Assembly (NCBI RefSeq): GCF_000828895.1
Contig: NZ_AP014568.1
Span: 1,557,858-1,621,857 of the forward strand
Reading direction: 5' to 3'
Origin: Serpentinimonas raichei
GTDB taxonomy: Bacteria; Pseudomonadota; Gammaproteobacteria; Burkholderiales; Burkholderiaceae_C
Length of the DNA: 64,000 nucleotides
Shown: in pieces, positions 1-64,000 of the stretch
Position numbering within the stretch: position 1 is the stretch's first letter
How the letters are laid out: each line of letters starts with the position of its first letter
Notes under the pieces: model-generated
Seen by the model: only the letters and a program-made list of their open reading frames with translations
Told to the model about the DNA's origin: nothing
Database searches by the model: none
Program-made: the position numbers and the translations under genes

Positions 1-118
1 GGCTGGGACCGTAGCTGGCTTGAGGTTCCTGGGCGGTGTTGGCCGGGACAGCCTTGACTGGGCCAGCGAGCAGATCGCGGACGTAGGCTTCGACGGTGTT
101 TGATTCGTTAAATGCCAT
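1..118 (-). CDS. hsdR: Type I restriction subunit R, N-terminal fragment
   Basis: Only the first 39 codons are inside the window; the rest lies beyond position 1. Translation starts at the ATG whose complement is 116-118 and begins MAFNESNTVEAYVRDLL, which resembles the start of type I HsdR proteins. HsdR is the ATP-dependent translocase and endonuclease subunit that cuts unmodified DNA in complex with HsdM and HsdS. The start overlaps the end of hsdS by 11 bp, so the two are probably translationally coupled and are the last genes of the hsdM1-gajA-gajB-hsdS-hsdR operon. Whether the nuclease and helicase domains are intact cannot be seen here. Confidence 0.7.
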   Translation of the reverse strand, partial: MAFNESNTVEAYVRDLLAGPVKAVPANTAQEPQASYGPS

Positions 119-1301
119 TTCCGCCCCCATTCTCAATCGACCTAAGCGCATGCAGTTTCAGGTTCTGTGCAGCCGTCTTGCGAGTAGAAATGTTCTTTCG
201 AGCTGATCGAATTGCTCTCATCTCTGCCAGCAGATCATCCTGTTCTTCTACTTCCGGCACTTTGAGTGCGTGTTGGCGAATGTCAGCACCGTTTATTTTC
301 CAGATTCCGTTTGTGGATTTGGCGCGCGAGATCAGACGGTTATGAGTGCTCTGGCTGTTCCACTGCAATACCGCAAACTCCGGCCTGATGATCTTCTCGT
401 CAAACTTGAGTCGAATCAGCAGATCTGGATAGAAACACCCCTTTGGCACGACATCGACAAGGCCGCATCTGCCGGTGAGTAGCTTGTTGCCATTTCCACG
501 AACAACAAGTACGTCGTTTGCCTTCAGTTCAAACGCAGCAGCTTCAGCATCGGATATCTCGGCGTACTTTGTATTGCCTTCGGCAACAATACGTCCATCC
601 CGCACGGCGCCGATGCTGAGGGTTGGATATCCACGTTCGTCAGCATTTGCTTTCGGGGATAGACCGTTCTTTGGTCCGAGTGGAACGAGTTTGTCGACCG
701 TGATGACACGATCAGCCGGTACTGAAGCAAGCGCGTCTTCAATTCGTGAGTTTTCTAGTGCTGTTGTCGCTAGGTCAGCTTCCGAAAGCGAAGCCAAGCA
801 GCCTTCAATGGAGGTGAGAAGTTTGACGAGCCGATGCTGCTCATCCATCGGCGGGAGCATGAACTCAAAGTCCGCCAAACTCGTCCAGTTCGTGCGGGGG
901 CTCAAGGAGCCCGCCGACGTACCCACAGCGTGCTCGAAGAAAGCATCGGTCTGGCAAATGAAGGGCAGTAACTCCGGCAGTAAGACCTGCGCATCCTTGG
1001 TCTCCAGCACGTAGATGTCGCCGGAACACACTCCAGAGAAATCTGCCACAGCCACCTTGCGCTGGTAAGCGCGTCGCTTGCCGAACAGCACCTGCCCAGG
1101 TTGAAACACGCTGGTGAAGGTTACGCCGTCAGCGACGTTGCCCCAACTGCGGATGCGCAAATCACCGGGTTCGAGGTGTTCCAGACCGACGTAGCGTTCA
1201 ATGCCATCGGCCAACGGATCTTGGCTGCGGGCTTTCGAGAGGCGCACCACGTCGCCGAATTTCACCCAACGCCAGCCAGGTTTCAGAGATTCACTCTTCA
1301 T
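108..1301 (-). CDS. hsdS: Type I restriction-modification specificity subunit HsdS
   Basis: This 397-residue protein has the two-fold layout of HsdS. A first target-recognition domain (about residues 8-155) starts PGWRWVKFGDVV and ends in LPPMDEQHRLVKLL, leading into the first conserved helix. A second recognition domain (about 200-350) ends VPEVEEQDDLLAEM, followed by the second helix. HsdS reads the bipartite DNA site and tethers two HsdM and two HsdR subunits. Its ATG at 1299-1301 lies within the last codons of the upstream UvrD-like gene (11 bp overlap), and its end overlaps hsdR by 11 bp. The two recognition domains are unrelated in sequence, as expected for an asymmetric target. Confidence 0.93.
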   Translation of the reverse strand: MKSESLKPGWRWVKFGDVVRLSKARSQDPLADGIERYVGLEHLEPGDLRIRSWGNVADGVTFTSVFQPGQVLFGKRRAYQRKVAVADFSGVCSGDIYVLETKDAQVLLPELLPFICQTDAFFEHAVGTSAGSLSPRTNWTSLADFEFMLPPMDEQHRLVKLLTSIEGCLASLSEADLATTALENSRIEDALASVPADRVITVDKLVPLGPKNGLSPKANADERGYPTLSIGAVRDGRIVAEGNTKYAEISDAEAAAFELKANDVLVVRGNGNKLLTGRCGLVDVVPKGCFYPDLLIRLKFDEKIIRPEFAVLQWNSQSTHNRLISRAKSTNGIWKINGADIRQHALKVPEVEEQDDLLAEMRAIRSARKNISTRKTAAQNLKLHALRSIENGGGNGI

Positions 1302-2967
1302 TTTCTTTGCTCACAAACGGCATGACGTAACCAAAGAACTCCTGGTGTGGAGTCCGTTTTTCCTGCCAGCGATATGGATTGGAAGGCGGGGTTTCCCGGT
1401 GCTTGCTCATGGTGACAACCAGCCGCCGCTTCGCACGCGAAACACCTACGAAGAAACCGCAGCGTTCTTCGTCGGGCTTGCCCCAAAACGTCTGATTCTC
1501 AACTCCTAGAATGATGACCGAGTCGAACTCCAGGCCCTTGCTTTTGTGGATGGTCAGGATGCGCACCGCTTTGTCATCCGCAAAGCGTTCAAGCGCCTTA
1601 GGCAACTCGGGCTCAATTTTGAGCAGCTCTTCGATACGTGCTTTGGTGTCGCGCACCACCTCTTTCAGCCGATCTGGCGATTCGTAGTCAGGCGAGAGCG
1701 CTACCAAGGTTTCGCGGGGGATCTTGTTCAAAAATCCTCGCGCCGACTCCCACCAACCTGAGTAGGGCTCATCAATCAACTCCAGAAGTGAGGCGCTCTT
1801 GCGCTGTGCTTTGATCAGGCGATCAAAGTCCCGGCGGGTGTTGGCTTGGATTTCGTCATCGGCAAAAGGCACCAGCAAGTTCATCAGCCGCACCCATGCC
1901 TTGGGCTCACGCTTACCGTAAATGCAAGACAGATAATCGACCACCAAGCGCGCTGCGGGCTCGGTGGTGATGTCCTGCAATTGTTGTTCGTTGCGGTAGG
2001 GGATGCCTTTGGCCTCCAGCGCCGCAATCAGATGGTTGGCGTAGAGATCCGGTTGCTTTGAGATCAGTACGGCGATCTCCGAGTGCGGGACAAGTTCGTG
2101 ATCAATCCACTCGGCAATTCGATCTGCTAGGTGCGCAGCTTCTTGTCGGCTGTCTTCGAAGCCCCAGGTGAGGACCTCTCCTTCATCCCCGGCAATTTGC
2201 TCTTCCGGCATGACCGATGCGAGGTCAAGCACGCGGATGACTTCGTTCTGCAAGCGCAGCAGTCGCGGCTTGGAGCGAAAGTTGCGGTACATGTTGAGAG
2301 GAGTCGCCGCAAAATCGGCTGCAAAGGTCTTAAAGATGCCATCGAGGGCACCGGCCCAGCCCATGATCTTCTGCTTGGTGTCGCCGACTGCCGTCAGTCG
2401 GATGCCTGTGCCTTGGAAGGCGAGCTTCACAAGCTCGTATTGTTTGTCTGTGCAGTCCTGAAATTCATCCAGGAAGACGTCGCTGTAGGTCTGGCGAATA
2501 GCGTTTCGGGCAAGCTTTGACTTCTGAAGAATCTGGATAGCGAGGGGGAGCAGATCACTGAACTCAATCTGCTTATGCGTGATCTTCGGGCTCCCAAGTA
2601 TGTATCCTGGCTCAAGCGCATCCTTGCCGGTCAGTACAGGACGGAAGCGATCAATGATGCGTTTGGCAAAGGCATGGAAGGTGTAGCTGTCAAAGCGTGA
2701 AGCGAGATCAGCACCACAACGGCGCTGCACGCGTTCCTTCAGATTTTTGCTGGCATCAACCTTGAACGAAATCGCCAGAATCCGCTTGGGATATCTGCAG
2801 GTGCCTGTGCGCAAGAGGAAATCTGCGCGCTGCGCCAGCATTTCAGTCTTTCCAGCACCAGGCCCAGCCGTGAGTGCGAGGCAACGCTTCTGCTCTTTAA
2901 CGGCAAGCAGCGCATTCGGTTCGAGCGTCAGCCCATCTGAAGGCTGCCAAGCGTCGATGGCAATCAC
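1291..2967 (-). CDS. UvrD-like helicase, Gabija GajB-type
   Basis: This 558-residue SF1 helicase shows motif I AGPGAGKT (residues 34-41), motif II LDEFQD, motif III VGDTKQKIMGW, motif V ILTIHKSKGLEFD and motif VI VGVSRAKRRL. It starts at a GTG that overlaps the stop of the TOPRIM/ATPase gene by 4 bp (GTGA). A UvrD-like protein coupled directly behind an OLD-family ATPase-TOPRIM nuclease is the arrangement of the Gabija defence system, where GajA nicks DNA and GajB is thought to sense DNA ends and unwind. It is somewhat longer than canonical GajB (about 500 residues). The alternative reading is a generic UvrD-type accessory of a type I locus. Location between hsdM and hsdS is unusual. Confidence 0.8.
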   Translation of the reverse strand: MIAIDAWQPSDGLTLEPNALLAVKEQKRCLALTAGPGAGKTEMLAQRADFLLRTGTCRYPKRILAISFKVDASKNLKERVQRRCGADLASRFDSYTFHAFAKRIIDRFRPVLTGKDALEPGYILGSPKITHKQIEFSDLLPLAIQILQKSKLARNAIRQTYSDVFLDEFQDCTDKQYELVKLAFQGTGIRLTAVGDTKQKIMGWAGALDGIFKTFAADFAATPLNMYRNFRSKPRLLRLQNEVIRVLDLASVMPEEQIAGDEGEVLTWGFEDSRQEAAHLADRIAEWIDHELVPHSEIAVLISKQPDLYANHLIAALEAKGIPYRNEQQLQDITTEPAARLVVDYLSCIYGKREPKAWVRLMNLLVPFADDEIQANTRRDFDRLIKAQRKSASLLELIDEPYSGWWESARGFLNKIPRETLVALSPDYESPDRLKEVVRDTKARIEELLKIEPELPKALERFADDKAVRILTIHKSKGLEFDSVIILGVENQTFWGKPDEERCGFFVGVSRAKRRLVVTMSKHRETPPSNPYRWQEKRTPHQEFFGYVMPFVSKENEE

Positions 2968-4868
2968 TCGGGCAGCTCCGCCAGTTTGGCGATGACGGCA
3001 TCGGCCAGCCTTCTCAGCGAAGCGGGCATGTTTGCCAGCAATTCTGCATCCGTCAGTTGGGCCAGTGCATCGATGTGGGCTGCCGGTTTGCTGCCGAGTT
3101 TGAACCGCTGGTGATAGGTGCTGAAAAGTTTCAGTTCATCTTCACTGTACTGGCCTGCGTCATGATGGCTTTTCCCAAGTACAGCCTTGATCGTTGATTC
3201 ATCCGGCTCATCCTCTTCGACGCCGTAGGCATCGGGGAAGGAAAGCAGCATTGCAAAGTCGAGGTCCATGGGATACGAGAAGTACACGCCTCTTTCCTCA
3301 AGCTCCTCAAGATAGTTGTCGTAATCCCGAACCATGTCTGTTGTTGAATCCCACTTTGGGATGCCGTGGCCTTTGGGCAGCTTCTGTTCTGGCCGAAACT
3401 TTCCAAGTTGATCATTGACGTACTTGATCCGCCCCCAGCCAGCGGCGTAACGAGCTACATCCAGATCAAGCAGTGTCAGATATGGGATTTGCAAAGCCGA
3501 GAGCAGGCGCCAGAAGTGATTGACGTGCCTGCCCCCCAGAGGCGCAATCGTGACTGCTGATTCATCAACTGGCGCGCCTTTGATCTGCAGCAGGCGTGGC
3601 AAAACGATCTCTTCGCTATCGCCTTCGCCCAAGACGACCAAGCGCGAGAAATAGATCTCCGGAAATGCTTGGACGGCTTCCCGCACGAATTTGTGTGCTT
3701 CGTCCGTGCTTTCGGGCAACTGAATGTGTGTGACGCGCGATGTTCGCTCTTGGGTTAGCCGCAGATACCGGATGCGTTCCGGAGCAACGCGACGCAGCAT
3801 CGACGGCGCGTGGGTGGCAATCAGTGCTTGTGCGTCGCCGTCGCCCGTCATGCTGTTGAGGGCACTGACGATTCGCCCAAGGTAGTGGGGCGATAGGCTG
3901 TTTTCTGGCTCTTCGACCGCTACCACGGTAAACACGGGTGGGCGTAATTTGACTGCGTCGAATGACTTGTCTTCTTCAGCCAGAACAGCGCGTCCGATGG
4001 CCTGCGAAGACAGCACAAGCGACAGATACAGCATTGACTTCTGGCCGTCACTCAGTCGCGAGAAATCGACCAGCTGCTCGTCATGGCCTGGAGTGAAAGA
4101 CACCGACATGTGGCGCAACAATGACTCGATCTCGGACGCTACAAAAGTGAGCTTTGGGTCCGCAAAGAAGCTGCCCTTGTGCAAAGCGCTCCATGCCGTT
4201 TTCAAGCTTGTGCTGAACGCATTGATTGACGGATTTGCCGCCAGGCTGTCGCTGATTTGATCGGTCAGACCCTTGATGACAGTTCGCTCGGCATCCCAGG
4301 TCACCGCACGCAGCATGCGCCCGAGCAATGCATTGGCGCCGTAGGCAATGTGATCAGCAGGATCACGGCGTGCGGGCAGATAGTGGACGTGGATATGGTT
4401 GCGTTCAGATCGGGGCACTTGTGCGATGGTCAGTGGCGAACCATCAGCATTGATGTCCAACACATAGACCATGTTCTCCTCTATGTCCCCATCCATCCCC
4501 ATGGTGGCGCTAAGGCGAAAACGCACACGAGGAGTGCCATCAACTTCGTAAAGGCGCATGTGGCCGAAATGAGGTGCAACAGTGCTGTTGTCCTTGTCTT
4601 CGACGAGTTCTGGGAACAGAAAGTCGGCCTCGATCCAGAGCTGACGCTCGGCGGGTGGAGCCTCCTCGTTGAATGGGACATGAAAGTCCGAGCGTAGGAT
4701 TCGGCGCAGTGATGGATCGAATGCGAAGAAACGACACAAGGCCTGCAGCGCCGCTGTTTTGCCGGACCCATTGGGCCCGATGAGGTAGGTAATCTCCTCA
4801 AGCGCAACCTCGGTCGGCGCCTCACCGAAAGATTGGAAGTTCGACAGCCGGATCGTTTGGAGCTTCAT
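2964..4868 (-). CDS. OLD-family ATPase-TOPRIM nuclease, Gabija GajA-type
   Basis: This 634-residue protein has an N-terminal SMC/ABC-like ATPase with Walker A GPNGSGKT (31-38), signature LSDGQKS (about 270), Walker B TVVAVEEPENSL and H-loop ATHAPS. A C-terminal TOPRIM domain follows, with a glutamate motif VVLGEGDSEE and an acidic pair LLDLDVARY. OLD/GajA proteins are nicking endonucleases gated by nucleotide binding. The ATG overlaps the stop of hsdM1 by 4 bp (ATGA) and the stop overlaps the helicase start by 4 bp, so it is tightly embedded in the type I operon. It is a little longer than canonical GajA. Sequence shows the family; function as Gabija is inferred from the pairing. Confidence 0.83.
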   Translation of the reverse strand: MKLQTIRLSNFQSFGEAPTEVALEEITYLIGPNGSGKTAALQALCRFFAFDPSLRRILRSDFHVPFNEEAPPAERQLWIEADFLFPELVEDKDNSTVAPHFGHMRLYEVDGTPRVRFRLSATMGMDGDIEENMVYVLDINADGSPLTIAQVPRSERNHIHVHYLPARRDPADHIAYGANALLGRMLRAVTWDAERTVIKGLTDQISDSLAANPSINAFSTSLKTAWSALHKGSFFADPKLTFVASEIESLLRHMSVSFTPGHDEQLVDFSRLSDGQKSMLYLSLVLSSQAIGRAVLAEEDKSFDAVKLRPPVFTVVAVEEPENSLSPHYLGRIVSALNSMTGDGDAQALIATHAPSMLRRVAPERIRYLRLTQERTSRVTHIQLPESTDEAHKFVREAVQAFPEIYFSRLVVLGEGDSEEIVLPRLLQIKGAPVDESAVTIAPLGGRHVNHFWRLLSALQIPYLTLLDLDVARYAAGWGRIKYVNDQLGKFRPEQKLPKGHGIPKWDSTTDMVRDYDNYLEELEERGVYFSYPMDLDFAMLLSFPDAYGVEEDEPDESTIKAVLGKSHHDAGQYSEDELKLFSTYHQRFKLGSKPAAHIDALAQLTDAELLANMPASLRRLADAVIAKLAELPE

Positions 4869-6388
4869 TGCGTATCCTTAGCCATGGAAAGCCCATCCAG
4901 CGTTTCCACCAACGTGTCCATCTGTTGCCAGAAGACGCGCCCATCGGTTTGCCATTGGTCCCAGGCCGAGCGCAGCGTTACGGCCTCGCCATTGCTGTCG
5001 GTGGCGACTGCGGCGGCAATGCGCTTCACGTACACAGGGATCGAGAGGTTGCCCGCATTGGCACCGATCTCGTCCAGGGAGGCGACCTTGGCGAAACCGG
5101 GCACATCAGCAAAAATTTTGTAAGCGGTCAGGATGCGCTGTTGGTGCTCGGGTTTCAGGAAGCTCTGCGCGCGTTCGCGGGTCACCTCATTCACCGCGTC
5201 GATGAAGATCACCTTGCCCTTGCGCGCAGCCGTTTTTTTGCGGTTGCAGATGACGATGCACGACTCCATCGGGGAGTTGTAGAAAAGGTTGGGGCCCAAG
5301 CCGATGACGGCCTCGACCCAGTCCTGCTCGACCATCTTGGCGCGCATGGCCTGTTCTTCGTTACGGAACAGCACACCGTGGGGCCAGAGCACGGCACTAC
5401 GCCCCTTGGTGGTGAGGCTGGTCAGGATGTGCTGCTGGAAGGCGTAGTCGGCGCGGCCTTGCGGCGGCGTGCCAAGGGAGTTGCGGCCCCACTTGTCACT
5501 GCTCCAGGCCTCGCGGTTCCACTGCTTGATGGAGTACGGGGGGTTGGCCAGGATCACGTCGAACTGGCGCAGGCGATCGCCTTCGATGTGTTTGGGTTCG
5601 GCCAGGGTGTCACCCCGGATGATCTCGAAGTCCTCCACGCCGTGCAGGAACAGGTTCATGCGAGCGATGGAAGAGGTAATGAGGTTGCGCTCCTGCCCGT
5701 AGAGCTTGAGCGTGCGGTACTCGCCGCCCGAGCGCTTCACTTCGTCCAGCGCTGAAATCAGCATGCCGCCGGTGCCGCAGGTAGGGTCGTAGATCGACTC
5801 GCCTGCCTGTGGCGCCAGGAGTTGCGTCATCAGGTGCACAACGGTGCGGTTGGTGTAGAACTCGGCCGCCGTGTGGCCGGAATCGTCCGCGAACTTCTTG
5901 ATCAGATATTCGTAGGCGTTGCCCAACTCGTCCTCGGGGACGTTGGCCACCGACAGCGTCTGGGTGGAGAAGTGCTCGATGAGATTTTTCAGCGTTTCAT
6001 CTGGCAGGCGCTCGCGGTTGGTCCAGGGTGCATCGCCGAAGATGCCATCGAGAAGATCCGGGTTGGCGGTCTCGATAGCGCGCATGGCTTTCTGAATGGC
6101 TGCGCCCACGTTCTTGGGTGCCTGGCGAACATCGTTCCAATGGGCACCTGTAGGGATCTGAAAGCGGTGGTTCTCGGCAAACTGCGCGTAGGAGAGGTCG
6201 CCCTTCGAGTTGGCCAGGGCCGCTTGGTATTCCTCCTCCCACACATCCGACACGCGCTTGTAGAACAGCAGCGGGAAGATGAACTGCTTGTAGTCGCCGG
6301 CGTCGATGAGGCCGCGCAGCAGCACGGCGGCGCCCCAAAGGTAGCTTTCGAGTTCTTGTTGGCTGATGCGTTTACTTGGGTGACTCAT
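4865..6388 (-). CDS. hsdM: Type I DNA methyltransferase subunit HsdM (copy 1)
   Basis: This 507-residue N6-adenine methyltransferase of the type I family has an N-terminal HsdM helical domain, S-adenosylmethionine motif I DPTCGTGGML and catalytic motif IV NPPYSIKQW. The start at 6386-6388 (MSHPSKRISQQELES) is chosen because an AGGGGG Shine-Dalgarno sequence lies 9 nt upstream. The ATG 9 nt further up (6397) touches that sequence, and the longer open frame reads into the IS110 flank. It heads the hsdM-gajA-gajB-hsdS-hsdR operon. The IS110-family element lies immediately upstream, so its native promoter may have been displaced by about 1.4 kb. Confidence 0.93.
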   Translation of the reverse strand: MSHPSKRISQQELESYLWGAAVLLRGLIDAGDYKQFIFPLLFYKRVSDVWEEEYQAALANSKGDLSYAQFAENHRFQIPTGAHWNDVRQAPKNVGAAIQKAMRAIETANPDLLDGIFGDAPWTNRERLPDETLKNLIEHFSTQTLSVANVPEDELGNAYEYLIKKFADDSGHTAAEFYTNRTVVHLMTQLLAPQAGESIYDPTCGTGGMLISALDEVKRSGGEYRTLKLYGQERNLITSSIARMNLFLHGVEDFEIIRGDTLAEPKHIEGDRLRQFDVILANPPYSIKQWNREAWSSDKWGRNSLGTPPQGRADYAFQQHILTSLTTKGRSAVLWPHGVLFRNEEQAMRAKMVEQDWVEAVIGLGPNLFYNSPMESCIVICNRKKTAARKGKVIFIDAVNEVTRERAQSFLKPEHQQRILTAYKIFADVPGFAKVASLDEIGANAGNLSIPVYVKRIAAAVATDSNGEAVTLRSAWDQWQTDGRVFWQQMDTLVETLDGLSMAKDTQ

Positions 6389-6410
6389 TTCAGCCATCCC
6401 CCTTTTAATG

Positions 6411-6490
6411 TGGAAGACACCCCACCAGCAGCCGAGACTCATCCTGACCTCAGGCTGGCCGGGGCCGCGAGATCAGCGGGTAGGTCAGCC
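6411..6490 (-). ncRNA. Candidate IS110-type guide (bridge/seek) RNA region
   Basis: IS110-family elements use a structured RNA made from one non-coding end to pair with donor and target DNA; in the IS1111 subgroup it lies after the transposase gene. This stretch sits directly after the transposase stop and contains CTGACCT and AGGTCAG, which could form a stem around a GC-rich loop. It is only about 80 bases, and I could not identify the guide loops or be sure of the subgroup, so this is a location to test rather than a demonstrated RNA. Confidence 0.25.
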
Positions 6491-7723
6491 TCAGGCGGCT
6501 GCGGCTGCGGGATTGGTGATGAAGCCGTGTTTGAGCAGCATCTTCATCCAGCGTGGGGCGTTGCGCTCGACGTTGAGCGCCTCATAATCAACCTCCTTGT
6601 CCCGGTAGTGGGTGCCATGGGTGAGCATGGCGTAGATGGTGCGCAGCATCTTGTGCGCCAGCGCGATGATGGACTTCTTGCGCCCCTTGCGGATAGTCAG
6701 CGCATCGAACTTGGCCTTGAGCGCACAGCGCGTTCGAGCCGCAGCTTGGGAAAACTCGCACAACAGCCTTCGCACCCAAGCGTTGCCCTTGCGGATGCGC
6801 CCGCACTTGCGCTTGCCCGCGCTCTCGTTGTTGCCCGGGCAAATGCCGACCCAGCTAGCCAGGCGCTCAGCGCTGCCAAAGACGCTCATGTCTGCGCCAA
6901 TCTCTACCAGCAGCATGGCCGCGCCCTGCTCGTCGATGCCGGGAATGGTTTGCAGCAGCGTCAGTTGCGCCCGCCAGGGCCGCAGACCTTCGAGCAAGTA
7001 CCGATCAAAGCCCGCTATGCGCCGCTCCAGAGACTCGATGTGCTGCATGATCTCATCGGCTACGAAGCGGTGCGCGGCGCTGAACTGCTCGGTGCATAGG
7101 GCCTCGAACAACTCGTCTCGGCTGGCACGCAGCCGCCCCTTGTGATCGAGCACCTCGTGCATGGGCTGGCCGACAATCAGCGCCTTGATCATCGCACGCG
7201 CACTGCTGCCGTGGATGTCGGAGACCAGCACGTTGAGGCGAATGCCCGCATCCACCAGCACCTTGTGCAGCCGGTTCTTCTCGGCGCTGCACATGCCCAC
7301 CAGCTTTTGCCGCTGGCGTGCAACCAAGCGCAGTTGGCGCATGAGCTGGGGAGGGATGAACGAGGCGCGCAGCAGCCCCGCACGCGCCAGCGTGGCCAGC
7401 CACTGCGCATCGGCCATGTCGGTCTTGCGACCGGGCACGGCCTTGACGTGCCTTGCGTTGACCACCCAAGCGATGATGCCCACCGCCTCCAGTGCCGCAA
7501 ACGGGCTCTTCCAGTACACGCCCGTGCTCTCCATGACCACTACCTCGGGTGCGATTTGCAGCGCCCACTGCGCCAAGGCGCGCCGATCACGCTTGAAGGC
7601 ACCAAAGTCGCGCTTGGTCACCTGCACGCGGCCGTCATCGTGCTCGACGACGGCACACGCGGTGATCTTGGCTTGGTGAACATCGAGCGCGAGCACGCGC
7701 TTGTGCATCGGGGTCAAATCCAT
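6491..7723 (-). CDS. IS110-family DEDD transposase
   Basis: The 410-residue protein has an N-terminal RuvC-like DEDD domain: LALDVHQAKI, VVMESTGVYW and KTDMADAQWLA supply the acidic residues. The C-terminal transposase_20 domain has the IPGIDEQGAAMLLVEIG helix-hairpin-helix region and the WVGICPGNNESAGKRK segment containing the conserved serine. The start at 7723 (MDLTPMHKRVLALD) is preferred over the longer frame because GGAGAG lies 5 nt upstream. The gene looks intact, so the element may still move. It stands between hsdM2 and hsdM1 in the same orientation as both. Confidence 0.93.
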   Translation of the reverse strand: MDLTPMHKRVLALDVHQAKITACAVVEHDDGRVQVTKRDFGAFKRDRRALAQWALQIAPEVVVMESTGVYWKSPFAALEAVGIIAWVVNARHVKAVPGRKTDMADAQWLATLARAGLLRASFIPPQLMRQLRLVARQRQKLVGMCSAEKNRLHKVLVDAGIRLNVLVSDIHGSSARAMIKALIVGQPMHEVLDHKGRLRASRDELFEALCTEQFSAAHRFVADEIMQHIESLERRIAGFDRYLLEGLRPWRAQLTLLQTIPGIDEQGAAMLLVEIGADMSVFGSAERLASWVGICPGNNESAGKRKCGRIRKGNAWVRRLLCEFSQAAARTRCALKAKFDALTIRKGRKKSIIALAHKMLRTIYAMLTHGTHYRDKEVDYEALNVERNAPRWMKMLLKHGFITNPAAAAA

Positions 7724-7834
7724 TGCATCTCTCCTAGCAGCTTGAACGATAATCACAAGCGTGCAGGGCAAGCATGGGTGCCGCAGACCAACGGCCTGCC
7801 GGGCAAGCCCGGCGGCTCCATTTAATGTGGGCTG

Positions 7835-9511
7835 TCAGGCATGCACTGATCCGACTGGGTCAGGGCAGCGCCCGCAGGCAATCCAGGGTACGAGTGGTCG
7901 GCGGCGGGTCAAGTTAGGAATCGCGGTCAATGTGCCATCAAAGGTTTGACCGACCTCTACCCAAGCTCGCCCGCACACCCCCTCAGTGTCTTCCATCGTC
8001 CGGGGTGTCGCGCAGGATTCATGAGAGTTAGTCATGACCTGCGCGAGCCGCTCTTCGGCTTCACGGCAGCGGGTGAGCGCGTCCTTGAATGCCGCGATAG
8101 CATCGGGCAGCGGTGGGATGTCTTCCTGCAATGGCGGCAGGACATAGCGCGAAATGTTCAGCGTCCAGTCCTCGGCTTTGATCTCGTCGAGACCGACCAC
8201 GCGGACCGCGTCCTGCACATCGGCAAAGCCGCGATACCAGCCGAGGATCTCGGCGGCGTGCTCGGGCTCCAGATAGTTTTGCGCGCGCCCCCGGCGGAAC
8301 AGGCGTGACGCATCGGCGATCAGCACCTTTTTTTTGTGCTTGACCGGTTTGCGCTTGCGCAAGACCAGGATGCACGCGGCCAGGCCGGTGCCGTAGAAAA
8401 GGTTGGGCGCCAACCCGATCACGGCCTCAACCAGATCCATCTCCAGCAGTTTCTGGCGGATGCTGCCTTCCACACCTTTGCGGAACAGTGCGCCCTGGGG
8501 CAACACCACTGCCATCCGGCCGCTGACGTCGGCCATCGACTTGACCATGTGCTGCACCCAGGCGAAGTCACCGCTGGATGAGGGTGGCAGGCCGGCAAAG
8601 TTGCGGCCAAAGGGATCGTTCAGCCACAGGTCCTCGCCCCACTTTTCCAGCGAGAACGGGGGGTTGGCGATCACGCAGTCGAATGTGGCCAGTCGGTCGA
8701 CCTCGAAGAAGGCCGGGTTACGTAGGGTGTCGCCACGCACCACCTGGAAATCTTCAATGCCGTGAAGGAACAGGTTCATCCGTGCGATGGATGAGGTGGT
8801 GAGGTTCTTCTCTTGTCCGTACAGCTTGCCCCACAGCCGCTTCACGTCGCCATGCTGTTCCTTCACGTGCTGCACGGCGGCCAGCAACATGCCGCCGGTA
8901 CCGCAGGCCGGGTCGTAGATGGTCTCGGCTTCTTTGGGATCGAGCATGTCGATCATCAGCCGCACGACGCTGCGCGGGGTGTAGAACTCGCCGGCCTTCT
9001 TGTTGGTGGCGTCGGCGAACTTCTTGATCAGGTATTCGTAGGCGTCGCCAAGCAGATCCGAGTTGACGTTCTTGTTGCCAAACGGCAGCTTGGAGAAGTG
9101 CTCGATCAGGTCCTTGAGCAAGGCATCAGACAGCCGATCCTTGTTCGACCACTGGGCATCGCCGAACACGCCGTACAGGGTGTCGGGGTTGGCTTTCTCA
9201 ATCTCGCGCATCGCGCGCTGAAGGGCCGTCCCGACATTGCTGGCCTTGGTGCGAACGTCGTTCCAGTGGCAGTCTTCCGGGATCTGGAAGCGGTGCGACT
9301 CCGGAAACCAGGCCAGTTGCTCGTCGCCGGTCTCATCAACAATCTCCTGGTATTCCTCATCCCAGACGTCGCAGATGCGCTTGAAGAACAGCAGCGGGAA
9401 GATGTAGGTCTTGAAGTCGGCCGCATCCACCGGGCCGCGCAGGATGTTGGCGGATTCCCAGAGGTGGCCTTCGAGTTGGCTGAGGGTGATTTGTTGGTCG
9501 CTCAAACGCAT
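7835..9511 (-). CDS. Type I DNA methyltransferase HsdM (copy 2), aberrant C-terminus
   Basis: The first about 490 residues are a complete HsdM, different in sequence from copy 1. They show the N-terminal domain LEGHLWESANILRG, motif I DPACGTGGMLL and catalytic motif IV NPPFSLEKW. The start at 9511 (MRLSDQQITLSQ) has GAAGGG just upstream; an upstream in-frame extension looks non-coding. After AEERLAQVMT, where HsdM proteins of this kind normally end within a few residues, the frame runs about 65 more codons of unrelated Arg/Pro/Cys-rich sequence and stops 4 bp before the IS110 edge. No hsdS or hsdR of its own follows. This suggests a deletion joined its end to the upstream region of the hsdM1 operon. 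Confidence 0.85.
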   Translation of the reverse strand: MRLSDQQITLSQLEGHLWESANILRGPVDAADFKTYIFPLLFFKRICDVWDEEYQEIVDETGDEQLAWFPESHRFQIPEDCHWNDVRTKASNVGTALQRAMREIEKANPDTLYGVFGDAQWSNKDRLSDALLKDLIEHFSKLPFGNKNVNSDLLGDAYEYLIKKFADATNKKAGEFYTPRSVVRLMIDMLDPKEAETIYDPACGTGGMLLAAVQHVKEQHGDVKRLWGKLYGQEKNLTTSSIARMNLFLHGIEDFQVVRGDTLRNPAFFEVDRLATFDCVIANPPFSLEKWGEDLWLNDPFGRNFAGLPPSSSGDFAWVQHMVKSMADVSGRMAVVLPQGALFRKGVEGSIRQKLLEMDLVEAVIGLAPNLFYGTGLAACILVLRKRKPVKHKKKVLIADASRLFRRGRAQNYLEPEHAAEILGWYRGFADVQDAVRVVGLDEIKAEDWTLNISRYVLPPLQEDIPPLPDAIAAFKDALTRCREAEERLAQVMTNSHESCATPRTMEDTEGVCGRAWVEVGQTFDGTLTAIPNLTRRRPLVPWIACGRCPDPVGSVHA

Positions 9512-9570
9512 GGCCCTTCTATATCGATGCCGTCGCACTGCGGCTTGTGTTCTTGTTTGGTCTTCATCGG

Positions 9571-10976
<1,406 letters not shown>

Positions 10977-10980
<4 letters not shown>

Positions 10981-13055
10981 TCGTCGTGCCCCGTCTGTGA
11001 AAGGGCCATAGGCCAAACCGCGCCACTACCGCTTTTGCGCAGCAGCCATGCAGACACCGTGAGCGTCCAGCGCGAGTCGACCATGTCATCAACCAGGAGG
11101 ACTGGTCCGGGAGGAATGGGTTGACCATTGAGTGCGAGCGAACCATCAATGTTGCGCGCCTGTTGTGTACTGTTTGCCATCGTTTTCTGTTCGGGCCTTG
11201 CGTCTGTTTTTGCGATGACCATATGAAACGGCAGACCCAGCGCAGCAGCCAAGCGTTGCGCGAAATTCGGCACCAATTCGGGATGCCGAAGCGAAGGAAC
11301 GCAGGTCACCCAGGTCGGGCTCGGCTGCGGATTCCACTCTTGAATCATCTTCACGCACGCAGCAACGAGGTCATCGGAAAAGTGGCCGTCGTGGTACTTA
11401 CCCTGTCGAACCAAGCCGCCCCAACCGGCATCGCCCCAGACGCAGAGGGCTTTGCCTGGCTGCGCTTGATAGGGAATGGTGGATGCGGTGTGAATTCCGT
11501 ACTGCGGCATTCCCCCCACGGGCCATTTTTTGCGAGGCTCGATGGGCAGACTTGTGCGACAAAGAAATTCCTCGGCTTCCCGAACCAGCAACTGATCTAC
11601 GTCTTCTGACAGCGGCGGCAACGACGGTGGGCTGACGGTGCTTGAATCGCCATCAAGCGCATCAATCAGAAAGCCCATGTGCTGCCCGAAAGGCCGAGAG
11701 ACGTATTCCTGCATTTGCTGGAGCTCGGCACGCCTCAATTTGGTGAGCCGGTCTGCTCGCGCCCAGAATTCGTCTCCTAGCTCGGCTGCAGTAAGTTGCC
11801 ACTTCGTACCTTGCTTGGCGATCGGCGCTGGAGATTCGAGAGACAGTGCCGTGATAGTCTTCTCGATGCGACCTTTGCTCATGTTCACGCAGGTCATGAG
11901 GTCAGGTATTGAAAGTCCTTCCGGTGCCTCATTAAGAGCCCCCAGGACATCGTCTACCTCTTGGCGAGTTGGGAACGCGCTACGGATAAACCAGTCGGTA
12001 ATTCCTTCTTCTTCATCTCCGCTCAAGAGCACGCCATATGCAGATTCCAGCGCTCTTCCTGCGCGCCCTACTTGCTGGTAATAGGCGACAACTGAGCCGG
12101 GCATCTGAAAATGGATAACGAATGCCAGATCCGGCTTGTCGTAGCCCATACCCAATGCGGTTGTCGCTACAAGTGCCTTAACCTTGTTCTCCTGCAGAGC
12201 CTGCTCTAGCTCCTCACGCCGATCACCTGTCTTACCTGTATAGGCCTCTACAGCAAAGCCCTGGGCCTTGAGCCAATCCGCCAGTTGATTGGCATCTCGG
12301 ATAGTGAGTGTGTAAATGATGCCGTGCCCTGGAAGTGAACTGAGTTGCTGCGCGATCCATGCCAGACGGACAGCCTGACTGGGTAAACGCATCGTTTGCA
12401 GCGTCAGAGAACTTCGATTCAGGTCACCGCGCAGCACCTTCATGTTGGGGCCGAGCACAGCCACAAGGTCTTCCATAACGCGATCGTTTGCTGTTGCTGT
12501 TGTGGCCAGCAGCCGCAGATTGGCTGGAAGCGTTCTGGCGATACGTTCCAGCAGTCGGTAGTGAGGACGGAAGTCGTGACCCCAATCGGAAATGCAATGG
12601 GCCTCATCGATAACCATCAGCGAAATCTGCCCTGCGATACCAGCTAGAACCTCTGTGTTAAACCAGTCGTTACCCAGCTTTTCTGGCGCTATCAGCAGAA
12701 TGTCTACTTCGTTTCGACGCAGCTTGGCTTCAACCGATTTCCATTCATCCTGGTTATCGGAGTTGATGGTGGCGGCGCGAACCCCCATCCGTTCTGCCGC
12801 TGCGATCTGGTTTCGCATCAGCGCCAGCAGCGGCGAGATCAATAACGCCGGGCCGGCTCCAGCTTCCCGCAGCAACTTGGTCGCGATGAAGTAGACAAAG
12901 CTCTTGCCCCACCCGGTCTTCTGCACGACCAGCAAGCGGCCTTTGCCTTCGACGATGTGACGAATGGCATCTTCTTGGCCGTCGCGGAAAGTGGCATCGG
13001 CGCGTCCGGAGCCGATGCGGAGAAGTTCCAGCGCGCGTTTTGGGTCGTAGGCCAC
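10977..13055 (-). CDS. RecQ-like helicase fused to a ComF-like phosphoribosyltransferase
   Basis: The 692-residue protein starts with a RecQ-type SF2 helicase: motif I KTGWGKS (46-52), [13 protein letters not shown], and motif [13 protein letters not shown] (about 330). Instead of RecQ-C and HRDC domains, its last about 180 residues form a type I phosphoribosyltransferase with the PRPP loop [13 protein letters not shown], resembling ComF. It starts at GTG 13053-13055, right after the WYL gene stop. The fusion and the following DprA-like gene bring together three activities linked to single-stranded DNA handling, which suggests recognition and processing of incoming DNA. The role in defence is inferred from context. 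Confidence 0.85.
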
Positions 13056-13056
13056 G

Positions 13057-13962
13057 TTATTGCTCTCCCTTGTTTTGGTCGGGCGAGCGGTACCCCGGCG
13101 CCAACACAGCGTTCTTGACGCCGTATAGCGCCAGGTGATCTTTCAGCCAGAGTCTGAATTCATAACCGCGCAGACTGTGGTCCGGAGAGCAGTCCACACT
13201 CCACTGCCGCAAGATGTATCCGGCGGTGGCAGCACGCAGCTTCATCCGCAGTGACCCGCGAACCATGCCGTAATCCATCTCCGTAATTTCAGGGCGGGGC
13301 TGGTCCGGGTGCGGCACCATCTCCAGCTCCACGATCCGGGTCCATTGGATGTCCTGATCACTGCGCTCATGGGGCTGCACGTCTGCATCCCTCATAAGGA
13401 CCGGGCGCTTGATCCGAGTGATGACGAAATCCCGGAACTCCTGGGATTTCCGGTCGAAGGCGCGGACGTGCCAGCGCAGACCGTTGTCGATCAGCGCGAA
13501 CGGGACGATCTCCCGCTCGGTGCGACCACTGGAGATGGAGTGGTACTCAATGCCGAGCGGACACTCCTGGTGGATCGCACGGGTCACGCTCGCCAACACA
13601 TCCAGATCCGGATGCGTGAGCCGTGACGGGCTCTCGCTGGCCACCCAAGCCTTGAGCCGCATCGGCTCACCATCGCCAAAGCCCTGGGTCAGCCACGACA
13701 GCACCCGCTCTGGGGGAAAGTCGAATACGGGCCGGAAGTCCGGCCCCAGGACGTAGGACTTGCCCTTGGGGTCGTAGTCGATGTTGCCCGGGGCCAACTC
13801 CTTGTACAGCGCCAGATCCCTGGATGCGGCGGCGGACTGGATGCCAAACCGCATGACCAAGTCCTGACGGCGTATCTCCCCGATGAAGCGCACGCGCAAC
13901 TCCACAAACGCGAGCCGGTCGCGTTGTGGCTGGGTTAGATCTGCAAGCTGTTCGTTCGACAT
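13057..13962 (-). CDS. WYL-domain transcriptional regulator, BrxR/CapW type
   Basis: The 301-residue protein has an N-terminal winged helix (about residues 12-65, with IRRQDLVMRFGIQSAAASRD), a central WYL domain (about 130-195, IEYHSISSGRTEREIVPFAL and WHVRAFD) and a C-terminal WCX-like region. Proteins of this build repress many BREX, CBASS and restriction loci and are thought to release DNA on sensing a nucleic-acid or nucleotide ligand. It is the first gene of the operon running through RecQ-PRTase, DprA and HsdM2, and is divergent from the ADP-ribosylglycohydrolase gene. It therefore probably controls the 159-bp promoter region between them. Confidence 0.88.
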   Translation of the reverse strand: MSNEQLADLTQPQRDRLAFVELRVRFIGEIRRQDLVMRFGIQSAAASRDLALYKELAPGNIDYDPKGKSYVLGPDFRPVFDFPPERVLSWLTQGFGDGEPMRLKAWVASESPSRLTHPDLDVLASVTRAIHQECPLGIEYHSISSGRTEREIVPFALIDNGLRWHVRAFDRKSQEFRDFVITRIKRPVLMRDADVQPHERSDQDIQWTRIVELEMVPHPDQPRPEITEMDYGMVRGSLRMKLRAATAGYILRQWSVDCSPDHSLRGYEFRLWLKDHLALYGVKNAVLAPGYRSPDQNKGEQ

Positions 13963-14121
13963 CCTGGCTGGTTCGTTCGGGTTAGCGAATGCTTGTACGG
14001 GTTATTGCGGAAAGTATATGGTCTGCCCTAGAATCTGTCCATGACTCTATTGTGATTTGTGTATGCATCGTGTTGTGATAACCACAAGCGGCGCAGCGAT
14101 AAAAGGATCGGTACGGGCGCC
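13963..14121. promoter_or_regulatory. Divergent promoter region between two defence units
   Basis: This 159-bp gap separates the minus-strand WYL operon from the plus-strand ADP-ribosylglycohydrolase operon. It is more AT-rich than its flanks and must hold both promoters. A repeated GTTCGTTCGG-type segment near 13968-13980 followed by AGCGAA could be part of an operator for the WYL protein. I cannot define boxes with confidence. Confidence 0.4.
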
Positions 14122-15999
14122 ATGCAAGATTTCGCAGAGCTTCACCTCAAGCCAGAGACGCTGGCGCAGTACGGGTTGCCGGACATCGCGTACCCCGTTC
14201 CAGCAGCCGATCTGAAGTCGGCCCTGCTCGATAACGGGGACCTGCCGCTGGCCGTGATGCTGCACGGTCTGCAGCAGCGTAGCCGGGATGGGGAGGCCGA
14301 ATGGCAGCAGGTCGAACCCGCAATGGATCGGCTTGCCGAGCTATTGGCGCCCGACGATGCCCGCGATGTCATTTCAGCGGCCGGGGACCACTGGTGGCTC
14401 GAGGTCGGGCCCGTGGACCTCGGCGGCAAACTGGTCACCATCCAACGTGGCGATGCTCTGATCGCTGCCATCACCGCCCGGGACGACGGACGCTTGCGGG
14501 TGGCGGTGTTTCGCCCGTTGGACGCCAAGAGCGCGGAATACCTGATCGGGCTGGGGCAAGTGCCTCACCCTGAGCACGGTGTCTGCATGCGCGAGAACAA
14601 CTGGGAGTACGCGCTCGACTGCTCCGCCGGCAACGGCAACTACTACGCTGCCGACCGGGGCGAGGCCTACCTGTCCTACTGGGAGAAAGGCCTGGGCATC
14701 AGTTGGGACGGCTCCGATGTGCCCGAGTGGCGCAAGCAGCTGGACCTCGTCGCCCGACCCGTCGCCCGCGTAGTCGCAGAGTTGGGCGTCTACTACACAT
14801 TGTCCGGCAATGAGGACGAGGAGCCTGTTGCCGATGCGGGCGCGGTGGAACGATCCGAGAAGCCGGCGCCTCCGGCCTGGCGCAGCAAGCGCCAGCAAAA
14901 ACGCACGGTCCAGGGGCGGTTTCTGGGCTGTCTGCTAGGTGGTGCAGTCGGCGATGCGCTGGGCGCACCGGTTGAGTTCATGAAGCGGACCGAGATTCTG
15001 CGTCGCTTCGGCCCGAAGGGAATCACCCAGTACGCACCGGCTTATGGTGGCCTGGGGACGATCACCGACGACACGCAGATGACCTTGTTCACCGCCGAGG
15101 GACTGATCCGAGGCTGGGTGCGTGGCTGCTTCAAAGGCATCACAACCTATTCCGGGGTAACGGCGTACGCCTATTTGCGCTGGCTGCAAACCCAGGGCGA
15201 ACGTCCGACATGCGACATCGACTTCGGCACCGATGAGCCTGGCTGGCTGTTTCAGCAGCGTCAGCTGCACAGCCGTCGCGCACCGGGCAACACCTGCCTG
15301 GCGGCCCTGCGGGCAATGAACTCGCTCGGGGAGCCGGCCCGCAACGACAGCAAGGGCTGCGGCGGCGTCATGCGGGTTGCGCCGGTCGGTCTGTTCGCCT
15401 GGCGCCTGCGTCAGTACGAATCTCCCCAAGACGCCTTCCGGCTGGGTACCGAGTTGGCTGCGCTGACCCATGGGCACCCGACCGGAGCCCTGACCGGTGG
15501 TGTGCTGGCGGTTCTGATCCTCGCCCTGACCGATGGCGCGTCGCTGCGCGAGGCGTTGGCCGCCGTCAAACTCTTACTGCGAGCTGAGCCCGGCTTTGAG
15601 GAGACGCTTCGGGCGATCGAGATGGCTGAGGAGTTAGCCGATTCCGATTTGCCACATGAAGAAGCAATAGCCCGGCTGGGCCAGGGCTGGGTCGCCGAGG
15701 AGGCCCTGGCGATCTCCATCTATTGCGCGCTGGTCGCCCGGAATTTCAAACATGGCGTGATCCTGGCCGTGAACCACGATGGCGATTCCGATTCGACCGG
15801 AGCGATCGTCGGAAACCTGCTGGGCGCGATGTACGGCGTGAAGGCGATCCCTGTCGAGTGGCTGGAGCCGCTGGAGCTGCGCGACGTCATCACCGAATTG
15901 GCGGAAGACCTCTACGCCTTCAAGGATTGGGCGATCGGCGAGTACAGCGACAACGAAGAGCTGAACCAGCGGATCTGGCGCAAGTACCCGGGATTCTGA
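14122..15999 (+). CDS. ADP-ribosylglycohydrolase with an extra N-terminal domain
   Basis: The last about 330 residues of this 625-residue protein are an ADP-ribosylglycohydrolase (DraG/ARH family): GAVGDALGAPVEF, TITDDTQMTLF and the diagnostic metal-binding NHDGDSDSTGAIVGN. These enzymes remove ADP-ribose from proteins or nucleic acids using two Mg2+ ions. The first about 270 residues form a separate domain that I do not recognise, ending in a charged linker (KPAPPAWRSKRQQKR). Start 14122 is used because the upstream frame is unlikely coding. It leads a three-gene plus-strand unit with a Cys-rich protein and an AbiJ-NTD3-like nuclease. A role as an immunity, sensor or reversal factor is inferred only from context. 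Confidence 0.85.
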   Translation: MQDFAELHLKPETLAQYGLPDIAYPVPAADLKSALLDNGDLPLAVMLHGLQQRSRDGEAEWQQVEPAMDRLAELLAPDDARDVISAAGDHWWLEVGPVDLGGKLVTIQRGDALIAAITARDDGRLRVAVFRPLDAKSAEYLIGLGQVPHPEHGVCMRENNWEYALDCSAGNGNYYAADRGEAYLSYWEKGLGISWDGSDVPEWRKQLDLVARPVARVVAELGVYYTLSGNEDEEPVADAGAVERSEKPAPPAWRSKRQQKRTVQGRFLGCLLGGAVGDALGAPVEFMKRTEILRRFGPKGITQYAPAYGGLGTITDDTQMTLFTAEGLIRGWVRGCFKGITTYSGVTAYAYLRWLQTQGERPTCDIDFGTDEPGWLFQQRQLHSRRAPGNTCLAALRAMNSLGEPARNDSKGCGGVMRVAPVGLFAWRLRQYESPQDAFRLGTELAALTHGHPTGALTGGVLAVLILALTDGASLREALAAVKLLLRAEPGFEETLRAIEMAEELADSDLPHEEAIARLGQGWVAEEALAISIYCALVARNFKHGVILAVNHDGDSDSTGAIVGNLLGAMYGVKAIPVEWLEPLELRDVITELAEDLYAFKDWAIGEYSDNEELNQRIWRKYPGF

Positions 16000-16015
16000 G
16001 ATGGAGTGAACTGGC

Positions 16016-16525
16016 ATGAGCGGAAATCGATGGGACCAGCCGGGTGTGCCCCACAAAGGATGGCACTGCGTGGACGTGGTCGATCTGCGGGCCGACGGTG
16101 AGTCGGCGGACGAAACCGATTACGCGACCTGCCAGATGTGCGGCAACGAGAAGATCCGCTACGTCCACATCATGGAACACCCGGATCTGGACGAGAACTT
16201 CGACGTCGGGTGCGTCTGCGCCGAGAAGATGAGCGGCGACTACGAGGGGCCGAAACGGCGTGAGGCCAAGTTGCGCAACCGAGCAGCACGCCGGACCCGA
16301 TGGCTGCAGCGCAAGTGGCGGGTGTCCGCCAAGGGGAACAGCTTCCTGAACGTCGATGGGCACAACCTCGGCGTCCACATGAACAAGTTCAATCGGTGGG
16401 GCTATCGGATCGGGAGCCGGTTCAGCACCAAGACCTACGCAACCAAAGACGAAGCCAAGCTGGCCCTTTTCGATGACTTCTGGGCCGCGACCCAGGATGA
16501 CGATCGGCTGTGGGCCAGTGACTGA
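16016..16525 (+). CDS. Small Cys-rich protein of unknown function
   Basis: This 169-residue protein has CQMCGNEKIRYVH followed about 25 residues on by VGCVCAEKM, which gives a CxxC...CxC set that could bind zinc. A very basic middle (RREAKLRNRAARRTRW) and an aromatic C-terminal half follow. I do not recognise a characterised family. It begins 17 bp after the glycohydrolase stop with a GGAG about 9 nt upstream of the ATG, and the nuclease gene starts 18 bp after its end, so the three are likely one operon. The basic region suggests nucleic-acid contact. Confidence 0.7.
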   Translation: MSGNRWDQPGVPHKGWHCVDVVDLRADGESADETDYATCQMCGNEKIRYVHIMEHPDLDENFDVGCVCAEKMSGDYEGPKRREAKLRNRAARRTRWLQRKWRVSAKGNSFLNVDGHNLGVHMNKFNRWGYRIGSRFSTKTYATKDEAKLALFDDFWAATQDDDRLWASD

Positions 16526-16542
16526 TCAGGGAAATAGATTCG

Positions 16543-17946
16543 ATGGCGCATAACTTACCCAGCAGCACACCGCGAGACGGAAGCCCACTGCCCAAGGGCA
16601 AAAGGCCTGATTTGGTCGAACTGATCGCCGCTACCCTTCATTCGGTAAAGGCGTATGACTTGCCGGCGGAATGCGAGCGGCTCGGATTGGCTACCGGGAC
16701 AGGTAGCGAAGCACACTCCAGCAAGCGCGTGTACGTGCGAAGCCGTCTCCAAGGACTGAGCAACGATCAGCTTCTCCAGCTCGCACGCCAGGTTGAGCAG
16801 GATCACGTCAGTTTTTCGCTGAGCGAATTTCTCCGACTGTTAGACGAGTCGAGCGACGGTCAGACAGTCACTGAACTCACGCGGCGCTCGATCCTCAAGC
16901 TGCTGAACGACGTGGATCTCTTCGGCGAACTCCCGCTTGTCGAGCAATTGTCCAATATCTGGCCATTACCGGAAATGCGTGGCGCGGGCTTCGAGGCAAA
17001 TTTGGAGGAGTCCGTTATACGGCACTGCGTGAACAACGACGACTGGACCAACGCTGAATTGCTCGAGGTGGTGGGCGCACTGAGCTGCTCCCGACAACTG
17101 TTCTTCAAGTTGCTTGAGGCGGTCGTCTCTCCAAATGCCCGAAGAGGAAAGGAGCAGACGCAGCTCGTTGAGACACTGAATACTCTCCTCAAGGCGGACG
17201 GCTTCCAGCTAAGGCCATCGGGGAGCATCTCAGGACATTCGGCGTTCGCGGTGAATCGAATCAGTGGTGGCGTATCTGGCGCGCCCAAGAATTTGATCTT
17301 CGCGTCAACGGGTCCGAAGCCCGAGATCGTCATCCAGGATGCCATCAACAACGACATCCGAATCGTAAGGAATGAAGAGCACTGCCTCGTGTACGACCGC
17401 CCGATTCAGGCCAACGGGCTTACCAAGGAGGAGATGCTCTCGTGGTGGAAGGAACGGCAAGGCATCCAGGACGAATCAGATGCACGGCGATCGCTTTCTC
17501 AACGTCTGATGGCATCCCTCGCATCGGACGGCGAACGAAACGTATTCAGCGTCTACTACCGAGCATTCAAGGATCTCGGCGATAAGCTGCCAGCCCTCAT
17601 TCCGCAGGTCTATCTGCATTACGACCCATACACGCTGGCACAGCTCGGCGGGGTTGGACGCTTGTCTCGGCAACGCATGGACTTCCTACTCCTTTTCAGC
17701 AACGCAGGTCGTGTGGTCGTCGAGGTTGACGGATCTCAGCACTTCGCCGAAGACGGGAAGCCATCCCTCGCCAGGTACGCGGACATGGTGGCGGCCGATC
17801 GTGACCTCCGGCTCGCCGGGTACGAGGTCTATCGTTTCGGGGCCAACGAGCTCACCGGCCACGGGTCGGCGGAACGGATCGAAGTATTCTTCCGGCGCTT
17901 ACTTCGGAAGCACGCGGTCCTTCCCGGAGCCGGTTCGGCTGAGTGA
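16543..17946 (+). CDS. AbiJ-NTD3-like protein with C-terminal PD-(D/E)XK nuclease domain
   Basis: In this 467-residue protein a central segment beginning VTELTRRSILKLLND and running through LVEQLSNIWPLPEM matches the AbiJ N-terminal domain 3 seen in abortive-infection proteins. The C-terminus (about residues 365-450) has a DUF559/Vsr-like nuclease core, MDFLLLF followed by VVVEVDGSQHF and later LAGYEVYRFG, with the acidic D...E-x-D pattern. Such domain pairs act as infection-triggered nucleases in defence islands. It is the last gene of the unit led by the ADP-ribosylglycohydrolase. Target (DNA or RNA) cannot be told. Confidence 0.75.
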   Translation: MAHNLPSSTPRDGSPLPKGKRPDLVELIAATLHSVKAYDLPAECERLGLATGTGSEAHSSKRVYVRSRLQGLSNDQLLQLARQVEQDHVSFSLSEFLRLLDESSDGQTVTELTRRSILKLLNDVDLFGELPLVEQLSNIWPLPEMRGAGFEANLEESVIRHCVNNDDWTNAELLEVVGALSCSRQLFFKLLEAVVSPNARRGKEQTQLVETLNTLLKADGFQLRPSGSISGHSAFAVNRISGGVSGAPKNLIFASTGPKPEIVIQDAINNDIRIVRNEEHCLVYDRPIQANGLTKEEMLSWWKERQGIQDESDARRSLSQRLMASLASDGERNVFSVYYRAFKDLGDKLPALIPQVYLHYDPYTLAQLGGVGRLSRQRMDFLLLFSNAGRVVVEVDGSQHFAEDGKPSLARYADMVAADRDLRLAGYEVYRFGANELTGHGSAERIEVFFRRLLRKHAVLPGAGSAE

Positions 17947-18143
17947 GGCCATGCCAACCGATCCGGAGTTGCGGACGTGGGTTCAATTCCGCAAACGGGA
18001 ATCGAACTGGCGTCCTGGCTTAGGCACTTGGCTGATGACCTCGGCCGGGCAGAACTGGTAGGATTGTCGGCAGTTGGGGCTGGATTCCGCACCTTTCCGC
18101 AGGAGTTCGCAGCGGTTCTAAGGCGCTGAGTTACATAGGTTTG

Positions 18144-18167
18144 GCGCAGGGTTCCACCCCACCACCA
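18144..18167 (+). repeat. tmRNA/tRNA 3'-end-like attachment scar
   Basis: The segment GCAGGGTTCCACCCC followed by ACCACCA resembles the T-arm and CCA end of a tRNA or tmRNA, with no upstream body of such a gene. Elements that integrate at the 3' end of ssrA leave this kind of partial copy. A terminator follows 6 bp later. A similar scar occurs at 22999-23030. Confidence 0.35.
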
Positions 18168-18172
18168 TATAC

Positions 18173-18206
18173 AAGGGCCCGGATAATCTCCGGGCCCTTT
18201 TCTTTT
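18173..18206 (+). terminator. Rho-independent terminator
   Basis: An 11-bp GC-rich stem (AAGGGCCCGGA, loop TAATC, then TCCGGGCCCTT) is followed by a T-rich run. It ends plus-strand transcription coming from the AbiJ-type operon or from the tmRNA-like scar. Confidence 0.85.
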
Positions 18207-18435
18207 GGCCTTTCCCCAGGGAAGCGCGCAGATGTGCTGCGGGTGGCCACCTGCCGAAAAGCCAGAAATCGTCTACTTTCTCAGCCAGAGCCGTCTCTGT
18301 TCTCCGTTTTACCTGCGGGTATGTGCAGATTGCGATATAGTAAAATCAACGAGTTATCTGCTCTGGTTCATCGTCAACCAAGGCCACCGGTCAAGCATCA
18401 AACTCCGTCACCACCTCCCATTGGGTAGCCCATTC

Positions 18436-18810
18436 ATGTCGACGATGAGCAACAAGAAGAAAATCACCGCCGATCTGCAGTCAGCACTGTCTGGGCAGAG
18501 CCCACTGAGCATCGACCTCTACGTTGAAGTTCTGGCTGACTATGAAGCTGAGCTGAAAGCATCGCTGGACAAGGACGCCGATGACGCCCTGCTGTGCATG
18601 CTGGCCGACGACGGGGACGTGGCGATGATGGTCATCGACTGGGACGGCAGCATCTACCGGAATGAAAACGCGTTGAAGAAGCTGCGAGCCATGTGGCGGC
18701 ACCGCTTTGAGGCCAATGTGCAGACTCTCGTGCCCATCCTCAGCACCCACATCAGCCAGAAAAACTTGGGGGTGGCAGGCATCAAATGGTTGCCCGCATC
18801 AACCGATTGA
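18436..18810 (+). CDS. Hypothetical acidic protein, 124 residues
   Basis: I do not recognise this protein. It begins MSTMSNKKKITADLQ (a second ATG 9 bp later is also possible), has an acidic middle with ASLDKDADDALLCMLADD and a segment VIDWDGSIYRNENALKKLR, and lacks signal peptide or membrane helices. It stands alone in front of the convergent HigA antitoxin gene, with a TATAGT-like box about 100 bp upstream. Codon use looks consistent over the whole frame, which supports it being real. Confidence 0.55.
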   Translation: MSTMSNKKKITADLQSALSGQSPLSIDLYVEVLADYEAELKASLDKDADDALLCMLADDGDVAMMVIDWDGSIYRNENALKKLRAMWRHRFEANVQTLVPILSTHISQKNLGVAGIKWLPASTD

Positions 18811-18836
18811 AGCGGGTTGGCCAATGACGGCCATGT

Positions 18837-19184
18837 TCACGAATCGAACGCGGCCACCACCTCCTGCTGCACCGCTTGCAGCCCCTTGCGCTCGATGAGG
18901 TTGAGGAGTTTGAGGGACGTGCCACTCGGCTTCTTGTCACCTGCCTCCCACTTTTGCACCGTGGACACACTGGTGTTGAGCACCGCGGCAAACACCGACT
19001 GGCTCAGGTGCGCTTGTTCGCGCAGCGCTCTGATTTGCTGCGGCACCAGCTCGTGGACGCCGAGATGGCACAGGGCATCAAACTCGCCCATGCGCCGCTT
19101 GCTGATGAGCCCAGCGCCATGCAGCCCGCATGCGGTTTCGTGCACCTCATTCAGGATGCGGCTTTTGCGTTTGGTCGTTGTCAT
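18837..19184 (-). CDS. HigA-type HTH antitoxin
   Basis: This 115-residue antitoxin has a C-terminal Xre-type helix-turn-helix (LREQAHLSQSVFAAVLNTSVSTVQKWE compresses the two helices) with the LNxSxxTVQKWExGxKxPSGxxLKLL pattern typical of HigA2-like proteins. Start 19184 (MTTTKRKSRILNE) has GAGG 6 nt upstream. It overlaps the end of its toxin gene by 38 bp. The toxin is frameshifted, so the antitoxin is now probably a free repressor. Confidence 0.82.
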   Translation of the reverse strand: MTTTKRKSRILNEVHETACGLHGAGLISKRRMGEFDALCHLGVHELVPQQIRALREQAHLSQSVFAAVLNTSVSTVQKWEAGDKKPSGTSLKLLNLIERKGLQAVQQEVVAAFDS

Positions 19185-19552
19185 GGCATACCTCTTCAAT
19201 TTCACCCACCGCCAGAGCGTTTTCCAGTTGGCGGTCATCAAACTTCAGCAACACCGTTACCACCTCTTGGAGCGCCTTCAATTCATCTTCGTTGACGTTG
19301 GCACGCTCGTTCTTCTCGAACCCGTAGAGAAAGAACCACAGTCCCGCGCGCTTGGTCGCTACGATGGTTCTGGAACCGCCACGCTTGCCTTGGCCCGCCA
19401 GCGCAATGCGCTATTTTCAATAGATGGCCACCCAAGTCTGCGTCCACGAGTCCCTGAACCATCTCTCTCACTGCATCGCGCAGGCCCGCATCAGTCAGAC
19501 CTGTCTTGCGCATCCAGCGGGTGAATGTGCGGGTACGGAAAACTCTGTCCAT
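19147..19552 (-). pseudogene. RelE/HigB-type toxin, frameshifted
   Basis: The reading frame starts MDRVFRTRTFTRWMRKTGL and continues DAVREMVQGLVDADLGGHLLK, matching HigB/RelE-type toxins. It then loses sense around 19418. Reading in the next frame from there recovers RIALAGQGKRGGSRTIVATK, LWFFLYGFEKNERANV and the usual C-terminus, ending at 19147. One extra base near AAAATAGCGC restores the family sequence if removed. The toxin is therefore inactive unless frameshifting or a sequencing error is involved. Antitoxin downstream is intact. Confidence 0.75.
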
Positions 19553-19599
19553 TTATTAAATCATACCACTGGATGCGATAGATTGCCAGTCGTGCCAGG

Positions 19600-19936
19600 C
19601 TACGGCGCGCAGGCGAATCGACCTTTGTCCCGTTCCCTGACCAGTTCGTACCAGCGCTTGGCTGGTGCCGAGGGCGCCGGACGCTCGACTGGCTCGACGG
19701 CTGCTGCAGCGGCCTTGCCACGCACACTGTTGGCGATCTCCCAAGCCAGAATCGCCTGCAGCGAGAAGCGCAGATTGCCGACCAGCATCAGGTGCGGCAC
19801 GCGCTTGCTGTTGCGTTTGGCCTGATCGCGGAAAAGGTGGGTCGACAGCGATGCCGCCTCGGCGATTTCCTTGGCTGTGAGGCATTGTCTTGCAGCCTCG
19901 TCATTGCCGCCCTGATCCGCTGCTTTACAAGGCGGT
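19600..19936 (-). pseudogene. C-terminal remnant of an AlpA/MerR-like DNA-binding protein
   Basis: The frame has no upstream start and directly follows the AbiEii stop codon in the same frame. It reads LTAKEIAEAASLSTHLFRD, then PHLMLVGNLRFSLQAI and AKRWYELVRERDKGRF. These match the second half of the intact protein at 21480-22034 almost residue for residue. It is thus a truncated paralogue whose N-terminal half was lost when the AbiE pair was inserted or when DNA between the two copies was rearranged. Confidence 0.75.
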
Positions 19937-19938
19937 GT

Positions 19939-20802
19939 TCAAAGAGCGGCTCGGTTCAACGCAGGGGCCAAGGCAGATCGCAACCGATCCACGATGGCAG
20001 GCAGGGGCTTGGGGGGAAGCTCGTTCTTCTTGAGAAACGCCAGCCACAGCGCCTGCCGCGAGGAATTGTGCGCGAACTCGTCCGTCAGCCCAAGCGGCAC
20101 CGCATTGGGCACGGACATGCCGCGCCGCTCGAAGGTGGCTTTGATCGCTTGGGCCAGCAAATCGGTGTCCAGGGTTTCTCGCTCCAGCAGCACCGACAGA
20201 TCGAAGTAGTCCTTCAGGCGGCTGTTGCTCATGCCCAGCAGGGCGATGGCGTGGAGTTTTTCCGCGATGACCGTGTACGTCGGGTAGGCTCGCAGCCGGG
20301 GTGCGGGCAGATCATCCAGCAGGACCGGATAGACCGAATCCACCGGTGCGGGTGTGACGGCATCGCCGAAGCCAACGTCGATCTGCGTCTTGCAGCGCGC
20401 CTTGGCCAGTTCGCCTGCGATGAACACGCGCACGCCGCCGTAGCCGGCTTCCTTGCGGATCTCATCCACCGTGACCGAGGCCGGATCGAATGCAATGCCG
20501 TCGTCAACAGCCACGGCGGCGATGTCACGGAAAGTTTCGGCAACCGATGCCAAATCGCTCGCGCCGAAGCCGAGCAGATCGGCATCGCGCGTGGCCCGGT
20601 GCGGCATGTCGTACCAGAGCGTGAACAGCAGCGCGCCCTTGAGCAGAAAACGATCGGCGTGCTGCGATTGGGTCAGGCGGTAGAGGATGCGTTCCAGCGC
20701 AAAGCGCACCAGCACCTGATTGAAATCGACACCCTGCGTTTTGGCAACGTTGAGCAGGCGCGCACGGACGGACGCAGCGACGTTGGGATTGGCGGGGTTC
20801 AT
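19939..20802 (-). CDS. AbiEii-type nucleotidyltransferase toxin
   Basis: The 287-residue protein has the DNA polymerase beta-like nucleotidyltransferase fold of AbiEii/MenT toxins: FLLKGALLFTLW, TRDADLLGFGA with the paired acidic residues, and EKLHAIALLGMSNSRLKDYFDL in the second half. AbiEii toxins transfer nucleotides (onto tRNA in MenT relatives) and stop growth upon phage infection. Its ATG overlaps the AbiEi stop by 4 bp (20799-20802), the usual type IV toxin-antitoxin order with antitoxin first. It appears complete. Confidence 0.9.
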   Translation of the reverse strand: MNPANPNVAASVRARLLNVAKTQGVDFNQVLVRFALERILYRLTQSQHADRFLLKGALLFTLWYDMPHRATRDADLLGFGASDLASVAETFRDIAAVAVDDGIAFDPASVTVDEIRKEAGYGGVRVFIAGELAKARCKTQIDVGFGDAVTPAPVDSVYPVLLDDLPAPRLRAYPTYTVIAEKLHAIALLGMSNSRLKDYFDLSVLLERETLDTDLLAQAIKATFERRGMSVPNAVPLGLTDEFAHNSSRQALWLAFLKKNELPPKPLPAIVDRLRSALAPALNRAAL

Positions 20803-21404
20803 CCGATGCTCTCCAGATAGGGCCGCATCACGTTGGCCACGCGGCAGACCTTGGCGTTGCGCCAGATGTCATCGACCGATGCCTTGTTGCGGGCCCGGAC
20901 GTCCTTCAGTGCCTCCAGCGCCACGTCCAGGCCGATCTTGTTGCGGTGCTTGAAGCAGTCCGCCAGGGTCTTGGCCACGCCGTACACCCGCAGCGTGACG
21001 CCATCGCGTTCAACTTCATCGATGCCCGCCGTGTAGGCTGCACCCGTGAACTGCACCATCTTGATCGGCGGGTAGTCGAACCGTGGGGCATGGCTGCCGC
21101 GCGGCATGGCGATCCAGACCTGGCGCGGCAATTGGGTTGTGAGCTCGTGGAACTGCAGCGCCGTGAGCAGGCAGAACACGGCTTGCGGCACCTTGGTGGC
21201 GACGGTCACCAGACTTTCGTGTTCAGACCACTGAGAGCCCGGCAGGCGGTACAGACCACGCCCAATTTTCTCCAGCAAACCAGCGGCCGTCAGACGCGTC
21301 AGGACGACCCGGGGCGCATCGATGGCGTCCAGATCGCTGGCACGCAGCAGCCCCTTCTGGCTGGCCAGGCCGAGGACGCGCTGGGTATGGGTGTCAGGGA
21401 GCAT
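20799..21404 (-). CDS. AbiEi-type antitoxin/transcriptional repressor
   Basis: The 201-residue protein has an N-terminal winged helix (GLLRASDLDAIDAPRVVLTR and GRGLYRL) followed by the AbiEi antitoxin domain (AVFCLLTALQFHELT, PRQVWIAMPRG, then VYGVAKTLADCFKHRNKIG). AbiEi proteins repress their own promoter and neutralise AbiEii. It is first in the coupled pair, and the about 75 bp to the neighbouring AlpA-like gene should contain the operator. Confidence 0.9.
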   Translation of the reverse strand: MLPDTHTQRVLGLASQKGLLRASDLDAIDAPRVVLTRLTAAGLLEKIGRGLYRLPGSQWSEHESLVTVATKVPQAVFCLLTALQFHELTTQLPRQVWIAMPRGSHAPRFDYPPIKMVQFTGAAYTAGIDEVERDGVTLRVYGVAKTLADCFKHRNKIGLDVALEALKDVRARNKASVDDIWRNAKVCRVANVMRPYLESIG

Positions 21405-21479
21405 GGCTGGAGTATGTTCCTTTTATTCGTCAAAAACAATATATGGACGAAATATAGGAACGCAATCAGCAACATCTGC

Positions 21480-22034
21480 TCAAGACGACGGCGCGGAATC
21501 GAACCGTGCGCCGTCCTGCTCCCTGACGAGTTCGTGCCAGCGTTTGGCTGGCTCTAAAGGTGCTGCCGGGCTCTCGGCTTCATCGCTGACGGCTGTGGCG
21601 GTGCCGCCAACCACGCTGTTGGCCGTCTCCCATTCCTGGATCGCTGGCAGTGAAAACCGGAGGTTGCCCACCAGCATCAGGTGGGGAACGCGTTTGCGAT
21701 TGCGCTCGGCCTGATCGCGGAACAGGTGGATGGGTAGCGATGCTGCTTCGGCAATTTCTTTGGCGGTGAAGTAGTTGTCTTCAGCCTTGGCATCGAGGCC
21801 CTGCGCCGCTTCTGGCACTTCCGGCTTGAAGTCCCGTTTGATGCCGAGCAGTGTCATCAGATGCTGCGCGCTGCTGTGCTCGAACTCGAGGACGTCTGCT
21901 TCGTGGTATCGGACGTGGCGGAACAACTTGTGCCAGACCGGCCCTTCGCCATCGAGCCGCCAGCGCCGCAGCGTCTTGAGACTGACTTGCCAGCGGTCGG
22001 CCACATGCTTTTCGGTCATCACGGGGTAGTGCAT
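21480..22034 (-). CDS. AlpA/MerR-like DNA-binding protein
   Basis: In this 184-residue protein the N-terminus MHYPVMTEKHVADRWQVS and LKTLRRWRLDGEGPVWHK is a MerR/AlpA-type winged helix as in excisionase-like regulators. A second helical region follows (FTAKEIAEAASLPIHLFRD; RVPHLMLVGNLRFSL). Start 22034 has AGGAG 6 nt upstream; the longer frame runs into non-coding sequence. The second half is duplicated as the remnant at 19600-19936. Role unknown; plasmid and island regulators of this kind control transfer or excision genes. Confidence 0.7.
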   Translation of the reverse strand: MHYPVMTEKHVADRWQVSLKTLRRWRLDGEGPVWHKLFRHVRYHEADVLEFEHSSAQHLMTLLGIKRDFKPEVPEAAQGLDAKAEDNYFTAKEIAEAASLPIHLFRDQAERNRKRVPHLMLVGNLRFSLPAIQEWETANSVVGGTATAVSDEAESPAAPLEPAKRWHELVREQDGARFDSAPSS

Positions 22035-22104
22035 CTTTTGCTCCTGAACAGATGACCCCAGGACAACGCTGTTCACCGTAGAAGTCAAGCTCAGTGTTCG
22101 ATGA

Positions 22105-22476
22105 TCACCCTGGAGCCGTCTGCGCAATCAGCACATCGGCCGGGATGCCCAGGCTCTTGTGCAGTCTGCGGATCATGGCCAGCGTCAGCGGGCGCTTGCG
22201 GTTCAGGACTTCGTAAACGCGGTTGCTCTTGCCTATGATGGGCTCAAGATCTTTGATAGACAGACCGCTCTGATCCATGCGGAATTTGATGGCATCCACC
22301 GGATCTGGCGCGGTGATGGGCACTTGCTTGGCCTCGTAGGCTTGCACCAGCGTGGCCAGGATGTCCAGGCGATCACCCTCTGGCGTACCCAGATCGGGGT
22401 CGGAATCCATCAAGGCCGAGATCTCTTTGAGCGTGGCCTTGTAGTCTGCTTCGGTGTGGATGGGGCGGATGTCCAT
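22105..22476 (-). CDS. higA: HigA antitoxin
   Basis: The 123-residue protein matches HigA antitoxins. The N-terminus MDIRPIHTEADYKATLKEI and the segment LVQAYEAKQVPI lead into an Xre-type HTH with MDQSGLSIKDLEPIIGKSNR and VLNRKRPLTLAMIRRLHKSL. It lies 18 bp behind the HigB gene, the characteristic toxin-first order of hig loci. It should bind the hig promoter upstream of higB. Confidence 0.9.
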   Translation of the reverse strand: MDIRPIHTEADYKATLKEISALMDSDPDLGTPEGDRLDILATLVQAYEAKQVPITAPDPVDAIKFRMDQSGLSIKDLEPIIGKSNRVYEVLNRKRPLTLAMIRRLHKSLGIPADVLIAQTAPG

Positions 22477-22494
22477 GTTTTCCTCCGTGGCCGG

Positions 22495-22797
22495 TCAGGC
22501 CGAATCGATGGTTTCTGCGTCCACTGCGCCGTACTCTTTGTGGGTGCCGACGAACTTCACGTAAACGATCTGCAACTTGTACGCAATGGCCACGATCAGC
22601 CGGTAGTCATTGCCTTTGATGTTGAAGACCACGCGACGGTTCTTCAGCACGCTGGCGCTGCGGTACTGCGCCTTGATGTCGGCGGGCTGGCTCCAGCTCG
22701 CACTGGTGGCCTCCTCGTACCAAGCCTTCAGCGGCTGCTCGGCGTCGGGGTAGCGCTCCCAGAAGGCGCGAAGGGTAGACACGGCAATCACTCGCAT
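22495..22797 (-). CDS. higB: HigB toxin (mRNA interferase)
   Basis: The 100-residue toxin of the HigB family begins MRVIAVSTLRAFWERYPDAE and contains SVLKNRRVVFNIKGNDYRL and VYVKFVGTHKEYGAVDAET, the family's core including the conserved Asn-Asp-Tyr-Arg and His residues. HigB cleaves mRNA on the ribosome. It is intact and precedes higA. The direct repeat-like TAGTCCCAAAATGGGACTA (22809-22827), just upstream, is a near-perfect palindrome and a likely HigA operator. Confidence 0.9.
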   Translation of the reverse strand: MRVIAVSTLRAFWERYPDAEQPLKAWYEEATSASWSQPADIKAQYRSASVLKNRRVVFNIKGNDYRLIVAIAYKLQIVYVKFVGTHKEYGAVDAETIDSA

Positions 22798-22808
22798 AGT
22801 TCGAAGTA

Positions 22809-22827
22809 TAGTCCCAAAATGGGACTA
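22809..22827. promoter_or_regulatory. Palindromic operator upstream of higBA
   Basis: TAGTCCCA, a 3-base centre, then TGGGACTA form an 8-bp inverted repeat 12 bp upstream of the higB start. Position and symmetry suit the HigA or HigBA repressor binding site over the promoter. Confidence 0.65.
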
Positions 22828-22998
22828 AGGCAAGTGGCGTCCGGCCGAGGCGGGTGGTCAAGGCGTCCAAGAATGTGTGAGTGGGTGTGTTTATGGTTGT
22901 CCGAGCTGGCTCAGCATTGATCGGCCGGATTTCCGAGCTGCTCGTTTCGTACAGGTGGGCACCTACAATGGGGCCGCTTTCGAATCTGGTTCAGATGA

Positions 22999-23030
22999 CG
23001 GACGCGGGTTCGGTTCCGCGTTCCACCACC
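22999..23030 (+). repeat. tmRNA 3'-end-like attachment scar
   Basis: CGGACGCGGGTTCGGTTCC followed shortly by TTCCACCACCA resembles the conserved 3' end of bacterial tmRNA (GGACGCGGGTTCAACTCC in E. coli, then the CCA end). There is no tag-peptide frame or 5' domain nearby, so this is not a working ssrA gene. Such a fragment is what an island integrating at ssrA leaves at its far end. A terminator follows 10 bp later. Confidence 0.5.
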
Positions 23031-23040
23031 ACTCACCCCC

Positions 23041-23073
23041 AATCCCAGCCCTTATCCGGCTGGGATTTTTTTT
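23041..23073 (+). terminator. Rho-independent terminator
   Basis: A perfect 10-bp stem AATCCCAGCC / GGCTGGGATT with a 7-base loop is followed by eight T residues. It lies directly after the tmRNA-like scar. Confidence 0.9.
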
Positions 23074-23198
23074 GATATTTTCCCAATAATTTCAAGTGCT
23101 TACGAGCCTTGGCCGAAGACTTCCCGGCGTCCAAAACCCCCCCAAAATCCCCTGAAAAGCCGCCCTGAAAACGGAGAATTCTCTGTTTTTCTCTACCA

Positions 23199-23220
23199 GC
23201 CTCGCGAGTACTCGCGAGGC
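23199..23220. repeat. 22-bp perfect palindrome
   Basis: GCCTCGCGAGT is followed at once by its reverse complement, giving a 22-bp uninterrupted palindrome with no loop. That is too symmetrical for a terminator and there is no T run. It could be a protein-binding site (partition, resolution or integrase-type) or a cruciform. Confidence 0.7.
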
Positions 23221-23559
23221 CTGATCGTTAAAAATCAATGGCTTGCAAGGGGTGAGTTGTGGCGGGCAGATATTCTCCAGTCGAGATCTGAAATCTGAAA
23301 GCGCCTTGCACGAGAGGCGGCGGCATGATTCAGGCGACAACTTTCTTGGCCTGCGCCGAACCGGCCACCCAGCGTTGCTTCGGATGTGGGACAAACGGCA
23401 ACGAAGCTACCGGGCGATGGGGTATCGCGTCGAGGCGTAGCGCGAATTTGGCGAAATCAGGTGCCCGTACAGTCGCTTGTCTTCTGTGTGCGCAATCGTT
23501 GCGACAGATGCCGTCACTGGTGCGACAATGCCCCTATCTGATCGCTCCGTGAGGCCCCC

Positions 23560-23829
23560 ATGTCCGACCGCATCAACGCCCGTCTGTCGCAACCCTTGGC
23601 TGAATTCGTGGGCCGAATGGTCGGCGAGGCGGGTCTTTACGAAACACCCAGCGAATACGTGCGCGACCTGATCCGCCGCGACATGGAACGGCGTGACGGC
23701 CAGTTTGTGCAGGACGCCATTCTCGCCGGATACCGAGACTTGGCGGCAGGCCGCGTCTTTGCGTCCAGCGGCGACTTCAAGACCGACATGGCAGCACTCG
23801 AGCGCAAGGAAGCCGATGGCTGGCAATGA
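23560..23829 (+). CDS. ParD-type antitoxin
   Basis: This 89-residue antitoxin has an N-terminal ribbon-helix-helix domain (INARLSQPLAEFVGRMV and PSEYVRDLIRRDME) and an extended C-terminal tail ending AALERKEADGWQ, as in ParD of RK2. It should repress its own promoter and mask ParE. The toxin gene overlaps its end by 14 bp. Confidence 0.88.
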   Translation: MSDRINARLSQPLAEFVGRMVGEAGLYETPSEYVRDLIRRDMERRDGQFVQDAILAGYRDLAAGRVFASSGDFKTDMAALERKEADGWQ

Positions 23830-24184
23830 CGTGCCATCACCCGCCACGTTCCTGCTGACCCGCAATGCGGCGCTGGATTTGCGCCGCATCCACACGCGGT
23901 CGCGACGTGAATGGGGCCAAGACGTTGCCGACCAGTACCTCGCCGATCTGTACGCGGCCATGGGCGTTGCTGCCGCCAACCCGGAGCAGGGCCGCTTGCG
24001 GCAGCACCGTTCGGCGCCGTTTCTGATGGTTCCTGCGCGGCAGCACTTCGTCATATATGACCTTGTGCCGCAGGGCGTCGCGGTGCTGACGGTTCAACAT
24101 CAGGTGCGCGACATCGAGACCCTGATTGCGCAACTGACCCCTGCTTTCGTCACAGAAGTGGAGCGGTTGAAGCGGAAAGTCTGA
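23816..24184 (+). CDS. ParE/RelE-type toxin
   Basis: The 122-residue toxin of the ParE superfamily contains FLLTRNAALDLRRIHTRSRREWG, split by the usual two helices, and the strand region HFVIYDLVPQGVAVLTVQHQ with the C-terminal basic residues. ParE toxins poison DNA gyrase. The start is the ATG at 23816 inside the end of parD, the normal overlap. The C-terminus is about 20 residues longer than usual (TPAFVTEVERLKRKV). Confidence 0.85.
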   Translation: MAGNDVPSPATFLLTRNAALDLRRIHTRSRREWGQDVADQYLADLYAAMGVAAANPEQGRLRQHRSAPFLMVPARQHFVIYDLVPQGVAVLTVQHQVRDIETLIAQLTPAFVTEVERLKRKV

Positions 24185-24288
24185 TGCATCCCGTTCATTG
24201 CAACCCGCCGCAGCCATCTCCAATGCTCATGAGCTCGGGAGGCCGGTCGGCAGATGGTCATCGATCCGCCAGCAGAGCAAGGAGCCCC

Positions 24289-24627
24289 ATGATGGCAAGA
24301 AAACTCGATGACGTGATCGCCGCGCTGCCCAAAGAGCGCCAGCAACGGGTGCAAGCGCGAGCGATGGAGTTGGCCACGCTCAAAGATCTGCGCTTGGCGG
24401 CCGAGCAAACCAAGCAGCAACTGGCCGCCACGCTGGGTGTGGGGCAAGACACCATCTCGCGCCTGGAAAAACGCAGCGACATGCTGCTGTCAACCCTGCG
24501 CCAGTACGTGCAAGGCATGGGTGGCAATCTCGAGCTCGTGACCCAGTTCCCGAACCGCCCGCCCGTGGTGATCGAGCACCTTGGGGTGCAAGCAAGCTCT
24601 GACAAAAAGCCTCGCGCAAGCGCTTGA
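24289..24627 (+). CDS. Xre-family HTH protein, orphan antitoxin type
   Basis: The 112-residue protein begins MMARKLDDVIAALPKERQQ and carries an HTH (LRLAAEQTKQQLAATLGV; DTISRLEKRSDMLLSTLRQY) with the C-terminal FPNRPPVVIEHLG that marks antitoxins usually found behind a RelE/HigB-type toxin. AAGGAG lies 4 nt before 24289 and 7 nt before the second ATG at 24292, so either may be used. No matching toxin is next to it; the about 100 bp upstream contain only non-coding sequence. It may be an orphan that survived loss of its partner. Confidence 0.75.
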   Translation: MMARKLDDVIAALPKERQQRVQARAMELATLKDLRLAAEQTKQQLAATLGVGQDTISRLEKRSDMLLSTLRQYVQGMGGNLELVTQFPNRPPVVIEHLGVQASSDKKPRASA

Positions 24628-24658
24628 AGGCAAGCTCGGGGATCTGCGCAGGTTTTGG

Positions 24659-24835
24659 CTACATCAATATTCGGGGCTTGGGCACGTGTGCGGCGCGCTC
24701 GATGAGATCGTGCAGAAGGGATATGGCCACGGCCTTGTTGATCTCTCGGCTGGGCGAGCCTTGCGCACGGATGGCCCTGAACTCGACTTCGGATTCGGAT
24801 TCGGATTCGGGGATGTGGAGGGCTACCCCTGTCAC
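24659..24835 (-). pseudogene. ArfB-like N-terminal fragment with hexamer expansion
   Basis: A GTG-started 58-codon frame reads LHIPESESESE, then VEFRAIRAQGSPSREINKA. The start of ArfB (YaeJ) ribosome-rescue hydrolases reads LHIPESE followed by an IRAQGAGGQNVNK-type segment. Here the catalytic GGQ is replaced and the frame ends after another 25 residues, so hydrolysis cannot work. The repeated Glu-Ser comes from a tandem TTCGGA hexamer at 24788-24811. It is most likely a decayed copy carried into the island; chance similarity cannot be excluded. Confidence 0.4.
24788..24811. repeat. Hexanucleotide tandem repeat
   Basis: Three TTCGGA units plus a variant TTCGGG unit lie in tandem. They encode the Glu-Ser repeats in the ArfB-like fragment on the minus strand and could change length by slippage. 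Confidence 0.7.
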
Positions 24836-24889
24836 CCTAGCCGGGTGGAGTCCTTTGGGGGCCGTTGCTTGGCTGCCACATCACGGGCG

Positions 24890-24927
24890 ATCTAAGGGCA
24901 TGTTCCAGTTGAACCGCCTGATCGGCG
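24890..24927 (-). repeat. Decayed integron attC site (fifth)
   Basis: The sequence CAGTTGAACCGCC aligns with GAGTTGAACCGCAGG of the intact attC sites, and it is followed by GGCGCTGTGGGACAGGGTGC exactly as the others are. The outer half (TCTAAGG) and the GTTAGGC box are degraded. It marks the left end of the recognisable cassette array. Confidence 0.5.
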
Positions 24928-25030
24928 CTGTGGGACAGGGTGCTGTAGCCTTGGAACGCTGCGGCGTTGCCGGAGATTATGGTGGGGGCCTTGCAGGAAG
25001 GCAAGCGCGGTGTATCCGAGCAGCGTCGAG
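24928..25030 (-). repeat. Conserved pre-attC segment, copy 3
   Basis: This segment is homologous to 28024-28125 and 31992-32085. On the minus strand it reads ...CTTGCAAGGCC..., CATAATCTCCGGCAACGCCG and the usual lead-in to attC. The shared frame translates to TALAFLQGPHHNLRQRRSV. It forms the 3' part of a cassette, downstream of the gene at 25085-25630. Confidence 0.6.
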
Positions 25031-25084
25031 ATGGCCGAGTAGCAGGCCAGCGGAGCGGAAATGAGACTGGTTTTGGGGGCGAGG

Positions 25085-25630
25085 TCAAGGATTCAGGTAG
25101 AAGTCGTCTGGGAACGGACCTGCCCCGTCAATGGGATGATCATCAGCATAGTTACTTGGCGCATTGTTGAAGCTGCCACTATTACCATATCGACCAGAAA
25201 AGTTTTCCTGCTGAAGTCGGGCCTCGTATTCATCCTCCTCCATTCTGCGACGCTGGTCCTCCAATTCGTTGGAGTTCTCTGAGAACTTTCCATTCGCCCG
25301 TGACAGCATTTCCTGATGTGCGTACGCCTGCCGACGGCCTGCCTCTACTACTTCCTTCTTGCGGCGCTTCCGATAGTAATTGCGTTGTCCACCAAGCCAC
25401 CTTTCAATGTCCTCGCGGAGCTTCCAAGTCTCAAACGCCGCTATGGTGGTCTCCCGCTGCCCGCCGTCTCGCAGTGTCCTAATCTTCGTACGCAAGATGA
25501 CTGGGATGAAGCGCTGCATCCCACGACTTTCGGACCAAAGAAAGACGTGCGGGCAGTCAGGCAGTTGTAGTGTTGGATCAAAGACCAAGACTTCATCATC
25601 CAAGAGGCCGAGCCAAAGTGAGGTGGACAT
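25085..25630 (-). CDS. Integron cassette protein of unknown function
   Basis: I do not recognise this 181-residue protein. The start at 25628-25630 (MSTSLWLGLLDDEVLVFDP) lies 8 bp from the neighbouring attC box, as expected for a cassette gene, and rules out the longer frame that crosses attC. The N-terminal half looks globular with WLGL and HVFLWSES segments. The C-terminal half is strongly charged and likely helical (YYRKRRKKEVVEAGRRQ; ELEDQRRRMEEDEYE), then Asn/Pro-rich. No signal peptide or membrane segment. It is read from right to left like all cassettes here. Confidence 0.65.
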   Translation of the reverse strand: MSTSLWLGLLDDEVLVFDPTLQLPDCPHVFLWSESRGMQRFIPVILRTKIRTLRDGGQRETTIAAFETWKLREDIERWLGGQRNYYRKRRKKEVVEAGRRQAYAHQEMLSRANGKFSENSNELEDQRRRMEEDEYEARLQQENFSGRYGNSGSFNNAPSNYADDHPIDGAGPFPDDFYLNP

Positions 25631-25638
25631 TTCGTGAC

Positions 25639-25700
25639 GCCTAACGTTTGAGGTGAGCGGCACCTGCGCTCTACACGAGATTTCCATATCCATCCGTCGT
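25639..25700 (-). repeat. Partial integron attC site (fourth)
   Basis: GCCTAACGTTTGAGGTGAGC at 25639-25658 matches the GTTAGGC box and the inner L' arm of the intact sites (GCCTAACGTTGAGGTTAACC), followed by a short inverted repeat. The distal arm is not recognisable. Its position fits, between the stop of the broken cassette gene (25671) and the next cassette start (25630). Confidence 0.6.
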
Positions 25701-25907
25701 GTACCAGCCACTGCCCGAGCAGCGGGCGCAACTCTCGACCTCGCCACGGCAGGAGCAGCTAGAAACGAGACGCTGCGTCTTTAGTGCGCTTGCGCGCTCT
25801 GCTTGCACCTTCTCATCGACAGCCTTAATGCGATCCCACTCCTCGACACTAACTTTGAGTATCCGTGCTTCAAGTTGTTGAATACGCGTCTTGAGGCTTT
25901 CTCTTTC
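25671..25907 (-). pseudogene. Cassette gene A, 3' half (cut by IS1380 copy 1)
   Basis: The frame reads ESLKTRIQQLEARIL and VEEWDRIKAVDEKVQ, then CSCRGEVESCARCSGSGWY and a stop. It is a coiled-coil stretch followed by a DnaJ-type zinc-finger pattern CxCxGx(4)CxxCxGxG. Its 5' half lies beyond the IS at 27643-27951. Taking out the IS and one TCTTTC duplication joins the halves in frame, giving one protein of about 180 residues. Confidence 0.8.
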
Positions 25908-27642
25908 CCTGAATCCGTGACCCCATTAGCAGCCAAACTCTAACCCAAGCCGAATCCGCTTTTAGACATGAATTCCGCTCTGGATTTCTCAAATTTGGCC
26001 CAAGCCGAGCGTGTTTGCGCGCCCATGCGCTATCAAAGCATGGGAACGGATGCGTTGAACAAGGCCGTATGGGTGTTTTTGCCTGCAAGCGCGCAGCCCC
26101 CATCCTTGGGAGCCTCCCAATTGGCTGATCTTTCTTCGGGTGCTGGTCGGCAGCGGCTGGGGCTTTGCGCTTGGCCGCTACAGCGCGTCAAGCGCGCGCC
26201 AGTGGCGCTCAAACACCGCAAAGGCCCTGTCGTTGGCCCCCAAGCCCAACACCCACTGGCGGGCATGGTCCACCATGCGGGCGGCCTTGAACATCAACTC
26301 CTGTATCACCGTGCGGATGCGACGGCGCTGCGCGCTGTGGCGCACCGGTGCATCGGGCCCGTGCAGCGTGTGCTGGCCAACCAAGCGCAGCAGGTTCATC
26401 GCCACGGCCGCCAGCGCGCACACCACGTAGTTGGTGTCGAACTTGCCCGAGGGCAGCCGGGTCAGATCCATGTCGGTTTTGAACTCCGAGTGAAACTGCT
26501 CATGCGTGCCGTGCTCGGCGTACAAGGCAATGACCTGCTCGGGCGTGAACGACTCAGGCAAGGTGGTGCTCCAGCCTTCCAGCACATACTCGGGCAACAG
26601 CATCTGCTGGCCCCGTTTGTCAACGGTGCGCTCGGTCAGGCGGTACACGCGGCGTGCTTTGAGGCTCTCGTTACCGTCTCTGATGGCCACGCTTTGCTCC
26701 CACAGGCACTGGCGTTTACCGGGGCGCAATACCGTCCAAGCGGTGTTGGCATCGGCTACCCGTGCCTGGGCGATGGTCTCTACCGGCGTGCTGCGCGGGT
26801 TCCACTTGATGAGCCACGCGACCTCGCGCTGCAGGGCTTTGGCTTGTCGGGCGATGGCACACATCAGCTTGGCCGAATCAAAGCCCGAGTCGGCCCGCAG
26901 CAGCAAGGGCGGCTGGGCCGCTGCCGTGACTTTGGCCGCCAGCGGCAGCAGCCGCTCGATGTTGTATTCGGTCTCGCTGGCCGAGTGCTGGGTGCCCGGG
27001 CGCAGGGCAAACTCCAGGCAAAAGCCTTGGGTGCCCAAGTAGGCCACCAGCGGGCAGTAGCCGTCCACTCCCGCATAGGTGCGCCCCACATGCTCCTTGG
27101 CCGTGCCGCTTTGGTCCATGGCGAAGGTGTCGATGTCCAGTGGCACATAAGCACAGGGCAGCGCCCCGAAGTCGATGGGCTGGCCCTCGAGCTTGAGGCT
27201 CAAAACCGCGGTGTTGATGTCATCGATCAAGTCAAACCAAGCTGGCGCGTGGGTGTCCAAGCGCTGGCGCAGGGTGGGCGACGAGGGCACCGATCGCAAG
27301 CCCAAGGCGCGGGTGAAGAAAGTGTCTTGGCGCTGGCCTTCGATGGCATCAAAATCGTTCTTGCCCAGACACAGCAGGCCCAGGTAGCTCTTGAGGATGT
27401 CGCTATTGGCGATGCCGCTGCGCACGGGGTAAGCGGGGTCGACCAAGGCGTTGAGATTGATGCGCTTGAGGTACTTGCCAATCAGGGCCAAGCCAGCGTG
27501 CTGGCTCAAGTCGTAGGGCAGTTGTTTGATGACAAAATCGGGCATGGGGGCTTCACCTTCAGGGTGAAGCCCACTTGGGGTCTAGAATGTTGATTTCAAT
27601 AGGGAATCAGCAGTATTTTTGGTGCGGGGTCACGGATTCAGG
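25908..27642 (-). mobile_element. IS1380-family element, copy 1 (1,735 bp)
   Basis: The ends are inverted repeats CCTGAATCCGTGACCCC and its complement. A direct repeat TCTTTC lies immediately outside each end (25902-25907 and 27643-27648) as target duplication. The only gene is the transposase at 26178-27545. It is nearly identical to copy 2 (29650-31384), same length and orientation, differing mainly in a cluster of substitutions around 27305-27460. It interrupts an integron cassette gene. Confidence 0.92.
26178..27545 (-). CDS. IS1380-family transposase
   Basis: The 455-residue DDE transposase begins MPDFVIKQLPYDLSQHAG. The catalytic region includes LDIDTFAMDQSGTAKEHVG, LLLRADSGFDSAKLM and, near the C-terminus, EQFHSEFKTDMDLTRLPSG with the catalytic glutamate, typical of IS1380. 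The C-terminal half ends ERHWRALDAL. It is complete and near-identical to the protein at 29920-31287 (one visible change, Thr to Ala at RQDTFFTRAL). A long plus-strand frame over the same DNA is only an antisense shadow. Confidence 0.95.
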   Translation of the reverse strand: MPDFVIKQLPYDLSQHAGLALIGKYLKRINLNALVDPAYPVRSGIANSDILKSYLGLLCLGKNDFDAIEGQRQDTFFTRALGLRSVPSSPTLRQRLDTHAPAWFDLIDDINTAVLSLKLEGQPIDFGALPCAYVPLDIDTFAMDQSGTAKEHVGRTYAGVDGYCPLVAYLGTQGFCLEFALRPGTQHSASETEYNIERLLPLAAKVTAAAQPPLLLRADSGFDSAKLMCAIARQAKALQREVAWLIKWNPRSTPVETIAQARVADANTAWTVLRPGKRQCLWEQSVAIRDGNESLKARRVYRLTERTVDKRGQQMLLPEYVLEGWSTTLPESFTPEQVIALYAEHGTHEQFHSEFKTDMDLTRLPSGKFDTNYVVCALAAVAMNLLRLVGQHTLHGPDAPVRHSAQRRRIRTVIQELMFKAARMVDHARQWVLGLGANDRAFAVFERHWRALDAL

Positions 27643-27951
27643 TCTTTCGTCATCAGTGGTCTTTCGCTCTATAGCACGACTGGCTCGTTCGCCGTTGAGT
27701 TGTACGCCAATATGGTGAACCTGATTCCTCAGCGCGGCGATAACGGTCTGTGCATTCGCGAGCTTCGTGAGGACTCCGTCCAACCGCTCCTGCAGATCCG
27801 ATTCTCCGGATTGAGGCTTGATAATGTCGGCATGGGAGGGTAAGTGCAGCGTCCCATCGGGCCGATACACCAAGTATCCGCCGTCTGTTCCTGAACGGAC
27901 GGTGAAGCCTGGGTTCCTGCGCGCAATTTCCAGTGCTGTTCGATAGTCCAT
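27643..27951 (-). pseudogene. Cassette gene A, 5' half (cut by IS1380 copy 1)
   Basis: It begins with ATG at 27949-27951, 16 bp from the attC box at 27967. It reads MDYRTALEIARRNPGFTV, a short beta-rich section with GGYLVYRPDGTLHLP, then a coiled coil (LQERLDGVLTKLANAQTVI) up to KTTDDER at the insertion point. The remainder is at 25671-25907. Apparent residues PESVTPHQKYC after that point come from the IS end. Confidence 0.8.
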
Positions 27952-27966
27952 GGCGTGGCAAGTGCG

Positions 27967-28027
27967 GCCTATCGTCGAGGTTAACCGGCGTGCCGAAGGC
28001 CCGTCCGAGTTGAACCGCAGGTTAGGC
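27967..28027 (-). repeat. Integron attC site (third)
   Basis: This 61-bp site is nearly identical to those at 31935 and 28668. On the minus strand it has GCCTAAC, then CTGCGGTTCAAC, a short palindromic centre (GGGCCTTCGGCACGCC region), CCGGTTAACCTC and GATAGGC. The last box has one change from GTTAGGC. Layout is that of attC with R'', L'', L' and R' boxes, oriented with the minus-strand genes. Confidence 0.88.
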
Positions 28028-28125
28028 GCTGTGGGGAAGGGTGCTGCGGCCTTGGAACGCTGCGGCGCTGCCGGAGATTATGGCCGGGGCTGTGGATGAA
28101 GGCATACGCGGTATGCCCGAGCCGC
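28024..28125 (-). repeat. Conserved pre-attC segment, copy 2
   Basis: The segment is shared with 24928-25030 and 31992-32085. In the minus strand it translates TAYAFIHSPGHNLRQRRSV and runs on into attC. A short frame starting near 28205 (MLRNLALKLTCAVNTKR, then a hydrophobic LACCFAIWVRLGHTAYAFI) could encode a small membrane peptide, but expression is uncertain. Confidence 0.6.
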
Positions 28126-28194
28126 ACCCAAATGGCAAAGCAGCAGGCCAATACCCGTTTGGTGTTGACAGCGCAGGTCAGCTTGAGCGCCAAG

Positions 28195-28641
28195 TTACGC
28201 AGCATTGGATGGATATTCCCCGCGCCAAAGTTGAGCAATAATTCGTTGAAAATCATATATCGACGATACGTATTCTTCATTTGTACAGTTACTCGTGGTT
28301 ACGAGCCAAGATGACTTTCCTGTCTTGCTGACGGTTCGGCCATAACGGGCGAGCTCGACTACGCATTCATCTTCGTTCAAGTATGGCCAACCACTGCGAT
28401 CAGGTGCTGATTTCGGACTGGAAGTGCTTACTGATTTTCCGTTCGAATCGTCCTGCCGCCGCGCCTCAATTTCTGCCAAGAATTCAACTTCGATCTGTTG
28501 TACTCGTAAGATTATGTAGCGCGCTCTGGCCCTTGCCAAGTCTCCGTCCGTAAGCGCATACGCCCGGGCCCAGAGGCCAGGGTGCGGAGGGCCTGACATC
28601 AGTTCGCTAGCCACTCGGTCGAAGAACAGTTGAGGATTCAC
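28195..28641 (-). CDS. Integron cassette protein of unknown function
   Basis: The 148-residue protein starts at GTG (28639-28641) 27 bp from the attC box at 28668. It begins MNPQLFFDRVASELMSG, has an alpha-helical middle (DLARARARYIILRVQQIEVEF) and a region ECVVELARYGRTVSKTGKSSW with a following YVSSIYDFQRIIAQLW. I do not recognise a family. Base composition is more AT-rich than the chromosome part, typical of cassette genes. Confidence 0.6.
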   Translation of the reverse strand: MNPQLFFDRVASELMSGPPHPGLWARAYALTDGDLARARARYIILRVQQIEVEFLAEIEARRQDDSNGKSVSTSSPKSAPDRSGWPYLNEDECVVELARYGRTVSKTGKSSWLVTTSNCTNEEYVSSIYDFQRIIAQLWRGEYPSNAA

Positions 28642-28667
28642 GATGTGTAATGGACTGTTGTTGTACT

Positions 28668-28728
28668 ACCTAACGTTGAGGTTAACCGGCGTGCCGAAGG
28701 CACGTCCGAGTTGAACCGCAGGTTGGCG
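28668..28728 (-). repeat. Integron attC site (second)
   Basis: This 61-bp site has ACCTAACGTTGAGGTTAACC at one end, the same palindromic centre as its sisters, and GAGTTGAACCGCAGGTTGGC at the other. On the minus strand its R' box is GTTAGGT (fits GTTRRRY). The R'' box is degenerate (CGCCAAC). Confidence 0.88.
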
Positions 28729-28828
28729 GGGTAATCGGCATCCTGCCGAAAATCGCGCCGAAGAAACAGCCGTTATTCATAACCAAAAATTATTATCTAT
28801 GAGCAACTTCAGTGTTTCTTGAGAGGCG

Positions 28829-29649
28829 TCATGGGCGATGCGCTGCGACGTTCTGATCCGCCTGCCAATACAAGTGACGTAGAGCGAGGTTAGTAACTTG
28901 CTTATTGGACTCCACTTCGGTTAGGTAGGGATGGCTTAGAAAGAAAGTCGCGGACCGCAGGTTTATGGATACTCCATTAAGTCGTAACATCGACTCAGCG
29001 ACTACACCCGTCAAAGCGGAGCCGCTTATGCGTACTCTGCCAACATGCCGCGCTAGTCGTGGCGGTGGCTCAGTTAAGTCGCTAAATTCATCAGGTTGGA
29101 CAAGCGGCGGTGGGCCTGCTCTCACAAGATCTGAATAGTACTTGTCCTCGAGTAAATCGGTGATTAAGTTGGAACGGTCAATTCTCAACCGTTGCTCCGG
29201 CGTTAGGCTATGGTAATCAGTGTCAAAGATGGTTCTAGTTAACTGCTCGCGGAGTCTTACAACTTTTTGTTCGAAGTGATGTTCTTCAATATTCTCCGTT
29301 CGCCACTCGTTCACTCCCTCAGAAATTCTGCTCGCCCAGCTACAGAGTATTTTGGAATACAATTGGAATTCTTTGCTCCAGCTTTTCTGCCAGAGTCGAA
29401 TGTCTGAAGGAAGAATGCGCAGCACCGGCAAGCCAATGTCTCGCAAAAGCGCCGTCTTGCGTTTGTCTTTCAACTGACGTTGCGGATTATTGTGAGTTTG
29501 TCCGTCAACTTCAACGCACAGCAAGGGTCTGTTGGAGTCTTGACTGTGAATCACTATGTCTACGGGCCCGAGGCTTCTTATGGATTCGACTAGTTCGATG
29601 TTAAAGGAGTGCACGTACTCTGGAATCATTCGGTGAACTGCGACTTCAT
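28829..29649 (-). pseudogene. Cassette gene B, 3' part: PD-(D/E)XK nuclease-like domain (cut by IS1380 copy 2)
   Basis: After the IS boundary the frame reads VAVHRMIPEYVHSFNIELV, then VDIVIHSQDSNRPLLCVEVDG and KTALLRDIGLPVLRILPSD. This is the D...E-x-D core of a DUF2726/DUF559-like nuclease fold, followed by about 170 residues of unknown type ending NVAAHRP. Its 5' part lies at 31385-31927. Removing the IS and one TTCAT duplication restores HICLHEVAVHRM in frame, giving a protein of about 450 residues. Confidence 0.8.
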
Positions 29650-31384
29650 CCTGAATCCGTGACCCCATTAGCAGCCAAACTCTAACCCAAGCCGAATCCG
29701 CTTTTAGACATGAATTCCGCTCTGGATTTCTCAAATTTGGCCCAAGCCGAGCGTGTTTGCGCGCCCATGCGCTATCAAAGCATGGGAACGGATGCGTTGA
29801 ACAAGGCCGTATGGGTGTTTTTGCCTGCAAGCGCGCAGCCCCCATCCTTGGGAGCCTCCCAATTGGCTGATCTTTCTTCGGGTGCTGGTCGGCAGCGGCT
29901 GGGGCTTTGCGCTTGGCCGCTACAGCGCGTCAAGCGCGCGCCAGTGGCGCTCAAACACCGCAAAGGCCCTGTCGTTGGCCCCCAAGCCCAACACCCACTG
30001 GCGGGCATGGTCCACCATGCGGGCGGCCTTGAACATCAACTCCTGTATCACCGTGCGGATGCGACGGCGCTGCGCGCTGTGGCGCACCGGTGCATCGGGC
30101 CCGTGCAGCGTGTGCTGGCCAACCAAGCGCAGCAGGTTCATCGCCACGGCCGCCAGCGCGCACACCACGTAGTTGGTGTCGAACTTGCCCGAGGGCAGCC
30201 GGGTCAGATCCATGTCGGTTTTGAACTCCGAGTGAAACTGCTCATGCGTGCCGTGCTCGGCGTACAAGGCAATGACCTGCTCGGGCGTGAACGACTCAGG
30301 CAAGGTGGTGCTCCAGCCTTCCAGCACATACTCGGGCAACAGCATCTGCTGGCCCCGTTTGTCAACGGTGCGCTCGGTCAGGCGGTACACGCGGCGTGCT
30401 TTGAGGCTCTCGTTACCGTCTCTGATGGCCACGCTTTGCTCCCACAGGCACTGGCGTTTACCGGGGCGCAATACCGTCCAAGCGGTGTTGGCATCGGCTA
30501 CCCGTGCCTGGGCGATGGTCTCTACCGGCGTGCTGCGCGGGTTCCACTTGATGAGCCACGCGACCTCGCGCTGCAGGGCTTTGGCTTGTCGGGCGATGGC
30601 ACACATCAGCTTGGCCGAATCAAAGCCCGAGTCGGCCCGCAGCAGCAAGGGCGGCTGGGCCGCTGCCGTGACTTTGGCCGCCAGCGGCAGCAGCCGCTCG
30701 ATGTTGTATTCGGTCTCGCTGGCCGAGTGCTGGGTGCCCGGGCGCAGGGCAAACTCCAGGCAAAAGCCTTGGGTGCCCAAGTAGGCCACCAGCGGGCAGT
30801 AGCCGTCCACTCCCGCATAGGTGCGCCCCACATGCTCCTTGGCCGTGCCGCTTTGGTCCATGGCGAAGGTGTCGATGTCCAGTGGCACATAAGCACAGGG
30901 CAGCGCCCCGAAGTCGATGGGCTGGCCCTCGAGCTTGAGGCTCAAAACCGCGGTGTTGATGTCATCGATCAAGTCAAACCAAGCTGGCGCGTGGGTGTCC
31001 AAGCGCTGGCGCAGGGTGGGCGACGAGGGCACCGATCGCAAGCCCAAGGCGCGGGTGAAGAAAGCGTCTTGGCGCTGGCCTTCAATAGCATCAAAATCGT
31101 TCTTGCCCAAGCACAGCAGGCCCAAGTAACTCTTGAGGATGTCGCTATTGGCGATGCCGCTGCGCACGGGGTAAGCGGGATCTACCAAGGCGTTGAGGTT
31201 GATGCGCTTGAGGTACTTGCCAATCAGGGCCAAGCCAGCGTGCTGGCTCAAGTCGTAGGGCAGTTGTTTGATGACAAAATCGGGCATGGGGGCTTCACCT
31301 TCAGGGTGAAGCCCACTTGGGGTCTAGAATGTTGATTTCAATAGGGAATCAGCAGTATTTTTGGTGCGGGGTCACGGATTCAGG
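29650..31384 (-). mobile_element. IS1380-family element, copy 2 (1,735 bp)
   Basis: It has the same ends (CCTGAATCCGTGACCCC inverted) and length as copy 1. The duplication TTCAT flanks it at 29645-29649 and 31385-31389. Because this differs from the TCTTTC of copy 1, the two are separate insertions, not the arms of one composite transposon. They could still recombine as 1.7-kb direct repeats and delete the 2-kb cassette DNA between them. Confidence 0.92.
29920..31287 (-). CDS. IS1380-family transposase (copy 2)
   Basis: The 455-residue transposase has the same DDE features as copy 1 (MDQSGTAKEHVG, RADSGFDSAK, EQFHSEFKTDMD). Differences from copy 1 are confined to a stretch near its N-terminal coding part (31065-31200), where about ten substitutions cluster, nearly all silent. 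The gene is intact and probably functional. Confidence 0.95.
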   Translation of the reverse strand: MPDFVIKQLPYDLSQHAGLALIGKYLKRINLNALVDPAYPVRSGIANSDILKSYLGLLCLGKNDFDAIEGQRQDAFFTRALGLRSVPSSPTLRQRLDTHAPAWFDLIDDINTAVLSLKLEGQPIDFGALPCAYVPLDIDTFAMDQSGTAKEHVGRTYAGVDGYCPLVAYLGTQGFCLEFALRPGTQHSASETEYNIERLLPLAAKVTAAAQPPLLLRADSGFDSAKLMCAIARQAKALQREVAWLIKWNPRSTPVETIAQARVADANTAWTVLRPGKRQCLWEQSVAIRDGNESLKARRVYRLTERTVDKRGQQMLLPEYVLEGWSTTLPESFTPEQVIALYAEHGTHEQFHSEFKTDMDLTRLPSGKFDTNYVVCALAAVAMNLLRLVGQHTLHGPDAPVRHSAQRRRIRTVIQELMFKAARMVDHARQWVLGLGANDRAFAVFERHWRALDAL

Positions 31385-31927
31385 TTCATGTAAGCAGATA
31401 TGTGGAGTCATAGCACTAATCTGAAAGGCGACATTGCGCTCTATTAGATTTATGGGTTGCCGGTCTCCTGAGTAATTCCGAGAGATGCCCAAACGCGAAA
31501 CGGACTTCTCAACAAACTCCTCTGGCGAAACAAGTGGTTCGAATCGGAGCATTGGCGCGCCCCTCAGATCGAGGAAGTCGGTTGCACCGGACGCATCGGA
31601 TTCTTCATCAGTGATAAACAAGAGCGGCTTAGTTTCGATCTTGTTTCGACCATGCGCGATGGCAAAAAGTGCGCTCATCTTCTTGACATCGTGGGTGTGT
31701 CCAGCCTGATGCCTCGTTGGGTCGAAGAATGCCGACAATGCGCAGCCAGCAAGAACCACATGATCATCGTCTTCAAGGCGGCTAACAAGCCCGTTGAATA
31801 CAGCCCACTGACTTTGGCTGAGAACGGGACGGGCGTGCCAGAGCTCCGGCTTGGTCTCAAGCAAATACTCGTCGAGGAGAGAGTCCAGCGTTCTGTCGTT
31901 TTCCATGGGCGTAACCTCAAGTGCCAT
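31385..31927 (-). pseudogene. Cassette gene B, 5' part (cut by IS1380 copy 2)
   Basis: It starts at ATG 31927 or, with a GAGG 8 nt upstream, at 31906 (MENDRTLDSLLDEYLLE). It contains WAVFNGLVSRLEDDDHVVLA, FDPTRHQAGHTHDVKKMSAL and KPLLFITDEESDASGATDF, and reaches HICLHE at the insertion point. I do not recognise this N-terminal domain. The nuclease-like remainder is at 28829-29649. The start lies within 10-30 bp of the attC box at 31935, as for other cassettes. Confidence 0.8.
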
Positions 31928-31934
31928 CAATGAC

Positions 31935-31995
31935 GCCTAACGTTGAGGTTAACCGGCGTGCCGAAGGCACGTCCGAGTTGAACCGCAGGTTAGGC
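31935..31995 (-). repeat. Integron attC site (first)
   Basis: This 61-bp site has both outer boxes intact: on the minus strand GCCTAAC (RYYYAAC) at one end and GTTAGGC (GTTRRRY) at the other. The arms are CTGCGGTTCAACTCGG and CCGGTTAACCTCAAC around a palindromic CGTGCC TTC GGCACG centre. It is the best-preserved of the series and defines the consensus. Confidence 0.92.
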
Positions 31996-32209
31996 GCTGT
32001 GGGACAGGGTGCCGCAGCCTTGGAACGTTGCGGCGCTGCCCGAGATTATGGCCGGGGCTGTGCAGGAAAGCAAGCGCGGTGAGCCAGTGCCTTTCCACGA
32101 AGGCCTGCCACCAAGCAGCACCGACGAAGCCCACGACGGCTGCCCGCCAAGCTGTGGAGCTTGCCCCACCAGCATACCCAGCCGGTGCAAGCTCAAGCTT
32201 GTGGCTCAT
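31949..32209 (-). CDS. Possible small membrane protein of the right-most cassette
   Basis: The 86-residue frame MSHKLELAPAGYAGGASS, then a hydrophobic stretch AAVVGFVGAAWWQAF and LTALAFLHSPGHNLGQRR, runs through the conserved pre-attC segment and well into attC. The C-terminal part repeats in the segments at 28024 and 24928. Frames running into attC occur in real cassettes, but the conservation may reflect the DNA rather than a protein. It overlaps the HAD gene by 17 bp. Confidence 0.35.
   Translation of the reverse strand: MSHKLELAPAGYAGGASSTAWRAAVVGFVGAAWWQAFVERHWLTALAFLHSPGHNLGQRRNVPRLRHPVPQRLTCGSTRTCLRHAG
31992..32085 (-). repeat. Conserved pre-attC segment, copy 1
   Basis: This is the third occurrence of the about 90-bp segment next to attC (GGCGCTGTGGGACAGGGTGC, then CTTGGAACGTTGCGGCGCTG, then GAGATTATGGCCGGGGCTGT). 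The three copies differ by scattered substitutions only. Confidence 0.65.
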
Positions 32210-32756
32210 CCGGTGGCGCTGCTTGCCACCCCATCACAGGCGCGATCGTCCACTGCGACAGGGCATCTTGTGTACCCGCATCCGACACGCCCAGAGCGGG
32301 GTTGGTCCAGATGAACTGCGGATTCCACGAGGCCAACAGATGCGCGTCCTCTTGAAACATGGAAGGCCGGTCATCGAGCACGCACACCGACTCGATCTTC
32401 CAGCCCTCGACCTCCTGCCAGGTGTTGAGAGCCAAGTCGATGTAGGCCGCATGAGAGAGCGACTCACGCTCCTGCGGGGAAATCCACCTGTCGGTGCTGA
32501 TCACCCGTGGCGCCAGTTCCGGCCCCAGCAACTCGCGCAGGGCCTGATCGCTGGCGCGGCGCCGCCAAGTGGAATGCACCAGGATTTTTGCATCCGACCC
32601 GGCAAGTGCCACCTCCAGTTCTGGCAACCAGCGCAACAAGCCCTGGGTGCGCGCCTGCGTGGCCAACTGCCAGCCAGGAGCAGAAAAATCCAGCAGCACG
32701 CGGCAGTCTGCCGGGTGCAAGACGCCATCAAGGTCCAGGCAAAGAATGCGGCTCAT
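32193..32756 (-). CDS. HAD-superfamily hydrolase of the Swiss-army-knife-associated type
   Basis: The 187-residue protein begins MSRILCLDLDGVLHPADC with the HAD nucleophile Asp and second Asp (DLDGV). It then has ILVHSTWRRRA (motif II Ser/Thr region) and VCVLDDRPSMF (motif IV acidic pair). The build matches the HAD domain family associated with nucleic-acid repair proteins. Its ATG overlaps the stop of the coiled-coil gene by 4 bp, so both form an operon. It lies at the right edge of the cassette array, with no attC between it and the coiled-coil gene. Confidence 0.75.
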   Translation of the reverse strand: MSRILCLDLDGVLHPADCRVLLDFSAPGWQLATQARTQGLLRWLPELEVALAGSDAKILVHSTWRRRASDQALRELLGPELAPRVISTDRWISPQERESLSHAAYIDLALNTWQEVEGWKIESVCVLDDRPSMFQEDAHLLASWNPQFIWTNPALGVSDAGTQDALSQWTIAPVMGWQAAPPDEPQA

Positions 32757-33919
32757 GCTGCATCGCTTTGTGCCTCAGAGGCCCTTTGAATGATCAACTC
32801 CAAGCCCTTGACCGCTCGCTGGCACAAGGGTTGCGAGGCAGACACCGCCGCCGACCAGGCCGCCGACGGGCCCTTTTGGGATCTTCGCGCACGCTGCTGG
32901 TTTTGGAACTCGTCCATCGCCATGTCGCGCACCTGCTGCATCGTGCTCGGGTGCAGCAAAGGACTCTGCGGCTCCATCTCGCGCAGCAAGTCTTGCGCCG
33001 CCGTCATCGATCCTTGCCCGATTTGCACCTTTTGCAGTGCGCTCCAGGCCCCATCTTTCTGGTCTGCATGCAAAAACGCCAGCCGCCGCATATACACCTC
33101 GGTGAGCGCCAACTCGGCGAGCACTTGCACCCCGCTGGGGCGTCCCGGCACGCTAAAGCTCAGGCCCGCCTCACGCGCCACATCAAAGGGATCCATCCCC
33201 TGGCCCGGTATCGACATGTTGATGGAGGTCTCGCCCGCACGGCGCACGCGGTTGCGCAACTCCTGGTCGTGCAGCAGCGGGTTTTCTGGATCGGCACGCA
33301 GCAACTGCATCTCCAGCGCGCAGCGCAGCGTCAGGTTGGCCGCGTGCCAAGCCTGGAAGGTGTCGATTGATCGGCTCTTGCGCTGCACCTCTTGCTCCAG
33401 GCCCTCGACCTGATTGCGTGCGTCGTAATACACCCGCTTGGCAGCCTGCTCTTGCTCTCGCGCCTGAGTCAAGTCTTTGCCAAGCACGGCAAGCTGGCTT
33501 TGCGCCTGCGCAAAATCGGTTTTCGCTTGCGCTAAATCGGCTTGCGCCTGCGCCAAAGTGCCATTGAGCACCTGGTTTTCAGCACGGGCAGCCTCCATCT
33601 TGCCCTTTAAGGAGCCAGCAACCCGCTCCCACTCCGGCATCACCTCCTCCTTGTATTTGGCTATGACGTGCTCGGCAGTGGCGAGGTTTTTTGCGCGCAT
33701 CGCGCACAATTCCTGCAGCGACTCGATACCTGACCGCTGCGCTTCGATATCCGCCTGCTGCGATTTGATTTTTGCTAGCAATTGGTCTTGCACCTGCTCA
33801 TAGCGCTGAAGGCGGCGCTGGGTGTTGGCCTCATGGCGCGCATCCATGACGCTGCCAATCATGAGACCCAAATCGGCAACCGCCGTGGCCATCGACATGC
33901 CTGTGCGTCCGTGGTTCAT
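32753..33919 (-). CDS. Coiled-coil protein of unknown function
   Basis: This 388-residue protein starts at ATG 33917-33919 (MNHGRTGMSMATAVADLGL); the longer frame upstream is Cys/Arg-rich and unlikely. Residues about 35-215 are a long coiled coil with repeats such as LAQAQADLAQAKTDFAQAQS. The C-terminal third is globular (MSIPGQGMDPFDVAREAGL; EVYMRRLAFLHADQKDG). No signal peptide. I do not recognise a family. Coupling to a HAD phosphatase gene suggests a joint role, possibly nucleic-acid related. Confidence 0.65.
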   Translation of the reverse strand: MNHGRTGMSMATAVADLGLMIGSVMDARHEANTQRRLQRYEQVQDQLLAKIKSQQADIEAQRSGIESLQELCAMRAKNLATAEHVIAKYKEEVMPEWERVAGSLKGKMEAARAENQVLNGTLAQAQADLAQAKTDFAQAQSQLAVLGKDLTQAREQEQAAKRVYYDARNQVEGLEQEVQRKSRSIDTFQAWHAANLTLRCALEMQLLRADPENPLLHDQELRNRVRRAGETSINMSIPGQGMDPFDVAREAGLSFSVPGRPSGVQVLAELALTEVYMRRLAFLHADQKDGAWSALQKVQIGQGSMTAAQDLLREMEPQSPLLHPSTMQQVRDMAMDEFQNQQRARRSQKGPSAAWSAAVSASQPLCQRAVKGLELIIQRASEAQSDAA

Positions 33920-34202
33920 GTTTTGATCCTGCTGTTGTGAGACCCGGTATCCGTGGTCAGGCTGTTTGCAAAACAGAATTCCAACGGAATCAATGTGTTG
34001 GCGCTTGCGTGCGCCACATCCCGAAGGTGCAGGGGCGCAACTCAGACACCATCTTAAAGCAACTTTGCGGCACTTGACACGGCACTTGACGCAGCGATGG
34101 GTGAGCGCCCGCACTCAGCAGTGCGCGCCTTGCAGCAAGCGCGCCATCTCACAACATGGCTCTGGCCTGCTGGCAGCGCGGCAATTCTCGGCTTCTGGGC
34201 GC
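33920..34202. other. Intergenic region with a short direct repeat
   Basis: No gene is supported here. CGGCACTTGAC occurs twice in tandem (34061-34071 and 34080-34090 approximately), each containing a TTGAC element that may act as a -35 box. The remainder shows no structure I can interpret. Confidence 0.4.
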
Positions 34203-34595
34203 TCAAAGCAATGCACCACTTTGGATTTTGAGCATGCGCTGCTCCAGCGTCTCGCCCCAGCGATGGGTCCAGAGCACGACCTCACCAAAAAAGAGATTGC
34301 GTCTGCGCCAGGATTCTGGCGTGTATTCGACGTTGAATTGCTGCATTTTTGTGTTGCGCCCAAAAAACTGCGGCTCTGGGGCAAATCGCTTGGGGTCGAG
34401 CGCCCATGCGGGCACTTCGATGCCGTTGCGCCATGCAATGTCTTCGGCGGCCGCCGCCAGGTGCAGATCCACCATGGGGATGCCGACCATGACGGGCTCG
34501 ACGGCAATCATGCGCGCCTGCGTCTCAGCTGCGGCGTTGTCTGGATGGCTGATCGCATCGACAAAGGTCTTGCCGGCCAAGCTGAACATTTTCAT
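34203..34595 (-). CDS. Hypothetical protein, possibly N-terminally truncated
   Basis: The frame from 34595 gives 130 residues beginning MKMFSLAGKTFVDAISHPD, with MVGIPMVDLHLAAAAEDIA, PAWALDPKRFAPEPQFFG and YTPESWRRRNLFFGEVVL. The pattern PAWA...F...TPxxxRRRNxF is seen in the C-terminal part of several island-encoded hypothetical proteins, but function is unknown. An in-frame extension to 34859 exists, though its sequence looks non-coding. The protein may have lost its N-terminus when the region was rearranged. Confidence 0.5.
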   Translation of the reverse strand: MKMFSLAGKTFVDAISHPDNAAAETQARMIAVEPVMVGIPMVDLHLAAAAEDIAWRNGIEVPAWALDPKRFAPEPQFFGRNTKMQQFNVEYTPESWRRRNLFFGEVVLWTHRWGETLEQRMLKIQSGALL

Positions 34596-34791
34596 GCCGT
34601 CTTGGTCGATCAACTGGGCTATGTGAGCCAGCGATTCCACCGGAAAACGGCAAGGCAGGCCGGGCGAGCCATCGGAGCAGGCCGGTATTGCCAGATGTCG
34701 TGCAGGGCGCTGGGGGTTAATGGGGGAGGATTCACGTTTCTTGGTGTGGAGGCTGGAGCCAACAAAGCGGTGAAGGCGGCTCTGCAAGGCA

Positions 34792-35298
34792 TCATAGATC
34801 AGGTCGGGCGCCAGCAGGGTCGGGCGCTGCGGCCAGTGCAAGCCCCCGCATCTGCTCATCCCACCCGCTGTGCCAAGGGCGGCGCAGCACGTGCTCCAGC
34901 GCCCTGTTGGGCGACTGCACCAACTGCTCGATCACCTGCGGTGCCAGCAGGGTCAGGCGCAGCAGGCGGCGCACCTGCGTGGGGTCGATGCCCTCGGCCT
35001 GCGCGATCTCGGACACCGAAGCAAACCGCCCATCATCCAGCAGCCGCTGCCAATGGTGCGCCAGGCCCAGCGCCCGCATCAAGGGGGTGTTTGGCACCCT
35101 CTGGCGCAGCTGGCGCTCGCGCCGGGCTTCGTGCTGGAAGGCCTGCGGCGCATCCAAGGGCGTGATGATTTGCTGCTTGACCCCGCGCTTAACCAGCGTC
35201 CAAGGCACGAAAGTCTCCAGTCGCACGCCACCGGCTGGGCTGGGTATTGGGTAAGTGACCGGCTCACCCTGAAACCGGCCCCGGTGCTTTCTGCTCAT
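34792..35298 (-). CDS. HTH protein linked to serine recombinase (1)
   Basis: The 168-residue protein has a helix-turn-helix SVSEIAQAEGIDPTQVRRLL followed by RLTLLAPQVIEQLVQ, the ParB/KorB-like layout seen in small proteins encoded next to large serine recombinases. The C-terminal tail (AAAPDPAGARPDL) is in a segment that resembles the neighbouring HTH gene in another frame, so its end may be altered. The ATG overlaps the stop of the second HTH gene by 4 bp. Confidence 0.7.
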   Translation of the reverse strand: MSRKHRGRFQGEPVTYPIPSPAGGVRLETFVPWTLVKRGVKQQIITPLDAPQAFQHEARRERQLRQRVPNTPLMRALGLAHHWQRLLDDGRFASVSEIAQAEGIDPTQVRRLLRLTLLAPQVIEQLVQSPNRALEHVLRRPWHSGWDEQMRGLALAAAPDPAGARPDL

Positions 35299-35669
35299 GC
35301 CCGCTCCTCAAAGCCTTGCAGCATCTGGCGCTGCGCCGCCCAATCCAGCGGCAGCGGGTTGCGCTGAAACCAGATCAGCGCCAACTGCGGCGGCTGCTGG
35401 CCGGCCATGAAGCGCTCGATCAGGTCAGGCGCCAGCAAGGTCAGGCGCAGCAGTTCATTGACCACCGAGTGGTGCAGCCCTTCGGCCCGGGCAATGTCCG
35501 AGCCGCTGTGCATCGCGCCGCTGTCGAGCAGGTGCTGCCAGTAAAAGCCGCGCGCCACACCGTCGAGCAAGGTCAGGTTGTGGCCACTGCGCGCCTCGCT
35601 GCCCTGCGGCCGCTTGCCCCGGCGGCGCAGCCCCAGCGGCACAAACTTTGGCATCGAATCTTGCATCAT
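35295..35669 (-). CDS. HTH protein linked to serine recombinase (2)
   Basis: The 124-residue protein begins MMQDSMPKFVPLGLRRRGK and has an HTH SGSDIARAEGLHHSVVNELL followed by LTLLAPDLIERFMAGQ. It is paralogous to the next gene. The ATG overlaps the recombinase stop by 4 bp and its end overlaps the next start by 4 bp, so the three are translationally coupled. Role is probably accessory to recombination; not characterised. Confidence 0.7.
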   Translation of the reverse strand: MMQDSMPKFVPLGLRRRGKRPQGSEARSGHNLTLLDGVARGFYWQHLLDSGAMHSGSDIARAEGLHHSVVNELLRLTLLAPDLIERFMAGQQPPQLALIWFQRNPLPLDWAAQRQMLQGFEERA

Positions 35670-36440
35670 GCCTGCACCTCCAGCAGTTCGGCCCCGATGC
35701 TGCCGGGGGCGAACTCCTCGATCAGCGCCCGCCAGCCCAACTCGCGCCACTTCACCTGTATGCCCTGCACCGCGCCGACGTGGACGAGGTCGATGCGCTC
35801 GATCATCAGGTTGGCCAGGCGGTGCTGCTCGATGGCGTACAACTGCTCCCACACATCGTTGAGCCCAGCCAGCGCCATCACGATGCGGGCCTCGTCGATC
35901 TGGGTGTCGGGCTTGTTCTGCTGCACCTGGCGCAGCACCGCAGCCACGGCCTCCGGGCTGGAGAGCACGGTGCGGATCTGGGCCAGCACCGCCGCCTCAA
36001 GCTCCGGCGCAGGCAGGCGCTCGTAGCCCTTGCCCGGTGCGCCAAAGCGGCTCTCGGACTTGGACACGTAGTAGCGGTAGGTGCGCCCGCTCTTGCGCGA
36101 GTAGGTCGGGTACATGCGCTCACCCGAAGGGGCGTAGAGCAAGCCGCGCAGCAAGGCGTCGCTGCGCGCACGGATCTTGGTCTCGACCGAGCGGGTGTGG
36201 CCATCGCGGGCCAGCACCTCGTGTACCCGCCCCCACAGACCGGGGTCGATGATGGCCGGGTGCGCGCCGAGGTACCAACTGCCCTTGAGTGACAACTCGC
36301 CCAAGTAGATGCGGTTGCGCAGCAGCTTGTGCAGGTACTTTTTGTCGATGCGCGCACCGCTGCGGGTCTGGCCCTCTTGCGTGGTCCAGGCTTTGGTCGT
36401 GATGCCATCGCGGATGCGCCGGCCTGCGGATCGGTCAGCT
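35666..36440 (-). pseudogene. Large serine recombinase, N-terminal catalytic domain missing
   Basis: Only the recombinase domain (ARIDKKYLHKLLRNRIYLG; HPAIIDPGLWGRVHEVL) and the zinc-ribbon/coiled-coil region (LLRGLLYAPSGERMYPTYS; YRYYVSKSES) remain, about 255 residues. The catalytic resolvase domain with the active serine is absent. The frame begins exactly at the end of the DUF4197 gene, so a deletion or insertion removed the front half. The conserved Cys residues of the ribbon are also largely lost. It cannot be an active integrase. Confidence 0.8.
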
Positions 36441-37130
36441 TCAACGCAAACCTCCAAACACGCGCTGCAGGATCTGACTCCCCGTGGCCACTGGGTCTTG
36501 GCGTATCTTGCGCTCTTCTTCGCCTATCGTGAGATAAATACCATCTAACGCCCGATCGGTCACGTATTGCTGCAGATTCGCCTCTTGTGGCCTGAGCAGA
36601 CCCAATCGGGCCGCACGGCCTGCGACGTCGTTGTATCTCTGCGCCAGCTCGACCCGCTCTGTGGCACGCGTCACAATCGGCAGGAACCGGGTGCTCAGGG
36701 GGGTGCGGGTGCGCTCGGAGAAAAAATTCGTGGCGGCGGTATCGCCACCTGTCAGGATTCGCCTCGCGTCGTCGATGGTCATGGTGCGTATGGCCTGCAG
36801 CAAAAGATTGCGCGCTTCCGGAGTGGCTTGCTCAGCCGCCCGGTTCATCGCCGTTTCAAGTGCGTCCACGCGACCGCCCTGCCCCATGCGCCGCAACAGT
36901 TCAGCAAGGTCCTGCAGCGCTCCCGGAAGGGGTATCCGAACTTTGGGGTTGCCCAGAAAGCCATCGGGCCGCCCCAGCAAGCGCACCGCCGACTCGGCGC
37001 CGCGCTCCAAAGCTGCGCGCAGACCCGCACTGGCATCTGCTGCAGACAACCCCTGCGCTTGGGGCTTTGATAGGGGAACAAGGGACAGCAACAGCACGAT
37101 CTGCCGTCGACTCAGGATCGGATTGGGCAT
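36441..37130 (-). CDS. DUF4197 family protein
   Basis: The 229-residue protein starts at 37130 with AGGAAAG 7 nt upstream and begins MPNPILSRRQIVLLLSLVP, a signal-peptide-like N-terminus. The family-specific GRPDGFLGNPKVRIPLPG and TNFFSERTRTPLSTRFLPIV are both present, so this is a DUF4197 protein, probably exported to the periplasm; function is unknown. The C-terminus ends ILQRVFGGLR at the point where the serine recombinase fragment begins. Confidence 0.88.
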   Translation of the reverse strand: MPNPILSRRQIVLLLSLVPLSKPQAQGLSAADASAGLRAALERGAESAVRLLGRPDGFLGNPKVRIPLPGALQDLAELLRRMGQGGRVDALETAMNRAAEQATPEARNLLLQAIRTMTIDDARRILTGGDTAATNFFSERTRTPLSTRFLPIVTRATERVELAQRYNDVAGRAARLGLLRPQEANLQQYVTDRALDGIYLTIGEEERKIRQDPVATGSQILQRVFGGLR

Positions 37131-37301
37131 AGACTTTCCTCTTGTTGCATGTGGGGTGGTGGGACAGGATACCGAGGGCCTGCCAAGTGTCGCATCCCGG
37201 ATGAACGCTGTCAAAGGAACACCACATGAGGCATGCCGTGAAGCACAGAATTTTTGGCGTCGCGTCATCGGCGCTCAACTTGTTTAGGAAGGGGTGACAA
37301 C

Positions 37302-38063
37302 GTGTTTGTTTTATCCAATTTGTTGTCGGCCATCACGCAGCCCATGTTTTGGCTGGCCCTGTGGTGGGCGCTGGCGCTGCTGATTTTGACGCGCTGGCGC
37401 CGACCGGCCCTGATCATGCTTTGGAGTGGCTTGGTGGTGCTGGGCCTGCTCGGGTTTCGCGCCATCCCGGACGCGTTGCTGCGCCCTCTGGAAAACCGCT
37501 ACGCCGTGCCCGCTGCCGATGCCATCGATCGCCACGTGGGCCTGATTGTGCTCGGCGGTGCGGTGGGCCACCCCGACAGCTTTGTCAAGCACGGCCAAGT
37601 GCCCTTGGGTGAAGCGGCCGAGCGCATGACGGTGCCGGTGGGTTTGATGCGCCAGCATCCGGGGTTAGAACTGGTGTTTTCGGGTGGAGAGGGTCGGCTG
37701 CTGACCACGGGCGTAAGCGAATCCGATCTGGCGCGAGCGTTCTACCAAGCACAAGGGCTGGACATGGCGCGGGTGCAGCTCGAAGGCAACTCGCGCAATA
37801 CCCGCGAAAACGCCCAGCAAGTGGCCAAGCTGCTGGGCGATCGGTGCCAAGAGCCGTGGTTGTTGGTGACTTCTGCTTGGCACATGCCACGCTCGATGGC
37901 GGAGTTTAAGGCGGTGGGCTGCAACGTGACGCCGTACCCGGTGGACTTCAGGACCGGCGCATCGACCCCGCTCACCGAATACTCGCTCGCCCACAGCCTG
38001 TTGCGCTGGCAGACTGCACTGCATGAGTGGCTGGGATTGTGGGTGTACGGGCTGACCCGGTGA
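37302..38063 (+). CDS. YdcF/SanA/ElyC-type envelope protein (DUF218)
   Basis: The start is GTG 37302, with GGAAGGGG upstream, giving 253 residues. Two N-terminal membrane helices (MFWLALWWALALLIL; ALIMLWSGLVVLGLLGF) precede a DUF218 domain with VGLIVLGGAVGH, LVFSGGEGRL, LEGNSRNTRENA and LVTSAWHMPRSMA. This is the ElyC/YdcF group, involved in envelope and undecaprenyl-lipid processes in E. coli. It stands alone on the plus strand and ends at a bidirectional terminator. Confidence 0.88.
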   Translation: MFVLSNLLSAITQPMFWLALWWALALLILTRWRRPALIMLWSGLVVLGLLGFRAIPDALLRPLENRYAVPAADAIDRHVGLIVLGGAVGHPDSFVKHGQVPLGEAAERMTVPVGLMRQHPGLELVFSGGEGRLLTTGVSESDLARAFYQAQGLDMARVQLEGNSRNTRENAQQVAKLLGDRCQEPWLLVTSAWHMPRSMAEFKAVGCNVTPYPVDFRTGASTPLTEYSLAHSLLRWQTALHEWLGLWVYGLTR

Positions 38064-38095
38064 AGCGGCGCCCCGCACACAAAACGCACAAAACA

Positions 38096-38127
38096 AAAAA
38101 CCGCAAGCTAAACGCGTTGCGGTTTTT
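38096..38127. terminator. Bidirectional terminator
   Basis: The stem AAAAACCGCAA / TTGCGGTTTTT with a 10-base loop has A and T runs on both sides. It can stop the YdcF-type gene from one side and the tRNA cluster from the other. Confidence 0.88.
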
Positions 38128-38142
38128 GAATTTTCTTGATAA

Positions 38143-38219
38143 TGGCGGAGCGGACGGGGCTCGAACCCGCGACCCCCGGCGTGACAGGCCGGTATTCTAA
38201 CCAACTGAACTACCGCTCC
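38143..38219 (-). tRNA. tRNA-Asp(GTC)
   Basis: The 77-nt gene on the minus strand starts GGAGCGGTAGTTCAG, has anticodon loop CTGTCAC (GTC) and T-arm CGCGGGTTCGAGCCCCG, and ends with encoded CCA after discriminator G. The acceptor stem pairs fully. Confidence 0.97.
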
Positions 38220-38226
38220 GTGCGGT

Positions 38227-38302
38227 TGGCGACCCTACGGGGATTCGAACCCCGGTACTCACCGTGAAAGGGTGATGTCCTAGGCCTCTAGACGATAGGG
38301 TC
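38227..38302 (-). tRNA. tRNA-Glu(TTC)
   Basis: The 76-nt gene starts GACCCTATCGTCTAGAGG, has anticodon TTC in CCTTTCACGG and T-arm CGGGGTTCGAATCCCCG, with CCA encoded. It lies within 250 bp of the gene for its own charging enzyme, gltX. Confidence 0.97.
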
Positions 38303-38347
38303 AAACCTAGAAAACTTCTGCTTGCACTTGCCTGTTGCAGCTCGCCT

Positions 38348-38423
<76 letters not shown>

Positions 38424-38524
38424 GTGGAGAAACTGCAACTGCTGCACACCCTTTTCAGCCCAAACCTGTTACGGCCTTTGCTTCGCTCGATGTGCATCAG
38501 CAAGACTCGAATTATAGACAGGTT

Positions 38525-40051
38525 TTAGGCCCTTTGCAAGGCACGCAAAACTTTTTCGCGCGGCTGCAAGGCCAGCACGGCATCGAGCGAAGGCGTGTTG
38601 GGGGTGCCCATGAGCAAAACCCGCACCGGCACGGCCAGTTGCGGCATTTTCAGGCCCTGGGCGGCAAGCACGGCTTTAAGTGCGGCCGCGATGCCGGGGC
38701 GACTCCATTCGCACTGCGCCAGCGCTTGGGCCAGTGCCGCCAGCGCCGGCCGCTGCGCCGCCACGCCGTGCTCGGCCAAGGCAGCGGCCGGCACCTCGGC
38801 GTCGCGGTAAAACAGGGCGGCCCAGTCGGCCAGCGCCACGGTGGTGTCGCAGCGGTCTTTGAACAGGGCGCAGATGGTGGGCAGGCGCTCGTCGGCCTGC
38901 AAGCCGCGCCGCGCCAGTTGCTCGGCCACCAGCGGGGCCAGTTCGGCCTCCGGCAGGGCCTTGAGGTGCTGGGCGTTGACCCAGCGCAGCTTGGCTTCGT
39001 CGAACTGCGCCGCGCTGCGCCCGAGGTGCTCGAGGTCGAACCACTGCAAAAACTGCTGGCGGCTAAAAATTTCGTCGTCGCCGTGGCTCCAGCCCAAGCG
39101 CGCCAGGTAGTTGAGCAGGGCATCGGGCAGGTAGCCTTCGTCGCGGTACTGCGTCACCGGTTTGGCGCCGTTGCGCTTGCTCATCTTCTCGCCCTGCTCG
39201 TTGAGCACGGTGGGCAGGTGCGCATAGACCGGCGGCTGGTGCCCGAGGGCGCGCAGGATGTTGATCTGGCGCGGGGTGTTGTTGATGTGGTCGTCGCCGC
39301 GTATCACGTGCGTGATGCGCATGTCGATGTCATCGACGACCACGCAAAAGTTGTAGGTCGGCACGCCGATGCGCCCGCTGGCCGCCTCGCCCTCCTCACC
39401 CGCTGCGCCCTCCTCACCCGCTTGGCTGGCCGGGGCCGGGCGGGCAAGCACGAGGTCGTCGAGCTCGGCGTTGGCGATCTCGATGCGGCCCTTGACCTTG
39501 TCGTCCCAAGCCACCACGCCGCCTTGCGGGTTTTTGAAGCGCAGCACCGGCTGCACGCCCTCAGGTATGGGCGGCAAAGCCTTGCCCGGCTCGGGCCGCC
39601 AGGTGCCGTCGTAGCGCGGCTTTTCCTTGTTGGCCTGCTGGCGCTCGCGCAGCGCGTCGAGATCGGCCACGCTCATGTAGCAGGGGTAGGCCAAGCCGCG
39701 CTCCAGCATCTGGGCCAGCACCGCTTGGTAGCGCGCCATGCGCTGCATCTGGTAGTAGGGGCCTTCGTCGAAGTCCAGCCCGAGCCAAGCCATGCCTTGC
39801 AAGATCACATCGACTGCGGCTTGGGTGGAGCGCTCTTGGTCGGTGTCTTCGATGCGCAGGATGAAATCGCCCCCTTGGGCACGGGCAAAGGCCCAAGGGT
39901 AGATGGCGGAGCGGATGTTGCCTAGGTGGATGAAGCCGGTGGGCGATGGGGCAAAGCGGGTGCGGATGCGGGGCGGGGTGCCGCGCTGCTCGGTGTCGGG
40001 GGTGGTCATGGGGTCGGCGGCGGGGGATGTGTCAGGGGGTGAGGACGGCAT
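38525..40051 (-). CDS. gltX: Glutamyl-tRNA synthetase
   Basis: This class I synthetase charges tRNA-Glu. It shows [18 protein letters not shown] (HIGH-type signature) and [11 protein letters not shown] (KMSKS-type), with a C-terminal anticodon-binding region. Length 508 is slightly above the usual about 470. The excess is a GEEG-rich insertion around residue 210 ([19 protein letters not shown]) and the N-terminus. An alternative start is ATG 40009 ([10 protein letters not shown]); no clear ribosome site favours either. It begins 9 bp after metZ, in the folC-to-gltX run of genes. Confidence 0.96.
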
Positions 40052-40060
40052 CAGAGGGCA

Positions 40061-41305
40061 TCAGAGGGCATCGAGGGTGTCGAGGCCGCGCAACAAATCG
40101 GCCTCGATGTCGGGCATATGCTCTAGGCCCACGGCGACACGGATCAGCCCTTGACCTATGCCAGCGGCCTGGCGCTGCGCTTCGCTGAGCTTGCCGTGCG
40201 AGGTGCTGGCCGGGTGCGCGCACAGGGTTTTGGTGTCGCCCAGGTTGGTGCACAGCGAGAGCACTTGCAAGGCGTCGAGCACGTGGAAGGCGCGCGCGCG
40301 CGCTTGCTCGGCGCTGCTGGCATGCAGTTCGAATGAGAGCACCGCGCCGCCGCAGCCGTCCATCTGGCGCATGGCCAAGGCGTGCTGCGGGTGCGTGGGC
40401 AGACCCGGATAATGCACCCGCGCCACGGCAGGGTGCGTTTGCAGCCACTGCGCCAGCGCCAGCGCTTGCGCGCTTTGTGCGCGCAGGCGCAGGCTCAGGG
40501 TTTCCAGGCCCTTGAGCACCACCCAAGCGTTGAAGGGCGACAGCACCATGCCGGTGTTTTTTTGCACCGGCAGCAGGCGCTGGTGGATCAGCTCGGCGCT
40601 GGCGCAAACCGCACCGGCCATGACTCGGCCTTGGCCGTCGAGGTACTTGGTGCCCGAGTGCAGCACGAGGTCGGCCCCGAATTCGAGCGGGCGCTGCAGC
40701 GCCGGGGTGGCCAGGCAGTTGTCCACCGCCAGCCAGGCACCGGCCTTGTGCGCCAGCTCGGCCAGGGCGGCGATGTCGCACACCTCGGTGAGCGGGTTGG
40801 TGGGGGTTTCGGCCAGCAGCAGCCGGGTTTCGGGCCGCATGGCTTGGCGCCAGGCCGCCAGATCGGTTTGCGGCACGCAGGTGGAGGCCACGCCAAAGCG
40901 CGCAAACTCGGCCCCGATCAGCTTGAGGGTGGAGCCAAACATGGACTGCGAATAGACCACGTGGTCGCCCGCCTTGAGCAAGGCAAAGCAGACCAGTGTG
41001 AAGGCGGCCATGCCGGAGGCGGTGGCCAGCGCGGCTTGGCTGCCTTCGAGCGCGGCCAAGCGCTGCTCGAAGCTGGTCACGGTCGGGTTGCCGCTGCGGC
41101 CGTAGGTGTAGCCCTCCTCCTCGCCGGCAAAGCGGCGCGCGGCGGCGGCGGCGCTGGGCTGCACGAAGCCGCTGCTCAAATACAGCGCTTCCGAGTGCTC
41201 GCCATGCTGGCTGCGCTCGACCGCCGTGCGCAGCGCCAGCGTGTCGCGGTGCAGGGCAGCGGGTGGGGATGGGTCGGTCGTGGGGCGGCTCATGGGGTGG
41301 CTCAC
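40061..41305 (-). CDS. metZ: O-succinylhomoserine sulfhydrylase
   Basis: The 414-residue PLP enzyme belongs to the Cys/Met metabolism family. The Schiff-base lysine lies in VLHSGTKYLDGQGR, with GYTYGRSGNPTV near the front and SLCTNLGDTKTLCAHPASTS near the end. It forms homocysteine from O-succinylhomoserine and sulfide in methionine synthesis. It follows purF by 39 bp, an arrangement common in beta- and gammaproteobacteria. The start may be 41305 or the ATG 12 bp downstream. Confidence 0.92.
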   Translation of the reverse strand: MSHPMSRPTTDPSPPAALHRDTLALRTAVERSQHGEHSEALYLSSGFVQPSAAAAARRFAGEEEGYTYGRSGNPTVTSFEQRLAALEGSQAALATASGMAAFTLVCFALLKAGDHVVYSQSMFGSTLKLIGAEFARFGVASTCVPQTDLAAWRQAMRPETRLLLAETPTNPLTEVCDIAALAELAHKAGAWLAVDNCLATPALQRPLEFGADLVLHSGTKYLDGQGRVMAGAVCASAELIHQRLLPVQKNTGMVLSPFNAWVVLKGLETLSLRLRAQSAQALALAQWLQTHPAVARVHYPGLPTHPQHALAMRQMDGCGGAVLSFELHASSAEQARARAFHVLDALQVLSLCTNLGDTKTLCAHPASTSHGKLSEAQRQAAGIGQGLIRVAVGLEHMPDIEADLLRGLDTLDAL

Positions 41306-41344
41306 TAGGCGTTTGGGCGTTTGCGCGTTTGCGCGTTGGGGCCT

Positions 41345-42850
41345 TTAGGCGTCGGTGGAATTGGGCAGCGCCAGCCGCGAGCTGCAGGCATCGTCTTCTT
41401 CGGCACCGCTGCGCTGCGCGTGCAGGCGGCCAACGTCTGCGCTGCTGATGTCGCCCGTAACATAGACGCCGTCGAAGCAGGAGGCCTCAAAGCCATCGAG
41501 CGCCGGGTTGAGCGAACCAACGGCGCGCTTCATGTCTTCCACGCTCTGGTAGATCAGGGCGTCGCAGCCTATGCTCTGGCGCACTTCTTCGAGCGTGCGC
41601 CCGCAGGCCACCAGCTCGTCGCGCGTGGGCATGTCGATGCCATACACGTTGGGGTACATCACCGGCGGCGCGGCGCTGGCCATATAGACCTTGGTGGCAC
41701 CGGCTTCGCGCGCCATCTGCACGATTTCGCGGCTGGTGGTGCCGCGCACGATCGAGTCATCGACCAGCAGCACGCGCCGGCCCTTGAACTCGCTGCCGAT
41801 CACGTTGAGCTTTTGCCGCACCGATTTTTTGCGCACCGCCTGCCCTGGCATGATGAAGGTGCGCCCGACGTAGCGGTTTTTCACGAAACCTTCGCGGTAG
41901 GGTTTGTCGAGCAACTGCGCCAACTGGGTTGCCGCCGGCCGGCTCGATTCGGGGATCGGGATCACCACATCAATCTCGTCCAGCGGCACCAGCAGGCGCA
42001 GGCGCTCGGCCAGCGTGTGGCCCATATTGAGCCGCGCCTGATAGACCGAGATGCCGTCGAGCGTGGAGTCGGGCCGGGCCAGATAGACGTACTCGAACAC
42101 GCAGGGGTAGTGGCGCGGCTGGGCGGCGCACTGGCGCGACTGGATCTGGCCATCGGAACCGATGAACACCGCCTCGCCGGGCGCGATGTCGCGCAAAAAA
42201 TCGTGCCCGGTGCCTTCGAGCGCCACCGACTCGCTGGCCACCATGATGGTGCCGTCTTTGCCGCGCCCGATGCACAGCGGCCGGATGCCAAAGGGGTCGC
42301 GAAAGGCCAGCAGGCCGTGCCCAGCAATGAGCGCGACCACCGCGTACGAGCCCTGCAAGCGCAGGTGCGTGGCGGCCACCGCCTCGAACAGGGCCTCGGT
42401 GCTCCAGGCACCGTGCTGCCCGGCGCGACCGATCTCGTGCGCCAGCACGTTGAGCAGCACCTCGGAGTCGCTGTCGGTGTTGATGTGGCGGTGGTTGCGC
42501 TCGACCATGTCGGCCCGCAGCGCCTGCGCGTTGGTCAGGTTGCCGTTGTGCGCCATCACGATTCCAAAGGGCGCGTTGACGTAGAAGGGCTGCGCTTCTT
42601 CCTCGCTGTAGGCGTTGCCCGCCGTGGGGTAGCGCACCTGCCCCACACCGTGGTTGCCCGGCAGGGCGCGCATGTTGCGCGTGCGAAACACATCGCGCAC
42701 CATGCCCTTGGCCTTGTGCATGAAGAACTTGCGCCCCTGCTCGGTGACGATGCCGGCGGCATCTTGGCCGCGATGCTGCAGCAGCAGCAAGGCGTCATAG
42801 AGCAACTGATTGACTGGTGCCGTGCTGGCAACGCCTACGATTCCACACAT
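41345..42850 (-). CDS. purF: Amidophosphoribosyltransferase
   Basis: The 501-residue first enzyme of purine synthesis makes phosphoribosylamine from PRPP and glutamine. The N-terminus MCGIVGV exposes the catalytic Cys2 of the Ntn glutaminase domain; LLLLQHRGQDAAGI follows, and the PRTase loop VLLVDDSIVRGTTSREIV is near residue 370. The C-terminal 60 residues are more variable. It follows cvpA by 19 bp in the conserved folC-dedD-cvpA-purF cluster. Confidence 0.97.
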   Translation of the reverse strand: MCGIVGVASTAPVNQLLYDALLLLQHRGQDAAGIVTEQGRKFFMHKAKGMVRDVFRTRNMRALPGNHGVGQVRYPTAGNAYSEEEAQPFYVNAPFGIVMAHNGNLTNAQALRADMVERNHRHINTDSDSEVLLNVLAHEIGRAGQHGAWSTEALFEAVAATHLRLQGSYAVVALIAGHGLLAFRDPFGIRPLCIGRGKDGTIMVASESVALEGTGHDFLRDIAPGEAVFIGSDGQIQSRQCAAQPRHYPCVFEYVYLARPDSTLDGISVYQARLNMGHTLAERLRLLVPLDEIDVVIPIPESSRPAATQLAQLLDKPYREGFVKNRYVGRTFIMPGQAVRKKSVRQKLNVIGSEFKGRRVLLVDDSIVRGTTSREIVQMAREAGATKVYMASAAPPVMYPNVYGIDMPTRDELVACGRTLEEVRQSIGCDALIYQSVEDMKRAVGSLNPALDGFEASCFDGVYVTGDISSADVGRLHAQRSGAEEDDACSSRLALPNSTDA

Positions 42851-42869
42851 ACGACGAGTCCTGTTTTTA

Positions 42870-43355
42870 TCAAGGGAAATGGGCTGCCAACCAAGCTGGC
42901 ATCAGGCCTTCGAGCGCAGCCAAGCCGTCGTAGAGCCCAGCGGCCCCAACCGACTGCTGCCATTCGGGGTGCTGGTGCAGCGGGGTCAGGTGCAGCAAAA
43001 GGGTGAAGGCCAGCAAAATCACCAGGCCGCGCAGCAGGCCAAAGGCGGCCCCCAGCGTGCGGTCGATCGGGCGCAAGCCCACCTGCTCGACGCCTTTCTT
43101 GATCAGCCACGCCAACAACCCGCCGACAAACACGGTGGCGATAAACACCAGCGCAAATCCGATCGCAAAGGGCAAGGGCGGGTCGAGCTCGGCCAGCGGC
43201 AACCAAGCGGCGGCCTCGTCGGCCCACCACTGCGCCAGAATGAAGGCCGCCACCCAAGCCGCGAGCGACAACACCTCGTACACCAGCCCGCGCCAAGCCC
43301 CGATCAGCAACGAAGCCAGCAGCAGCAGCAGCAAAAAAATATCGACTGCGGCCAT
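42870..43355 (-). CDS. cvpA: CvpA family inner-membrane protein
   Basis: The 161-residue membrane protein has four predicted helices: DIFLLLLLLASLLIGAW, LSLAAWVAAFILAQWW, FAIGFALVFIATVFVGGLLA and FGLLRGLVILLAFTLLLHL. The motif GLRPIDRTLGAAFGLLRG is characteristic. CvpA is linked to colicin V production and envelope stress. The purF-proximal position is conserved in E. coli and here. Confidence 0.93.
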   Translation of the reverse strand: MAAVDIFLLLLLLASLLIGAWRGLVYEVLSLAAWVAAFILAQWWADEAAAWLPLAELDPPLPFAIGFALVFIATVFVGGLLAWLIKKGVEQVGLRPIDRTLGAAFGLLRGLVILLAFTLLLHLTPLHQHPEWQQSVGAAGLYDGLAALEGLMPAWLAAHFP

Positions 43356-43358
43356 CGC

Positions 43359-44078
43359 TCATAGCACGAGGATGGAAGCGGGCAAGCCAAGCTGGCGCAC
43401 CCGCTCGGCAGCGCGTTCGGCCTCGGCGCGGCTATCGAAGGGCCCCAGCCGCACGCGGGTGCGCGGGCCGTCGGAAGTTTGGGCCACCTGGGTGTAGGTG
43501 ACTAGGCCAGCCCGCTCCAGCCGCTGGCGCACCTCGCGCACGCGGGCCGGGTCTTCGAAGGCACCGACTTGCACCACCAGCCGCTGCGCCGCCGCTGGGC
43601 TGCGCCCCTCCAGGATGGCTTGGGCACGGGAGGCATCGGTGGGCGCTGGCGCGGCAGGGGTAGCCGGTGCCGCTGGCACGGGAGGGGCGGAGGGGGCAGC
43701 CGGAGCGGCTGGACGGACAGGGGCCGCTGGTGCAGGCGCCGCCGCTGGCGTGGCAGGACTGGGCGCCGCCGCAGCGGGGGCTGCAGGCGCTGCAGGCGCT
43801 GCAGGCGTAGGGGGCTCAGCCGGTGCAACCACGGGGGCAGGAGCAGGCGGCTGCACGGGCAAAGGCGCCCCCAGCTGCCGATCCGGGATTTCGATGGCGA
43901 TGTCCACCGGCACCGGGCGCGGCTGGGTATCGAACAGCAGGGGCAAGCCGATCACCCCCGCCAGCACCAAAATGGTGGCCCCGATCAGGCGCTGGCGCGA
44001 ACGCCGACGCAAGGTTTCGATGGTGGTCGGCGGGGCCGGGGCGTTGGCACCGCTGCCGCCTGAACGCAGTTTGAACAT
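43359..44078 (-). CDS. dedD: SPOR-domain protein (DedD-like)
   Basis: This 239-residue protein has a short cytoplasmic start, one membrane helix (LIGATILVLAGVIGLPLLF), a long Ala/Pro-rich periplasmic linker and a C-terminal SPOR domain (VVQVGAFEDPARVREVRQRL to RVRLGPFDSRAEAERAAERV). SPOR domains bind denuded septal peptidoglycan, so it acts in cell division. The 3-bp gap to cvpA and position after folC match the E. coli dedD locus. Confidence 0.9.
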   Translation of the reverse strand: MFKLRSGGSGANAPAPPTTIETLRRRSRQRLIGATILVLAGVIGLPLLFDTQPRPVPVDIAIEIPDRQLGAPLPVQPPAPAPVVAPAEPPTPAAPAAPAAPAAAAPSPATPAAAPAPAAPVRPAAPAAPSAPPVPAAPATPAAPAPTDASRAQAILEGRSPAAAQRLVVQVGAFEDPARVREVRQRLERAGLVTYTQVAQTSDGPRTRVRLGPFDSRAEAERAAERVRQLGLPASILVL

Positions 44079-44158
44079 GGGCCGCTGTTACACCGTGGGT
44101 TGCAAAAAATCGGGTTCCATCGCGCCCAGCCGGCCCGAAGAAATGGCTGGTCTACCGT

Positions 44159-45514
44159 TCAAGTCGGCAGGTGTGGGGCCGCCAAACGCGGCACACCGTG
44201 CTCCAGCACTGCCCCCACCGTGAGGAAAGACCCGAAGACCACGATTCTATCAGCCGGGTCGGCGGCCGCGTGCGCCGCCGCCAAGGCCGCCAACGCATCC
44301 GCATGGGTGCTGGCGCTGCCGCCCGGGCGCTGCGGCAGCGCTTGCCACTGCGCCAGCAAATCGACCGCCTTGGCGGCGCGCGCGCCGGGCAAGTCGGTGA
44401 AATACCAGCCGTCCACCAGCGCGCCGGCGCGCTCCAGCATGGGGGCGAGGTCTTTGTCGGCCATGGCCCCAAACACCGCGTGGGTGCGCGGGAAGTAGCC
44501 TTGGGCGTCGAGGTTTTGCACCAGCGCCGCCACCGAATGCGGGTTGTGCGCCACATCCAGCACCAGCGTGGGCTGCCCCGGCACGATCTGGAAGCGCCCC
44601 GGCCACTGCACCAGCGCCAGCCCGTTGCGCACCGCCTGCGCCGTGACCGGCAGGCGCAAATGCAGGGCCTCGATCGCTGCCAGCGCCCCGGCCGCGTTTT
44701 GCAACTGGTTGGCGCCGCGCAGCGCCGGATAGGCCAGCCCGCTGTAGCGCTTGCTGCGCCCGCTCCAGTTCCACTGCTGGCGGTCGCCGCTGAACTGAAA
44801 ATCGACCCCGATCCGGCACGGCTCGGCCCCAATCTCCTGCGCGCGCGCCAGCACGCTCTGCGGCGGCAGCGGGTCGCTGACCACCACCGGGCGGCCGCTG
44901 CGCATCACGCCGGCTTTTTCGATCCCGATGGCTTCGCGGTTGGGGCCCAGAAACTCCATGTGGTCGAGGTCGATGCTGGTGATGATGGCGCAGTCGGCAT
45001 CCCACAGATTGACCGCATCCAGCCGCCCGCCCATGCCAATTTCGAGCACCAGCACCTCGGGCTGCGCCGCCACCAGCGTCTGCACGATGGCCAGCGTGCT
45101 GAACTCGAAGTAGGTGAGTGATACCTCGGGCTGCCCGCCGCGCCCCAAGCGCGCGCGCTCGACTTCGGCAAACGCCGCCGCCAGCGCCGCCGCCGCCACC
45201 GGCTCGCCGCGCACCTGGGCGCGCTCCTCGAAGCGCACCAGGTGCGGCGAGGTGTAGAGCCCGGTGCGGTAGCCGGCATGGCGGTAGATCGATTCCAGCA
45301 TGGCGCAGGTCGAGCCCTTGCCGTTGGTGCCCGCCACCGTGATGAGCGGGCACGGCGGCACGATGCCGCGCCCACCGTTCATGCGCTGCATCACGGTGCG
45401 CACGCGCTCCAAGCCCATTTCAATGCCCTTGGGGTGCAGGCGCTCGCTGTGGGCCAGCCAGCCTTCGAGGGTTTGGGGCAGCGGGCCGGCGGGGCTGTGG
45501 TGGGGGTCGATCAT
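44159..45514 (-). CDS. folC: Dihydrofolate/folylpolyglutamate synthase
   Basis: The 451-residue Mur-ligase-like enzyme shows the P-loop VAGTNGKGSTCAMLE (about residue 60), YFEFSTLAIVQTL, IGMGGRLDAVN and LDVAHNPHSVAALV. It adds L-glutamate to dihydropteroate and folates using ATP. It is the first visible gene of the folC-dedD-cvpA-purF-metZ-gltX series; accD, often upstream in relatives, is not here. Confidence 0.95.
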   Translation of the reverse strand: MIDPHHSPAGPLPQTLEGWLAHSERLHPKGIEMGLERVRTVMQRMNGGRGIVPPCPLITVAGTNGKGSTCAMLESIYRHAGYRTGLYTSPHLVRFEERAQVRGEPVAAAALAAAFAEVERARLGRGGQPEVSLTYFEFSTLAIVQTLVAAQPEVLVLEIGMGGRLDAVNLWDADCAIITSIDLDHMEFLGPNREAIGIEKAGVMRSGRPVVVSDPLPPQSVLARAQEIGAEPCRIGVDFQFSGDRQQWNWSGRSKRYSGLAYPALRGANQLQNAAGALAAIEALHLRLPVTAQAVRNGLALVQWPGRFQIVPGQPTLVLDVAHNPHSVAALVQNLDAQGYFPRTHAVFGAMADKDLAPMLERAGALVDGWYFTDLPGARAAKAVDLLAQWQALPQRPGGSASTHADALAALAAAHAAADPADRIVVFGSFLTVGAVLEHGVPRLAAPHLPT

Positions 45515-45726
45515 GGGTGACGGGTGTGCAAAGGGTCAAGGGGCATGGCGCTGGGGCTAAGGCCACACGATGGAGGAGATTGTCGCGCAAGGCGCGCTGC
45601 GGCCACGCACCGCAAAGCACCCGCCCTTGCTCCACTAGAATCAACCACACGCGCAGAGGTTCCAGCAGCCCCTTCGGATCGATCCGTGCTCTGGCAACCC
45701 CCAACAGCCCAACCACCCCGTACCCC

Positions 45727-47383
<1,657 letters not shown>

Positions 47384-47421
47384 AGTCACCCGGTGGGGGC
47401 GGCGCGCGGCGCCAGGCCGGC

Positions 47422-48609
47422 TCAGTTGGCAAAGGCCGCAATGCCGGTGATGGCCCGGCCGAGGATGAGGGCGTGAATGTCGTGCGTGCCCTCGTAGGTG
47501 TTGACGACCTCTAGGTTCACCAAGTGGCGAGCGACGCCGTATTCGTCGCTGATGCCGTTGCCGCCCATCATGTCGCGTGCGGTGCGGGCAATGTCGAGAG
47601 CCTTGCCGCAGCTGTTGCGCTTGAGCATGGAGGTCACGTCCACCGACGCGGTGCCGGCATCTTTCATGCGGCCCAGTGCCAGACAACCCTGCAGGCCCAG
47701 ACTGATGTCGGTCAGCATATCGGCCAGCTTTTTCTGAATGAGCTGATTGGCCGCCAGCGGGCGACCAAACTGCTTGCGGTCGAGCACGTACTGGCGGGCG
47801 CGTGCGTAGCAGTCTTCGGCCGCACCCAGCGCACCCCAGGCAATGCCGTAACGGGCGCTGTTTAGGCAGGTGAACGGACCCTTGAGGCCGCGCACCTCGG
47901 CAAAGGCGTTTTCTTCGGGGCAAAACACCTCATCCATCACGATTTCACCGGTGATCGAGGCACGCAAGCCCACCTTGCCGTGGATGGCCGGTGCGCTCAG
48001 GCCTTTCCAGCCCTTCTCCAGCACAAAGCCGCGGATGGCGCCTGCATCGTCCTTGGCCCAGACCACGAACACATCGGCGATTGGGCTGTTGCTGATCCAC
48101 GTCTTGGCACCGCTGATCGAGTAACCGCCCGGCACCGCCTTGGCGCGGGTGACCATGCTGCCGGGGTCGGAGCCGTGGTTGGGCTCGGTGAGGCCAAAGC
48201 AGCCTATCCACGCGCCCGAGGCGAGCTTGGGCAGGTACTTTTGCTTCATGGCCTCGCTGCCAAATTCGCAGATCGGCACCATCACCAGCGACGACTGCAC
48301 GCTCATCATCGAGCGGTAGCCCGAATCGACGCGCTCCACTTCGCGCGCGATCAGGCCGTAAGCCACGTAATTCAGCCCGGCACCGCCGTAGGCTTCGGGA
48401 ATGGTGGGCCCCAGCAGGCCCAGCTCGCCCATTTCTCTAAAGATTGCCGGATCGGTCTGCTCGTGGCGAAACGCCTCGACCACGCGCGGGGCCAGCCGCT
48501 CTTGGCAGTAGGCGTAGGCGGCGTCGCGGATCGCGCACTCATCGGCGCTGAGCTGGGCACTCAGGGCCAGCGGATCGGACCAGTCGAAGCGGTTGTGTGT
48601 AGCAGTCAT
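47422..48609 (-). CDS. gcdH: Glutaryl-CoA dehydrogenase
   Basis: The 395-residue acyl-CoA dehydrogenase has the GcdH-specific start [53 protein letters not shown] and the C-terminal [19 protein letters not shown] with the catalytic Glu. It converts glutaryl-CoA to crotonyl-CoA with FAD. The start at 48609 is supported by AGGAG 6-7 nt upstream; a longer frame is non-coding. It is last in the pcaF-gcdH arrangement and probably serves lysine or aromatic-acid breakdown. Confidence 0.95.
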
Positions 48610-48670
48610 GGTGTACTCCTGTGGATTTAGTTGCGGCGCATCAGTTCGCGACCGATGACCAGTTGTTGAT

Positions 48671-49873
48671 TCAAACACGCTCGAGCACCAGCGCAATGCC
48701 TTGGCCGACACCGATGCACATTGTGCACAGCGCGTAGCGGCCGCCGCTGTGGTGCAGGCGGTTGATGGCGGTGGTGGCCAAGCGGGCACCGCTGGCGCCC
48801 AGCGGGTGGCCCAGGGCAATCGCGCCGCCCCAGGCGTTGACGCGGGCATCGTCGTCGTGTAGGCCGAGCAGGCGCAGCACGGCCAGGCCCTGGGCGGCAA
48901 ACGCCTCGTTCAACTCGATCACGTCCATCTGCGCCAGCGTCAGGCCGGTTTGCACCAGCACCTTCTGGGTGGCGGGCACCGGGCCGATGCCCATGATGCG
49001 CGGCGCCACGCCGGCCGTGGCCATGCCCACCACGCGGGCCTTTGGGATTAGGCCGTTTTTGGCGGCAGTTGCCTCGTCGGCCAAAATCAGCGCACAGGCG
49101 CCGTCGTTGACGCCGCTGGCGTTGCCAGCGGTTACCGTGCCGTCGGGTCGCACCACGCCCTTGAGCTGGGCCAGCGCTTCCAAGCTGGTCTTGCGCGGGT
49201 GTTCGTCGGCGCTGACCCGCACCGGATCGCCCTTCTTTTGTGGCAGGGTGACGGGGCAGATCTCGCGCGCCAAGTGGCCGGCCTCGATGGCGGCCACGGC
49301 GCGCATCTGGCTGTTGAGGGCCATGCGGTCCTGCGCTTGGCGCTCGATCTTGAAATCGGTGGCAACGTTTTCCGCCGTTTCGGGCATGGAATCGACGCCG
49401 TACTGCGCTTTCATGAGCGGGTTGATGAAGCGCCAGCCGATGGTGGTGTCGTACACCGCTTGGTTGCGGCTAAAGGCCGACTCGGCCTTTGGCATGACGA
49501 AGGGCGCGCGGCTCATGCTCTCCACACCGCCCGCGATCATCAGACCCGCTTCGCCGGCCTTGATGGCGCGCGCGGCGGTGCCGATGGCGTCTAGGCCGGA
49601 GCCGCACAGGCGGTTGACGGTGACGCCGGGCACTTGCAGCGGCAGGCCGGCCAGCAGGCTGCTCATGTGGGCCACGTTGCGGTTGTCTTCGCCGGCTTGG
49701 TTGGCGCAGCCGTAAATCACGTCGGCCACGGCGGCCCAGTCCACTTGCGGGTTGCGCGCCATCAGCGCCTTCAAGGGGATGGCACCGAGGTCGTCGGTGC
49801 GCACGCTGGAGAGCGCACCGCCGTAGCGGCCAAAGGGGGTGCGGATGGCGTCGCAGATAAAGGCTTGGTTCAT
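48671..49873 (-). CDS. pcaF: 3-oxoadipyl-CoA/acetyl-CoA C-acyltransferase (thiolase)
   Basis: The 400-residue thiolase has active-site Cys in [13 protein letters not shown], the catalytic His region [11 protein letters not shown], and C-terminal Cys in [15 protein letters not shown]. Length, [18 protein letters not shown] and the overall pattern match PcaF/PaaJ, which cleave 3-oxoadipyl-CoA to succinyl-CoA and acetyl-CoA. Neighbours (gcdH and a bifunctional 3-hydroxyacyl-CoA dehydrogenase) suggest a broader dicarboxylyl-CoA pathway, so substrate is not certain. Confidence 0.88.
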
Positions 49874-49967
49874 GGGGGTCTCCGGGTGGGGGTTGGTGCA
49901 ACTAAAGGGTTAACGGGGCCAGCGCAGCGTGATCTCAGCTTGCCGAATTGCTGCGCGCTGGGGTGCA

Positions 49968-52019
49968 TCACGCAAGCAAGGGGTCGAGCTGGCCCAGCCT
50001 AAAGCCAAAGCCGACCGATTGCGCCAGGGCTTGCAGGTCGCGCTCGAGCGCGGCGCGCTCCTGCTGGCGGGCCCAAAACACGGGCCCGCCCTCCCAGCGC
50101 GGGAAGCCGTAGCCCTGCACCAGCACCACGTCGATGTCGCTGGCGCGGGCGGCCACGCCCTCGGCCAGCAGCAGCGCGGCCTCGTTCACCATGGCCAATA
50201 GGGCTTGGCGGCGGATCTGCTCCGCGCTGGGCGGCTGACCGGTGATGCCGCGCGCCGCACGGACTTGCTCGATGAGGCCGCGCACGGTGGCATCGGTGCT
50301 TGGGGCCTGTTTGCCGTCGGTGTAGGTGTAGTAGCCGGCGCCGGTCTTGCGGCCCAGGCGGCCCTGCTCACAGAGCCGGTCGAGAATGCCGACGTAGCGC
50401 TCGCGCGGGTCGCGCGTGGCGGCCTGGGCTTGGCGCATGTGCCAGGCGATGTCCAGGCCCGACAGGTCGGCCACGGCAAATGGGCCCATGGCAAAGCCCA
50501 TGCCGGTCAGGGCGTGGTCCACGTCCTCGGGCCAGGCGCCATCTTCCAGCATGAACTCGCACTGCTTGCGGTAGGCGTTGTAGATGCGGTTGCCAATGAA
50601 GCCAAAGGCGTTGCCGCACAGCACGGGCAGTTTTTTGAGCGCCTTGCCCAGCGCCATGCCGGTGGCCAGTGCGTCGGGGGCGGTGTGTGCGCCGCGCACC
50701 ACCTCCAACAGCTTCATCACGTTGGCGGGGCTGAAAAAGTGCAGGCCCAGCACGTCTTGCGGGCGGCGCGTGGCGTTGGCGATGGCGTCCACGTCCAGGT
50801 AGGAGGTGTTGGTGGCGAGCACGGCACCGGCTCGGGCGTGAGTGTCGATCTGCTGGAACACCGCAAGCTTGACCGACAGGTCCTCAAAAACAGCCTCGAT
50901 CACCACGTCGGCGCGCTCCAGCAAGGGCCAGTCGATGCTGGCGGTCAGGCGGGCCTGGGCGGCATCGGCCACGGCAGGCTTCATCTTGCCAGCGGCCACG
51001 CGGCCGCTGTAGTGCTCGGTCACGCGCTGCTGGCCACGGGCCAGGGCCTCGTGGTTCTGCTCCAGCAGCAGCACGTTTAGGCCGGCGTCGAGCGCACAGA
51101 TGGCAATCCCCGTGCCCATGGTGCCGGCGCCGATCACGGCCACCGTTTGCACCGGGCGCGGCTGGGCCTGCACCTCGGGCGGCAGCTTGCTGGCCTCGCG
51201 TTCGGCCTTGAACTGGTGGCGCAGCGCCTGTGCGGCATGGCTGGGCACCAGTTGCAAAAACAGCTCGCGCTCGCGCTGGGCGCCTTCGGCAAAGGGCAGC
51301 GCGCAGCCGGCCACCGCGTCCATGAGTGCGCCATAGGCGGGTTGCAGGCGCTGGCGCGCGCTGAGCCTGGCGCGCTCGGCAGCCACCTGCTCGGCCACGG
51401 CGGCGGCATCCAGCGTGCGCTCGCGAGCGCCCACTGGCAAGGCACCGGCTTCGGCCCACTGGCGGGCCAGCGCGCAAGCCGCTGCCAGCACATCATCGGC
51501 CACCACGAGGTCGAACAGGCCGCTGTCGGCCCAGGCTTGGGCGCTTTGCGGCTGGCCGTTGAGCATCAGGCCCAGCGCCCGGGGCACGCCCACCAAGCGC
51601 GGCAGCAACTGCGTGCCGGTAGAGCCGGGGATCAGCCCGAGGTGGATCTCGGGCAGGCCCACGAGCGCGCTGGCCAGGGCCACGCGGCCGTGGCAGCTCA
51701 TGGCCAGCTCCAACCCGCCGCCCAGCGCCACACCACTCAAAGCGGCCAGCACCGGCTTGCGGCAAGCCGCCACGCGCGCCAGCACGGTGGGCAAGATGGG
51801 TTCCGCCGACTGGGCCGGCGTGCCCAGTTCGGCCACATCGGCACCGGCCGAAAAGGCCCGGTCGCTGCCCGCGAGCACGATGCCGCGCACGGCCGGGTCG
51901 GACTCGGCTGCGTCCAGCGCCTGCACGATGAAGCGGCGCAGCACGAGGCTGAGGCTGTTCACCGGTGGATGGGACAGGCTGACCACCGCCACATCGCCCT
52001 GCATGGCGTAAGAATTCAA
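49968..52019 (-). CDS. Bifunctional enoyl-CoA hydratase/3-hydroxyacyl-CoA dehydrogenase
   Basis: The 683-residue FadJ/PaaC-like fusion has an N-terminal crotonase domain (FSAGADVAELG; LSGVALGGGLELAMSCHGR; GLPEIHLGLIPGSTGTQLLP). It also has a Rossmann NAD domain VAVIGAGTMGTGIAICALD (about 295), LGLHFFSPANVMKLLEVVRG with the catalytic His, and a duplicated C-terminal 3HCDH domain (GFIGNRIYNAYRKQ; LVQGYGFPRWEGGP). It hydrates enoyl-CoA and oxidises the product. It is first in the catabolic run and divergent from a LysR gene. Confidence 0.93.
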   Translation of the reverse strand: MNSYAMQGDVAVVSLSHPPVNSLSLVLRRFIVQALDAAESDPAVRGIVLAGSDRAFSAGADVAELGTPAQSAEPILPTVLARVAACRKPVLAALSGVALGGGLELAMSCHGRVALASALVGLPEIHLGLIPGSTGTQLLPRLVGVPRALGLMLNGQPQSAQAWADSGLFDLVVADDVLAAACALARQWAEAGALPVGARERTLDAAAVAEQVAAERARLSARQRLQPAYGALMDAVAGCALPFAEGAQRERELFLQLVPSHAAQALRHQFKAEREASKLPPEVQAQPRPVQTVAVIGAGTMGTGIAICALDAGLNVLLLEQNHEALARGQQRVTEHYSGRVAAGKMKPAVADAAQARLTASIDWPLLERADVVIEAVFEDLSVKLAVFQQIDTHARAGAVLATNTSYLDVDAIANATRRPQDVLGLHFFSPANVMKLLEVVRGAHTAPDALATGMALGKALKKLPVLCGNAFGFIGNRIYNAYRKQCEFMLEDGAWPEDVDHALTGMGFAMGPFAVADLSGLDIAWHMRQAQAATRDPRERYVGILDRLCEQGRLGRKTGAGYYTYTDGKQAPSTDATVRGLIEQVRAARGITGQPPSAEQIRRQALLAMVNEAALLLAEGVAARASDIDVVLVQGYGFPRWEGGPVFWARQQERAALERDLQALAQSVGFGFRLGQLDPLLA

Positions 52020-52047
52020 GATGCTTCCCCTAAAACGGCAAAACCCG

Positions 52048-52076
52048 ATTATTTTTCAGCAGGCCGTGTTTGACAA
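52048..52076 (-). promoter_or_regulatory. Probable sigma-70 promoter of the catabolic operon
   Basis: On the minus strand TTGTCA (52071-52076) and AATAAT (52048-52053) are separated by 17 bp, a good -35/-10 pair pointing at the hydratase/dehydrogenase gene. The surrounding 107-bp gap is AT-rich and shared with the divergent LysR gene, whose protein probably binds here. Confidence 0.6.
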
Positions 52077-52126
52077 TACGAATGAAAATTGACAGACTGT
52101 ATAAAAATTTTTAACAAACAAACGCC

Positions 52127-53029
52127 ATGGACGCAAACTCCCTGCTGCTGCTGGTTGACATCTTGGACGCGGGCAACCTGAGCCAGGCCGCACGCAAGCG
52201 CAAGATGAGCCGGGCCAACATCAGCTACCACCTCACGCAACTGGAGCGCAGCCTGGGCATGCAACTGGTGCGACGCACCACGCGCCGGATCGACCCGACC
52301 GAGGCCGGCCTCAAGCTGTACCAACATGGCCGCACGCTGCGCGACGAACTGCTGGCGGCACAGGAGTCGGTGGCCAGCCTGCGCGAGGGCCTGCACGGAT
52401 CGGTGCGCCTGGCCGTGCCCACCGGCTTTGGGCAACTGGTCATGTCGGGCTGGCTGATCGAGTTCAAGCACCGGCACCCGAGCATCAGCCTGGAGCTGAT
52501 TTTCGACAACCGGGTGGACGATCTGCTGCGCGACGAGGTGGACCTGGCGATACGGGTGCTGTCAGAGCCCCCGCCCCATCTGGTGGCGCGCGAACTGAGC
52601 CGGATGCGCCACATCGCCTGCGCCTCTTCGGCCTACGCGGCGCAACACCCCATGCCGCAGACCGTGCAGGACTTGGCGCAAGTGCCCATCATCACGTCCA
52701 TGGTGGTCGGGCGCTCCTTGCGCGTGTCGGCCTACCAAGGCGTGCAGCGCCACGAAGTCACCCTGAGCCCCACGCTGGCCTCGGAAAACTTCCAGTTTCT
52801 GCACGAGGCCATCCTGGCCGGCTTGGGGGTCGGGCTGGTGCCCGACTACGTGGTGGCACAAGACTTGGCCGCCGGTCGCGTGGTTCAGGCCCTCGACGAC
52901 TGGCGTCTGAGCATTTTCGGCACCCGGCTGTACCTGCTGCGCATGCCCGACCGCTACCAGACCCTGGCCGCGCGCACGCTGATCGACTTTGTGATCGAAA
53001 AAGCCAGAGCCTGGGCCGGCGGGGTTTGA
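52127..53029 (+). CDS. LysR-family transcriptional regulator
   Basis: The 300-residue protein has an N-terminal winged HTH (LVDILDAGNLSQAARKRKMS; ANISYHLTQLERSLGMQLV) and a C-terminal co-inducer-binding domain (VRLAVPTGFGQLVMSGWL; EVDLAIRVLSEPPPHL). It is divergent from the acyl-CoA enzymes, the standard LysR layout, so it likely activates them in response to a pathway intermediate and represses itself. The effector cannot be told from sequence. Confidence 0.93.
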   Translation: MDANSLLLLVDILDAGNLSQAARKRKMSRANISYHLTQLERSLGMQLVRRTTRRIDPTEAGLKLYQHGRTLRDELLAAQESVASLREGLHGSVRLAVPTGFGQLVMSGWLIEFKHRHPSISLELIFDNRVDDLLRDEVDLAIRVLSEPPPHLVARELSRMRHIACASSAYAAQHPMPQTVQDLAQVPIITSMVVGRSLRVSAYQGVQRHEVTLSPTLASENFQFLHEAILAGLGVGLVPDYVVAQDLAAGRVVQALDDWRLSIFGTRLYLLRMPDRYQTLAARTLIDFVIEKARAWAGGV

Positions 53030-53079
53030 GGCCGGCGTTTCCCTCGGCTTGACACCCCCAGCTCACAGATGGACCCGCT

Positions 53080-54117
53080 TCAGTCGGACGAAATGCGCAA
53101 GGCCACTTTGCCAAACTGGCGGCCCGAGTCCAGCCGATCCAAGGCTGCGTGCACGTCGTCCATGCCGAACTCGCTGTCGATCACGGGTTTGAGGCCTGTG
53201 CGGCCGACAAACTGCAGCAGGTCCGCGAACTCCTTCAGATCGCCGTAGGTCGAGCCGATCACCTGCAACTGGCGGATGAACAGTCGCCGCAAATCGGCCG
53301 GGGGCTGGTCGCCGCTGGTGGCGCCGCAGGTCACCAGGCGGCCGCCGCGCACCAGCGACTTCAGGGCCGCCGACCACACGGCTTCGCCCACGTTTTCTAT
53401 CACCATGTCCACGCCGCGCCCACCGGTCAGGGCCAGCGCCGCTTTCGCAATGTCTTCCCGGCTGCCGTCGATCACGCCATCGGCCCCCAAGGCCCGCGCA
53501 CGTTCGAGCTTGTCGGCATCGCGCGAGGTCACGATCACCCGCGCGCCCACCTGCTTGGCCAGTTGCAGCGCGGCCAGCGAAACGCCGCCGCCTATACCGA
53601 ACACCAGCACGGTTTCCCACGGTTGCAGACGGCCCTTGGTAAACAGCATGCGCCACGCCGTAAGGTGGTTTACGCCCAAGGCGGCGGCTTGTACCAAGCT
53701 CAATCCGGCGGGCATGGGAAAGGCATTCTGCGCTGGCACGGTGACCCATTCGGCAAACGTGCCGTCGCGGTGCTCGCCCAGCAGTTGCAGGCGGGTGCAC
53801 AGCACGCCTTCGCCGCGCTGGCAAAACTCGCACCGCCCGCAGGCCAAGCCGGCGTGCAACACCACCGGCTGGCCGGGCCGCAGGCAAGGGTCGTCGACAT
53901 CCACAGCGTCCACCACACCAGCCCCGTCTAGCCCCATGATCTGGGGCAGGCGGTGGGTGATGCCTGCCCCGCTGTTGCGCATGTACAGATCCACCCGGTT
54001 GAGCGTGGCGGCGTGCATGCGCACCCGCACCTCGCCCGGCTGGCGCTCGGGCATGGGCCTGTCGCCCACCGCCACCACTTCGTTGCCACCGTGTCCTGTG
54101 AGGTAAACCGCTTTCAT
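53080..54117 (-). CDS. Zinc-containing alcohol dehydrogenase family protein
   Basis: This 345-residue MDR-family oxidoreductase retains the structural zinc site CGRCEFCQRGEGVLC (about residues 93-107) and has a nucleotide-binding VLVFGIGGGVSLAALQLAKQ. The catalytic-zinc Cys is replaced (NRVDLYMRN), as in quinone-oxidoreductase relatives. It is divergent from a MarR gene 114 bp away, which probably controls it. Substrate unknown. Confidence 0.9.
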   Translation of the reverse strand: MKAVYLTGHGGNEVVAVGDRPMPERQPGEVRVRMHAATLNRVDLYMRNSGAGITHRLPQIMGLDGAGVVDAVDVDDPCLRPGQPVVLHAGLACGRCEFCQRGEGVLCTRLQLLGEHRDGTFAEWVTVPAQNAFPMPAGLSLVQAAALGVNHLTAWRMLFTKGRLQPWETVLVFGIGGGVSLAALQLAKQVGARVIVTSRDADKLERARALGADGVIDGSREDIAKAALALTGGRGVDMVIENVGEAVWSAALKSLVRGGRLVTCGATSGDQPPADLRRLFIRQLQVIGSTYGDLKEFADLLQFVGRTGLKPVIDSEFGMDDVHAALDRLDSGRQFGKVALRISSD

Positions 54118-54231
54118 CGTTGCCGCCTCCGGGGTTGAGCCTGTGCCCTATTTGTTGCAGGGGCCGGACATCGGCCTGTAAGGCAATACATTGTTACATT
54201 ATCCCCATTGTCTTGGATTGGAGCCCGTCCC

Positions 54232-54780
54232 ATGTCAGAGTCAGAAAGCCGCACCCAAGGCGCGCGCATGGAAATTGCCAACCGCTTGTTTTTCAAGCTC
54301 TACCAATGCGCCAACCTAATGCACAAAACGGGCACCAAGGCCGTGGAAAGCGAGGGCCTGACCACACAGCAGTGGGCGGTGCTGGGCGCCTTGACCCGCA
54401 GCAAAGCCAGCAATGGCATGAGCGTAGGCGACTTGGCCCGCTACCTGCTGGTGAGCCGGCAAAACCTGACCGGGGTGATCGGCCGCATGGAACGCGACGG
54501 CCGCATTCGGGTGGACCCGGATCCGCGCGACCGCCGCTCCCGGCTGGTCCGCATGACCGAGGAGGGTGAGCAAGTCTGGCGCGCATTGGCGTTGCCGAAA
54601 ATCCACCGCTTTTACGCCGATGCGCTCGACGGTTTTGCCATGACCGATCTGGTGCACACGGCGCACTACCTCATCAAGTTGCTCGACAACATGGAGCGCC
54701 TAGACAAGGGCACCGAAACCGATGAAGAGGCTGAAACCGAAGCCGAGGCCGAATCAGCAGCGTTGTCACGGCTGGCTTGA
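54232..54780 (+). CDS. MarR-family transcriptional regulator
   Basis: The 182-residue protein has a MarR winged helix (MSVGDLARYLLVSRQNLTGV; RMERDGRIRVDPDPRDRRSR) and an acidic C-terminal tail (GTETDEEAETEAEAESA). Start 54232 has GGAG about 9 nt upstream. Divergence from the dehydrogenase gene, with an AT-rich TACATTGTTACATTAT region between (54186-54201), suggests a shared operator. The ligand is unknown. Confidence 0.9.
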   Translation: MSESESRTQGARMEIANRLFFKLYQCANLMHKTGTKAVESEGLTTQQWAVLGALTRSKASNGMSVGDLARYLLVSRQNLTGVIGRMERDGRIRVDPDPRDRRSRLVRMTEEGEQVWRALALPKIHRFYADALDGFAMTDLVHTAHYLIKLLDNMERLDKGTETDEEAETEAEAESAALSRLA

Positions 54781-54814
54781 AGCCGCCCTTGGCCAACCAC
54801 GAGCGCGCGCACCT

Positions 54815-56119
54815 TCACCGCACCGTCTGCGCCGCACGGTAGCCGCGCTCGGCATTCACCCCGCGCAGCAGCACCAGCCCAATCACAAAATACAGCCCGG
54901 TGACGAGCATGGCGGTGCGGTGGTCGCCGCCGGTGAGCCAGGTCACCAGCCCGTAGGTGAGCGGGCCGACGATGGAAGCCAGCATCACCGCCAAGCCCCA
55001 GAGCCCGAAGAACTCGGCGCGCTGGGCATCGGGCGCCAAGTAGCCCACCAGCGCGCGACCGGCCGACTGGCTCGCCCCTAGGCACAGCCCGGCCAGATTG
55101 GCCGCAAGCCAAAAGCTGGCCGCGGTCTCGCTCGACCAGGCCACCAGCACCATGGCGATCCAGCCCAGCAGCGTGAGCGCAATGCCGCGCACCGGCCCGA
55201 TGCGGTCTTGCAGATAGCCAAAACCCAGCGCCCCGATGGCGGCGGTGATGTTGACGACAAAAATCATCATGACCGTCTGCGCGGTGTCAAAACCCATCAC
55301 CTCCTGGGCGTAGATGGCCGCCAGGGCGATCACGGTCATGATGCCGGCCTGGTAAAACACGATGCAAATCAGGAAGCGGCGCATGTCTTGGAAACGGGCC
55401 GACTCGCGCCACGTTTTGGCCACCTGCGCCCAGGCCGAGACCCCAGACTTGGGCTGCGGCAGCGCGCGCTCGCGCACCCAGATGAAAAACGGCAAGGCCG
55501 TGAGCGCAAACAGCGCCGCCGTGATGAACAGCGTAACCGGCACGAACTCGGAGGCCGTGTGCCCGCGCGCCTGCGCCCAATGGATGTAGGCCAGACACAG
55601 CGCCAGGCACAACAAGCCGCCGATGTAGCCCAGGCCCCAGCCCCAGCCCGACAGCGTGCCCAGGCGCTGCGGCCGCGCCAGCTCGGGCAAGAAGGCCGCC
55701 ACCAGATTGCCGCCGGAACTAAAAAACGCATTCGACAGCACCAGCAGCGCCAAGGCCAGCACCACACTGCCCGGCCCGATCCAGCCCAGCGCCGCCGTGG
55801 TCAGCACGCAGCCGATGGTGGTGAGCGCCGCCAGCCGCTTCTTGCCCGCGTGCACATCCGCCCAAGCCCCCAGCACCGGGGCGCTGAGCAGCACCAGCAG
55901 GTTGGAAAAGGCCAAGGCCGCGGTCCAAGCCAGCGTGGCCCAGGTGGTGCCCCCGGCCACGACCGAGACGAAATAGGCCCCGTAAATGGCCGTGATCACC
56001 ACCGTGGTGTAGCCCGAATTGGCAAAATCGAACATGGCCCAGCCCAAGGCCTCGCGGCGGCGCACGCCGGGGCGCAGCACCGGGTTCGGGTCAAGTGGCG
56101 CTTTGGCGTGGTTCACCAC
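54815..56119 (-). CDS. UMF1-family MFS transporter
   Basis: The 434-residue protein has 12 predicted membrane helices. The start REALGWAMFDFANSGYTTVV and PVLGAWADVHAGKKRL are hallmarks of the UMF1/Atg22-like major-facilitator group. Substrate is unknown. Its ATG overlaps the end of murB by 7 bp (56113-56119), so it is downstream in the same transcript. Confidence 0.9.
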   Translation of the reverse strand: MVNHAKAPLDPNPVLRPGVRRREALGWAMFDFANSGYTTVVITAIYGAYFVSVVAGGTTWATLAWTAALAFSNLLVLLSAPVLGAWADVHAGKKRLAALTTIGCVLTTAALGWIGPGSVVLALALLVLSNAFFSSGGNLVAAFLPELARPQRLGTLSGWGWGLGYIGGLLCLALCLAYIHWAQARGHTASEFVPVTLFITAALFALTALPFFIWVRERALPQPKSGVSAWAQVAKTWRESARFQDMRRFLICIVFYQAGIMTVIALAAIYAQEVMGFDTAQTVMMIFVVNITAAIGALGFGYLQDRIGPVRGIALTLLGWIAMVLVAWSSETAASFWLAANLAGLCLGASQSAGRALVGYLAPDAQRAEFFGLWGLAVMLASIVGPLTYGLVTWLTGGDHRTAMLVTGLYFVIGLVLLRGVNAERGYRAAQTVR

Positions 56120-57165
56120 AGCACCGGTTCGATTTCCAGCCGAATGCCAAAGCGCTCATAGACGCTGGTCTGGATGGCGGCGGCCAGCGTCATCACCTCG
56201 GCGCCGCTGCACGGGTGCTGGACGTCGCTGCGGTTGACCAACACCAGCGCCTGCTTTTCATAAACCCCGGCATGCCCCATGGTTTTACCCTTCCAGCCGC
56301 AGGCCTCGATCAGCCAACCCGCCGCGAGCTTAATGCGCCCATCGGGCAGCGGATAGTGCACCACGGCCGGGTCGCGCGCGATGATGTCGGCGCACTGCTC
56401 GGGGCTGACCAGCGGGTTTTTGAAAAAACTGCCCACGTTGCCGATTTCGGCCGGATCGGGCAGCTTGGCGCGCCGGATTTGGCACACCCAATCAAAAATC
56501 TGCCGCGCCGTGGGCTGCGCCAAGCCCGCCTCGGCCGCTTTGCGCTCCAGCTCCAAATAGCCCAGCACCGGCTGCCAGCGCCGGGGCAACCAAAAGCGCA
56601 CGCGTGTGATCAGCGCCCGCCCGGCCAGCCCATAGCCCTGCGCGCCGGCGCGTTCGTGCTTGAACACCGAGTCGCGGTAGCCAAAGCCGCACTGCGCCGC
56701 ATCGAGGCTGAACACCTGCCCGCTGTGCAGATCGACCGCATCGAGCGAATGAAAGCGGTCTTGCAGCTCCAGCCCGTAGGCGCCGATGTTTTGCACCGGC
56801 GCTGCGCCCACGCTGCCGGGAATCAGCGCCAGGTTCTCCAGCCCCGGCCAGCCGCGGTCCAGCGTCCAGGTGACGAAATCGTGCCAGTCCTCACCCGCTT
56901 CAGCCTCCACCAAATAGCCGGCCTCGGTTTCGCGCAGCAAGCGCTGCCCCAAAATTTCGACCTTCAGCACCAAGCGGTCGACATCGCCCGTGAGCACGAT
57001 GTTGCTGCCGCCACCGAGCACGCACACGCGATCGGGGCGCCAGCCGGGCTGACCGATCAGGTCGGGCAGCAAGTCGGCCTTGCGCACCCGCAGCAGGCGC
57101 TGCGCCCGTGCCGCGATGCCAAATGTGTTGTAGGGCTGCAAGGCCACGCTTTTCTCGACTAACAT
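56113..57165 (-). CDS. murB: UDP-N-acetylenolpyruvoylglucosamine reductase
   Basis: The 350-residue flavoenzyme of peptidoglycan synthesis begins [19 protein letters not shown] and has [17 protein letters not shown] in the FAD domain, [28 protein letters not shown], and [12 protein letters not shown] containing the catalytic serine region. It is a type I (E. coli-like) MurB. Start 57165 is preferred over 57189. It is divergent from yajQ with a 38-bp gap. Confidence 0.95.
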
Positions 57166-57203
57166 GTGGGGATTGTCGCATTCCTGCACCGAAACGCCCG
57201 CCC

Positions 57204-57689
57204 ATGCCCTCCTTCGACACCGTACTCGAACCCAATCTGGTTGAAATAAAAAACGCGCTCGAGCAAACCAGCAAAGAAATTGGCACCCGCTTTGACTTCA
57301 AGGGCAGCGCCGCCGCCGTCGAGCTCAAAGACAAGGAAATTTTCCTGACCGCCGACAGCGATTTCCAGATCAGCCAAATCGACGACATCCTGCGCGCCAA
57401 GCTGAGCAAGCGCAGCGTCGATGTGCGCTTCCTCGATGCCGGTAAAATCGAAAAAATCGGTGGCGACAAGGTGCGCCAAGTCCTCAAGGTGCGCGAAGGC
57501 ATTGCCAGCGAAGACGGCAAAAAAATCCAGCAAGCCATCAAGGGCAGCAAGCTCAAACTGCAGGCCGCCATCCAAGGCGAGGCGGTGCGCGTCAGTGGCG
57601 CCAAGCGCGACGACTTGCAGGCCGGCATGGCCCTGATCCGCCAGGCCCTGCCCGATTTGCCTGTGTCGTTTAACAATTTTCGCGACTGA
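57204..57689 (+). CDS. YajQ family nucleotide-binding protein
   Basis: The 161-residue protein begins [20 protein letters not shown] and contains [20 protein letters not shown] and the end [10 protein letters not shown], all diagnostic of YajQ/DUF520. Some relatives bind cyclic di-GMP. The start is set by conservation, 38 bp from murB. Confidence 0.95.
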
Positions 57690-57777
57690 AAGTCGTCGCC
57701 CTACTTGGCCAGATTCCGGCTGCACCGCCCCTTCATCTGAACCGTTGCCACCTTCTACCCCAACCGGTTTCAGCCCC

Positions 57778-58725
57778 ATGACCTTTGCCGCTGCGCCCGA
57801 CCCCGCCTACGCACTGATGCGCGATTGGACGCAGCGCTGGTCCGACCTCGAAAGCGATCTGGCGCGTCTGCTGCTGCACCCACACGCCGACAGCAACTTC
57901 TGCACCCGCTTGCAGACGCTGCAACAGCAGGCGCATGGCCTGTTGCAGCTCGACCCCGATGCCAGCCTGTACTGGCTGCTGCAACTCGCCGCCAGCACCA
58001 GCATCGGCTACAGCAGCTCGCACGCGCTGGTGTGCTGGGCCCTGTCCCGCCTGGTGGCCCCCAGCCTCGATTGCTCGCCCCCGCAGCAGCTCAGCCTGGC
58101 GCACGCCGCCCTGACGATGAACATCGCCATGACGCAGTTGCAAAACACCTTGGCCGAGCAGCCCCACGAACCCAGCGCCGAGCAGCGCGCCGCCATCGAA
58201 ACCCACGCCGCCCGCAGCGCCCAGTGGTTGCGCGAACTGGGGGTCACCGACGCCGACTGGTTGCACACGGTGGAGCTGCACCACGAACCCCAAGACGATC
58301 TCGACACACCAACCCGCTTGCTGCAAGCGGTGGACCGCTACGCGGCACAGATCAGCCCGCGTGAAACCCGTGCCGGGCGCTGCGTCACCGATTCGGGTCG
58401 GCAGGCTGTCGTCGCCCACTCTCAGGGCGCGGTCAACGCCATCGGCCACGCCCTGCTGCGCACGGTCGGCATTTGCCCGCCCGGCAGCTTCGTGCGCCTC
58501 GAAGACGAATCCACCGCCGTGGTGCTGCGCCGCACCGATCGGCCCGACGCACCTTGGGTCGCGCGCGTGCTCGATGCCGCCGGAACAACGTTGGCCGAGC
58601 CCACGCTCATCGACACCCGCCTCGATGGCTGCGGCATTGCTGCCGCTTTGGTGACGCAAACGGTGCGGGTGCGGCTCAACCACGCCCGGCTGCTGCACCT
58701 GTCGCGCATCGCGCTGGCGCACTAG
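57778..58725 (+). CDS. HD-GYP-related protein with degenerate active site
   Basis: The 315-residue protein has helical spacing and short motifs of HD-GYP phosphodiesterases (SSSHALVCWALSRLV; HTVELHHEPQDDLDTPTR; AVDRYAAQISPRETRAG) but lacks the HD pair and the GYP triad. Catalysis of c-di-GMP hydrolysis is thus unlikely and a binding or scaffold role more plausible. The start at 57778 (MTFAAAPDPAYAL) fits better than 57745. It lies between yajQ and plsY. Confidence 0.65.
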   Translation: MTFAAAPDPAYALMRDWTQRWSDLESDLARLLLHPHADSNFCTRLQTLQQQAHGLLQLDPDASLYWLLQLAASTSIGYSSSHALVCWALSRLVAPSLDCSPPQQLSLAHAALTMNIAMTQLQNTLAEQPHEPSAEQRAAIETHAARSAQWLRELGVTDADWLHTVELHHEPQDDLDTPTRLLQAVDRYAAQISPRETRAGRCVTDSGRQAVVAHSQGAVNAIGHALLRTVGICPPGSFVRLEDESTAVVLRRTDRPDAPWVARVLDAAGTTLAEPTLIDTRLDGCGIAAALVTQTVRVRLNHARLLHLSRIALAH

Positions 58726-58756
58726 GGGGCGCAGCAGCGGGTTTTGCAGAGCCTAC

Positions 58757-59386
58757 TTAGGTTTTTTTGCCGCCGACCTTGCTCTCTTGCCCCGCCAACA
58801 GGCGCTGGATGTTGCCCGAGTGGCGCCACAGCAGCAGCGCACTCATGGCGGTGATGGCAATGCCCACGGCCGGCTGCACCTGCCACAAGGTGTCATCGCC
58901 CAGCCAGTACAGCAGCGGCGCCGTCAACGCCGCCACGATGGCCGCCAACGACGAGTAACGCAGCCCCACCAGCGTGAGCACCCACGCCCCCAACACCGCC
59001 AACCCCAGCCACGGCTCGAAAGCCAGCAGCACCCCAGCGGCGGTGGCCACGCCTTTGCCACCCTGAAAACGCAAAAAAACCGGATACAGGTGCCCAAGGA
59101 AAGCCGCCAAACCCACCAGCGCCACGGTGTTCCAGCCCAAGCCGAGCTGCGGCCCCCACTGCAACACCAGCCACACCGGCAACCAGCCCTTGAAGGCGTC
59201 CAGCAACAGCGTCAGGGCTGCGGCCACCTTGTTGCCCGAGCGCAGCACGTTGGTGGCCCCCGGGTTTTGGCTGCCGTAGCTGCGCGGGTCATTCAAGCCC
59301 ATGAGCCGGCTCACCAGCACGGCAAAAGACAATGAGCCCATCAAATAGGCCAGCACGAGCGCCGGCAACCAGAGCCAATCGGTCAT
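58757..59386 (-). CDS. plsY: Glycerol-3-phosphate acyltransferase PlsY
   Basis: The 209-residue integral membrane acyltransferase uses acyl phosphate to make lysophosphatidic acid. It shows [37 protein letters not shown] and [19 protein letters not shown], the three conserved loops of the family. Start 59386 ([11 protein letters not shown]) is chosen over 59407 because the hydrophobic helix follows directly. Confidence 0.95.
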
Positions 59387-59413
59387 TATGGGAGTATCCA
59401 CAAACAAAGCGCT

Positions 59414-60484
59414 TTACTGCGCCGGGTCGCGCATCTGCGCGCGCACGGCGTCGATCGCCGCCAACAAGGGCGCCGGCAACTGCGTGTCCCAAGCATCGAG
59501 GCAGGCATCGAGCTGCGCCACCGACGTGACCCCGATCAAGGTGCTGGCCACCTGCCACTTGGTGTAGCAAAAGGCCAGCGCCATTTGGCTTGGGTCGAGG
59601 CCGTGTTCGCGCGCCAGCGCGTTGTAGCGCCGCGCCGCATCCAGCGCGGCCGCGCGGCCCCAGCGCTGCTGGCGCATGCTGGCAAAGCGCGCCATGCGGC
59701 CCACCGAAGGGTCGGCACCCTCGAAGCCACTGGCGTCGTACTTGCCGGTGAGCAGGCCAAAGCCCAGTGGCGAATACGCCAGCAAACCGACCCCGAGCCG
59801 GTGCAGGGTTTCATCCAGCCCGTTTTCCACGCTGCGGTTGATCAGGCAATAGGCGTTTTGCACGCTCGCCACACGCGGCAGGCCGTGCTGCTCGGCCAGG
59901 CGCACGAATTCGTGCACGCCATAAGGGGTTTCGTTGGACAAGCCGATGGCGCGCACCTTGCCCTGCTGCACCAGTTGCGCCAGCGCCTGCAACTGCTCCA
60001 AGATCGAGGGACAGGGCCGATCCCGGGCCGGCTCGTAGTAGAGCGTGCCAAACATCGGCACGTTGCGCGCCGGCCAGTGGATCTGATAGAGGTCGATGAC
60101 ATCGGTGCCCAGGCGGCGCAGGCTGCCTTCGCAGGCGGCCACGATTTCGGGCGCCGTGAGCCCGGTGTGCTCGCCCCGAATCCAGTTCATGCCGCGCGAG
60201 GGCCCGGCCACTTTGGTGGCCAACAGCAGGCGCTGGCGCACCCCGGGGCGCGCCGCCAGCCACTGGCCGATGATGCGCTCGGTGGCGCCAAAGGTTTCGG
60301 CACGCGGTGGCACCGAGTACATCTCGGCGGTGTCAAAGAAGCTGACCCCGCGCTCGAGCGACCGGTCCATGATGGCAAAGGCCTCGGCCGAGCCGACTTG
60401 CTCGCCAAAGGTCATGGTGCCCAAGCCGATGGCGGGCACTTGTAGGCCGCTTTGGCCTAGGGGGACAATTTTTATGGCTGACAT
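59414..60484 (-). CDS. Aldo/keto reductase (Tas-like)
   Basis: The 356-residue NADPH-dependent oxidoreductase has VPAIGLGTMTFGEQ, the tetrad Asp/Tyr in FFDTAEMYSVPPRAETFGAT, the Lys in LLLATKVAG and the His in IDLYQIHWP. Layout matches Tas/YghZ-type proteins. The physiological substrate is unknown. Start 60484 lies 30 bp from tRNA-Leu; the longer frame reads through the tRNA and is excluded. Confidence 0.9.
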   Translation of the reverse strand: MSAIKIVPLGQSGLQVPAIGLGTMTFGEQVGSAEAFAIMDRSLERGVSFFDTAEMYSVPPRAETFGATERIIGQWLAARPGVRQRLLLATKVAGPSRGMNWIRGEHTGLTAPEIVAACEGSLRRLGTDVIDLYQIHWPARNVPMFGTLYYEPARDRPCPSILEQLQALAQLVQQGKVRAIGLSNETPYGVHEFVRLAEQHGLPRVASVQNAYCLINRSVENGLDETLHRLGVGLLAYSPLGFGLLTGKYDASGFEGADPSVGRMARFASMRQQRWGRAAALDAARRYNALAREHGLDPSQMALAFCYTKWQVASTLIGVTSVAQLDACLDAWDTQLPAPLLAAIDAVRAQMRDPAQ

Positions 60485-60513
60485 GCAAACTCCATGAACC
60501 GTCCACATCGATG

Positions 60514-60606
60514 TGGTGCCCCGAGCCGGAATCGAACCGGCACGCCGCTTATGCAGCAAGCGGCGGATTTTAAGTCCGCTGTGTCTACCTGTTTCACCAT
60601 CGGGGC
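60514..60606 (-). tRNA. tRNA-Leu(TAA)
   Basis: The 93-nt class II tRNA starts GCCCCGATGGTGAAAC, has anticodon TAA in GACTTAAAATC, a long variable arm (CGCTTGCTGCATAAGCGG) and T-arm GCCGGTTCGATTCCGGC, with CCA encoded. The acceptor stem is fully paired. Confidence 0.97.
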
Positions 60607-60662
60607 GCAAGCGGACGATTCTAGCGCCCGGCAAGGCGGCCCAGCAGGGGGGATCCGGGTCT

Positions 60663-61277
60663 TCAAGCCGCGCGCGGGTTCCCCTTGACCAGCGCCAGAT
60701 AGGCGTGCCGGCTTGCGGGGGCGATGGCATCGAGCACCTGCTCGTAGGCGGTGCGGTGGCGCGCCAGCAGACGGATCGAGGCCACGGTGCGCGACTTGCA
60801 AAACCAGTGGCAGGTGTGCTGAAACAGCATCAGCTCGGCCAGCAGGGTGTGGGCGCGCGCTTTGGCGCTGCGCTGCCCGTGGTTGGCCATGGCGGCTTGC
60901 ACGGCGTCGGCGTGCACGCGCAAGACGGCGCGCAAATCGAGCGTGGACTGGGGCAGCCAGCGCTCGATCATGGGCAGACTGAAGCGACAAAGGCGGGTTT
61001 GCTCGGCCGGCAACCGGCTCATGTCGGCGGCAAAGTCGCCCAACTGCTGGGCCAGTTGCGACTCGGCCTCGCCCAGCGCGGCCCACATCGGGGCGCGGCG
61101 CTCGGCCTCGGGTTCACCCAAGGCGCGCAGGTAGCCGTGGTTGAGCTGCTCCATCAGCTTTTCGATCTGGTAGCGGCGCAAGTGGCTGCCCAGCAAGGCG
61201 ATGCGCTGGCGCTCGCTGTGGCCCTTGAGCGTGAAGTAGCCCAGTCCAAATAAGAAAGCGATCAGGAAGGCGTCCAT
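60663..61277 (-). CDS. Hypothetical protein with N-terminal membrane segment
   Basis: The 204-residue protein begins MDAFLIAFLFGLGYFTLKG, a single membrane-type segment, followed by a helical soluble part (RYQIEKLMEQLNHGYLRAL; FSLPMIERWLPQSTLDLRAV). I do not recognise a family. The start at 61277 lies within the last codons of the GTPase gene (16 bp overlap), which suggests translational coupling. It is likely conserved among close relatives. Confidence 0.7.
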   Translation of the reverse strand: MDAFLIAFLFGLGYFTLKGHSERQRIALLGSHLRRYQIEKLMEQLNHGYLRALGEPEAERRAPMWAALGEAESQLAQQLGDFAADMSRLPAEQTRLCRFSLPMIERWLPQSTLDLRAVLRVHADAVQAAMANHGQRSAKARAHTLLAELMLFQHTCHWFCKSRTVASIRLLARHRTAYEQVLDAIAPASRHAYLALVKGNPRAA

Positions 61278-62236
61278 TTGGGGGGTCGGTTGTGGGTGGC
61301 GCGGTCCACTGGGGGTTTGGGTAGGCGGGATGCAGCCCGTTCGGCGGCGCGCTCGGCCTCGGCTTGCTGGGCTGCGCGCAGCCACTGGGCAAATTGCTGC
61401 GGCGACTCGAGCGTGATGGGCCCCAAGGCGGCGCTGCGAAAATCGCTCAACAGCACCTCAGCGGCTTTTTGGGTGTTCAGGCGCCCGCCCGGAAGCAGGC
61501 AGCCCCGGCGCTGGCCGATGGCTTGCAGCAGCGCGTCTTCGGGCAGGGCGGCAATCTGCTGCACCGACTGCGGCAGTTGGTAGCGCGCCTGCAACAAGGC
61601 GGCGTAGGGCTGGCGCAGCCGCAGCAGCAGTTCCAGCGCCACGCTTTCCTCATCGTAGGCGTTGCGCCCCACCGCCCCACTGGCGGCCAGCAGGTAGCCG
61701 CTTTCGGGCACGATGATCTTGGGCCACAGCACGCCCGGGGTGTCGTAGAGGTAAAAATCGTCGGCCAGCAAAATGCGCTGTTCCGCCCGCGTGACCCCGG
61801 CTTCGTCGGCGACGCGGGTGGCGCGTTTGCCCACCAGGGTGTTGATGAGGGTCGATTTGCCCACGTTGGGGATGCCGCCGATGAGCACCCGCATGGGCTT
61901 GGCCAGCCCGCCGCGCCTTGGGGCCAGCTCGTGGCAAGCGCTGATCAGGGCGCGCGCCGGCCCGGCCATGCCGGCATCGAGGCCGATGGCGCGCGTGCGT
62001 GGCTGGGCGTTGTAATGCTCCAACCAAGCTTGCGTCAGGGCCGGGTCAGCCAAATCTTGCTTGTTGAGGATTTTCAGCGTCGGCTTGGGTCCGATCAGGC
62101 GCGCCAGCATCGGGTTGGCGCTGGAACCCGGCAGCCGCGCGTCGAGCAGCTCGATCACCACGTCGATGGACTTGAGGCGCTCGGCGATCGCTTTTTGCGT
62201 CGCGTGCATGTGCCCGGGAAACCATTGCACCGCCAT
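61262..62236 (-). CDS. RbgA/YlqF-type ribosome-assembly GTPase
   Basis: The 324-residue circularly permuted GTPase has WFPGHMHATQKAIAERLKS at the front, G4 ILNKQDLADP before G1 GIPNVGKSTLINTLVG, and G3 LYDTPGVLWP. RbgA-type enzymes act in late assembly of the large ribosomal subunit. The Ala/Arg-rich C-terminal end (QAEAERAAERAASRLP) is lineage-specific. It precedes the small hypothetical gene with overlapping ends. Confidence 0.93.
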   Translation of the reverse strand: MAVQWFPGHMHATQKAIAERLKSIDVVIELLDARLPGSSANPMLARLIGPKPTLKILNKQDLADPALTQAWLEHYNAQPRTRAIGLDAGMAGPARALISACHELAPRRGGLAKPMRVLIGGIPNVGKSTLINTLVGKRATRVADEAGVTRAEQRILLADDFYLYDTPGVLWPKIIVPESGYLLAASGAVGRNAYDEESVALELLLRLRQPYAALLQARYQLPQSVQQIAALPEDALLQAIGQRRGCLLPGGRLNTQKAAEVLLSDFRSAALGPITLESPQQFAQWLRAAQQAEAERAAERAASRLPKPPVDRATHNRPPKWTPS

Positions 62237-62261
62237 ATCGTGTTCTTTCTGGTGCGCGCGC

Positions 62262-62921
62262 TTAGGCGTGAGCAGCCAGCCAAGCGCGCAACTCGGCCAG
62301 CGAGTGCGCGACGTGCAGCGGGCCTAGGGGATCGAAGTGGGCATGGTCGTGCGCGCCGTAGCTCACGCCCACACTGGCGCAGCCGGCGTTGCGCGCCATC
62401 AGCAAATCGTGTGTGGTGTCACCGATCATGAGCGTGCGCTCGGGGGCGGTGTCAAAAGCCTGCATCAGCTCATGGAGCATCAGCGGGTGTGGCTTGCCGG
62501 CGGTTTCGTCGGCGGTGCGCGAGCCATCGAACACCCCGTGCAACTGCACCGAGTGCAGCGCTTCGTCGAGGCCGCGGCGGCTTTTTCCGGTGGCAACCAC
62601 TAGCAGGTGCTGGCGCTGGCGCAGCTCGGCCAGCAGCGGCAGCACCCCATCAAACAAAGTCAGCTCGTGCTGCTGCGCCAGATAATGCTGCTGATAGCGC
62701 TGGCCCAGCAGGGGGTAGCGCTCGGGGGGCACGTCGGGGGCGACATGCGCCAACGCCTGCATCAGGCCCATGCCGATCACCCAAGCGGCTTGCTCGTCGC
62801 TGGGCACCCGGCCGCCGACGTCGCGCACCGCCGCCTGGATCGCTCGCACGATCTGCGCGGTGGAATCGAACAGGGTGCCGTCCCAGTCGAAGGCGATGAG
62901 GTCGAATTGGCGCGGGCGCAT
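62262..62921 (-). CDS. HAD phosphatase, phosphoglycolate-phosphatase-like
   Basis: The 219-residue protein has HAD motif I FDWDGTLFDSTAQ, motif II VVATGKSRRGL, Lys in ETAGKPHPLM and motif IV MIGDTTHDLLMARNAG. The cap and length match Gph-like enzymes encoded beside rluC in related genomes. It lies between the GTPase and H-NS genes on the minus strand. Substrate assignment is by similarity only. Confidence 0.9.
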   Translation of the reverse strand: MRPRQFDLIAFDWDGTLFDSTAQIVRAIQAAVRDVGGRVPSDEQAAWVIGMGLMQALAHVAPDVPPERYPLLGQRYQQHYLAQQHELTLFDGVLPLLAELRQRQHLLVVATGKSRRGLDEALHSVQLHGVFDGSRTADETAGKPHPLMLHELMQAFDTAPERTLMIGDTTHDLLMARNAGCASVGVSYGAHDHAHFDPLGPLHVAHSLAELRAWLAAHA

Positions 62922-63095
62922 GGGACAAAAAGAAAAAGGGGCGGACTCTCAGAAAGGAGAGCGGCTGCAAGCGGCGCAGCAACGACAAAGGGCGCAGCAC
63001 GCGCCCTTTGGGTCGGCGTCACGCAGCGCGCCCGAAGGCAAGCCGCGGCACGCCCCGCATTATCGCAGAACGGCTGCGCTAGCGCAGCAGCGCGC

Positions 63096-63392
63096 TCAAA
63101 TGCGGTAGCTTTCGATGTTTTTGCCTTCGGCTTGCAGCGCCCGCACCCACTCGGGCTTGCGCCCTGGCCCGCCCGACCAGGTTTCGCCGTTGGGGCCTTT
63201 GAATTTGGCCGGGGCTTTGGCGCGTGCACCGGTTTTGCGCACGGCAGCACCCAAGTCTTCGAGCGTAATGCCGTGCTCTTTCATGGTGGCCTTGATGCCC
63301 AGAACAACATTGGCCAATTCCTGCTTGCGCATCTGTTCGGCTTGCACCAGCAGGGCTTCGGCTTGGGCTTTGAGTTCGGCGTAAGTTGCCAT
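63096..63392 (-). CDS. H-NS family nucleoid-associated protein
   Basis: The 98-residue protein has an N-terminal oligomerisation helix (YAELKAQAEALLVQAEQMRK) and a C-terminal DNA-binding motif KFKGPNGETWSGGPGRKPEW close to the H-NS/Bv3F core TWTGxGRxP. It binds curved AT-rich DNA and silences foreign genes, so it may act on the AT-richer island to the left. TTAAAGGAACC lies just upstream of the ATG. Confidence 0.92.
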   Translation of the reverse strand: MATYAELKAQAEALLVQAEQMRKQELANVVLGIKATMKEHGITLEDLGAAVRKTGARAKAPAKFKGPNGETWSGGPGRKPEWVRALQAEGKNIESYRI

Positions 63393-63437
63393 ATCGGGGT
63401 TCCTTTAACGGAAAGTTTACAAGAGCCTCTATTGTAA

Positions 63438-64000
63438 TCACAAAAAACGTTGACAATCGGCCCAAGCCAACAAATCGGTCGGCAATGTTGCTTGCAGTTG
63501 CAGCTCCTGCCCTTGCAAAGGGTGCACGAAACGCAATTGCCAGGCGTGCAAAAACATGCGCTTGCCGCCCAGTTTTTGCAAAGTGCGGTTCCAGCCAAAG
63601 TCACCGTATTTGTCATCGCCCGCGATCGGGTGCCCGGCGTGTGACAAATGCACCCGAATCTGGTGCGTGCGCCCGGTTTTGATCGTCACGGCCAGCAGCG
63701 TCGCCATTGGTGCCGCGCCCCCTGCATCGGTGTCACCCAAAGCCAGCTGCCCGAGCACCCGCACCAAGCTGATCGAGCGCATGCCCTGCGGATCGTGCTC
63801 GTCGGTGACGCGCACCCGGCGCTCGCCATCGGGCAGCAAATACTTGTGCAAGGGCCAGTCGAGCACTTTCAGCCGAGTCGGCCAACTGCCCTTGACCAGG
63901 GCCAAATAGGTTTTTCCCATGCTGCGTTGGCGCAATTGGTCTTGCAAGGTGCGCAGCACGCTGCGTTTTTTGGCCACCAGCAAAATGCCGCTGGTGTCGC
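63438..64000 (-). CDS. rluC: 23S rRNA pseudouridine synthase RluC/RluD-type, 5' end outside window
   Basis: The visible C-terminal 187 residues carry DTSGILLVAKKRS (after the catalytic RLDRDTSG region, whose first residues are off the edge), MGKTYLALVKG, VTIKTGRTHQIRVHLSHAGH and IAGDDKYGD, the family's RluA-type core. It isomerises specific uridines in 23S rRNA. Assignment as rluC rather than rluD rests on the neighbouring gph-like gene. Confidence 0.9.
   Translation of the reverse strand, partial: DTSGILLVAKKRSVLRTLQDQLRQRSMGKTYLALVKGSWPTRLKVLDWPLHKYLLPDGERRVRVTDEHDPQGMRSISLVRVLGQLALGDTDAGGAAPMATLLAVTIKTGRTHQIRVHLSHAGHPIAGDDKYGDFGWNRTLQKLGGKRMFLHAWQLRFVHPLQGQELQLQATLPTDLLAWADCQRFL

What the first reader, a model, noticed from the sequence alone, without database searches (positions are those of the whole stretch)
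24890..32209. A cryptic integron cassette array without integrase
Three near-identical 61-bp attC sites (27967, 28668, 31935) and two decayed ones (24890, 25639) punctuate the region. Each intact site has GCCTAAC/GTTAGGC-type outer boxes, inner arms CTGCGGTTCAAC and GGTTAACCTCAA and a palindromic centre. All unbroken genes between them run on the minus strand and begin 8-30 bp from the preceding attC, exactly the cassette layout. No intI-type tyrosine recombinase is visible in the window, so this is either a cluster of attC sites lacking an integrase or the tail of an array whose platform lies elsewhere. Cassette genes here are unknown proteins.
Basis: partly seen in the sequence, partly recalled or inferred. 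Interest (0 to 1): 0.85.

Follow-up and report, generated by a model that had tools for sequence, protein, structure and literature searches.

The report
Displaced integron array with promoter-like cassettes
This stretch is a displaced piece of an integron (a gene-collecting system) in a Serpentinimonas chromosome, and it carries a short gene-less cassette with a conserved promoter-like core whose close relatives also sit beside drug-resistance genes on plasmids of Enterobacter, E. coli and Pseudomonas.

Summary
The attC sites are real. They form a satellite array without integrase (CALIN) of a chromosomal integron: an uninterrupted IntI gene (491 bits, cut-off 265) with 12 sites of the same type lies about 147 kb away on the same chromosome. 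One window site (31935) is intact; 28668 and 27967 have altered core boxes; 24890 and 25639 are half-sites. Two 99.4%-identical IS copies break two cassette genes. S. barnesii H1 has both ends of the same satellite with other cassettes inside.

The surprise is beside three of the sites: a ~180-bp ORF-less element ("E") that ends in this attC. The main array has 11 free E cassettes and 2 fused ones. E shows no coding periodicity and no RNA covariation, but of 39 distinct copies 38 keep CATAAT and 34 the full TTGC-N19-CATAAT, pointing at the next cassette. At four loci the E -10 lies 44-65 bp before toxin-antitoxin genes. Beyond Serpentinimonas and two MAGs, E turned up as a free cassette in 4 of 72,556 plasmid records; the three opened have it just upstream of aac(6') genes, and two carry the window's intact attC letter for letter. 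I read E as a mobile promoter cassette; activity is inferred, not measured.

The parts
31935..31995 (-). intact 61-bp attC (R'' GCCTAAC, R' GTTAGGC)
   Evidence: 100% identical to 4 sites in the IntI-linked array and present letter for letter in two plasmid loci; fold z -6.4
28668..28727 (-). attC, R'' one base short (GCCAAC), R' GTTAGGT
   Evidence: 100% over query 2-57; fold z -3.8
27967..28027 (-). attC with R' changed to GATAGGC
   Evidence: 95% to the intact site; sequence; fold z -1.4
25640..25662 (-). attC half-site, R'/L' side only; the cassette's coding frame runs up to it
24890..24925 (-). truncated attC, R''/L'' side only; the same truncation is in S. barnesii H1 (L060)
31996..32105 (-). 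E element, 5' end missing; TTGCTT-17-CATAAT
   Evidence: 86% to E; motif
28028..28149 (-). E element fused behind the 28195-28641 gene; ATGCCT-17-CATAAT
   Evidence: 81% to E; motif
24927..25051 (-). E element at the left edge; TTGCCT-17-CATAAT
   Evidence: 83% to E; motif
31385..31930 (-). 5' part of a cassette gene broken by the IS at 29650-31384
   Evidence: no Pfam family
28829..29649 (-). 3' part of the same broken gene, DUF2726-like
   Evidence: PF10881 24.9 bits, cut-off 24.7
29650..31384 (-). IS copy, 17-bp inverted ends, flanking repeat TTCAT, DDE transposase 455 aa
   Evidence: PF13701 89 bits
28195..28641 (-). cassette gene, 148 aa, no Pfam family; also in S. barnesii H1 at the same edge
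27643..27951 (-). 5' part of a cassette gene broken by the IS at 25908-27642
   Evidence: no Pfam family for this piece
25908..27642 (-). IS copy, flanking repeat TCTTTC; 1725 of 1735 bases identical to the other copy
25666..25907 (-). downstream coding piece of the gene broken by the IS at 25908-27642
   Evidence: open frame read on its own; the two pieces were not joined
25085..25630 (-). cassette gene, about 181 aa, no Pfam family

Best explanation
The window holds a satellite cassette array of a Serpentinimonas chromosomal integron. Its cassettes were placed by the IntI encoded 147 kb away, or by an ancestor of it; this step is inferred. The array stayed at this site through a species split while its contents changed. 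Its attC belongs to a lineage-specific, ORF-less cassette E. E works as a mobile promoter: RNA polymerase starts at TTGC-N19-CATAAT and reads through the attC into whatever cassette lies next, so cassettes far from the integron's own promoter, or in a satellite without a platform, can still be expressed. Free E cassettes are moved by integrases through their attC, including into resistance-cassette arrays on plasmids. Shown: the integron, the satellite, E as a discrete cassette, the conserved core, and the plasmid copies. Inferred: transcription from E, and the direction of transfer.
For: IntI 491 bits over cut-off 265, no internal stop. 18 attC matches at E<=1e-3 in the genome: 12 in the array, 3 in the window, 3 alone. 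E at 19 places in the genome (20 rows). The 11 free E copies of the array begin directly after an R' box. 38 of 39 distinct copies keep CATAAT and 34 of 39 the exact TTGC-N19-CATAAT. On the 28 full copies mean column entropy is 0.04 bits in the -10 and 0.11 in TTGC, against 0.52 in the spacer and 1.01 in the middle. No codon-phase signal (p 0.13-0.97); 0 of 29 predicted pairs with two-sided changes. E -10 lies 44, 44, 65 and 62 bp before toxin-antitoxin genes (Pfam). H1 has both satellite ends and E as first cassette after attI. Plasmid E copies have exact cassette boundaries and the intact core.
Against: No expression data. A sigma-70 consensus scan of the array found no site at E and fewer sites than shuffles (2 against a mean of 4.7), because TTGCTT matches only 3 of 6 bases of TTGACA. 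Two other stretches of E, its first bases and a GCTCCGGC block, are as conserved as the -10. E stands before genes no more often than its abundance predicts: p 0.052 if fused copies count, 0.46 for free copies. One copy reads CAGAAT (L035:2951) and the E at the H1 satellite edge has lost CATAAT. Part of the H1 and MAG contigs were found with a pattern that contains CATAAT; of the 18 scored rows that do not match that pattern all 18 keep it.
Confidence: 0.72

Rival explanations
1. An ordinary CALIN whose E element is only a small, selfish, non-functional cassette that spreads because its attC recombines well.
For: Tandem runs of 4 E cassettes in the array and 5 to 6 in an H1 contig are not needed for a promoter; order of E and genes is close to random; attC is as conserved as the core.
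Against: Does not explain why the 6-base -10 and TTGC at fixed spacing stay while the bases between them change, nor the placement of the core right before toxin-antitoxin genes where no attC intervenes.
Confidence: 0.2
2. E is a toxin-antitoxin cassette that lost its genes: promoter, tail and attC remain.
For: In L045 a hicBA plus a second toxin-antitoxin pair lie inside an E with no E bases lost (5' part ends at reference 172, 3' part starts at 170); L036 has a hicBA pair between E parts.
Against: Three unrelated pairs (two HicBA types and Unstab_antitox/ParE) follow E with junctions at different E positions (151, 172-177, 192), which fits repeated gene capture behind E better; a 66%-identical hicBA elsewhere in the family has no E near it. 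L036 junction is ambiguous because E contains a 12-bp internal repeat.
Confidence: 0.3
3. E encodes a structured small RNA.
For: Conserved bases continue about 25 nt downstream of the -10.
Against: Covariation term +1.07, 0 of 29 pairs with two-sided changes on 31 sequences.
Confidence: 0.08
4. The satellite is the end of the main array cut off by a chromosomal inversion rather than cassettes inserted at a new site.
For: Opposite orientation to the main array; the main array ends in a truncated attC next to a transposase gene.
Against: H1 has both satellite ends too, so such an event would be older than the species split; nothing here tests it directly.
Confidence: 0.25

Closest known systems
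CALIN (cluster of attC sites lacking integron-integrase; term recalled, the paper was not held)
   Same: several attC sites within 4 kb of each other, cassettes in one direction, no intI nearby
   Different: a matching complete integron is on the same chromosome, and the satellite is shared in place with another species
Sedentary chromosomal integron
   Same: IntI on the opposite strand next to attI, long array, many near-identical attC sites
   Different: the uniform attC type belongs to E cassettes; gene cassettes of the array carry other attC types
ORF-less gene cassettes with promoter activity (oral metagenome work, recalled; could not be opened)
   Same: cassette without a gene, with a promoter-like sequence and an attC
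   Different: one family amplified to 13 copies in one array, in a different lineage, with copies in plasmid resistance arrays
Class 1 integron resistance arrays
   Same: identical attC and E as a free cassette
   Different: there E is a single cassette among resistance cassettes

Membership tests
attC site | R'' RYYYAAC and R' GTTRRRY boxes | tested here: met
   met at 31935; one base short at 28668; R' changed at 27967; half only at 24890 and 25639
attC site | imperfect hairpin with extrahelical bases | tested here: met
   z -6.4 at 31935, -3.8 at 28668; only -1.4 at 27967
attC site | score against a published attC covariance model | not tested
   model not available; Rfam scan gave no such match
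attC site | recombination by IntI | not testable with these tools
   identity to sites beside an IntI gene is indirect
CALIN | at least two attC sites close together without intI | tested here: met
   three sites within 4.1 kb; the only match over the IntI cut-off in the genome is at C1:1434649-1435593, outside the window
complete chromosomal integron (main array, not the window) | intI over the family cut-off next to an attC array | tested here: met
   array
promoter cassette | no coding signal | tested here: met
   codon-phase test p 0.13-0.97 on 28 copies
promoter cassette | conserved -35/-10 at fixed spacing | tested here: met
   34 of 39 copies exact; but below the consensus scan's threshold
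promoter cassette | transcription starts in the cassette | not testable with these tools
   no RNA data

The most novel reading that the evidence does not exclude
E is both a portable promoter and a seed for new cassettes. Genes joined behind or inside E (at least three unrelated toxin-antitoxin pairs, and gene-plus-E fusions) become promoter-driven cassettes with a ready attC. Different E variants have moved from a Serpentinimonas-like gene pool of alkaline groundwater into plasmid resistance arrays at least twice: a 294-bp form, identical in an Enterobacter and an E. coli plasmid, and a 245-bp form in a Pseudomonas plasmid that is 93.5% identical to an S. barnesii copy.
Probability: 0.4. Interest if true: 0.8.

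Novelty: new variant of a known kind. Interest (0 to 1): 0.6.

Why it matters
How integron cassettes arise, and how cassettes far from the integron promoter are expressed, are open questions. E gives a natural series to test: empty E cassettes, E with genes inside, genes fused before E, and satellites where E is the only visible promoter-like signal. It also gives a sequence marker that ties resistance-cassette arrays on plasmids of Enterobacter, E. coli and Pseudomonas to the integrons of an alkaliphilic groundwater genus.

Tried and rejected
E as a protein-coding cassette: rejected, no codon-phase signal, although read-through ORFs starting at a GTG inside the attC appear. E as a structured RNA: no covariation. 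E placed before genes more often than chance: not shown. Consensus promoter scan: negative. Alignment A1 of seven gene-cassette attC sites was too poor for a covariance model, so none was built. IS of the window against the IS1380-like IS1247 transposase of the Pseudomonas plasmid: only 33% over 103 residues. E in viral contigs by exact pattern: 0. E in 20,395 E. coli records: no match at 1e-5. E in samples of 399 family and 399 order genomes: a full-length match only in the own genome and G179; G191 gave a 46-bp match that I do not count (only the best 2 candidates per genome were scored, and the two samples share some genomes). Literature: all 11 paper runs failed, so no claim about what is in print rests on a search.

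Full report
What is there. The window is C1:1557858-1621857 of a 2.57-Mb single-contig genome. The three 61-bp sites and two half-sites exist. Only 31935 is intact; 28668 has a short R'' and 27967 a changed R' box, and their folds weaken in the same order, z -6.4, -3.8, -1.4.

The platform. The genome has one IntI over the family cut-off, 491 bits against 265, no internal stop, at C1:1434649-1435593. It lies beside an array that reads away from it. With the window site as query, 18 matches reach E<=1e-3: 12 in that array, 3 in the window, 3 alone. Four array sites are identical to 31935. The window array is about 136 kb beyond the end of the main array and opposite in orientation.

Age. The genus is Serpentinimonas: the E pattern hit S. 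barnesii H1 records, and the held genome G179 has the same contig as H1. G179 contigs carry the left edge of the satellite (L060: window 24269-25049 and 28008-28735, 90-92%) and the right edge (L061: window 31935-32440, 85%), with other cassettes beyond, one with a TIR domain. The two edges are on different contigs. L060's edge element is a chimera of the window's two left E elements, which suggests homologous recombination between E copies. The third held species, G073, has no IntI over the cut-off and no E match.

IS copies. Two 1735-bp IS copies (1725 identical bases) with 17-bp inverted ends and flanking repeats TCTTTC and TTCAT break two cassette genes. The pieces were searched apart.

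The E element. About 180 bp without a gene precede the 61-bp attC. In the main array 11 copies are free cassettes that begin directly after an R' box (ten GTTRGGC, one GCTAGGC) and 2 are fused behind genes. Genome-wide there are 19 places (20 rows). H1 has E as first cassette after attI. Two MAGs named Chloroflexi hold E contigs; one of these contigs carries part of an IntI 94.8% identical in DNA to this one, so I take them to be misbinned Serpentinimonas. A P-type ATPase cassette with its E neighbours is 95.3% identical over 2775 aligned bases between the genome and H1.

What E does. No codon-phase signal. No covariation: 0 of 29 pairs. In 39 distinct copies (28 full, 11 partial or fused) 38 keep CATAAT and 34 the exact TTGC-N19-CATAAT. 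Rows scored separately, not all distinct: 17 of 20 own-genome rows were scorable, 17 with CATAAT and 16 with TTGC; 32 of 42 other rows, 32 and 30. Unscored rows include the H1 edge copy that lost CATAAT. On 28 full copies mean entropy is 0.04 in the -10, 0.11 in TTGC, 0.52 in the spacer, 1.01 in the middle and 0.07 in attC. Against the reading: the consensus scan is silent there, other blocks of E are equally conserved, and the gene order test is not significant.

E and toxin-antitoxin genes. At L045 and L048 (93% alike in their hicBA) the E -10 is 44 bp before a HicB-like gene, at L036 65 bp before another HicBA pair, at L047 62 bp before an Unstab_antitox/ParE pair. In L045 the genes lie inside E without loss of E bases. 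A hicBA 66% identical in another genus has no E match in its locus.

Plasmids. E matched 4 of 72,556 plasmid records and so did the attC alone. Three were opened. OW849520 (E. cloacae, human source, Spain): blaIMP-13, E, aac(6')-Ib3, blaOXA-2, qacEdelta1, sul1. NZ_AP018145 (E. coli, human source): intI1, E, aac(6')-IIa. NZ_MZ581331 (P. aeruginosa, source not given): qacF, blaIMP-13, E, aac(6')-Ib3; no integrase is annotated in the stretch shown. The first two share an identical 294-bp E; the third has a different 245-bp E, 93.5% identical to H1 L030:3679-3435, while the 294-bp form is at best 82% over its length and 91% over its last 185 bp. All three keep TTGC-N19-CATAAT. The window's intact attC occurs letter for letter in the first two. 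OW967367 was not opened. I infer transfer from a Serpentinimonas-like pool because E is abundant and diverse there and single on the plasmids; no tree was built.

Cassette contents. Several cassettes in the array and relatives resemble defence genes: a PLD-type nuclease and a WYL protein in this genome, a TIR protein and a PD-T4-3-like protein in H1, a type II restriction-modification pair in a MAG contig. PADLOC gave nothing for the four window pieces given to it.

Verdict. The finding is confirmed as a satellite array of a complete chromosomal integron. The ORF-less, promoter-like cassette family and its plasmid copies raise it above an ordinary CALIN.

Noticed in passing
L063, L064, L065 near 4001: E cassettes on plasmids: two different variants occupy the same slot between blaIMP-13 and aac(6')-Ib3.
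   Followed up: partly
L063 4263, L065 4214; L014 11607: A GTG inside the 61-bp attC opens a frame that runs into the next gene (aac(6')-Ib3 on plasmids; the Rnk/GreA-like gene in L014), so the attC may add an N-terminal extension.
   Followed up: no
L031, L032, L034, L036: MAG contigs named Chloroflexi carry E arrays and, in L031, part of a Serpentinimonas-like IntI; probably misbinned.
   Followed up: partly
L014 3704-3725: Inverted repeat TGTACGCCTTGGGTGGTGTACA just upstream of intI, at the attI side; a possible regulatory site.
   Followed up: no
L060: Chimeric E at the H1 satellite edge, a sign of homologous recombination between E copies.
   Followed up: partly
L030 (flipped) about 1010-1060 and similar in L031, L034, L035: Some E copies have the TTGC-TTCCT stretch duplicated upstream of the core.
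   Followed up: no
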